IMG/VR virus record: IMGVR_UViG_3300022921_000063
Coordinates: 1-33,148 of that record
DNA from: a virus
DNA: 33,148 bases
Reading direction: 5' to 3' (one strand)
Shown: positions 1-33,148 of the stretch, piece after piece
Position numbering within the stretch: the first letter of the stretch is position 1
Layout of the letters: each line of letters opens with the position of its first letter
Program-made: the position numbers and the translations under genes
The notes under the pieces: model-generated
Databases searched by the model: none
What the model was told of the DNA's origin: nothing
What the model saw: the letters and a program-made list of their open reading frames with translations, nothing else

Positions 1-638
1 TGATATTCGCAATTACGATAGTTTTCAAACCACGGGCCGCCTTCAGTGTAGTGTAACAGTTTGGGCTTGCCGTCTTCTGGTTGTTTGTACCAACCTACTA
101 ACCAGTTCCATTCGTGTGATATTTCACCTACTTCAGAATCATCTAGCCAACTATATCTATGCAAGTATGCACCTGTAATACTTTCGTCATTAACTAAGTC
201 TTGTGTAAGTTTTTTGTTGCTAGGATGTCCGCAATTTAGTAACATTACACTTGACCAGTTTTTACGTGGATAAACTGTTTGTGTTTGTCCATCCATCTTT
301 GTGCCTTCTTTAGGTGTGTAATCGTGATGAGCACACATTACTGCATACTTATCATCTGCTTGGTCAAATAGTTCTTTGATATCTGTAAGCAGTATCATAT
401 CGCAATCCATAAATAATGCCCAACCATCAAAGTTACATAACTCTGGTATTAAGAAACGTGTAAATGTAAATTCGGTTGACGCAAGTTTGTCTACTGGACG
501 AGTATAACGACCTTGTTCTCTTAATTCTTTTTGAATCAACGGAGTAACAGTTGCATTAGGCTGTTTGTTTAAAATGCTGTGCTTACACACTTGATATGCA
601 ATATCTTCTCTCGAATCGTATCCTACAAATACTTTCAT
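1..638 (-). CDS. GT-A-like glycosyltransferase, 3'-truncated by window edge
   Basis: About 212 residues are visible and the C-terminus lies beyond base 1. The N-terminus (MKVFVGYDSREDIAY) and a DCD motif at residues 78-80 (LFMDCDMIL) are typical of GT-A fold glycosyltransferases, which use the Asp pair to bind a metal and a nucleotide-sugar; the overall look is close to GT8-like enzymes of T4-like marine phages. The start at 638 is supported by GGAG six bases upstream. The start overlaps the stop of the upstream nucleotidyltransferase-cupin gene as ATGA, so translation is probably coupled. The neighbours (a second glycosyltransferase and a sugar-nucleotide-type enzyme) suggest a role in modifying a glycan, either on the virion or in the host envelope. 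That role is inference; donor and acceptor cannot be read from the sequence. Confidence 0.72.
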   Translation of the reverse strand, partial: MKVFVGYDSREDIAYQVCKHSILNKQPNATVTPLIQKELREQGRYTRPVDKLASTEFTFTRFLIPELCNFDGWALFMDCDMILLTDIKELFDQADDKYAVMCAHHDYTPKEGTKMDGQTQTVYPRKNWSSVMLLNCGHPSNKKLTQDLVNDESITGAYLHRYSWLDDSEVGEISHEWNWLVGWYKQPEDGKPKLLHYTEGGPWFENYRNCEY

Positions 639-1408
639 TCTTCTCTCCGTTCTATATCTGATTCTTCTAGTATATCTCCAAACCATGTTTCGATAATCTT
701 AACAGGCTTGTCTGTGTTATTATATGGACGATGCCATACTAACTTGCCTATATCATAACTTTGCTGCGGGTGTACATCACTGGTCTGTTTTATGTTATTC
801 CAATCAGTATCAATAGTAACAGTACCTTGTACTACATGCCAATGTTCTGATCTATGATAATGTCGTTGATCTGACAAACTCTTTCCTGGCATTATCGTAA
901 GTTCTTTTACTGCCCACCCTGGTCCTGTGTCTAACACTCTGTAAAATCCCCAAGGACGTTCTGTCTTAGGAGACTTCCAATCGCTTAGTATCCAACTGCT
1001 TGAATTCTTTTTATCGTTTCCGCCTATACCAAATAGAAATGCTATCTTACCTTCTTCGATAAGTTCCTTTGCAAACTCTACTTCTGGTGTGGTACCTTTT
1101 TGTCGATCTCCGCCGTTAGCAAATATTACATTTGCTTCTGGCTTTGCTTCGAAAACGTAGCGTATAGCATTTACAGCATGATTGTCACTGTCATCAAATG
1201 CAAATACATTATCTACACAAGACAATGCTTTTATAATACTACTGCGTTCAGACCATGGCATAAACGGTCTGCCTTTTTTACGAGTTAACCATTCATCTGA
1301 ATTAACACCTACCCATAGTTCTTTTCCATGTCGAGATGCTGCTTCAAAATATGCTATATGACCTGAGTGAAGAGGATCGAACCCCCCTGTAACAATTACT
1401 ATGTCCAT
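635..1408 (-). CDS. Nucleotidyltransferase-cupin fusion protein
   Basis: 257 aa with two domains. Residues 1-140 are a cytidylyltransferase-like Rossmann domain with the HxGH signature (TGGFDPLHSGH, H14-H17) of the family that includes RfaE/HldE C-terminal domains and glycerol-3-phosphate cytidylyltransferase. Residues about 150-257 are a cupin like the C-terminal domain of type II mannose-6-phosphate isomerase/GDP-mannose pyrophosphorylase: RPWGFYRVL, a PGKSLSDQRHYHRSEHW metal-binding strand, and WHRPYN (H226). The usual family residues of the GMP active site (GxGTRLWP) are absent, so only the isomerase-type cupin part is present. The fusion would combine NDP-sugar or related activation with a sugar isomerase/epimerase-like domain, fitting the flanking glycosyltransferases. 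Substrate unknown. The next gene starts inside its stop codon (ATGA). No clear Shine-Dalgarno precedes the start. Confidence 0.75.
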   Translation of the reverse strand: MDIVIVTGGFDPLHSGHIAYFEAASRHGKELWVGVNSDEWLTRKKGRPFMPWSERSSIIKALSCVDNVFAFDDSDNHAVNAIRYVFEAKPEANVIFANGGDRQKGTTPEVEFAKELIEEGKIAFLFGIGGNDKKNSSSWILSDWKSPKTERPWGFYRVLDTGPGWAVKELTIMPGKSLSDQRHYHRSEHWHVVQGTVTIDTDWNNIKQTSDVHPQQSYDIGKLVWHRPYNNTDKPVKIIETWFGDILEESDIERREE

Positions 1409-1438
1409 ACTAATAATTATCAGTAATGTTATAGTTTA

Positions 1439-2095
1439 TTAATTAATCTGATTGTTCCAATAATCTTGTTTATTTTTAAATTTTATTAATTCTTTTCTTG
1501 GGCCTTTGCCTGTCCAAACAATTGATTTAGGTAAAATCATATCATAATCAGAATATTTTAAATCCATTTTATCAAAAATGCCTTGTTTAAATAATTCGTC
1601 TAATGCACGTTGATCATCAAACCATTGTAATCTTTTACCTGATAATAGTTGTCTTAACATATGTCTACTATGCTTATTTGCTTTGAATCCTACTGCACTT
1701 GCTAAGGGACCTTTTTTCATATTCTTTCGATGTGTAATCCAGCAGTTACTAAAGTCATTTTCAAATTGAGTTTCTGTAATTGATCTTACAAAGATACTAT
1801 CAGCGTCTAACGATAGTACATTAGCATCTAATGGTAATACGCCAGCAAGAATAATAAATCTATGATTACTCCAATAATCCTTTTCTTTACCTTTATATTC
1901 TAACGGTGTTTCGCTATAAGTAATCTTTACATTATTTTTAAGGCACCAACTAAAGTCTGCACTCTGCATATCGTACACATGTACATGATAATTTAGAAAC
2001 GGAGCATGATACTTTGCACTTTTAATAAGAGGTATTATGTGTTCTTGAAAGTATTTTGTATCTCCAGATGTGTAAAGATAGTTAGAGTGAGGCAT
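1439..2095 (-). CDS. Putative GT-A-like glycosyltransferase
   Basis: 218 aa, small and basic at the C-terminus. Residues 92-103 contain a hydrophobic strand ending in a DAD motif (VLSLDADSIFV, D97 and D99), as used by GT-A fold glycosyltransferases for metal and nucleotide-sugar binding. The later stretch with WFDDQRALDEL resembles the conserved region after the catalytic core of several glycosyltransferase families in which a D-Q pair follows a Trp. The start overlaps the last 14 bases of uvsY in another frame, so it is probably co-translated with the recombination genes. It lies 30 bases before the nucleotidyltransferase-cupin gene. It is not obviously a paralogue of the glycosyltransferase at the left edge beyond the shared fold. 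The fold assignment is moderately supported; the substrate is not known. Confidence 0.6.
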   Translation of the reverse strand: MPHSNYLYTSGDTKYFQEHIIPLIKSAKYHAPFLNYHVHVYDMQSADFSWCLKNNVKITYSETPLEYKGKEKDYWSNHRFIILAGVLPLDANVLSLDADSIFVRSITETQFENDFSNCWITHRKNMKKGPLASAVGFKANKHSRHMLRQLLSGKRLQWFDDQRALDELFKQGIFDKMDLKYSDYDMILPKSIVWTGKGPRKELIKFKNKQDYWNNQIN

Positions 2096-2537
2096 CTTCC
2101 ATACCTGCTACTCGTAGTTTAACTACGTTTGTAATCTGCCATTGCTTTTGATCAAGTGCTTTTAGCACACCTAACCATTTGTTACGCATAAGAGCAAACT
2201 CGTTGATAATCTTTTCATAATCAACGACATCTGCCTCGCCGTCAACGTATTTTTCTACGTCACGGCTAGACAGTGCCCGTTGATAGTTTTCTAGATATTT
2301 CTTAAAGAAAGAACTGCGTAGTCTACGTAGTTCAATATTTAAGTAGTTTAGAATTGCTTCTAGTTCTTGTAACTGATTAAAACGATGTTCAACTATACCA
2401 GGCATTTCAGACGCTGCACGTTCTACATTACCTTTTAGTTTTACTTCTAATTTTGCGTCTACAAGTTCTGTTTCAAAATATTGTATAGCAGCAGGGATCT
2501 GGTTAATATCCCTGCTAACTGCACTATACCAGCCCAT
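2082..2537 (-). CDS. uvsY: UvsY-like recombination mediator protein
   Basis: 151 aa, close to the 137 aa of T4 UvsY. In T4, UvsY helps UvsX recombinase displace gp32 from single-stranded DNA and forms hexamers. The sequence matches the marine T4-like version: an N-terminal segment with IPAAIQYFETEL, the central block HRFNQLQELEAILNYLNIEL, the helical KYLENYQRALSSRDVEKY and the C-terminal KQWQITNVVKLRVAGMEDA. No enzyme motif is expected. The start ATG follows the TAG of the small acidic gene directly. A perfect 9-bp hairpin lies just inside the coding region (2490-2516). Its order after uvsX in the same transcript supports the call. Confidence 0.82.
   Translation of the reverse strand: MGWYSAVSRDINQIPAAIQYFETELVDAKLEVKLKGNVERAASEMPGIVEHRFNQLQELEAILNYLNIELRRLRSSFFKKYLENYQRALSSRDVEKYVDGEADVVDYEKIINEFALMRNKWLGVLKALDQKQWQITNVVKLRVAGMEDASL
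2490..2516 (-). other. Perfect 9-bp hairpin in the 5' end of uvsY
   Basis: AGCAGGGAT and ATCCCTGCT are perfect inverted repeats separated by 9 bases, beginning about 20 bases downstream of the uvsY start codon. Such a stem could slow ribosome entry or tune the uvsX:uvsY ratio, but it may also be a by-product of codon choice (it encodes SRDINQIPA). Confidence 0.5.
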
Positions 2538-2768
2538 CTAGTCTTCCCATTCGTTTAGGTCGTCATCTTCATCGTCTTCATCTGCTAAGTAGTATTGAAT
2601 TGCTGCATCAAGACTTGACTCAACACCTAAACAATCTTTAAGTGTTATATCATCTACTCCATAGTCAGCAAGAAGATCTACGTACTTTTCGGCGGCTAGT
2701 TCGATTTGTTTCTTGTCTAAATATTCTTTAAACAAAGACCAAATATCTGCTATTTGTTCTTCATTCAT
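2538..2768 (-). CDS. Small acidic conserved phage protein between uvsX and uvsY
   Basis: About 76 aa from the chosen start. The ATG at 2768 is preceded by GAGGAG with a 10-base spacer; an alternative in-frame ATG at 2786 directly after the uvsX stop would place that ribosome site inside the gene, so it is less likely. The protein is helical in appearance (MNEEQIADIWSLFKEYLDKK, then AAEKYVDLLADYGVDD) and ends in a strongly acidic tail (DEDDEDDDLNEWED). I recognise it as the kind of short conserved protein found next to uvsX in T4-like marine phages, without a known function. Its place between the recombinase and its mediator, with abutting genes on both sides, suggests co-expression with the recombination machinery; a DNA-mimic or protein-interaction role is only a guess. 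Confidence 0.72.
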   Translation of the reverse strand: MNEEQIADIWSLFKEYLDKKQIELAAEKYVDLLADYGVDDITLKDCLGVESSLDAAIQYYLADEDDEDDDLNEWED

Positions 2769-2786
2769 TTTCGAGTTGCTCCTCAT

Positions 2787-3866
2787 TTATACAGACTCCT
2801 CCTCACTTTCATCAATAAGGTCTGCGTCTGCTGTGTCGTTATTTAGCACAGGAGCAAGTTTTTCTGCGTATTGGTTCATAATCATATCAAGCTTGGCGCC
2901 AGTCCATGCCTTTCTATAATCAAGATGTTCTTCACCATTTACGTCAATATATTTTAAGCGATTGCCTTGCTTTTCTAGCAAGCCTTTCTTTTCAAACAAT
3001 TCTACTAGTCCACTATAAGGATTCATACCTGTTTCATATGGAATCTTTACTTGTACACCTTCAAACGGTTTTGCATAACGAGTCTTCATAACTTTACAGC
3101 CTGCACGTATACCACGTACTTCTGAAATTTTGTTACCAGCCTCGTCTTCTTTTAGTTTCATCTTTTTCATTGCTACAACAATTGAAGATGCATAGATAAA
3201 GCCTTGTCCGCCACTAATCTTGTCATCTGGATCAAACATATCCTGTGATGCATAAGTGTGATTAGTACATACTAAGCCTACATTACAACTACCGATCATG
3301 TTAACAGTGTTACGAACAAGTGCGGTCAATTGCTTTGGCTTACGCCCCATATCGCCTTTCATATCACCTTTGTTAAACTGATCAATATCAGTAGGTGTTA
3401 GTAACATACCTAATGAGTCAACTACAAATAGTACCTTTGGACGATCTTCTTCTGCCATAGATTTATAGTCTGACATAAACGTACTAATAGTTTTAGCAAC
3501 GTCATCAATCATACTCATGTTTAGTTTAAGTAGTTTTTCTTCTGATGTATCTACATCTAGTGCGTGTAGCCATGATTCGTCAAGTGCATTCTCTGAGTCA
3601 ATTAGTACTACAAAGATGCCTTGTTCTTGTGCATGTTTTACAATATTACCTGCACAAAAGTAAGATTTACCTGCGCCTGATTCGCCTGCAAATACAGTTA
3701 CCTTACCGAGCGGAACACCCTTGTGAAAGTCGCCGCTAATAAGATAGTTCAGTGCATATGAGCCTGTGCTAATCCAATCAGTTGGATCATTAAAGCCTGT
3801 ACTCATGCCTGATATGCTTTTTGTTAAGTCCTTACGGAACTTACTAACATCAAATGATTTAGCCAT
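2787..3866 (-). CDS. uvsX: UvsX, RecA-family recombinase
   Basis: 359 aa, a little shorter than T4 UvsX (391). It is an ATP-dependent strand-exchange protein that forms filaments on single-stranded DNA. Walker A is GESGAGKS at residues 61-68, Walker B is VLFVVD at 145-150, and the L2-type DNA-binding loop with DDKISGGQGFIYASS lies at 215-229. The C-terminus is acidic. The start is supported by AAGGAGT seven bases upstream. It follows gp32 after about 50 bases containing a hairpin (3891-3910) and precedes the small acidic gene and uvsY, an operon order consistent with a phage recombination-dependent replication module. Confidence 0.95.
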   Translation of the reverse strand: MAKSFDVSKFRKDLTKSISGMSTGFNDPTDWISTGSYALNYLISGDFHKGVPLGKVTVFAGESGAGKSYFCAGNIVKHAQEQGIFVVLIDSENALDESWLHALDVDTSEEKLLKLNMSMIDDVAKTISTFMSDYKSMAEEDRPKVLFVVDSLGMLLTPTDIDQFNKGDMKGDMGRKPKQLTALVRNTVNMIGSCNVGLVCTNHTYASQDMFDPDDKISGGQGFIYASSIVVAMKKMKLKEDEAGNKISEVRGIRAGCKVMKTRYAKPFEGVQVKIPYETGMNPYSGLVELFEKKGLLEKQGNRLKYIDVNGEEHLDYRKAWTGAKLDMIMNQYAEKLAPVLNNDTADADLIDESEEESV

Positions 3867-3890
3867 AGTTACTCCTTATTAAGCCAAAGT

Positions 3891-3910
3891 GTAGGGGATT
3901 TCTCCCCCAC
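3891..3910 (-). terminator. GC-rich hairpin between gp32 and uvsX
   Basis: Seven base pairs including one G-T wobble (GTGGGGG ... CCCCTAC, loop AGAAAT) lie directly after the gp32 stop on the minus strand. There is no following T-run, so it is better read as an attenuator, partial terminator or RNA-stability element that could lower uvsX expression relative to the abundant gp32. Confidence 0.55.
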
Positions 3911-3916
3911 ATGATT

Positions 3917-4930
3917 TTATGATTGAGATTGTCTTGCACGAATCATTGCAAGAATGTCTTGTGCTCCGCCTGCAGGTTCAGCGGCTGCTGCTGGTGCTGC
4001 TTCTGCTGCTGCTTCTTCAGTTGACTTAAAAGGAATGTCATCCATGCGTGGGTCTGCTGCTGGAGCAGGGGCTGGCGCACTTTGACTTGTAGCAGTTGCT
4101 TGTGGTGATGCTGCTTTCATTGGATCGCCTGTACGTGCTTGCATACCTGCAGGACGGAAGAAGTTACTCCAACGATCTGCATCATATGCTTCACCGTCTA
4201 CGGACGCCTCAAACATTTCTTGCATTACTTTTAATGCATTTGCATCTGGTTTTTTAGGAAGAAAATCGTTAAGATTAAACAGTCCATGTGTATTAACAGC
4301 CTGCATTTCAGCATCGCCTAATGGACGCTCTCTACGTGCCCATGTGCTTGTGCCGTAGTCTGCATAACCACCTTTTGATGTTTTGTTAAGGCGGAAGTCT
4401 ACACCAGCAGTATAATCTGTTGGTAGTTCTTCCATGTCAGGATCCATAAGAGCTTGTTTAATAATTTGAAAAATTTGAGGACCGATAATAAAACGTCTAA
4501 TTGGATTCTCAGGAGTAGTGTCCTCTGTTAGTGGATTATCAGTTACAAATCCTTGGAAGATATAAGAACGTTTCTTCCAATATTTACGACCCATATCTTC
4601 TAATGATGGATCTTTAAACCAACCACGTACTTCCTGTAGAATTGGACAGGAATCGCCGTACATTTCCATACACGGAACTTGTACTTGTACCGGACGTGAA
4701 TCTGTCTCTCCTTTAATACCTTGGAACGGAAGTTTAATTACTAAACGTTCTTTCCAAAAGAAAGTGTTGTCAGCATCGCCATCAGGAAGGAAACGGAAAG
4801 TACAACTTTCGCCTTCTTTAATATTCCAAAATGGGTAAACGCTGTTATCACCGCCGCTGCTTGCTATATTACCGCCTGTGCGTGATTCTTGTTCTTTGAG
4901 CTTTGCTCTAATTTCTGCTAATGATGCCAT
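3917..4930 (-). CDS. 32: gp32, single-stranded DNA-binding protein
   Basis: 337 aa, near T4 gp32 (301). It coats single-stranded DNA during replication, recombination and repair. The N-terminal segment SLAEIRAKLKEQ stands where the cooperativity (B) domain lies; residues 30-250 are the core with blocks VQVPCMEMYGDSCPILQEVR, RKYWKKRSYIFQGFV and NPIRRFIIGPQIF; the tail is Ala/Pro-rich and acidic, followed by QDILAMIRARQSQS. T4 gp32 binds zinc with one His and three Cys, while here only C43, C87 and C95 are present and no matching His/Cys set is seen, so the zinc site seems lost. Ribosome site AGGAGG seven bases before the ATG. A sigma70-type promoter lies about 70 bases upstream. Confidence 0.9.
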   Translation of the reverse strand: MASLAEIRAKLKEQESRTGGNIASSGGDNSVYPFWNIKEGESCTFRFLPDGDADNTFFWKERLVIKLPFQGIKGETDSRPVQVQVPCMEMYGDSCPILQEVRGWFKDPSLEDMGRKYWKKRSYIFQGFVTDNPLTEDTTPENPIRRFIIGPQIFQIIKQALMDPDMEELPTDYTAGVDFRLNKTSKGGYADYGTSTWARRERPLGDAEMQAVNTHGLFNLNDFLPKKPDANALKVMQEMFEASVDGEAYDADRWSNFFRPAGMQARTGDPMKAASPQATATSQSAPAPAPAADPRMDDIPFKSTEEAAAEAAPAAAAEPAGGAQDILAMIRARQSQS

Positions 4931-4999
4931 AGTTGTGCCTCCTATAATGTTGCCTATGTCTTTGTTTAAGTCGTGTGCCTAAATGTGTAGCACTATTAC

Positions 5000-5028
5000 A
5001 TACTACACGATATTATTTATCTTGTCAA
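5000..5028 (-). promoter_or_regulatory. Sigma70-type promoter for gp32
   Basis: On the minus strand TTGACA (5028-5023), a 17-base spacer, then TAGTAT (5005-5000). This near-perfect host-type promoter points to early/middle transcription of the gp32-uvsX-uvsY run. A 6-bp hairpin AAGCAT-AAA-ATGCTT (5027-5041) sits just upstream, touching the -35 box, and may mark the end of the late transcript from the 579 aa gene. Confidence 0.72.
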
Positions 5029-5052
5029 GCATAAAATGCTTTATTATTGGAT

Positions 5053-6792
5053 TTATCTTAGTCCAGCTAACTCGCGTATTCTATCGTACTCTTCGTTATC
5101 TGTTTCCATTTGCTGTGGTTGATTACGCATTTCATATTCTTCGAACTTTGCTGACACTTGCTCAATGAATGACTTAGCAGGATTAATAAACTCTTCGCCG
5201 TAATCTTTTTCTACCATAGTTAATACAGCAGTTTCGCCTTTTGGAAATACACCGTTTTCTCTATCAAAGTAACTTAGAATAAACTCACCTAGTGGTGTCT
5301 TTTTGTCTTTTTTAGGTGTTATTTTGTCTACTTCGCTGTCTTCGTCATCATCGTCCATGTTAGCATCCCAGTCAAAAGCACCAGGGTGTGGTTCAAATGA
5401 ACCTTTTGGTTTTTCGTTGTCTTCTCCGATGTTCATGTTTGCTAGTGCATCAACTGCTTGCTTGATTTCTTCAGGTTCCATATCAACGTTTGGAAGTGCT
5501 CTTAACACTGCTTGTACCAAATCATGATCTATCAGTGCGTCATTGTCCATGTCTAGCCCATCAGTAAATTCAAAGTATGTACTATCACTAAAGTAATAAT
5601 CATCTTTTTGAATGTCTTTGGCCATTTCAACTGCATCTTGTGCAAATTCCTGTGCTTGTATATCAATGTCAGACATGCCGCCTTCACTAAACTGTCCCAT
5701 CATTTCTTCAAAGCCATGCTCTACAGCAATTTCTTCTTTAGTTTTTTTATTTTTTTCTTCCTTTGCTACAACTTTAGGATCTGCTTTTGCTTCTCTTACT
5801 AAATCATCTGGTCCTAATTCTTGTGCTTTTGTTGCTTCGCTTACTAGTTTATAAATGTATGGGAATACATCTGCTAATTCTTCGTTAAACTGTTTAATAG
5901 TAAGTTGATCAGTCCAGTTCTCTGCAACGTCTGCTGGCACATCTTCTAAAATAGGTGCTTCATATGTAGCAAATGCTTCGGCATAAAACTTTGGTTTTTG
6001 TAGTGATGTAATTGTTTTTCTCACTGTATTAATACGATCTTTAACAACATCAACATACTCGCTTAGGCTTTCAGCCATTACTGCTGAACGACCCATATAT
6101 GATTTAAACTTGCGTAGTTTTGCCATCTCTTCTGATAAGCCAATAATGTGTGAACCAAAATCATCGTATAAGTTGCCACCTTCTGATACGTGACGAGCCA
6201 TTGCTCTTGCGCCACTTAGGTGCTTAAATGGATACTTAAATCTTTCACCGCCTGCACTTTCAATGTAGATAGTACCAATCTTTTTTGTACGTGGATTGGA
6301 TGCTTCTAAGTTTACATTTTCTGTGTGCTTAATCATTATACGTGCTTCGCCAACCTTTTGATAGCTAGTACGTGCTGTGCCATATAGTTTTGATTCGTTC
6401 ATATTATCGTCTCCGAAACGTTTTTTTGATAAAAACTTGTAATCTCTTTTTGTTAAATTTGATTTAGTGATGTCTCTTACATCAAAGTCTAATAGGCGTT
6501 TCTTACTGAATTGCCTCATATCTTTTAAAAAGTTAAACCAGTTATCCTTTGTTACACTATCTTCATTTGCAACAATGTCTTTAGAATAAATTATTGTAAG
6601 TCCGTCGTCTTCGCTTATTTGAATACTTACATTACCTAATGCTCTGCTAGATTCTGAATATTCAAAATCAAAGAATCTTGCTTTAGATGGTTCATTAGTA
6701 ACTTTACCGTCCTCGCCGCCAATAGTTACACTAGTGAAACGGCCACGGATTTTGTCAAATAAATCTTTACCTATTGTATCTAAATCTTTCAT
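5053..6792 (-). CDS. Conserved T4-like marine phage protein of unknown function (possible virion protein)
   Basis: 579 aa with no motif I can assign. The N-terminal 330 residues look globular and mixed alpha/beta, followed by a Lys/Glu-rich linker (KADPKVVAKEEKNKKTKEE), a helical region with Met-rich acidic segments (about 360-480), an acidic low-complexity stretch around residue 490, and a short C-terminal motif RIRELAGLR of the kind seen at the end of several structural proteins of marine T4-like phages. It follows the large terminase directly and is preceded by a late promoter octamer only four bases before its ATG (GATAAATACATTATG), which marks it as a late gene and so probably a virion or assembly protein. 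That is inference. No Shine-Dalgarno sequence is visible. Confidence 0.7.
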   Translation of the reverse strand: MKDLDTIGKDLFDKIRGRFTSVTIGGEDGKVTNEPSKARFFDFEYSESSRALGNVSIQISEDDGLTIIYSKDIVANEDSVTKDNWFNFLKDMRQFSKKRLLDFDVRDITKSNLTKRDYKFLSKKRFGDDNMNESKLYGTARTSYQKVGEARIMIKHTENVNLEASNPRTKKIGTIYIESAGGERFKYPFKHLSGARAMARHVSEGGNLYDDFGSHIIGLSEEMAKLRKFKSYMGRSAVMAESLSEYVDVVKDRINTVRKTITSLQKPKFYAEAFATYEAPILEDVPADVAENWTDQLTIKQFNEELADVFPYIYKLVSEATKAQELGPDDLVREAKADPKVVAKEEKNKKTKEEIAVEHGFEEMMGQFSEGGMSDIDIQAQEFAQDAVEMAKDIQKDDYYFSDSTYFEFTDGLDMDNDALIDHDLVQAVLRALPNVDMEPEEIKQAVDALANMNIGEDNEKPKGSFEPHPGAFDWDANMDDDDEDSEVDKITPKKDKKTPLGEFILSYFDRENGVFPKGETAVLTMVEKDYGEEFINPAKSFIEQVSAKFEEYEMRNQPQQMETDNEEYDRIRELAGLR

Positions 6793-6796
6793 AATG

Positions 6797-6804
6797 TATT
6801 TATC
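6797..6804 (-). promoter_or_regulatory. T4-like late promoter octamer GATAAATA, 579 aa gene
   Basis: GATAAATA differs from the T4 late promoter TATAAATA by one base. It overlaps the terminase stop codon and ends four bases before the ATG at 6792. No Shine-Dalgarno sequence lies between, so a leaderless or nearly leaderless transcript is predicted. Confidence 0.65.
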
Positions 6805-8383
6805 AATAATTGGTACTTATGAAGATCGGCATTGGAGGTTCATAGTCGTCCATATTTTCAGCTTGAGTAAATGTGTTATAGATTCTAGGATCCCAATCTT
6901 TAAGTACTGCCATCATCCTGATCGCAAGAAGAGTTGCACTAATTAAATCATCGGTTTGTCCTAGTTTAGCTTGATAACTAGATCCGGTAGCAATATAATT
7001 TTTAAGTTCAGATAAGAACGGCTTACTGTGTATAATCATTTTGTCATTTTCGATCATTGTTTTTAATCTACTACACGCTGTAATTTTTGTACTATGCGTA
7101 GTATTAAAACCCTTACGGAATTTACGAACGTGTCCTTTGCGGATAGGCTCACTGACGAACAAACCTGGAATGTTCTCTTCACCGAAGTCGTTTATAACGA
7201 TAAGCGCAGCCTCGCCTATGCCATTGTTCTCCACGCTCCAGTAAATTCCGTTTGGATTACCAGTCTCAGAAACAAGATAATTACAGATGTCCGCCAACAC
7301 TCTGATCTGTCCAGGTATAGCCGTTGTGTTATGTTGCCATTCTGCAACTTGTTCATAACTGGGTAATTCAAATACTTGTATAGCAGCATTATCGCCACCA
7401 GTTCCCATTGACGGATCTAATGCAACTGCATATGTGCAATCATCTGTTGGTTTTTTATACCAACGTGTTTGTCCCATATTTACTAACGGACTTTTGCCTC
7501 CCATAGATGCTAGTTTAATTGAGTTAATTAAAGTTTCGTCAAATACTAAGAATTCACAGCCGTATTCACGGCGAAACTTCTCTTCACCGATACGTCCAAT
7601 TTCTTCCTCTTTCCATTTCTCGTCACGATCAGGATGTTCGTGCCACTCTGATCTAAAACTATGAAATCCGTTTGTGCCAACATCGTTTTCATTGCCGTGT
7701 GCATCAAACTTGTCTTCTGCTTGTTTCCAAATAGTAGCAAACGTATCTTCATCTGAGTTTGGTGTGCTTGTAATAATAGCACGACCACCTGTTGCTAGTG
7801 TAGGTGATATCGAAGTCCAAAACTCTTCTGCAATGTTTGGCTGCACAAACGCAAACTCGTCACAGTATAATAACGAAATTGACATACCACGTCCTGTGTT
7901 GCCTGTTGTTGTTTGCGAAACTATTCTACTACCGTTTTCAAATTCAATACTACCTTTGTTATATGATGTTACACCTGCTCTAATATGATCAGGACAACTC
8001 TCGTAAACAAAGCGTATACGAGACATAATCTCTTGAGCACCTGTATACTTGTGTGCAGCAATAAGTATAGTTTGATCAGGTACAAACATTGCATACCATG
8101 TAAGGTATATACTAGCACATGTAGTTTTACCTGTCTGCCTAGGCATCATGTTTATGTTAAATCTAAAATTATGGTAACTATCCATTAGTCCGAGTTGATA
8201 TTTAAAAGGGTTGTATAGTAACTTACCTTTTACTGGATGCTGAATATATGCAAAATTCTTTGCAAAATGTAAGTATCCTGTTTCAGGATCCATACATGCC
8301 ATTAGATCTGCTAATTGCTCTTCAGTAAATGTTTCTTGTTTATTCGCCTTTTTAATTAAGACGCCGTCTAATGATGCTGCCAT
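6803..8383 (-). CDS. 17: gp17, terminase large subunit
   Basis: 526 aa from the start chosen here (MAASLDG). It is the DNA-packaging motor ATPase and headful nuclease. The ATPase domain has Walker A MPRQTGKTT at 80-88, Walker B ISLLYCDEFAF at 169-179 with catalytic Glu, and the TSTPN coupling motif at 206-210. The RNase H-like nuclease domain starts near 315 with ALDPSMGTGGD (D323), a second acidic site in SVENNGIGEAA, and a third in GQTDDLISATLLA. An upstream in-frame ATG at 8410 would extend the protein into the terminator hairpin and is rejected. A late-type octamer GTTAAATA ends five bases before this ATG. The small subunit gp16 is three genes upstream in the same direction. Confidence 0.95.
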   Translation of the reverse strand: MAASLDGVLIKKANKQETFTEEQLADLMACMDPETGYLHFAKNFAYIQHPVKGKLLYNPFKYQLGLMDSYHNFRFNINMMPRQTGKTTCASIYLTWYAMFVPDQTILIAAHKYTGAQEIMSRIRFVYESCPDHIRAGVTSYNKGSIEFENGSRIVSQTTTGNTGRGMSISLLYCDEFAFVQPNIAEEFWTSISPTLATGGRAIITSTPNSDEDTFATIWKQAEDKFDAHGNENDVGTNGFHSFRSEWHEHPDRDEKWKEEEIGRIGEEKFRREYGCEFLVFDETLINSIKLASMGGKSPLVNMGQTRWYKKPTDDCTYAVALDPSMGTGGDNAAIQVFELPSYEQVAEWQHNTTAIPGQIRVLADICNYLVSETGNPNGIYWSVENNGIGEAALIVINDFGEENIPGLFVSEPIRKGHVRKFRKGFNTTHSTKITACSRLKTMIENDKMIIHSKPFLSELKNYIATGSSYQAKLGQTDDLISATLLAIRMMAVLKDWDPRIYNTFTQAENMDDYEPPMPIFISTNY

Positions 8384-8388
8384 AGTAA

Positions 8389-8396
8389 TATTTAAC
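8389..8396 (-). promoter_or_regulatory. Late-type promoter variant GTTAAATA, terminase
   Basis: One base from the GATAAATA consensus of this window, located between the terminator hairpin (8398-8425) and the terminase ATG (8383) with a five-base spacer. No Shine-Dalgarno sequence is present. Weaker than the other octamers but with the same geometry. Confidence 0.45.
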
Positions 8397-8397
8397 C

Positions 8398-8425
8398 AAA
8401 AAAATAGCACCCTAAGGTGCTATTT
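8398..8425 (-). terminator. Rho-independent terminator upstream of gp17
   Basis: A perfect 10-bp stem (AAATAGCACC / GGTGCTATTT, 4-base loop) followed on the minus strand by seven T. It ends the transcript coming from gp16 and the two unknown genes and lies directly before the terminase promoter. Confidence 0.85.
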
Positions 8426-8451
8426 GGGCCGTTCGCTCTGTCGGTAGAACG
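8426..8451 (+). other. tRNA 5'-half-like sequence
   Basis: The 26 bases read like the acceptor 5' strand and D arm of a tRNA: GGGCCGT, T8, then GCTC, a D loop with GG at the G18-G19 place, and GAAC. A14 is T and one D-stem pair is broken; no anticodon arm or 3' half follows. It lies between the terminator and the stop of the 246 aa gene. It may be a relic or chance. Confidence 0.25.
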
Positions 8452-8454
8452 TTC

Positions 8455-9195
8455 TTATTTCTTTTTAGCTGCTGCTTTTGCTGCTGCGTTCTTACGTGCA
8501 ATCTGAACATCCTTGAAGTCATTCTTGCCGTCGTCATTTAAATCTGGTTGTTTTTTCTTTTCAGATAGTGCAGCCATTAACTTTGATTTAATATTTGATT
8601 CCATTGTATTACTTGCATTTGCTTTACGTGATAATTCTTCTTGTGCTTCAGGACTTTTACCTCTAATAGCATATGTAGTTTCATCTTCGTCAGCAAGTGC
8701 CATAGGATTATCACCACCTGCTACTGGTGGGTGTGATTTCTTCTTACGGTTTAAATCATTACCGTCTGGTATCACATCTGACATGTCACCGTATGCTGGT
8801 TCTGGTTCGTTAGCATATCCTTCAACATCAGCTTCGTCGTCTGTAGCAATCTCTTCTTTACCTAATGAAGGTTCCATTTCCGGCTCTGTTGGCAGTTGAT
8901 CTGCATCAGGTGCTAATCCATCTGCTGGCTCGTCTACAATATCACGTAGTCGTTCCATATCTTGACGCGGTGGCATCATATCTGGAGTAACTTGAGCAGC
9001 GCCTCCCAAGCCTGCATTTTTCATCATGTTAATTAAGTCTGATACATTTTTTTCACCACTAGCATTTAAACTAATGTTCATAGATACTGGCATACCTTCG
9101 TCTGCTGGCTTTGGCGCCATCATTGGATCAGCACTAGCATTCATGCCACACTCTTCGATGTTGTCCATTGACTCTAATAATTTTTTCATATTCAT
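8455..9195 (-). CDS. Virion-type protein with EF-hand-like motif, function unknown
   Basis: 246 aa. The ATG at 9195 has GGAG seven bases upstream and lies one base after the previous stop; a longer start at 9258 would overlap that gene by 62 bases and lacks this support. The protein is Met/Pro/Asp-rich and looks largely disordered in its middle (residues 60-180). Near the C-terminus PDLNDDGKNDFKDVQIAR fits an EF-hand/dockerin-like calcium loop (D-x-N-D-D-G-x-x-D), a motif seen in several structural proteins of marine T4-like phages. The end is Lys/Ala-rich (AAAKAAAKKK). Its position between the small and large terminase genes in a late transcript, ending at a strong terminator, suggests a virion or assembly role, which is inference. 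Confidence 0.68.
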   Translation of the reverse strand: MNMKKLLESMDNIEECGMNASADPMMAPKPADEGMPVSMNISLNASGEKNVSDLINMMKNAGLGGAAQVTPDMMPPRQDMERLRDIVDEPADGLAPDADQLPTEPEMEPSLGKEEIATDDEADVEGYANEPEPAYGDMSDVIPDGNDLNRKKKSHPPVAGGDNPMALADEDETTYAIRGKSPEAQEELSRKANASNTMESNIKSKLMAALSEKKKQPDLNDDGKNDFKDVQIARKNAAAKAAAKKK

Positions 9196-9196
9196 T

Positions 9197-9706
9197 TTAT
9201 TTCTCCGTTGGTGCTGCCGCGGCAGGATCGTGCTCACGCTCTTTTCTTGCTGTTTCAAGCTCTTTTAATAATTCCATTACACGACTTTCGCCTGCTGATT
9301 CTTGCGCACTTTCTGATTTTAATTCTTCAGTTGTTAACAAAGTTTCATATGGACCTTCGTCAGCTTTTTCTTGGTAATCTTCTCTAGGATCATTAGCCCC
9401 TCTTACTATAACATATGCTTGGTCTATGCCGCAGCAACGTCCAACATACTCTTGCATTACTTGCGGAGTAGTAGGATAGCCAAGTTCAATATCGTAGTAA
9501 GTAACTTCCATATTTTGAAGTTGTGGAAAATCTAATGGACGTTCTTGTATCGGTGTCTTTTTTCCTGCGCCGATACTTTGGATGTCAAATTTCTTTAGAG
9601 AAGTTTCTAAAGTATCTTCAAATTCTTTCGGTAATTCGCCAGCAACGCCCATTTTAAATTCATAAGTCTTTTTAGACTCTGTTAGTATTTCAGTAAATGA
9701 TCTCAT
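9197..9706 (-). CDS. Conserved T4-like marine phage protein, function unknown
   Basis: 169 aa. The N-terminus MRSFTEILTESKKTYEFKMG is the kind of short leader-like start found in several cyanophage virion proteins. The central part (residues 50-115) looks globular, with a CC pair in GRCCGIDQAYVIV, and the C-terminal 45 residues are a charged helix ending in an Ala-rich tail. No enzymatic motif was seen. AAGGA lies six bases before the ATG, and a GATAAATA late octamer is 17 bases upstream of the start. It sits between gp16 and the 246 aa protein; the adjoining stop and start (TAA-A-ATG) imply coupled translation. Confidence 0.68.
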   Translation of the reverse strand: MRSFTEILTESKKTYEFKMGVAGELPKEFEDTLETSLKKFDIQSIGAGKKTPIQERPLDFPQLQNMEVTYYDIELGYPTTPQVMQEYVGRCCGIDQAYVIVRGANDPREDYQEKADEGPYETLLTTEELKSESAQESAGESRVMELLKELETARKEREHDPAAAAPTEK

Positions 9707-9722
9707 CGTAATTCCTTATATA

Positions 9723-10226
9723 CTATTTATCTTTATTCATGCCTTTTAGCTGTGCTAATAAACTATTACGGTCTGTTACAACATATCCGTCGCCATTAAC
9801 AATATCGTTGTTATTTGGATTTGAATCTCTATCTTGCTTTTCTTTTTTAAGTTGTAGTTCTATCATTTTAAGTTTTTTATCTAGTTTTGCTGTTTTAGCA
9901 TCTAGAGAAGTCTTAAGCATGCCGCCAGCAACTTCAAATACTCTGCTTGCATAACGCGACTCAACATTCATACCTAAGTCCATTAAATCGTCATATGCAT
10001 CCATGGCTTTTTGTGCAACTTCGTTAAGTTCTTTATCAGCCATATCTCCTAAGCCTTTAACTGCAGGTAGTGCTGAAGTTATTTTATCAAACTCTTCTAT
10101 ATCACGAATTGTTTTATTTTGTTCTTTGATTTCGTATTTTGCTTGCTGTTTTTCTTGCTTCTCAGCATTTTTAATAATTTCCCTCGAATCAGGTAAATTA
10201 AGCAAGTCTTCAAGTTTTTTAGTCAT
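9723..10226 (-). CDS. 16: gp16-like terminase small subunit
   Basis: 167 aa, the same size as T4 gp16 (164). In T4 the small subunit forms rings, binds DNA and stimulates the gp17 ATPase. The sequence is nearly all alpha-helical: KLEDLLNLPDSREI at the start, a central coiled-coil-like core including SRYASRVFEVAGGMLKTSLD and a following KLDKKLKMIELQLKKEK helix, then a C-terminal tail with NGDGYVVTDRNSLLAQLKG similar in layout to the gp16 C-terminal peptide. The match is by architecture, size and synteny with gp17 rather than by strong motifs. A CTAAATAC late-type site lies about 25 bases upstream of the start. Confidence 0.72.
   Translation of the reverse strand: MTKKLEDLLNLPDSREIIKNAEKQEKQQAKYEIKEQNKTIRDIEEFDKITSALPAVKGLGDMADKELNEVAQKAMDAYDDLMDLGMNVESRYASRVFEVAGGMLKTSLDAKTAKLDKKLKMIELQLKKEKQDRDSNPNNNDIVNGDGYVVTDRNSLLAQLKGMNKDK
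9724..9731 (-). promoter_or_regulatory. T4-like late promoter octamer GATAAATA, 169 aa gene
   Basis: Located 17 bases before the ATG at 9706 and overlapping the gp16 stop codon. Unlike the leaderless cases, this leader holds AAGGA six bases from the start. Confidence 0.6.
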
Positions 10227-10250
10227 AGTATTACACCTATATTATTTGAA

Positions 10251-10258
10251 GTATTTAG
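10251..10258 (-). promoter_or_regulatory. Late-type promoter candidate CTAAATAC, gp16
   Basis: The same octamer with the same following TT occurs upstream of the 161 aa gene (10917-10924). It lies 24 bases before the gp16 ATG, just after the remnant reading frame. It shares TAAATA with the GATAAATA set. Confidence 0.4.
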
Positions 10259-10428
10259 TTAAAATTCGTAGCCGTAAAATTTAATATCTTCTTTTAATCT
10301 ATTTGATACTATGTTTTTAGTTTTTTATTATACCAAGATTGATATGTAGTAGTACCGGATGTATTTTCATTACTTAATGGTATATAACAATTTAGCCCCA
10401 CCAGCCGGCACCAAGTCCTGTTAGCCAT
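10259..10428 (-). pseudogene. Frameshifted gene remnant or short gene needing a frameshift
   Basis: The 165-base gap between two genes is not empty. From an ATG at 10428, overlapping the end of the 161 aa gene, one frame runs 39 codons to a TAG at 10309 and contains SNENTSGTTTYQSWYNKKLK. One base off, the next frame continues with NIVSNRLKEDIKFYGYEF and ends at TAA 10259. Adding one A in the A-run near 10312-10320 joins them into a protein-like 56 aa sequence. This suggests a decayed gene, a sequencing indel, or a -1 frameshift at an A-rich site. No family recognised. Confidence 0.42.
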
Positions 10429-10877
10429 ACAGAAAGTCCTATCAACCCAGCTAAGCCTACAAGTAGGATTATAACAAGGAAACCTTCCATAAATGCTGCC
10501 TTACGTTCTTGCTGCTTGTACAAAGTTTCTTCGCGTTCCTTACGTATTTTTCTACGCAATTCGATCATTTCTTTCCAAGTACCATAACCAAATCTTATGT
10601 TCAGCATGTCTTGGAGTTGTTGTTCTTGTTCTGCCAGTTTTTTCTTTTGTACGATAATGGCTAATGCTTCTTCTTCTACAGAGCCGCTATTAAATAATTT
10701 TGTAAAGATTGGAGGGTTTTTACGTTGTGCTTCTGCTCTGTTTAAATCAGCAGCAGCACCGTACCACTTACCCAGTTGCCCCATAACGTCTTCAATTTCT
10801 CTACCAGCATGAACTAGTTTTTTCACACCATTAAATGCAGCCGTAGCGGCGGTGATCGCTGTAATTGGATCTATCAT
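10392..10877 (-). CDS. Conserved phage protein with C-terminal membrane segment
   Basis: 161 aa. The N-terminal part MIDPITAITAATAAFNGVKK is amphipathic, residues 25-75 are helical with KNPPIFTKLFNSGSVEEEAL, and residues 75-125 form a charged coiled-coil-like helix (QEQQLQDML, RRKIRKEREETLYKQQERK). Residues about 130-152 are a single hydrophobic transmembrane segment (GFLVIILLVGLAGLIGLSVWL) ending in GAGWWG. I recognise it as a conserved unknown protein of marine T4-like phages. A membrane-anchored coiled coil in a late operon could be a holin-like, spanin-like or tail-associated protein, but no family motif supports any of these. A GAGGG ribosome site precedes the ATG; the leader also carries a perfect hairpin. 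Confidence 0.72.
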   Translation of the reverse strand: MIDPITAITAATAAFNGVKKLVHAGREIEDVMGQLGKWYGAAADLNRAEAQRKNPPIFTKLFNSGSVEEEALAIIVQKKKLAEQEQQLQDMLNIRFGYGTWKEMIELRRKIRKEREETLYKQQERKAAFMEGFLVIILLVGLAGLIGLSVWLTGLGAGWWG

Positions 10878-10892
10878 AATCTTACCCTCAAT

Positions 10893-10916
10893 TTATGGAG
10901 TTTGCCCTCTCCATAA
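10893..10916 (-). other. Perfect 8-bp stem-loop in the leader of the 161 aa gene
   Basis: TTATGGAG / CTCCATAA with an 8-base loop, lying after the gp4 stop and directly after a CTAAATAC late-type site. There is no T-run, so it is more likely a 5' mRNA-stability or processing element than a terminator. Confidence 0.55.
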
Positions 10917-10924
10917 GTATTTAG
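10917..10924 (-). promoter_or_regulatory. Late-type promoter candidate CTAAATAC, 161 aa gene
   Basis: Identical to the site before gp16. It lies 39 bases upstream of the ATG at 10877 and just after the gp4 stop. Confidence 0.4.
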
Positions 10925-10925
10925 C

Positions 10926-11366
10926 CTATTTACGTGTGCGGCCTTGGTGGTATAAATCTTTTTCAGTTATGATACGAAATGTAATTTTATTTTGTTTTGA
11001 CCAAGTTCGTGCTGCTTCCCACTTTGCTTGATTGATTACATAATGAACTTGGTTATGTTTTGATTTTCCTAGATTTTCTTTTACAGCTTGATTACTAGGT
11101 TTTACTTCAATAAGTTCGGCATGGCTTCTGCCTTTTGCATCATTATATGCTATAAAAAAATCTGGAACATAAATGGTGTGTTTGCCAGTTAATGGATTTC
11201 TGTAAGGAATACGTATTGCTTCACTTGCCCATTGTGTAATAGAAGGATGCTCATCACAAAATTTCATAAAGTGAAATTCCCATCCACTTCGATATGTGGG
11301 AGCTTTGTTACCAGCATACTTTTCAGGATTTTTAATCGTATACTTACCTTGTGCATACCTAGCCAT
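10926..11366 (-). CDS. 4: gp4-like head completion protein, PD-(D/E)xK nuclease fold
   Basis: 146 aa, the size of T4 gp4 (about 150). In T4 the protein acts at head completion after packaging. The sequence follows the gp4 pattern: YTIKNPEKYAGN, TYRSGWEFHFMKFCDEH, WASEAIRIPYRNPLTGK, YVPDFF and ELIEVKP. The residues E30, D69 and E87-x-K89 line up as a PD-(D/E)xK nuclease triad, the TnsA-like fold assigned to this family, so a DNA-end-trimming role at the filled head is plausible. The start lies one base after the stop of the 111 aa gene (TAA-A-ATG), implying coupling. The upstream ribosome site is weak. Confidence 0.85.
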   Translation of the reverse strand: MARYAQGKYTIKNPEKYAGNKAPTYRSGWEFHFMKFCDEHPSITQWASEAIRIPYRNPLTGKHTIYVPDFFIAYNDAKGRSHAELIEVKPSNQAVKENLGKSKHNQVHYVINQAKWEAARTWSKQNKITFRIITEKDLYHQGRTRK

Positions 11367-11367
11367 T

Positions 11368-11703
11368 TTAAATTATAATATTTCTTTGACTAAAATTAGC
11401 AGATTCTAAATTTTGAGAAAAACCTATTGTGCTAGATTTAGTTCTATTAAAATTTAAAATTTGAGATATCGTAGTGTTAAGTTCTACAGGTGATAACCCA
11501 TTAAGTGTATCTATTAATTGAAATACTGGAATGTTATTATTATTTGCTTGTTCTAATAGCATTACAGATATTTTTCTAGAACTTGATTTACTAAATCCTC
11601 TTTTTTCAAAATATCCATTTAATGCATTATATTCATTAGATGTAACAGGCACTCTTTCATTATCCTGCCTATCAAAAAAATTATCTTGATCAAAATATTC
11701 CAT
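11368..11703 (-). CDS. Small conserved virion-associated protein, function unknown
   Basis: 111 aa from the ATG at 11703, which has AAGGTGG five bases upstream; a GTG three codons earlier (11712) is the alternative. The N-terminus is acidic (DQDNFFDRQDNE), the middle holds EYNALNGYFEKRGFSKSSSRKISVMLLEQA, and the C-terminus has LNFNRTKSSTIGFSQ and ends in QRNIII. The pattern LN-x-x-R-x-x-T/S-S-x-x-GF ... RNI resembles short proteins next to gp4 and neck/baseplate genes in T4-like cyanophages. Starts and stops abut both neighbours, so it is translated with the 405 aa tube-like protein and gp4. A virion or assembly role is inferred only from context. Confidence 0.68.
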   Translation of the reverse strand: MEYFDQDNFFDRQDNERVPVTSNEYNALNGYFEKRGFSKSSSRKISVMLLEQANNNNIPVFQLIDTLNGLSPVELNTTISQILNFNRTKSSTIGFSQNLESANFSQRNIII

Positions 11704-11704
11704 A

Positions 11705-12922
11705 TTATCCACCTTGAATTATATTTGTTGCAAGTCTCTTAATTGGTAATGACTCTGCTGTTTCTTCAACCTGTGTCGACTTTGCAAACACATCATTCAT
11801 TATATCATTCTTTTCCGTTGTACTTAATTCGTCGTATTGCCATGCATTAGTTGAATCAAAACCAGGAACATATCCTTTTAGTACAGCCTGTTTAGTTAAC
11901 ACTGCTCCAAATTGAGGTGAAGCATTAATTTCAGATGCTATTTGTGCTCCTGATAAAACAGTTGGTTGTTGAGGAATCAATCTACTTGCAAGTATTGCAG
12001 CAGAGCCTATTTGTGCTCCTCTAGATAAACCTTCGAACTGATTAAATACATTTGCCACTGTAGATGCCGTGTTTGCTATATTAGTAATTGTGTTAAGAGT
12101 ATTTACTAATCCGCTAACGGGTGAAGGTATCACATTTGAAATATCAGGATTCACCCATCCGGATGATCCAGTTGCTTCTAACGGGCTAGGAGTTGTATCA
12201 TAAAAGCTAGGATCTTCAAAGTTAATAGGTTCACTATTTTCGCCTACCTTACCGTTGTCGTAAAATACTGATTCATAATTTATTGTCATAGTATTTTCAA
12301 GTGTTCCTGCACCATCGGAATAATCTAATGAATCGTGCCCCCAAGAAGTAACAAGAGGGTTTACTAATGTATAACTATACCATCGCTGTCTACCTAATTG
12401 GAATATTTTAATATTATCAAAAAATGTATCAGTTTTATCGTTATCTAAACCGTATCTAGATCTATTATTTGAATTATATTTGTTACGTGTAGAATATGCT
12501 GTCGGTGAATTCACGCCGTCTGTATAATAATAATTATAGTATTCTTTCATCATAGTAGATGTTACACTACTGTTATCATCATGAAGTGTTATAGTAACGG
12601 GAGAATAATCGATCCTAGTTTGAATATTCTTTTTTCTATTATATTGATTTTTAGTATCAACACTTGCAGTATATTGAGGTAAATCTGCTGTTTTAACCAT
12701 CACTGCAATTTCTTTTAAAAGCCTCGACGTGTTTGGCGCAAATCTTGCAACTTCGTCGTTTGGTGTAGCACCTACACCTACTGCTTTTTTTAAATTAAAG
12801 ACAACATGGTAAAGATACTTTACATTTGGCGCAAACCTCAAAGAACTTTGTGTATAAAAGTTTTGTGCATGTTGTGCATCTTTTAAATGTATATTATTGT
12901 TATTACTATATTGATATGCCAT
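11705..12922 (-). CDS. Tail tube/baseplate tube-like structural protein (gp19/gp54-like)
   Basis: 405 aa. Residues 25-235 have the layout of T4-type tube proteins: YLYHVVFNLKKA as the first strand, then VKTADLPQYTASVDTKNQYNRKK, SPVTITLHDDNSSVTSTMMKEYYNYYYTDG, and VNPLVTSWGHDSLDYSDGAG before TINYESVFYDNG. This matches gp19-related proteins such as the gp54 and gp48 baseplate tube components. Residues 240-405 are a Ser/Ala/Asn-rich extension that may be helical (ITNIANTASTVANVFNQFEG). Position directly after gp19 supports a tail or baseplate role; which T4 counterpart it is cannot be fixed. A late octamer ends four bases before the ATG and no Shine-Dalgarno is visible. Confidence 0.62.
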   Translation of the reverse strand: MAYQYSNNNNIHLKDAQHAQNFYTQSSLRFAPNVKYLYHVVFNLKKAVGVGATPNDEVARFAPNTSRLLKEIAVMVKTADLPQYTASVDTKNQYNRKKNIQTRIDYSPVTITLHDDNSSVTSTMMKEYYNYYYTDGVNSPTAYSTRNKYNSNNRSRYGLDNDKTDTFFDNIKIFQLGRQRWYSYTLVNPLVTSWGHDSLDYSDGAGTLENTMTINYESVFYDNGKVGENSEPINFEDPSFYDTTPSPLEATGSSGWVNPDISNVIPSPVSGLVNTLNTITNIANTASTVANVFNQFEGLSRGAQIGSAAILASRLIPQQPTVLSGAQIASEINASPQFGAVLTKQAVLKGYVPGFDSTNAWQYDELSTTEKNDIMNDVFAKSTQVEETAESLPIKRLATNIIQGG

Positions 12923-12926
12923 AATG

Positions 12927-12934
12927 TATTTATC
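12927..12934 (-). promoter_or_regulatory. T4-like late promoter octamer GATAAATA, 405 aa gene
   Basis: GATAAATACATTATG, identical over 15 bases to the site before the 579 aa gene (6790-6804). It sits directly after the T-run of the gp19 terminator and four bases before the ATG. Confidence 0.68.
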
Positions 12935-12935
12935 T

Positions 12936-12967
12936 AAAAAAAAACGGAGACGTAAAGCCTCCGTTTT
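12936..12967 (-). terminator. Rho-independent terminator after gp19
   Basis: A 9-bp stem AAAACGGAG / CTCCGTTTT with a 9-base loop, followed on the minus strand by a run of T (nine in total with the stem end). Confidence 0.88.
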
Positions 12968-12990
12968 GAATAGAATCCAATCTAAGTATT

Positions 12991-13614
12991 TTATACTACG
13001 CCGGCACCAAGCCCTCTAGGCGTTACTTCGCCAACGCCAGTTACAGCGCCTCCGTCAGTACCTTTTTGTATAGCATTATCATAACGGATACTTAATGAAA
13101 CTGTGACTGCATCACTTGTGCCGTATGCTAATGTGTTATAGTTTGCTGATTCAATGTAGCAGCCTTTAAGTTCGAATCTATCTAAAACTTGTGGTCCTAC
13201 ACCTGCATTGCCGCCGTCTAGCATTTCAATAACAGTTTGGAATTTGTAGTTGCCGCCTGATGCTGCACTAGCTTGTTCAAAGAAGTCGAACTGTTTCTGT
13301 AGCTGGCTGCCAACTGCTCTTTGTACATTGTTACTTGAATCTTCACGCAACGTAAGCGAGATAGGGTCCCAAGTGTGCTTACCTGCAAGATATGTTCTTG
13401 AGTTATAAGCATCTAATGTGATTTGTTCAAATGTTAAATTTGGACGAGTTACATCTACAACTTGTGCTTGCATGACTTTTACGTTGTCGTCTACAGTTGC
13501 ACCAAAGCTTGTAAATGATACTCTAAAACGATATTGAAGCTTTGGCATCAATAGCGATGAGTTCTGTTCACCCTCGAACGGAACTGATAAATTTTGTAAT
13601 GTTGTTACTGGCAT
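12991..13614 (-). CDS. 19: gp19, tail tube protein
   Basis: 207 aa versus 163 in T4. It polymerises as hexamer rings to form the inner tail tube. Typical elements are YRFRVSFTSFG, the segment VVDVTRPNLTFEQITLDAYNSRTYLAGK, WDPISLTLREDSSN, an FDFFEQ helix, and FELKGCYIESANYNTLAYGTSDAVTVSLSIRYDNA near the end. The extra length is a 25-residue C-terminal Gly/Thr/Val-rich tail. AGGAG lies six bases before the ATG, and a late octamer lies about 20 bases upstream. It follows the sheath gene gp18 after a hairpin and ends at a strong terminator, so it is probably its own high-copy transcript. Confidence 0.93.
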   Translation of the reverse strand: MPVTTLQNLSVPFEGEQNSSLLMPKLQYRFRVSFTSFGATVDDNVKVMQAQVVDVTRPNLTFEQITLDAYNSRTYLAGKHTWDPISLTLREDSSNNVQRAVGSQLQKQFDFFEQASAASGGNYKFQTVIEMLDGGNAGVGPQVLDRFELKGCYIESANYNTLAYGTSDAVTVSLSIRYDNAIQKGTDGGAVTGVGEVTPRGLGAGVV

Positions 13615-13635
13615 TCTATTCTCCTAATACAGTAG

Positions 13636-13643
13636 TATTTATC
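13636..13643 (-). promoter_or_regulatory. T4-like late promoter octamer GATAAATA, gp19
   Basis: GATAAATACT lies 21 bases before the gp19 ATG. The leader contains TAGGAG at a normal distance, unlike the leaderless cases. Confidence 0.68.
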
Positions 13644-13648
13644 ATATT

Positions 13649-13672
13649 AAGGGCTCTAATTAAAGAGCCCTT
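13649..13672 (-). terminator. Terminator-like hairpin after gp18
   Basis: A 9-bp stem AAGGGCTCT / AGAGCCCTT with a 6-base loop lies directly after the gp18 stop and before the gp19 promoter. The following T-run on the minus strand is weak (TTAATAT). Confidence 0.7.
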
Positions 13673-13681
13673 ATTTTAGCA

Positions 13682-16600
13682 TTAACCTAATGCTGCTATT
13701 TCGCCTGTGTTCTTAATTCTCAATGGAATGTAAATAAACTCAATTGACTTAACTGGCTCAATGGCTATATCTAAATACAACTCATTTCTATCTATTCTAG
13801 CTGTAGTGTTATTTGTTGTATCACATACAGTTACAAAGTCATACAATGCTCTTAGATTTACAAGTTCTAGTAGTAGCGCATCTGCTGCTGCTTTAACTTG
13901 TGATCTTGTTGCTGCATCGTTTGGTTCAAATAGATATGGTCTTGCAAGTATTTCTAACTGTCTACGTAAGTAAACTGTTAGTCTTGCAACGTTAACTCTG
14001 TCTAATGCACTTGCACTTCTAGCACGAGTTTTTTGTCCAAATACTAACAATCCTGCACCAGCTACTGGTGTAATTGGGTTGATGCTATTTGAATATAGTA
14101 CATCACGCTGTCCTGCATTTAGTGCAATTGAAACAAATTCTCCCTCAGCATTAATATAACCTGCTGCTGAAGCATTGCTAACTCCGCCGCGTCTTGAGCC
14201 TGCTGGAGCATACCAAGGATAAGCAACTTGGTCGTTTAATACTATTGTTCTTAGCGCCATATGCGAAGCTGGAACAACAACATTATTACCTGCGTTATCA
14301 CTTGTAAAGCCACTTGGGTAATACATGCCTAAGTATTCGTCTTTAGATACTGCACCGTCATCGTTATCTTCAACAGCTAGTGCAACGTTTGTTGCCCAGT
14401 TGTTTAGTGATGTTGCATCTGGTGTTAGTCTAAATGGTGTATCACCTACAACAAATGCTGTTAGCTTTCTGTCATAGTTTAGAGTTACCATTTCACCAAT
14501 TAGTTCAGGATAACCTGGAGTAGCCATTATATTGAATACTCTTGTTTCGTCATCTCTGATATCTTGGTTACCGTTAACCATTGCTTGTAGTGCTTGTACA
14601 ACTGACTTACGCTGTGCGTGGCGTCCAAATGTACCCGAGCCGTCTGGTTGATTTGATGAGTCAGTTACCCAACGATGTGGATAGTAGTTTGCCATACTTG
14701 CATCTGACTGACGTGGGTTAGTTTCACCTGTGTCTACATAGTTACGCTCAAAACGCTTAACGTTAAATCCGCTTCTACGTAGGTTCCATAGCAGCATACC
14801 TTTTGGATATAGTGCTGGATCCGGAGCATCTGGATCTAGATAATTGCTTGATAGCATATCTACTATATCGCCTGCTGTATGTGCTGTTGCTGTGCCGCCT
14901 GTTGTTGACCAACGTGCGTCTGCAAATAGCATTCCGTTTTCAGTAGTTTGATCTGTTTTATCAACAACCGCCCAAGAGCTTAATGTTGCATTCCAACGAT
15001 ATACAGTTGGAAAGTTTTCTAGATCTGCTGTTGAAATCCAAAGATCATTATCTACTAATGCAGTACCGTCTGATTGCTCTGTTGGAGCAGTAGCACTTAC
15101 AATTGGACCTGCTGGATCAGTTGTTGCAAATTCATTTGCGTAACCTTTCCAATCAGCACCATCATGTACCATAATGTCTATTTCGTCAATTACACTACTA
15201 TACCAAATTTCACCATCTGCTGTTAATGTGCTAGGAGCACTTACTGATGCTGAGTAAGATAATACTTTCCATAATGAAACAACATAACCATTTGATGTTC
15301 CATCTGGGTCAGCATAAAAGTTAGTAGTTGTTGTCGCATCAGTTGCATCGTAAACTGCAAAACCTGCTGCTGCAAGTGGAGTATTTGTTCCATCAACTAG
15401 TTTGATTTCACCACCTAATGCATGTGTAATAACAATTTTATTGTCAGATGTAACACTTGCTGTTACGTTTGTAAGTCCTGCTGCATTGATAGCACCTGCC
15501 ATTAAAGTTGCATCAGTTGTTGCACCTGTTGCTGTAAATGCAACACTTGCAGGAGTACTATATGCTGCACTGTTTTTTACTGTTTCAGAAATTGTAAAAT
15601 CATATGCTTGTGCAACAAATGTACTTTCTGTAATAACTGGACTTGTTGCAGTTGCAGCGCCGTTACCCGCTCTAGCAAAAATTTTGTAATCAACAATAGG
15701 TCTTGCTGCTTCAGTTATGTTAACTTTTACATATACGTCACCTAGAGTTAAATTTGCACCACCGCCTGTTTTATCTAACCAATATATTGCTGTTGCATTA
15801 GATGTATAAAGTGGAGCAGATACACTTGACCATAGTCCTGTATCTGTGCTATATTTCTTAACTGAGAAGTTTGCACCGCCGTTTGGATTAGTTGTTTTTA
15901 ACCAAACAGAGCCAGTTGGACGTGGAGATGTATCACTCGACTTCCATTCTGGAACACTTGTGTGGGCTGCGGTTGCTACTGCTGGAATTGCATATGTACC
16001 TGCTACTAGTCCAGCTGCTGCTAGATCCATTGTACCTGCTGCAATAACTACAGTGCCAGCAGATGTGTTAGCAGTTCTATCTGCATATATGTATATCTTT
16101 CCGCTTACTAGCGATGCTGTTACACCAGTAATTGTTGCGCCGTTAATATCACTTACTAAATCTGCAAGAGTATTACCTGATGCTGTAATTGTAGTACTGT
16201 TAATTAGTAGAGTCTCACCGCCAGTAAATGAACCTACTGGTGCAATACTTGAAACTGTAGGCCATGCTGTTTCCCAATCTGTTGAACCAACCTGAACCCA
16301 AGTTCCGCCTGTTTTCTTATACCAAACATTGTTTGAAGTATTAAGTGTAACTACTGCATAATCACCTACTGCACCTACTGCTGCTGATGGTGCTAAAGGA
16401 TTTGTTCCTGTTGCAGTGTCAGATGCCTCAGTAATTACTAAAGGTGTAACTGAGCTAAAACTCTGGCCGCCTGTAGTATTAACTGCATTGCCATTCCATT
16501 CTAGTAAACCAAACACAGTATTTGTTGTATCAAACCAACTTGCACCATCTGTTGGCTTACCTGCTGGAGCTGTTGCACTTGCTTCTAGTTTGCCTAGGTC

Positions 16601-16942
16601 AAAGTCTGCTCTTGCTACATAAACTTGGTTTGTAATTCCTAGTAATGAGTATGCTGCTTGTAGTCCATATTCGTTTAATTCACCACCGTGAATCATATTT
16701 CCGTTTGCGTCTGAGTAGAATGTAGGATCTCCAAATAAATCTCCTAAATCTTTTTGACTTGTTAACAGGTACGGTTTACCTGCATTTGCTTTTGTTGTTC
16801 CTGCTGCTACGGCTGTCCCTGCAGAATTTGTTTTATCTTCTGCCGAAGCAACAAATATCATTGGTACGGTACCAGGAGCAGCTGGAGTGTAAAAACTCTC
16901 ATCAATTACCTGAACCTCAACACCTGGTGATACTAATGCCAT
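13682..16942 (-). CDS. 18: gp18, tail sheath protein with large insertion
   Basis: 1,086 aa versus 659 in T4. It forms the contractile sheath around the tube. The N-terminus MALVSPGVEVQVIDESF and the C-terminal half (ALYPKGMLLWNLRRSGFNVKRFERNY, RRGGVSNASAAGYINAEGEF, VFGQKTRARSASALDRVNVARLTVYLRRQLE, FIYIPLRI) are clear sheath blocks. Between residues about 125 and 665 lies a Thr/Ala/Gly-rich insertion absent from T4. It contains GD-W type motifs (for example TGSVWLKT, DGEIWYSS, NDLWIST) and two Flagellin_IN-like segments (about 242-320 and 463-535). The ATG at 16942 is preferred over one at 16945 because AGGAG is then seven bases away. It has a late octamer upstream and a hairpin downstream. 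Confidence 0.93.
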   Translation of the reverse strand: MALVSPGVEVQVIDESFYTPAAPGTVPMIFVASAEDKTNSAGTAVAAGTTKANAGKPYLLTSQKDLGDLFGDPTFYSDANGNMIHGGELNEYGLQAAYSLLGITNQVYVARADFDLGKLEASATAPAGKPTDGASWFDTTNTVFGLLEWNGNAVNTTGGQSFSSVTPLVITEASDTATGTNPLAPSAAVGAVGDYAVVTLNTSNNVWYKKTGGTWVQVGSTDWETAWPTVSSIAPVGSFTGGETLLINSTTITASGNTLADLVSDINGATITGVTASLVSGKIYIYADRTANTSAGTVVIAAGTMDLAAAGLVAGTYAIPAVATAAHTSVPEWKSSDTSPRPTGSVWLKTTNPNGGANFSVKKYSTDTGLWSSVSAPLYTSNATAIYWLDKTGGGANLTLGDVYVKVNITEAARPIVDYKIFARAGNGAATATSPVITESTFVAQAYDFTISETVKNSAAYSTPASVAFTATGATTDATLMAGAINAAGLTNVTASVTSDNKIVITHALGGEIKLVDGTNTPLAAAGFAVYDATDATTTTNFYADPDGTSNGYVVSLWKVLSYSASVSAPSTLTADGEIWYSSVIDEIDIMVHDGADWKGYANEFATTDPAGPIVSATAPTEQSDGTALVDNDLWISTADLENFPTVYRWNATLSSWAVVDKTDQTTENGMLFADARWSTTGGTATAHTAGDIVDMLSSNYLDPDAPDPALYPKGMLLWNLRRSGFNVKRFERNYVDTGETNPRQSDASMANYYPHRWVTDSSNQPDGSGTFGRHAQRKSVVQALQAMVNGNQDIRDDETRVFNIMATPGYPELIGEMVTLNYDRKLTAFVVGDTPFRLTPDATSLNNWATNVALAVEDNDDGAVSKDEYLGMYYPSGFTSDNAGNNVVVPASHMALRTIVLNDQVAYPWYAPAGSRRGGVSNASAAGYINAEGEFVSIALNAGQRDVLYSNSINPITPVAGAGLLVFGQKTRARSASALDRVNVARLTVYLRRQLEILARPYLFEPNDAATRSQVKAAADALLLELVNLRALYDFVTVCDTTNNTTARIDRNELYLDIAIEPVKSIEFIYIPLRIKNTGEIAALG
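14951..16573 (-). repeat. Repeat-bearing insertion in the sheath protein
   Basis: Approximate limits of the non-T4 part of gp18 (residues 125-665). Two copies (about 15986-16222 and 15341-15559) share the pattern hydrophobic strand, TLADLVSDINGA or TLMAGAINAAG, VTAS, a K-I strand and LAAAG. Four or five short W-motifs flank them. Confidence 0.6.
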
Positions 16943-16973
16943 CATATTTCTCCTAAAGGTTTAATTACTATAG

Positions 16974-16981
16974 TATTTATT
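16974..16981 (-). promoter_or_regulatory. T4-like late promoter AATAAATA, gp18
   Basis: AATAAATACT lies 31 bases before the gp18 ATG at 16942. The leader carries AGGAG. It diverges from the plus-strand late promoter at 17037. Confidence 0.58.
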
Positions 16982-17036
16982 AGATTTTAGGTTTATATGC
17001 TTGTAATACTCGGTGATAAAGGGGCGGTAAAGGTAC

Positions 17037-17044
17037 GATAAATA
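17037..17044 (+). promoter_or_regulatory. T4-like late promoter octamer GATAAATA, HNH gene
   Basis: GATAAATACAATATG, with four bases between octamer and ATG and no Shine-Dalgarno in range (AAAGG is about 18 bases upstream). Confidence 0.65.
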
Positions 17045-17048
17045 CAAT

Positions 17049-17384
17049 ATGAGACCTTTATGCATATGTAAACAACGCCCTGCTGCTATAAATTATAAAA
17101 AGAATGGTAAAACATTTTATAGACGCAAATGCGAACAATGTTTAAAACACGGACTCGGACACGGTATTCCAAGATGGCAGATAGCAGGATATGAAAAAAA
17201 GAACATATGCGAAAAATGCGGATACAAGAGTGTTTATCAAGAACAGTTTGACGTTTACCATATGGATGGTAATTTGGAAAATTGTCGACCTAGTAATCTA
17301 AAAACCGTATGTGCTAATTGTCAACGTATTGTTCAGAAGATAGATGTAAAATGGAAACAAGGTGATTTAAAGCCTGACTTTTAG
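17049..17384 (+). CDS. HNH-like zinc-binding protein
   Basis: 111 aa. Two zinc-finger-like sets are visible: C5-x-C7 with C28-x2-C31, and C54-x2-C57 with C88-x2-C91. Between the latter is FDVYHMDGNLENCRPSNLKTVC, the usual layout of an HNH nuclease beta-beta-alpha core (H71, N83, Cys zinc knuckle). I recognise the whole as a conserved protein of T4-like marine phages, standing alone and not in an intron, so it may be a structural-metal DNA-binding protein or a nuclease rather than a homing enzyme. The second His of the HNH triad is not obvious. It is carried on the plus strand from a late octamer four bases before its ATG. Confidence 0.7.
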   Translation: MRPLCICKQRPAAINYKKNGKTFYRRKCEQCLKHGLGHGIPRWQIAGYEKKNICEKCGYKSVYQEQFDVYHMDGNLENCRPSNLKTVCANCQRIVQKIDVKWKQGDLKPDF

Positions 17385-17385
17385 G

Positions 17386-17414
17386 TTGACATCGAATAAC
17401 AAATACGTTATAAT
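17386..17414 (+). promoter_or_regulatory. Consensus sigma70 promoter for the DUF3310-like gene
   Basis: TTGACA (17386-17391), a 17-base spacer, TATAAT (17409-17414): both boxes match the bacterial consensus exactly. The -35 box begins just after the HNH stop codon. It predicts early expression of a single small gene inside the late region. Confidence 0.85.
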
Positions 17415-17442
17415 TAATATTATTAAAACAAACGGAGCACCC

Positions 17443-17772
17443 ATGGGACTAACAAAAGTAACATCAGATTTGTATTTAAATGATAATGAAAAATCAGCGT
17501 CTATTGATTACAAATTTGACGAAAAAAAGTATATTGAAGAGTTTCAAGAATATATCGATAAAACATATAACGGACATTACAGCACAAATAAATTTCAGTC
17601 AACTGAAGTAATCATTGACAGAGGAAACGGAACTGGTTTCTGTATGGGTAATGTTGATAAGTATTCAAACCGTTACGGTAAAAAAGGTACAGCATCAGAT
17701 GCTCGCAAAGATTTAATGAAAATTTTACACTATGCTCTAATTCAATTGTATGTACACGATAACGATCTTTAA
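17443..17772 (+). CDS. DUF3310-like small protein
   Basis: 109 aa from the ATG at 17443, which has GGAG six bases upstream and a perfect sigma70 promoter 29 bases upstream; a TTG at 17386 would lie inside that promoter and is rejected. The C-terminal half FCMGNVDKYSNRYGKKGTASDARKDLMKILHYALIQLYV follows the DUF3310 pattern (GN-x-x-KY-x-x-RYGKK, then a D-L-x-K-x-x-x-Y helix), a short family common in phages and sometimes labelled nucleotide-kinase-like, with no firm function. The N-terminal half resembles nothing I know. Its stop shares TTAA with the convergent gp13 gene. Confidence 0.68.
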   Translation: MGLTKVTSDLYLNDNEKSASIDYKFDEKKYIEEFQEYIDKTYNGHYSTNKFQSTEVIIDRGNGTGFCMGNVDKYSNRYGKKGTASDARKDLMKILHYALIQLYVHDNDL

Positions 17773-18527
17773 CCTATTAGGAAACTATAACCTGCGCCGC
17801 CTGCTACTTGTTGTATAACTTCCTGTTCTAGCTTATCCATTTCAGTTTGTGCTTCTGCCTTAAGTGTGTCACCATTAAGAGTACTTCCACCTTGAGGCCC
17901 AGCAATAGTAGCAAACTTTGAACGTGCTTCGCCTAACATATATTTACAACTAGCAAGTGTATAATCTTTAATCCATTGTTTTGCTAGATAATCGTCAAGT
18001 AACTGTTCATCTGGACGATAATTATAGCAATACAACATTAACGTTTCGGTTGATCTAGGACGCTGTAATAGCGTTAATTTTTTAGTCGAAGTATTCCATT
18101 TAAACTCAATAAACGAACCAAACATTCTACCTACTAGTTCTTGGTATTGGCTAAACATATCGTATGTTGCTAATCCGCCTAAATTTGAACTAGACATTAG
18201 ATATGTATTTGTATATGCTAAATTAAACGGTTCGTATATTGATCCACCATCTCCGCCGCCAGTACGTGAACCAATTGATCTACGAAATAACTTACGCACT
18301 TCAATTACTTCACTTGGTAGCGTATATTCATTAGTGTCTACAATTGTAGGCATAAACATATAAGATTCTTCAACTGAATTGTCTGAGCGCTGTCTAAAAC
18401 GTGTTAATGCCTTTGTTAAAGCAGTTTCGTAATGTATTGGGTCAAGTTCAACATCAATCATGCCTCCGCCTAAAAATGCGTTAACATAATCAAATACCTC
18501 TTGCTTTTTTGTTTTTAAACTACTCAT
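17769..18527 (-). CDS. 13: gp13-like neck protein
   Basis: 252 aa versus 309 in T4. In T4, gp13 and gp14 form the neck that closes the head and joins it to the tail. The sequence follows the marine T4-like form: an N-terminal helix (KKQEVFDYVNAFLGG), DPIHYETALTKALTRFRQRSDNSVEESYMFM, the beta strand YTLPSEVIEVRKLFRRS, LQRPRSTETLMLYCYNYRPDEQLLDDYLAKQWIKDYTLASCKYMLGEARSKFATIAGPQGGSTLNGDTL, and an end EQEVIQQVAGGAGYSFLIG. GGAG lies seven bases before the ATG. A late octamer is located 18 bases upstream, back to back with the gp14 promoter, which supports paired neck-gene expression. Confidence 0.75.
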   Translation of the reverse strand: MSSLKTKKQEVFDYVNAFLGGGMIDVELDPIHYETALTKALTRFRQRSDNSVEESYMFMPTIVDTNEYTLPSEVIEVRKLFRRSIGSRTGGGDGGSIYEPFNLAYTNTYLMSSSNLGGLATYDMFSQYQELVGRMFGSFIEFKWNTSTKKLTLLQRPRSTETLMLYCYNYRPDEQLLDDYLAKQWIKDYTLASCKYMLGEARSKFATIAGPQGGSTLNGDTLKAEAQTEMDKLEQEVIQQVAGGAGYSFLIG

Positions 18528-18544
18528 ATGAAATCTCCGTATAG

Positions 18545-18552
18545 TATTTATC
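18545..18552 (-). promoter_or_regulatory. T4-like late promoter octamer GATAAATA, gp13
   Basis: Minus-strand half of an inverted repeat (arms 18545-18555 and 18567-18577, 11 bp each, perfect) that contains two divergent late octamers. Confidence 0.65.
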
Positions 18553-18569
18553 GTAGTTACTATCGTTAC

Positions 18570-18577
18570 GATAAATA
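18570..18577 (+). promoter_or_regulatory. T4-like late promoter octamer GATAAATA, gp14
   Basis: Plus-strand half of the same palindrome. The gp14 ATG at 18583 starts five bases after the octamer, without a Shine-Dalgarno sequence. Confidence 0.65.
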
Positions 18578-18582
18578 TGTAT

Positions 18583-19734
18583 ATGCCAAAGTTATCTTTA
18601 TATAGACCCGAACGCGGTAATGATTATGAATTTATTGACAGACAAATTCTAGAAATGTTTACTGTTGGGGGTACCGACATTCATATCCATAAATATCTTG
18701 GATCAAACAATTTACCTGAGGGTGAAGCAGATGCAGTACAGCCTCAATACGATGCTGTAAAGGAAACTAACATACAGGATTTGTTATTTCTTGAAAACAG
18801 AGATCGTAAATATGATCCAGATGTATACACGCACAGAGCAATTTATAATGTACAAGACATTGATTTTGATTTGAGTCAATTTGGATTGTTCCTGTCAAAT
18901 GATACATTGTTTATGACCGTGCATATTAGAAGTATTGTAAAAACAATAGGTCGTAAACCGTTAAGTGGTGATGTTATTGAGTTACCACATTTAAAAGACG
19001 AGTATGCACTAAACGATTATGATATTGCATTAAAACGGTTTTATGTAATAGAAGATGTAAGTAGAGGTTCAGAAGGATTTAGTCATACATGGTATCCACA
19101 TTTATATAGATTAAAACTAAAACAAATATACGACGGTCAGGAATACAGTGAGATATTAGATCTACCTGCTAATGAAGAAGAACCAGGTAGCAATACTTTA
19201 CGTGACTTGCTTTCTACTTATGAAAAAGAAATGCAGATAAACAACGCAGTAATTGCTCAAGCAGAAGTTGAAGCGCCATTAAGTGGATATGAAACTAGTC
19301 ATTTTTACACAATAGCACGTAATGCTGACGGAACTGCTGACTTACAGCAAATAGAAAATCCTAACGGCGGCGGAAACATTACTACAAGTGGACCTCCAGA
19401 AAAAGACGGATACTCTGGTTATCTTGTTGATTATGGTGACGGTGAAACACCTAACGGTAGTGCGTTTGGTAGCGGAATATCATTTCCAGGATCAAACGAT
19501 TCTGGAGACTATTTTTTAAGAACAGATTATATGCCTAATAGATTATTTAGATTTGACGGAACTAGGTGGATTAAGGTTGAAGATAACTTACGTGAAACAC
19601 TTACAAATTCAAATACAAGATCTACGCTGAAAGCAGGATTTATTAATAATAGTGCAAATAACACAATAGGTGGCGATACTATACCCGAGCGTCAATCTGT
19701 TAGTAAAGCTCTAAAACCAAAGGCAGATAATTAA
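18583..19734 (+). CDS. 14: gp14-like neck protein
   Basis: 383 aa versus 256 in T4. Residues 1-205 match the neck protein form: GGTDIHIHKYLG, a block with NIQDLLFLENRDRKYD, DFDLSQFGLFLSNDTLFMTVHIRSIVKTIGRKPLSGDVIELPH and KRFYVIEDVSRGSEGFSHTWYPHLYRLKLKQI. The C-terminal extension holds GDYFLRTDYMPNRLFRFDGTRWIKVED and ends with SVSKALKPKADN, a tail also seen in T4-like cyanophage gp14. The first ATG (18577) overlaps the late octamer itself, so the second ATG at 18583 (MPKLS) is chosen. Its stop overlaps the gp15 start by one base (TAATG), implying coupled translation. Confidence 0.78.
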   Translation: MPKLSLYRPERGNDYEFIDRQILEMFTVGGTDIHIHKYLGSNNLPEGEADAVQPQYDAVKETNIQDLLFLENRDRKYDPDVYTHRAIYNVQDIDFDLSQFGLFLSNDTLFMTVHIRSIVKTIGRKPLSGDVIELPHLKDEYALNDYDIALKRFYVIEDVSRGSEGFSHTWYPHLYRLKLKQIYDGQEYSEILDLPANEEEPGSNTLRDLLSTYEKEMQINNAVIAQAEVEAPLSGYETSHFYTIARNADGTADLQQIENPNGGGNITTSGPPEKDGYSGYLVDYGDGETPNGSAFGSGISFPGSNDSGDYFLRTDYMPNRLFRFDGTRWIKVEDNLRETLTNSNTRSTLKAGFINNSANNTIGGDTIPERQSVSKALKPKADN

Positions 19735-21146
19735 TGCAACATTTTTATGATGGACAAATTAGGCGCTATATTACACAGTTAATGCGTATAATGAGCAACT
19801 TTCCGGTCAAGGACGGTAAAGGAAAAATAACAACTGTACCGGTTATGTACGGCGATTTAACTAGACAAGTAGCAAACTTAATTAGAGATAATTCTGAAAA
19901 TAAATTACCAAGTGTTCCACGAATGAGTGTTTATATAACAGGGTTAGATCAAGATAGAGAAAGAACACAAGATCCATCTTTTGTAAATAAAATTAATATT
20001 AAAGAAAGAGAGTTTGATGAAAATACAAACGAATATCTTAATACCCAAGGCAAAAATTATACTGTTGAACGCTTAATGCCGACTCCGTTTACACTTAAAG
20101 CAAATGTTGATGTATGGACAAGTAATACAGATCAAAAATTACAAATTATAGAACAAATAGGTGTATGGTTTAATCCTACACTAGAATTACAGACTACGGA
20201 TAATTTTATTGACTGGACAAGTATTACTACACTAGAATTAGAAAATATTAACTGGAGTAATAGGACTGTACCGGTGGGATTAGAAAGCGAAGTAGATATA
20301 GCTACGCTTAGTTTTATTATTCCGATTTATATTTCGCCGCCTGCAAAAGTAAAACGTCTCGGTGTAATACAAAATATTATTACAAGTCTATTTGATGAAA
20401 CTACTGGTGATATCGAATCTGGAATTACGCAACCTCAAGTAAATGCATACGATGACGGAATTACAGCCGGAGTAACAGAAACAGCAAGTGGCAGAAAAGC
20501 AGTTACAGAAATATCAAGTCAAATGGCTAATGTAAATTATTTAAATTATGCAATTTATGTTGAAGGTACTACTGCAAAAATAATACATAAAGGTAGTTTA
20601 GGTACGATAAACTGGAATGATGTATTCGAAACTCAACCTGGTAAGTTTACAGCCGACATATCAAGAATATATCTAAACAATAAAGATTCATCTGCAACAC
20701 CAACAGGCACAATAAGTTTAAACCCATTAAACGAAACAGTTTTAAATATAGCCTGGGATTCAGATAGTTTCCCTCAAGATACTATTATTAGTGGCAGAAC
20801 AAGTGTAGATTTTATTATTGACCCTAGTACATTTGATCCTACAACAACAAAGGCATCCGGAGTTCGCTTACTATTACTCGGTGACATTGGTAATATCGAT
20901 GCTGTTGAAGGCGCAGTAGCATGGAAGAATAACGATAATACTAACTTTGTGGCTAGTGCAAACGATATAATAGAATGGGATGGTGCTAAATGGGTTATTG
21001 TGTTTGATGCAAGTGAATCAACTACAATTACCTATACAACAAATCTAAATACAAGTATACAGTATCGATATGCAAATGGATCTTGGTTATTAAGCATTGA
21101 TGGCGAATATCCAGTAGGAACATGGAGAATTGATTTAGAAGTATAA
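19734..21146 (+). CDS. 15: gp15-like tail completion/sheath terminator protein
   Basis: 470 aa versus 272 in T4. In T4, gp15 caps the tail tube and sheath and joins the tail to the neck. The N-terminal 220 residues match it: FYDGQIRRYITQLMRIMSNFPVKD, TTVPVMYGDLTRQVANLIRD, SVPRMSVYITGLDQDRERTQDPSF, MPTPFTLKANVDVWTSNTDQKLQIIEQIGVWFNP and the closing IPIYISPPAKVKRLGVI. The last 230 residues are an extension with NDIIEWDGAKWVIVFDA and a terminal INGEYPVG-like motif (DGEYPVGTWRIDLEV), seen also in marine phage relatives. Start and stop overlap with gp14, and a Nudix gene follows after eight bases. Confidence 0.85.
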   Translation: MQHFYDGQIRRYITQLMRIMSNFPVKDGKGKITTVPVMYGDLTRQVANLIRDNSENKLPSVPRMSVYITGLDQDRERTQDPSFVNKINIKEREFDENTNEYLNTQGKNYTVERLMPTPFTLKANVDVWTSNTDQKLQIIEQIGVWFNPTLELQTTDNFIDWTSITTLELENINWSNRTVPVGLESEVDIATLSFIIPIYISPPAKVKRLGVIQNIITSLFDETTGDIESGITQPQVNAYDDGITAGVTETASGRKAVTEISSQMANVNYLNYAIYVEGTTAKIIHKGSLGTINWNDVFETQPGKFTADISRIYLNNKDSSATPTGTISLNPLNETVLNIAWDSDSFPQDTIISGRTSVDFIIDPSTFDPTTTKASGVRLLLLGDIGNIDAVEGAVAWKNNDNTNFVASANDIIEWDGAKWVIVFDASESTTITYTTNLNTSIQYRYANGSWLLSIDGEYPVGTWRIDLEV

Positions 21147-21154
21147 CTACTTGT

Positions 21155-21589
21155 ATGACGAGTGATATTACCTGTAGTGGTGCTTTATTTTATACATTAG
21201 ATACAAATAGATTTTTATTGCTATATAGAAATGGCAGTAAAAGAAATAACCAATGGGGTATCGTCGGTGGAACAAATGAAATCTCAGAAACACCGTGGGA
21301 AGGGCTAAAGCGTGAAATAGTAGAAGAAATAGGAAGTTTGCCTACTATTAAAAAAACAATTCCATTAGAAACATTTATTAGTAACGATAAACACTTTCAA
21401 TTTCATACTTATCTTTGTATAATAGAAGAAGAATTTATTCCTAAATTAAATGGCGAACATACTGGATATGCGTGGGTAACATTTAATAATTGGCCTAAAC
21501 CATTACATCAAGGATTACGTAATACTCTTAATAGTAAAATTAATAAAGCTAAATTAGAAACAATTTTTAAAATGATTGAACTTTTTTAA
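21155..21589 (+). CDS. Nudix hydrolase
   Basis: 144 aa, the size of a single Nudix domain. The Nudix box is complete: G39-x5-E45-x7-R53-E54-I-x-E57-E58-x-G60, the metal-binding motif that hydrolyses nucleoside diphosphates linked to another moiety. The rest follows the fold: a first strand (GALFYTLDTNRFLLLYR), QWGIVGGTNE before the box, and HFQFHTYLCII after it. The substrate (oxidised dNTP, NDP-sugar, NAD, RNA cap and others) cannot be read from the sequence. It is co-oriented with gp14-gp15, follows after eight bases without an obvious ribosome site, and its stop shares TTAA with the convergent fibre gene. Confidence 0.88.
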   Translation: MTSDITCSGALFYTLDTNRFLLLYRNGSKRNNQWGIVGGTNEISETPWEGLKREIVEEIGSLPTIKKTIPLETFISNDKHFQFHTYLCIIEEEFIPKLNGEHTGYAWVTFNNWPKPLHQGLRNTLNSKINKAKLETIFKMIELF

Positions 21590-23637
21590 ACTCTACCTAC
21601 TACAACTTCAACTATGCCTTTATCACTAGTATCCTTAGTACCAACTGCCTTACCTATTACAGTACCGATACTTGGTCTATTGTCGACCATTGCATATCCT
21701 GAAATTGCACTAGTAACTAGCATGTCGCCTTTTTCAACTTTTCCTATAACTTTACATGGTACTCGACCTTGAAGTGCAATCGGCATTACTGTGTCACCTT
21801 CTAGTCCACTGTTCATTAAGTAAGCAGCATCAGTTGACACAACTCCGGCAATTCTAAAGTTACCTTTTTGATCTGTTGTAGTAACCTCTTCTGATCCGCC
21901 GAACACAACTACTGTACCCGGTTCGTATTTTTTATCACCTATATAATTTTCAGCAAGGTCAGCATAGTATGCCTCAAGTGCTGTACCATTAAACAACGTA
22001 GCATAAACTGTATTCCATACTGTTCCAGATGCTCCTAAATTTTTAGTGTTATTTGCAGAAGGCAACACATTAGTATAAAAAGTTGAATTTGTTTCTGCTA
22101 AATTAAGAATAGAACTTGTTTGAATAGCACTATTAGCTGAGACGTTTGACTTAACTTCAAAGTTCATACTAGCACCCGAAGTAGAATCAGTATTAACTTC
22201 TATTCTAGCAGCATTACCAGCTTGCTCTGGTGTTCCGTTTCTATGATTAAATGTTAAGTTAGCATTACCATAACCGTCGTTGATAGTCATTGCTACGCCG
22301 CCGCTGCCTTTACCAGACTGTAAATCGCCTGTTGTAGCATAATCTCCAGTGCCGCTTGTTTTACTTGTAAGGTTATCAAAGGCATGAGTGTGACTATCAT
22401 TTGCTACAGTAGCGGTAAGTGTAGCATTGCCTAAGTTAGTAAAAGTAGCTGAACCAGATACGTCACCGGTAAGGGTTAGTGTCGGGTCACTAGTAGCAGT
22501 TGTAGCAACCGATGCTGTCGCATTGCCTAAATTTGTTAATGTAGCAGTTGCAGTGCCTGTTACCGCTCCTGTAAGTGTTACGGTTACCTCAGGATCTGGT
22601 ACGTTAGTAAAATTATCATGGTCTAAGTAATAAGTACCTTGTTGACCATCTAGTGTATCGGCATCGATACCATTGCCTGCTCCCTCGTCACCTGTTGTAA
22701 GTATTCTTCCTGTAGTAGTTCCTGGTCCAGATAATTCCCAATGATCGCTTGATTCGTTCCATTGCAATAGTGCATCTGTTGACGATCCTCTTTCGACTGT
22801 TATTCCTGCATTTGCAGTAGGTGCACCTGTGTGATTAGAATTAAGAAGTATATTATTGTCTGCAATATTAACAGTTGTTGAATTAACTTGTGTTGTTGTA
22901 CCGTTGACTGTTAAGTTACCGGCAATAATAACTGTACCAGTATCATTACCTACTGTTGCCGGGTCTATTGTAAAACTTGTAGGACCTGCAAGATATCCTC
23001 CTAGTGTAAGATTATTTGTGATTGAGACACTATCAGGTAATCCAACTGTAGCCGATGATCCCTCGCCTGGTGTATGTGTAACTTCTACTTCATTAGTAGT
23101 TCCTGATATACCTGACATGTAGTTACCAGTAGTGTCTGTACCTAGTGCAACACTATTTGCTTGTATAGTAGCAGCAAAACTTACATCTCCTAAATTAGTA
23201 ACGGTGCCTGATCCTGCTACATCACCAGTTAGTGTTATAGTAAAATCATCTACATTAAAATCAATTGTGTTATCAACATCTAAATAATCTACAGTAATGC
23301 CTGCTTGACTGCCGCCAGTAATCATTGCACCTACAGTATCCGATACATATTCTGCTATAGTATCTGACCCTATAGTTAATCCAGTGCTTGCAACTATTGT
23401 TCCACTTACTCTAAGATCTCCAGTTACTTCTGCGCTGTATATACCATTATCTGTAATTTCAAAAATATCACCGCCGGCTCCTGCTAAAATTAGAGTACCA
23501 TCGTCATCTGGTAAAACAGTTAAAGTAATTTGTTGAGCACCGGTGCTGCCGCTTGCGCCGTCGAATTCTATAACAGGATTTAATGAATTATCACCTGTGC
23601 GTGGGCGTATGGTAATGTTTTTATCTGTATTAGCCAT
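21586..23637 (-). CDS. Tail-fibre-like modular protein with conserved C-terminal domain
   Basis: 683 aa. The N-terminal 560 residues are rich in Thr, Gly, Asn, Ala and Val with short beta-strand repeats (LTGDVAGSGTVTNLG and relatives), as in triple-beta fibres. A module shared with the larger fibre upstream sits near residues 255-310: NGTTTQVNSTTVNIADNNILLNS, then AGITVERGSSTDALLQWN. The C-terminal 120 residues are different and globular: YYADLAENYIGDKKYEPGTVVVFGG, IALQGRVPCKVIGKVEKGDMLVTS and a terminal VEVVVGRV, a domain found at fibre tips of marine phages. AAGGA lies 10 bases before the ATG, which follows the stop of the large fibre gene directly. Probably a distal or side tail fibre; the receptor is unknown. 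Confidence 0.78.
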   Translation of the reverse strand: MANTDKNITIRPRTGDNSLNPVIEFDGASGSTGAQQITLTVLPDDDGTLILAGAGGDIFEITDNGIYSAEVTGDLRVSGTIVASTGLTIGSDTIAEYVSDTVGAMITGGSQAGITVDYLDVDNTIDFNVDDFTITLTGDVAGSGTVTNLGDVSFAATIQANSVALGTDTTGNYMSGISGTTNEVEVTHTPGEGSSATVGLPDSVSITNNLTLGGYLAGPTSFTIDPATVGNDTGTVIIAGNLTVNGTTTQVNSTTVNIADNNILLNSNHTGAPTANAGITVERGSSTDALLQWNESSDHWELSGPGTTTGRILTTGDEGAGNGIDADTLDGQQGTYYLDHDNFTNVPDPEVTVTLTGAVTGTATATLTNLGNATASVATTATSDPTLTLTGDVSGSATFTNLGNATLTATVANDSHTHAFDNLTSKTSGTGDYATTGDLQSGKGSGGVAMTINDGYGNANLTFNHRNGTPEQAGNAARIEVNTDSTSGASMNFEVKSNVSANSAIQTSSILNLAETNSTFYTNVLPSANNTKNLGASGTVWNTVYATLFNGTALEAYYADLAENYIGDKKYEPGTVVVFGGSEEVTTTDQKGNFRIAGVVSTDAAYLMNSGLEGDTVMPIALQGRVPCKVIGKVEKGDMLVTSAISGYAMVDNRPSIGTVIGKAVGTKDTSDKGIVEVVVGRV

Positions 23638-26600
23638 TTATTCTGAGTCCTTTTTAAATTCAATCTCAAGTCTGTCTACATCTTTACGTTCACCGTAAAC
23701 TGTATAGAAACAATCAATTGCATCAATATCTGCCCCTGCAATATTAATATACACTTTGCCATCTTCTATCTTCTCAACATATAATTGCTGGAAGCCGAGG
23801 TTTGCTGTTAAGTTAACTGTAATTGACTCTTCATGTACTAGTGCTGTCCAATAGTCAGGTAGTTCAATTACATTTTCACCTTTTAGTTTACCTCTTACAT
23901 ATACACCATTTTCTGGACCCTCGAGTGATGCATATCTTAATTTATGATCTTCCTTAGTTGGGTGATCAATTACGAAGTTTTTAGTTACAGCAGTAAGTGA
24001 GTCTGCTACAACATCTCTAGTAAAGTAACCATCTCTCCATCTTAGACCGTTAGTACCTAAGTCTAAAGTACCACCTGTACCAGCTGCTGGCATAACGTTA
24101 TTAATAATGTTTGATAGTAGATGATTGTTTACTCTTGCAGTTGTGAAGTATAAATTTGTACCTTCACTTAATGCTGTTGTTGAATGATTAGAAATATCAT
24201 TTACTGTACCAGATACATTACCAGTCAAGTCTCCTGAGAAGCCAGCGTTACCAGTTATAACACCATCTGCTTCAATTGTACCAGTAGCATCAATATTTTG
24301 GAAGTTTGATGTACCACTTGCGTGGTTAACTCTACCAGTTAATGTACCTGTAAAGTCGGCTTCAACTGTACCAGCCACAAGCGTTTCACCGCCTAGTGAC
24401 CATTTATCAGCAGTTTCATCCCAACTAAAGAATTTGTTAGAGTTAGTTCCTCTATCAATTTCAATACCTGCTGTTTCGCCTGCGTGTGGCGTACTTCCTG
24501 ACGGAACTGCATTAAGTAGTATAAAGTTATCAGAGAACGCTATCTGTTCTGATTCTAGTGAAGTTATATTGCCTGAAACTGTTAAACTATTTGTAATTTC
24601 AACAGTACCAAACGACAACGAACCTGCAACAGTTAAGTCACCATCAACATCAACATCGTTAAACGTAACATTATCTGTTGTACCAACTGGTTGTCCTATA
24701 CTTATTGCACCGCCTGAAAATGTTACACCAGTACTTCCTGTAATATGTGCTCTTACTTCTGATGCACTTGGGCCTGTATAAGTAAACACACCACTTGTAC
24801 TATTATAAGTAAGACCGCCGTCGCCGCCTGTATCAGTAACACTAACAGATGCTCTTGCTCTTGCATCGGTATAATATAAATTAGAACCTTCTGATAAGTC
24901 AGTTGTTGAGTGATTTGTAATGCTACTTACTGTACCAGTAACATCACCTACTATATCACCAGTTACATCACCAGTTAATGGACCATAGAATCTTGTGTCT
25001 GCGGTAATTGTTGTACCAGTTATTTCAGCTCTAGATGTACCGCCAATAATTGTTCCGTCAATATTACCACCATTCACATCAATTGTTGTGAACGTTGAAG
25101 TGCCAGTTGATGTTATGTTACCTGTAACATTACCAGTTACATCACCAGTTACATCACCAATAAAGTTTGCTGCTGCAAAGTCTTCAGACCCAACACTCCA
25201 TCTGCCGCCGGATGACGTAGTCCATTCTAATGACTTAGTTGTTCCACCTGATAAATCAACTTCTAAACCAGCATTTTGTGCTGTGCTAGTACCACTGTTT
25301 AGTAGAATATAATTGTCAGCAAGTTTAATTTCTTCAGTATTAAGAGATGTAGTAGTGCCGTTTACAGTCATATCTCCTGTTACAGTTAAGTTTTGATTGA
25401 CTGTCATATTATCAATTGCAAACGTACCGTTAACTGTTAGTGTATCACCGACTGGAATTGTTACATTACCTGTTACATCGCCTGTTACATCGCCTGTGAT
25501 ATTACCATTAAATGTACTTGCATTAATAGTAGTACCACTAATAGTAGTACCTGTAATTAAGTTCGGAGATGCGCCGCCAATAACAACACCGTCAATTGTA
25601 CCGCCGTTAATGTCTGCACTTGATAGTGTAGCATTAGATGCATCAACTGTACTAAAGTGCGCTGTGCTTCTGTCTGATGCGCCGCCGATCGCGCCGCTCA
25701 TTGTACCTGTAAATGTACCAGTATGATCGCCATCTGCGTCACCAGTTAAGTCACCTGTGAATAGAGGTGCTGTCATTGATGTAGTTGCAACAACTGTTGC
25801 ACCATTTATCGATCCTGTTGCTGTGACGTTAGTGTCTGTAGTAATTGCTCCAGTTGCGTCAAGTGTACTAAACTTACCAGTGCCTCTAGATGCGTTACCT
25901 ATCGAAACTCCATCAATCGAGCCACCGTCTATGTTTACAGTTGATGACGCTAATGTTGTAATAGTAATAGAATCAATAGTACCACCGTTAATTGCATTAC
26001 CACTGATTTGATCGTTAGCAAAAGTTATTGTACCTGCACTAACATCGATAGTTTCGCCGCCTGCAATTGTTACATCACCGTAGTGATGTCCTGTTACATC
26101 ACTTTCTACCATACCGGCTACAAGTGTTTCGCTTGCTATAGACCATTTGTCATTTGATTCATCCCAGAAGAACGAAACATCAGTAGCTCCACGCTCAATT
26201 GTTATACCTGCATTTTGTACTGTACCTAGTGCATTTAGTTTAATAAAGTCAGTGTTAAAGTTAGCAGTAGACTCAGCAGTAAATGTTCCTGGAACAGTAA
26301 TATCTGCAAATGTAGTAGTTCCGTTAACGTCTAGGTCTCCGTTGATCGTTGCTGTTTGACCTGATGCAACAGAAAGTCCTGCATTAAATACTGCATTACC
26401 ACTGAATACTGCTGCACCCAGTGTACTTGTGCCAGTTGCGCTTAGATTACCAGCAAATGTTGGCGCTGTAACGATTCCAGTAGCACTTATAGCTGATGCA
26501 TAAATATCATTTCTAGTTGCCGGAGCACCTAACTCACCAAGTAATACTGTTGAAGTTAAACTAGTTAGTCCTGTAAATGCTGTTACAGTTGTGCCTAAAT

Positions 26601-29600
26601 CTACTTCAGTTGCGCCTATAATTACTGAATCATTTACAAGTTTATCATTAGTAATAGAACCTGCTAACATTACATTTTCAACTGATCCGTTTTGGATAAC
26701 TGTTGTAATTGCTGCTGTATCGCCTGCATTTGTAAAGGTTGCAGTACCTGCTACATCTCCTGCTAATGTAACAGTTACAGCACTTGACAATGCATCTGCA
26801 TCATCTGCTGTACCTGTAAGATCACCAACTAGGTTAAATGCTGCGTTGTTTACTGTAGCACCATTAAGATCAACTGTACCACTAAATGTACTTGTACCTG
26901 ACGATGTAATGTTACCTGTTACATCGCCTGTTATATCACCTATAAATTGACTGCCGGCAGTTGCAACAAAGTCTCTGTTAAATTCCCATTTGCTGTTTGA
27001 TCCAACTATAATATGTGGTCTACCTGAAAGACTGTCTGCTCCTACATAAATACCCGAACCAAGCAAATTGCTCATTGAAGACTCAGCATTATCAATTTTA
27101 ATTGCTGCACTTGTAGTTGCAAAGTCGCCTGTATGGTCAATATCGCCTGTAATAGTTACATTGCCTGTTGTTTCAAGAGTTGTAAATTTACCTGTATTAG
27201 GAGTTACATTACCAATTGGTGTGCTTTGAATTCCGCCGGTTGATATAATTGTTCCATTAACAGATAGATCCTCACCTACACGTAAATCAGTATTTTGTGT
27301 TTCCCATCTATCTTGACTTTCTACCCATACAAATCTTACAGTATTTTCATCACCTCTAAGAACTTGTATACCTTGCTGTCCGCTTGTTAACGGAGCACCA
27401 GATGTATAATCTGAATTAAGTGTAATAACATCATCTTCAACATTAACTTGACTTACAAATGTTGCTGCACCGGTAACATCCAATGTTCCTAATAAACTTG
27501 TACCTGCTTGTACATCAAGTGTTTGAATATCAGCACTAGTATCTATTTCAACAATTTCAAATGTGCTTGTACCTGAACTTGTTACATCACCTGTTAATGC
27601 ACCTGCAAAGTTTGTTGCTGCTGTAATAACACCACCAGTAATTGGTCCTGTTCCTGTAGTTCCGCTAGTTATACTTGTGTTACCAGTTATAGTTGTAAAT
27701 GTACCAGATACTGGTGTTGTTGCACCTATAACTACATTGTCCATATTACCTGAACTTGCATCAATGTCTACAATACCGTCTACGTTTAGTGTATCGCCTG
27801 CTTCTACTGTTACGTCACCTGTTACATGTCCATCAACTGGACCTACAAATTGGCTGGCTGTAATTGTTGTACCAGTAACTGTTGACGGAACATTATTGCC
27901 TATCACAGTACCGTCTATATTACCACCATTTATGTCAACATTGCCAAGTGTTGCAACGCCTCCATTAACAGTTAAACTTGTACCAACTGTAACAGTTCCG
28001 GTTGTATCTAATGTTGTAAACTTACCTGTGTCTCTTGAAGTTTCACCAATTTTACCAGTAACGTTACCAACTAATGCACCTTGGAAATCTGTTGTTGCAA
28101 TAAAGCTAGTTGCTGTAAAGTTTTTATTACCAACTGTCCAAGTATTTGTGCCGTTGTTCCATAGTAGGCTTGTTGATGTACCGTTTTGGTCAATTTCAAT
28201 ACCTGATGTAAATGCGCCACTTGACAGTCCTGAATATCCTGTATTCAGTACAATTGTGTTATCTGCCAGTGTAATATTATCAGTATCAAGTGTTGTAGTT
28301 GTGCCATTAACTGTAAGGTCGCCATTAACTGTTAAGTCTGTTCCTATTACGGCTGTTGATGTAACATTCAATGTGTTTGGTAAGAATGTACCTTGTACAG
28401 TTAAGTCATTAAACGTAGCATTTCTACTATTGTCAATTACAGTGTTGGCACCAAATATAATACTTCCGCTTGCTACAGTTAAGTCACCTTGTAGATCTAA
28501 ATCATGTAGTGTAGATGTTCCTACTGTACCACCTGACGGTGCAGTAATGTTACCTACAAACCCTGTAGATGCTGTAATTGTTGTACCTTCTACATCTAAG
28601 AAGTCTGCGTTATCAGGTGTAGCACCACCTATACGTGTTCCGTCTATTGCGCCGCCGTTAATATCAACAGTACTAAATGTTGATGTTGCAGAGTTAACAG
28701 TAAGTGAGCCGCCAACTACAACATTACTATCAGTATTTACAGTTGTAAATTCACCTGAGTTTCTATTTGCAATTCCGCCTGCGCCAACTGTGCCAACTAA
28801 AGCACCTTGTACCGGACCAACAAATTGTCCTGCACTTACTGTGCCACTTACGCCTGCACCGCCTGTTATAACAAGTGTACCTGTTGTAGTTGAGTTAGAT
28901 GCTGTGCCTGCTGTAAGAGTTACTGCACCACTTGCTGCTAGTGTTGTTACTGTTGCAGCCGCTGCTGTATTAGCACCTAATATACCATCTAAGTTTGTTG
29001 CATTAACTGATTTTGCTGTATGATTAAGTATTACACTTGCATCACTTGCGAGCACATCACCTGTTAAATCTCCAGTAAATCCTGTTGTTGCTTCGATAGT
29101 CGTACCTTCTAATGCAAGAAATGTACCTGCTGCTGGTGTTGCACCACCGATTACAGTACCGTCTATATTACCACCATTAATGTCAATTGTATCAAATGTA
29201 CCATCTTCGGATGTAATATCTTTAATATTGTCTAATGTTCTGTCTGCTGCATTTACAAGTGTAACACCTGCTGCAAATGCACCGTCAGCAGTAGATTGTA
29301 CATTACCCCTTGTAATGCCGTCTAATCTAGTGTTAGCAGTAATAAGCGAACCTGTTATGTCGCCTGCACTAAATGCACCAAATGTATCTCTAAATACTAT
29401 TGTACTTGCTGTGTTAGTTGAAACTGCATTTGATATTACTTGATAAGCTATATCGTGTCCCTGTGTTCCAGTAATCGACAAACCATTGCCACTTACAGTT
29501 ACAGTTCTTGCATAATCGCCTGTTGTATCTGCAACAATATCTACACTGTTAGGTTGTATTGTTGTATTAATAGTTACATTTGAAGTACCATCGAATCCGA

Positions 29601-32600
29601 TACTACCAGCAACATCGCCAGCTAACGCAATTGTTCGTGTTGTTTCTAATTTATCTGCTCTATCTGCTAGACCAGTTAAGTCACCAGTAATATCACCTAC
29701 AAAACCAGTTGTTGCTGTGATTGTAGTACCACGTACAGTTGCGGCTGTTGTTGCACCTACTGTAGTACCATCAATGGCACCACCGTTAATGTCAACAGTT
29801 GTAAATGTTGAAGTACCAGTTGAAGTTACATTGCCTGTTACGTTACCTGTTAAGTTACCACTAAAGCCTGAGTTAGAAGTAATAGTTGTACCAGTTATAG
29901 CAGCAGGTGAGTTAGAACCTATAACAGTGCCGTCAATAGTACCACCGTTAATATCAACTGTAGTAAACGATGATGATCCAGATGATGTTATGTTACCAGT
30001 TACATTACCAGTTACATCAGCAGTTACAGTTGGGGCAGTAATTGTACTAGTAGCTTCAAATGTACCTGCTGTAAATTTCTCAGTACTTACTGTCCAGGTT
30101 GATCCGCCTTCGTCCCAGTTAAGTCTTTTAGATGGAGAACTACCTCTGCTTACTTCAATACCTGCTGTTAGTGAATTGGCCGGTACACCTGTTGCAGCTT
30201 GATTAACTTGTAATAGAGTTGTGTCAAATTGTGCAGTGCCGCCAACAGTTAAGTTGCCGCCTATGTCTGCATCAGTAGTAACATTAAGAGCGTTAGGAAC
30301 AAAGTTACCAACTACACTTAAATCTCTAAACGTTGCAGTACTTGTTGAACCTGTGTTAGTAATATTTCCGTTTACAGTTAAATTTGTAAATGAACTTGTT
30401 CCTGATGCAGCAACAATGTTTCCTCTAAATTCTGTGTCTGCTTCAATAACTAAACCAGTTATGTTTGCAGGATCGTTACCACCTATTACTGTACCGTCTA
30501 TCTCGCCGCCGCTTACATCTATACCGTCAAATGTAGATGTACCAGTTGATGTAACGTTACCAGTAATATTTCCGACAAAGTTAGTTTCTGCTGTGATTAC
30601 TGTACCTCTAATAACATCTGCTGTAGCAGCACTTGCGCCGCCTATTGGAGTAGTATTAATTGTACCGCCAGTAATTGCAACGTTACCACTTGTTACAGAA
30701 CCACTAATGTCACCTGTAATTAGACCACTAACACCGATATTATCAGCTTCTATTGTAACTCTGCTTGATGTAGTGCCTAAAGTAGTTCCAGTAATAGTAC
30801 CGCTTGTTGCGTTAATTGTACCACCAACATGTAAATTGCCGCCCATATGTATATTACCAGATAGACCAATCCCACCTAGTATCTTAATAGCGCCGTTAGT
30901 TGTTCCAGTCGAGTCTATTGAACTTGTAACATTCATTACACCGGTAATAGTTGATGTATCTATAGTTGTTAGACCTGTTATACCTAATGTACCAGCAACT
31001 AATGTGTTACCTGATCCTGGTTGTACAGTAAAGTTACTACTACCTACATTAAGTATACCTGCAATATCAGTGTTACCATTTGCACCTGTTACAACAAAGT
31101 TTCCTGAACCAACATTTAAGTTTGTACCATTTACAGCAAGTATTCCGCCTACTGTTGTGTTTCCGCTTGTAGTTACACTTGCAACATCTACTGCTTTAGT
31201 TGTCTGGTTAATTAATACAGCACTATCACTTGCATGTAAGTCACCTCTAAACGCTCCTGCAACAAATGTTTCCGAGCCAACTGTCCATTCACCGGCAGTA
31301 TTAGCCCATTTTAGTTCTTTTGTAGTACCAGATAAATCTATTTCAATTCCTGCATCCGCTGCTGCTTGTCCCGAGTTCAATGTAATGATATTATCTGCTA
31401 TAGCAACAGTTTGTGCATTTACAGTTGTAAACTCTCCTTCTACAGTTAAATCACCTGCAATAGTAACATTCTCTGATACATTTAAATTTTCTAAAAACGC
31501 ATCAGCAAATCTTGTAGTTGTACTACCTATATCTGCATTTAATGTACCTGCTTTTAAGTAAAAGCCTTTTGTTAGTACAGAGTTAATTTCTAATTCATCA
31601 GATACAGCATTACCTATTCTTGTAATACTACCGTAAAGATTAGCATCACCTGCAATGTCTAAATTACCATCTGCACTAATTCCGCCTGTTGCGCCATCTA
31701 GTGTGATTACAGTAGACACACCGTCACTTAGTGTAATATCTCCAGAGCTTGTAATTAATAGATTATTATCAATATTTGTTTGACCGTCTATAAAGACACT
31801 ACCAAAACCATCTCCTGATACAGTAAATGCACCACTATCAACATTAATGCCACCATTTAGACTTGCTAAGCCACCTGCTGTTATTGTTGAATTTGTTGCA
31901 ATAGCACCACTGGTTGCGTTAATACTACCTACACTTGCACCTATTGTTAAATTATTAGATAAAGTAACCGGACCATTTAAGTTAGTTTGTCCTGAGAAAG
32001 TACTTGTTCCTGGAGCAGTAATGTTTCCTAAGAAAGTTGATCCAGTTACAGTACCGTTTGTAGTTATACTACCAGTTACGCTTAATATACCACCTGTTGG
32101 GTTAAATGTAAATGCACTCGAACCTGTAATTAACCCAGCACTTCCTGTAACTGGTATTTCGTTAACATTTAAAGTTTCTATATAAGCATTATCAGCAAAT
32201 ACATTTCCTGCAATATCTACATTGCCCGATACATCAATGCTGCCTGTTACATCGAGTAAACTACCGCTAAATGTTAGGTTTGAACTATCAGCAACTTCAC
32301 CTGATGATTGGCCGAGCAATACAGCATTAACTGTAGTTAAGTCTGACACACGTAACGATGCTACTGTTGCACTTGTATTTACATTTAATGTACCGGCAAT
32401 AATTGTATTTCCGTTTCCAGCGTCTATAGTAACTACGTTAGTTCCTATAGTAACATCACCACCTACATCAAGTGTACCTTCGGTATCTATATTACCAGTA
32501 CCTGCTTGTACACTAAATGCTTCTGCTGTATTACCTGTATTTCTTACTTCAATGCCGCCGTCTGCACTTAATGTACTACTTAAAGTTGTAGCACCTGTTA

Positions 32601-33148
32601 CAGATAAAGTGCCACTTGTAGCAATACTACCAGTACCATCTGCTACAGTAAACACGCCGCTGTCTGCTGTAATACCACCATTAAGTGTAGTTAACCCGCC
32701 AACTGTTAACGGACCGCTTGCAATATTTGTTGCACCTGTAGATGCTGTTACAGTAAACTGGTTGTTAATGTTAAAGTTGCCGTCTGCTGTAAGAGTTCCA
32801 TCAATTTGTGTATTACCTGTTGCGGCAGTTACTACAAAATTTCCGTTAACACTAAAGTCGTCTGTTACTGTTAGTCCTTCTGTTACACCTAATGCGCCGG
32901 TGATATTTAAGTCATGTACAGTGGTTGTACCAGTTACATCTAATGTACCTACTATATTAGTATTACCTGTACCAAGTGCAACACTAAATGCTTCAGCAGT
33001 ATTAGCAGTATTTCTTACCTGGATGCCTCCGTCTGCGCTTAACATGCCGCCTATTTCAGTTACACCACTTGCTCCTGTTACGGTAAAATCAGAACCTACT
33101 GATAAAGTTGTGCCAGTAATAGAAGTTGTACCTAATGTGCTTGTACCA
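23638..33148 (-). CDS. Giant modular tail-fibre protein, 5'-truncated by window edge
   Basis: The frame is open to the right edge: codons continue upstream of the first in-window ATG (33045) as GTSTLGTTSITGTTLSVG and onwards, so at least 3,169 residues are present and the true start lies outside. Nearly the whole protein is Thr/Gly/Ala/Asn/Val-rich with repeated short beta motifs (TLSVTGATTLS, VTGNVTGNITSSG, INGGTIDGTVIG). Seven copies of a W-bearing module lie at intervals. The C-terminal 120 residues form a different domain (NFVIDHPTKEDHKLRYASLEGPENGVYVRGK, LPDYWTALVHEESITVNL) known from marine phage fibre tips. It precedes the 683 aa fibre gene with TAA-ATG abutment. A long tail fibre for host recognition is the likely role. 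Confidence 0.88.
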   Translation of the reverse strand, partial: GTSTLGTTSITGTTLSVGSDFTVTGASGVTEIGGMLSADGGIQVRNTANTAEAFSVALGTGNTNIVGTLDVTGTTTVHDLNITGALGVTEGLTVTDDFSVNGNFVVTAATGNTQIDGTLTADGNFNINNQFTVTASTGATNIASGPLTVGGLTTLNGGITADSGVFTVADGTGSIATSGTLSVTGATTLSSTLSADGGIEVRNTGNTAEAFSVQAGTGNIDTEGTLDVGGDVTIGTNVVTIDAGNGNTIIAGTLNVNTSATVASLRVSDLTTVNAVLLGQSSGEVADSSNLTFSGSLLDVTGSIDVSGNVDIAGNVFADNAYIETLNVNEIPVTGSAGLITGSSAFTFNPTGGILSVTGSITTNGTVTGSTFLGNITAPGTSTFSGQTNLNGPVTLSNNLTIGASVGSINATSGAIATNSTITAGGLASLNGGINVDSGAFTVSGDGFGSVFIDGQTNIDNNLLITSSGDITLSDGVSTVITLDGATGGISADGNLDIAGDANLYGSITRIGNAVSDELEINSVLTKGFYLKAGTLNADIGSTTTRFADAFLENLNVSENVTIAGDLTVEGEFTTVNAQTVAIADNIITLNSGQAAADAGIEIDLSGTTKELKWANTAGEWTVGSETFVAGAFRGDLHASDSAVLINQTTKAVDVASVTTSGNTTVGGILAVNGTNLNVGSGNFVVTGANGNTDIAGILNVGSSNFTVQPGSGNTLVAGTLGITGLTTIDTSTITGVMNVTSSIDSTGTTNGAIKILGGIGLSGNIHMGGNLHVGGTINATSGTITGTTLGTTSSRVTIEADNIGVSGLITGDISGSVTSGNVAITGGTINTTPIGGASAATADVIRGTVITAETNFVGNITGNVTSTGTSTFDGIDVSGGEIDGTVIGGNDPANITGLVIEADTEFRGNIVAASGTSSFTNLTVNGNITNTGSTSTATFRDLSVVGNFVPNALNVTTDADIGGNLTVGGTAQFDTTLLQVNQAATGVPANSLTAGIEVSRGSSPSKRLNWDEGGSTWTVSTEKFTAGTFEATSTITAPTVTADVTGNVTGNITSSGSSSFTTVDINGGTIDGTVIGSNSPAAITGTTITSNSGFSGNLTGNVTGNVTSTGTSTFTTVDINGGAIDGTTVGATTAATVRGTTITATTGFVGDITGDLTGLADRADKLETTRTIALAGDVAGSIGFDGTSNVTINTTIQPNSVDIVADTTGDYARTVTVSGNGLSITGTQGHDIAYQVISNAVSTNTASTIVFRDTFGAFSAGDITGSLITANTRLDGITRGNVQSTADGAFAAGVTLVNAADRTLDNIKDITSEDGTFDTIDINGGNIDGTVIGGATPAAGTFLALEGTTIEATTGFTGDLTGDVLASDASVILNHTAKSVNATNLDGILGANTAAAATVTTLAASGAVTLTAGTASNSTTTGTLVITGGAGVSGTVSAGQFVGPVQGALVGTVGAGGIANRNSGEFTTVNTDSNVVVGGSLTVNSATSTFSTVDINGGAIDGTRIGGATPDNADFLDVEGTTITASTGFVGNITAPSGGTVGTSTLHDLDLQGDLTVASGSIIFGANTVIDNSRNATFNDLTVQGTFLPNTLNVTSTAVIGTDLTVNGDLTVNGTTTTLDTDNITLADNTIVLNTGYSGLSSGAFTSGIEIDQNGTSTSLLWNNGTNTWTVGNKNFTATSFIATTDFQGALVGNVTGKIGETSRDTGKFTTLDTTGTVTVGTSLTVNGGVATLGNVDINGGNIDGTVIGNNVPSTVTGTTITASQFVGPVDGHVTGDVTVEAGDTLNVDGIVDIDASSGNMDNVVIGATTPVSGTFTTITGNTSITSGTTGTGPITGGVITAATNFAGALTGDVTSSGTSTFEIVEIDTSADIQTLDVQAGTSLLGTLDVTGAATFVSQVNVEDDVITLNSDYTSGAPLTSGQQGIQVLRGDENTVRFVWVESQDRWETQNTDLRVGEDLSVNGTIISTGGIQSTPIGNVTPNTGKFTTLETTGNVTITGDIDHTGDFATTSAAIKIDNAESSMSNLLGSGIYVGADSLSGRPHIIVGSNSKWEFNRDFVATAGSQFIGDITGDVTGNITSSGTSTFSGTVDLNGATVNNAAFNLVGDLTGTADDADALSSAVTVTLAGDVAGTATFTNAGDTAAITTVIQNGSVENVMLAGSITNDKLVNDSVIIGATEVDLGTTVTAFTGLTSLTSTVLLGELGAPATRNDIYASAISATGIVTAPTFAGNLSATGTSTLGAAVFSGNAVFNAGLSVASGQTATINGDLDVNGTTTFADITVPGTFTAESTANFNTDFIKLNALGTVQNAGITIERGATDVSFFWDESNDKWSIASETLVAGMVESDVTGHHYGDVTIAGGETIDVSAGTITFANDQISGNAINGGTIDSITITTLASSTVNIDGGSIDGVSIGNASRGTGKFSTLDATGAITTDTNVTATGSINGATVVATTSMTAPLFTGDLTGDADGDHTGTFTGTMSGAIGGASDRSTAHFSTVDASNATLSSADINGGTIDGVVIGGASPNLITGTTISGTTINASTFNGNITGDVTGDVTGNVTIPVGDTLTVNGTFAIDNMTVNQNLTVTGDMTVNGTTTSLNTEEIKLADNYILLNSGTSTAQNAGLEVDLSGGTTKSLEWTTSSGGRWSVGSEDFAAANFIGDVTGDVTGNVTGNITSTGTSTFTTIDVNGGNIDGTIIGGTSRAEITGTTITADTRFYGPLTGDVTGDIVGDVTGTVSSITNHSTTDLSEGSNLYYTDARARASVSVTDTGGDGGLTYNSTSGVFTYTGPSASEVRAHITGSTGVTFSGGAISIGQPVGTTDNVTFNDVDVDGDLTVAGSLSFGTVEITNSLTVSGNITSLESEQIAFSDNFILLNAVPSGSTPHAGETAGIEIDRGTNSNKFFSWDETADKWSLGGETLVAGTVEADFTGTLTGRVNHASGTSNFQNIDATGTIEADGVITGNAGFSGDLTGNVSGTVNDISNHSTTALSEGTNLYFTTARVNNHLLSNIINNVMPAAGTGGTLDLGTNGLRWRDGYFTRDVVADSLTAVTKNFVIDHPTKEDHKLRYASLEGPENGVYVRGKLKGENVIELPDYWTALVHEESITVNLTANLGFQQLYVEKIEDGKVYINIAGADIDAIDCFYTVYGERKDVDRLEIEFKKDSE
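24381..31353 (-). repeat. Seven-copy module AGIE-D-RG...W...W in the giant fibre
   Basis: Approximate copies on the minus strand: 31261-31353, 30070-30172, 28115-28210, 27281-27377, 26121-26211, 25171-25275, 24381-24471. Each reads roughly GI-E-D/R-G ... F/L-W-x-E/G ... W-S/T-V/I-G-x-E, and most are preceded by an ADN-I-LN-G strand. Spacing varies from about 0.8 to 1.9 kb. An eighth copy lies in the 683 aa fibre (about 22711-22812). Confidence 0.8.
25040..30690 (-). repeat. Interspersed INGG-IDGT-IG repeat in the giant fibre
   Basis: At least ten copies of the coding repeat for (D/I)-x-NGG-x-IDGT-x-IG, for example near 25048, 25590, 25910, 27908, 28634, 29154, 29763, 29925, 30487 and 30648. 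The nucleotide form is a T/A-rich run such as ccgtcaat-taccaccgtt. Spacing is irregular, from about 160 to 2,000 bases. Confidence 0.75.

Follow-up and report, generated by a model that had tools for sequence, protein, structure and literature searches.

A DUF3310 gene with a conserved sigma70-type promoter at a site where it alternates with nucleotide kinase-type genes in T4-type jumbo-phage relatives

Why does a small gene carry a consensus sigma70-type promoter of its own in the midst of phage late genes? The question is raised by a stretch of viral DNA of 33,148 nucleotides (the window), whose 33 kb contain T4-type late genes for the gp18 tail sheath, the tail tube, the gp13 neck protein, the sheath stabiliser and the terminase, together with genes for a UvsX-like protein and a single-strand-binding protein. 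Two plus-strand genes lie between gp18 and gp13, an HNH-like gene followed by a gene for a 109-aa DUF3310 protein. The features of this interval are as follows.

13682–16945, minus strand: gp18 tail sheath gene, far boundary of the gp18–gp13 interval (phrog_10581, E 2.3e-231)
17037–17044, plus strand: late octamer GATAAATA upstream of the HNH gene (sequence)
17049–17384, plus strand: HNH endonuclease-like gene beside the slot (weak HNH PHROGs; HNH_3 at E 1.6e-4, under the curated cut-off)
17386–17414, plus strand: sigma70-type promoter TTGACA-17-TATAAT, predicted to be early (sequence, conservation in relatives)
17421–17442, plus strand: putative short 5' leader with a predicted start point at about 17421 and a GGAG ribosome-binding site at 17434–17437 (sequence)
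17443–17772, plus strand: DUF3310 gene (109 aa), suggested to substitute for a dNMP kinase gene (PF11753, phrog_480, phrog_236)
17769–18527, minus strand: gp13 neck protein gene (head-tail adaptor Ad2), convergent, boundary of the slot (phrog_211, E 7.6e-33)
18059–18075, plus strand: terminator-like stem inside gp13, on its antisense strand (terminator scan)
18545–18552, minus strand: late octamer GATAAATA upstream of gp13 (sequence)

The promoter and its late surroundings

The -35 hexamer TTGACA (17386–17391) and the -10 hexamer TATAAT (17409–17414) are separated by a 17-nt spacer and agree with the consensus at 12/12 positions, confirming the exact promoter that the initial annotation had placed upstream of a DUF3310-like gene. 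The -35 element begins one base past the HNH stop codon (17382–17384), and 28 nt lie between the end of the -10 element and the DUF3310 ATG. The TTG start given for this gene in the list of open reading frames falls inside the -35 box; the start codon is ATG 17443 instead. At a spacing of 15–19 nt, this is the sole exact TTGACA/TATAAT match in the 33 kb window. Since 5/100 dinucleotide shuffles of the window also reach one exact match, the match alone is only moderately surprising; the promoter is regarded as real because it is conserved in relatives.

The gene had also been described as ending against gp13, and its stop codon indeed overlaps that of the convergent gp13 gene, with 4 bp in common. 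That the promoter would drive only this gene agrees with the annotation. The stem at 18059–18075 might form the end of the DUF3310 transcript; no stem was found at this position in the other loci scanned, and a terminator candidate of any kind was found only in the window and in L026 (2/22 loci). A late octamer of its own precedes the HNH gene, which many relatives have and some lack; the gene might help cassettes to be exchanged, and its PADLOC matches correspond to HNH parts only. Elsewhere in the window, a minus-strand open frame with repeated-looking motifs (23638–33148, at least 3,135 aa) runs past the window edge and perhaps encodes a virion fibre protein.

Besides the octamers preceding HNH and gp13, AATAAATA lies upstream of gp18 (16981–16974), and a further late octamer (18570–18577) overlaps the first possible ATG of a plus-strand gene at 18577. 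The initial annotation had ascribed late octamers to all neighbours; directly ahead of the operon genes at 19734 and 21155, no octamer was found. Among distinct upstream regions of relatives, the octamer NATAAATA is found before gp13 (59/60), gp19 (17/21), gp18 (18/62), HNH (10/53) and the 18577 gene (5/62). It occurs in 0/29 distinct upstream regions of DUF3310, an absence that is weak evidence because the 75-bp upstream regions of many late genes also lack the octamer. Furthermore, transcription from the HNH octamer at 17037 could read through into DUF3310.

Conservation and class of the promoter

A DUF3310 probe of viral contigs identified 368 relatives, and the best 80 loci were kept. Window and loci together comprise 63 in which gp18 or gp13 lies near DUF3310 (syntenic) and 18 in which the gene lies elsewhere; collapsing identical upstream regions left 29 and 7 distinct ones, respectively, where distinct regions do not equal independent events. 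Among these best 80 of 368, a site scoring at least 10/12 is present in 26/29 distinct syntenic upstream regions, at least 11/12 in 18/29 and 12/12 in 4/29. The corresponding dinucleotide-shuffle rates per 75 bp are 5.2%, 0.45% and 0.02%, and a mononucleotide null gives similar values. The pairing of promoter and gene, which the initial annotation had suggested looking for in relatives, is thus recovered, and its description of a sigma70-type promoter that serves a single gene in a late region stands, the site being conserved together with the gene.

The upstream region of DUF3310 in L030 scores 9/12, and in L058 (11/12) and L071 (10/12) a deoxynucleotidase gene (NT5C, PF06941) has been inserted ahead of DUF3310, with the promoter in front of the inserted gene. 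Across 19 distinct promoter strings with a spacing of 17, TTGAC as well as A at position 2 and T at position 6 of the -10 element are invariant, and every spacer column varies. In its hexamers, their spacing within 16–18 nt and its conservation in relatives, the site conforms to what is expected of a sigma70-type early promoter. The same score of at least 10/12 is reached in the 75-bp control regions upstream of gp18 in 0/62, of gp13 in 0/60, of the genes at 18577 and 19734 in 0/62 and 0/61, of a second tail-tube-like gene in 0/3, of gp19 in 1/21, of HNH in 1/53 and of a nudix gene in 4/38; an 11/12 site occurs in none of these distinct upstream regions of neighbouring genes. The promoter is kept in several DUF3310 loci that have no HNH gene. 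It is also kept in five loci where minus-strand genes, some of them methyltransferase-like by eye, lie between DUF3310 and gp13 (L025, L026, L030, L036, L049).

Within 75 bp, 0/7 distinct non-syntenic DUF3310 upstream regions reach 10/12. Longer upstream stretches contain a 10/12 site before the DUF3310 genes of HTVC008M and syn9, and in phage C48C1 an 11/12 site lies about 110 bp before the DUF3310 match; the longer stretch before the Melnitz-3 gene yielded no promoter site. As such sites also precede the HTVC008M, syn9 and C48C1 genes, the association of the promoter with DUF3310 is not wholly confined to the slot.

Clues to timing come from the 109.9 kb contig G001, which contains locus L003 and whose proteins are 100% identical to those of the window over the 10.3 kb compared. 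Three exact promoters with a spacing of 16–18 are present in this contig: before DUF3310, before the gene for the late sigma factor gp55 (phrog_12791, E 7.6e-81) and before gp47, which is followed by gp46. Exact promoter sites occur in 6/15 contigs searched. The gp55 gene is held by 4/22 contigs, where its promoter scores at least 11/12 and that of gp47 at least 10/12. Because the other exact copies found in the same phage precede gp55 and gp47, genes whose action is expected ahead of late transcription, the DUF3310 promoter likely belongs to an early class, and early expression of DUF3310 is the likely consequence of this shared promoter type. Expression from promoters of the gp55/gp47 class may not be confined to the early phase, since 2/4 gp55 upstream regions (L211, L212) hold a late-type octamer near the -10 element.

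In L115 (5445–7336), gp55 adjoins baseplate wedge and virion structural genes, making it a second gene with such a promoter among structural genes. In the window itself, a 10/12 sigma70 site (5028–5000, minus strand) overlaps a GATAAATA octamer before the gene for a gp32-like single-strand-binding protein, which is followed by the UvsX-like gene; the overlap may place the gp32-like gene under dual control. Given this site, DUF3310 may not be the sole non-structural gene of the window to be expressed before the late phase.

Alternating occupants of the slot

Searching from the other side of the locus, a gp13 probe gave at least 596 confirmed loci, the best 80 of which were kept. DUF3310 occupies the slot in 19 of these, a gene type termed kinA in 33, a type termed kinB in 22 and a further gene in one (L144), while 5 loci are cut off. 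All 75 classable gp13 loci are therefore limited to four occupant types, each kinase-like or DUF3310-like, and DUF3310 occurs together with kinA or kinB at no locus of either probe set (best 80 each). The kinB product is a dNMP kinase (DNMK, PF21448, E 3.9e-17). The best match of kinA is phrog_38514, a family with no assigned function, and no Pfam match was found at E 0.01; its kinase-like label rests on a P-loop motif and on a C-terminal match to the deoxynucleoside monophosphate kinase family phrog_139 (E 6.9e-9). The L144 occupant is a 79-aa, distantly DUF3310-like protein encoded on the minus strand behind a 12/12 promoter. It shows weak matches to the nucleotide-kinase PHROGs to which DUF3310 is also related (phrog_4897, kinase, E 3.3e-5; phrog_4472, nucleotide kinase, E 0.0022), and its only Pfam match is unrelated and below the cut-off.

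The kinA- and kinB-type genes are encoded on the minus strand and follow gp13 downstream, in some loci after intervening genes. Their upstream regions (55 loci, 36 distinct) all contain a sigma70 site of their own on the strand opposite to the DUF3310 promoter: 36/36 reach at least 10/12, 35 at least 11/12 and 25 score 12/12. The late octamer was found in 0/36 of them, and none of the distinct kinase loci listed has a 10/12 site after HNH in the direction of DUF3310. Conversely, 17 of the 19 DUF3310 loci from the gp13 probe have the promoter after HNH; the other two are L123, whose sequence begins 2 bases before the match, and L139, which begins inside an NT5C gene directly before DUF3310. Such an NT5C deoxynucleotidase gene directly precedes DUF3310 in 12 loci (L058, L059, L071, L125–L131, L134 and the cut L139), with L058 and L131 representing the same contig. 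Except in L139, NT5C and DUF3310 form a two-gene unit behind one promoter in all NT5C loci.

Promoter and gene change together at the slot. Outside the slot, L140 (kinA) and L141 (DUF3310) can be aligned, at 78% over the stretch from the sheath gene through the HNH stop codon and at 80% over the one that starts about 40 bp into gp13; the sequences between did not align. The two loci thus differ by promoter and gene as one block, which bears on the question raised earlier of whether the pair moves as a unit. A quick gp13 tree (73 rows) implies 14 changes of occupant, a figure to be read against the short protein and the 29/70 inner branches drawn open; starred branches alone require at least 2 changes for DUF3310, at least 3 for kinA and at least 2 for kinB. 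DNMK and kinA were found in 0/12 contigs of the DUF3310 class. Similarly, DUF3310 was found in 0/10 gp13-probe contigs by a search that matched in 15/15 DUF3310 contigs. Nine of those ten contigs have a slot kinase; the tenth, L142, is cut off at the slot and carries near the contig end the same 12/12 promoter as L144. As the contigs are fragments or not known to be complete, this mutual absence applies to the contigs searched and not to whole genomes.

By gp13 and gp55, jumbo phages such as PA5oct (44% and 46% identity, respectively) are among the nearest isolates. Of eight isolate annotations covered, seven (PA5oct, 121Q, Munch, GAP32, RaK2, Hallingskeid and XaC1) have the order gp13, dNMP kinase, tail sheath, some with an extra gene between, and in the eighth, Phosso, several genes separate gp13 from the dNMP kinase. 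Among the matches listed, the kinase lies downstream of gp13 on the same strand within 400 bp in 30/41 records, within 5 kb in 9 and elsewhere in 2. These 41 records are found in both the gp13 and the kinase 60-row lists, excluding four RefSeq duplicates and PP728206 (partial gp13), and 14/60 gp13 rows have no counterpart among the kinase rows listed. The seven isolates share with the window, where this role is predicted, a nucleotide-metabolism gene among structural genes, at the same position between gp13 and gp18. They differ in that the gene encodes a P-loop kinase on the strand of gp13 and has no near-consensus sigma70 site in the 110 bp upstream: at least 11/12 is reached in 0/7, with one 10/12 site in 121Q. 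Early control of the slot is therefore not general, and a private early-type promoter seems to characterise the group of marine giant-phage relatives to which the window belongs. By parsimony, the kinase is the likelier older occupant. In one record, the PA5oct slot kinase (L214, 7746–8387) is labelled a structural protein, and it carries an ESI-MS/MS note.

Function of the DUF3310 protein and rival readings

The DUF3310 assignment of the initial annotation is borne out, as the window protein matches PF11753 with 36 bits (E 7.4e-9), above the curated cut-off of 24. It also matches phrog_480 (E 1.5e-26) and phrog_236, annotated as nucleotide kinase (E 2.6e-6), and 832 phage records match the protein. 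A DUF3310 domain is likewise found in T7 gp1.7 (E 4.5e-23; PF11753 at residues 122–184), which, according to a paper citing Tran 2010 (PMC12846349), phosphorylates dGMP and dTMP. Both proteins lack the motif G....GK. T7 gp1.7 differs in its length of 196 aa, of which about 120 at the N terminus fall outside the domain, and its gene lies between 1.6 and 1.8. An hhalign comparison of the two covers 36 columns only (E 1.3e-6); since the match is confined to the C-terminal part of gp1.7, kinase activity may need parts that the window protein lacks. The window protein has neither G....GK nor a match to the P-loop dNMP kinase family (DNMK, PF21448), so it holds the position of that family without being a member. 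An AlphaFold2 model (15 rows) consists of helices only at a mean pLDDT of 57.9, too weak for a fold search, and no PDB relative was found by sequence up to E 1.

Homologous DUF3310 proteins (46–57% identity to that of the window) are encoded by syn9, the Pelagibacter phage HTVC008M and the Methylophilales phage Melnitz-3, which differ in that the gene stands directly before the gp45 sliding clamp gene. A gp45 protein query matched in 3/15 contigs, namely the three with DUF3310 outside the slot; the PF02916 sliding-clamp profile was uninformative (0 matches, controls included), and a CobS query, run without a positive control, matched in 0/15 contigs. As DUF3310 elsewhere adjoins the sliding clamp gene or sits in other places, slot and gene are not tied to each other. 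T4 gene 1 is positioned among late genes and to our knowledge contains no DUF3310; for the lactococcal SaV gene, we know of no such slot. Like the window gene, SaV has a DUF3310 domain; it is described as early transcribed and differs in being known for toxicity in L. lactis and E. coli and for its involvement in AbiV sensitivity (PMC8306868). T4 gene 1 encodes the dNMP kinase of a T4-type phage (PMC2993671; for further background, see PMC9004378 and PMC2988020). No title on a slot between gp18 and gp13 was found among the matches listed from the open-access literature, and the parts covered of PMC12753301 have nothing on the DUF3310 gene.

Taken together, the best reading is a slot for early nucleotide kinases whose non-homologous occupants can replace one another. 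We consider it probable, by a modest measure, that the gp18–gp13 site supplies a DNA-precursor enzyme early in infection and that DUF3310 serves DNA-precursor supply there. A fixed site in T4-type jumbo-phage relatives would house the gene of such an enzyme, and because it sits among late genes, the occupant would come with a private near-consensus sigma70 promoter. In the window this occupant would be DUF3310 on the plus strand and in many relatives a P-loop dNMP kinase or kinase-like gene on the minus strand, each with its own promoter and presumably equivalent in function. Host RNA polymerase would read the slot gene soon after DNA entry, and the DUF3310 protein would phosphorylate deoxynucleoside monophosphates before replication starts, as reported for dGMP and dTMP with T7 gp1.7. 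A DNA-precursor role is favoured by the history of the slot, the deoxynucleotidase neighbour, the domain shared with gp1.7 and the sliding-clamp neighbourhood of homologues. As the isolates hold a dNMP kinase at this position and the DUF3310 domain is common to gp1.7, DUF3310, as a stand-alone early gene of predicted activity, probably replaces a dNMP kinase. More tentatively, and with a chance we place a little below even, DUF3310 may be a P-loop-free nucleoside-monophosphate kinase that, at a single fixed site, displaced the older P-loop dNMP kinase of T4-type jumbo phages more than once, with gene and private early promoter exchanged each time as a cassette whose strand can flip.

The initial annotation had proposed a host-takeover or anti-defence role, in which the DUF3310 protein, produced immediately, would block or divert a process of the host, a function that the discoverers of SaV suggested for that protein. 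The strong early-type promoter agrees with such a role, as do the accounts of SaV cited above, and DUF3310 proteins of four mycobacteriophages are all reported as highly toxic when over-produced (PMC9339283, PMC10700055, PMC11373665, PMC11797047). Owing to this reported toxicity, takeover stays a live rival. Over-production toxicity would, however, also fit a nucleotide enzyme, and no match for the protein was found in a library of defence (not counter-defence) proteins. Kinase-type genes with the same kind of promoter alternate with DUF3310 at this site, some DUF3310 genes there follow NT5C and the isolates hold a dNMP kinase there. Because the gene in the slot varies among unrelated families suggestive of DNA-precursor metabolism, DUF3310 is likelier to feed DNA synthesis than to fight defences, and we regard takeover as unlikely.

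The HNH gene that borders the slot in many relatives suggests another explanation, namely an insertion hotspot in which any small promoter-bearing gene could settle, the metabolic theme reflecting chance or lineage history. Other genes between the occupant and gp13 at some loci would fit this explanation, but a hotspot of this kind accords poorly with the restriction of all 75 classable loci to four kinase-like or DUF3310-like types. Moreover, several DUF3310 loci keep the promoter without HNH, and the annotations of 121Q, Munch, GAP32, Hallingskeid and XaC1 show no HNH gene next to the kinase, RaK2 having a homing-endonuclease-like gene there; a hotspot thus appears decidedly improbable. Finally, the convergent overlap, together with the finding of no terminator common to relatives between DUF3310 and gp13, would allow the promoter to yield mainly antisense RNA over the gp13 3' end, holding gp13 down early. 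This seems very remote, as the promoter of kinase loci points away from gp13 and, at the loci where minus-strand genes separate DUF3310 from gp13, the promoter is kept nonetheless.

DUF3310 is common in phages, toxic to hosts in several reports and filed without an assigned function. Under the DNA-precursor reading, the alternation of the slot with dNMP kinase-type genes would explain the early-type promoter of DUF3310 without counter-defence and gives a direct, testable prediction of its activity. It would also mean that an enzyme gene situated among late genes retains an early-type promoter even as both its family and its strand change.
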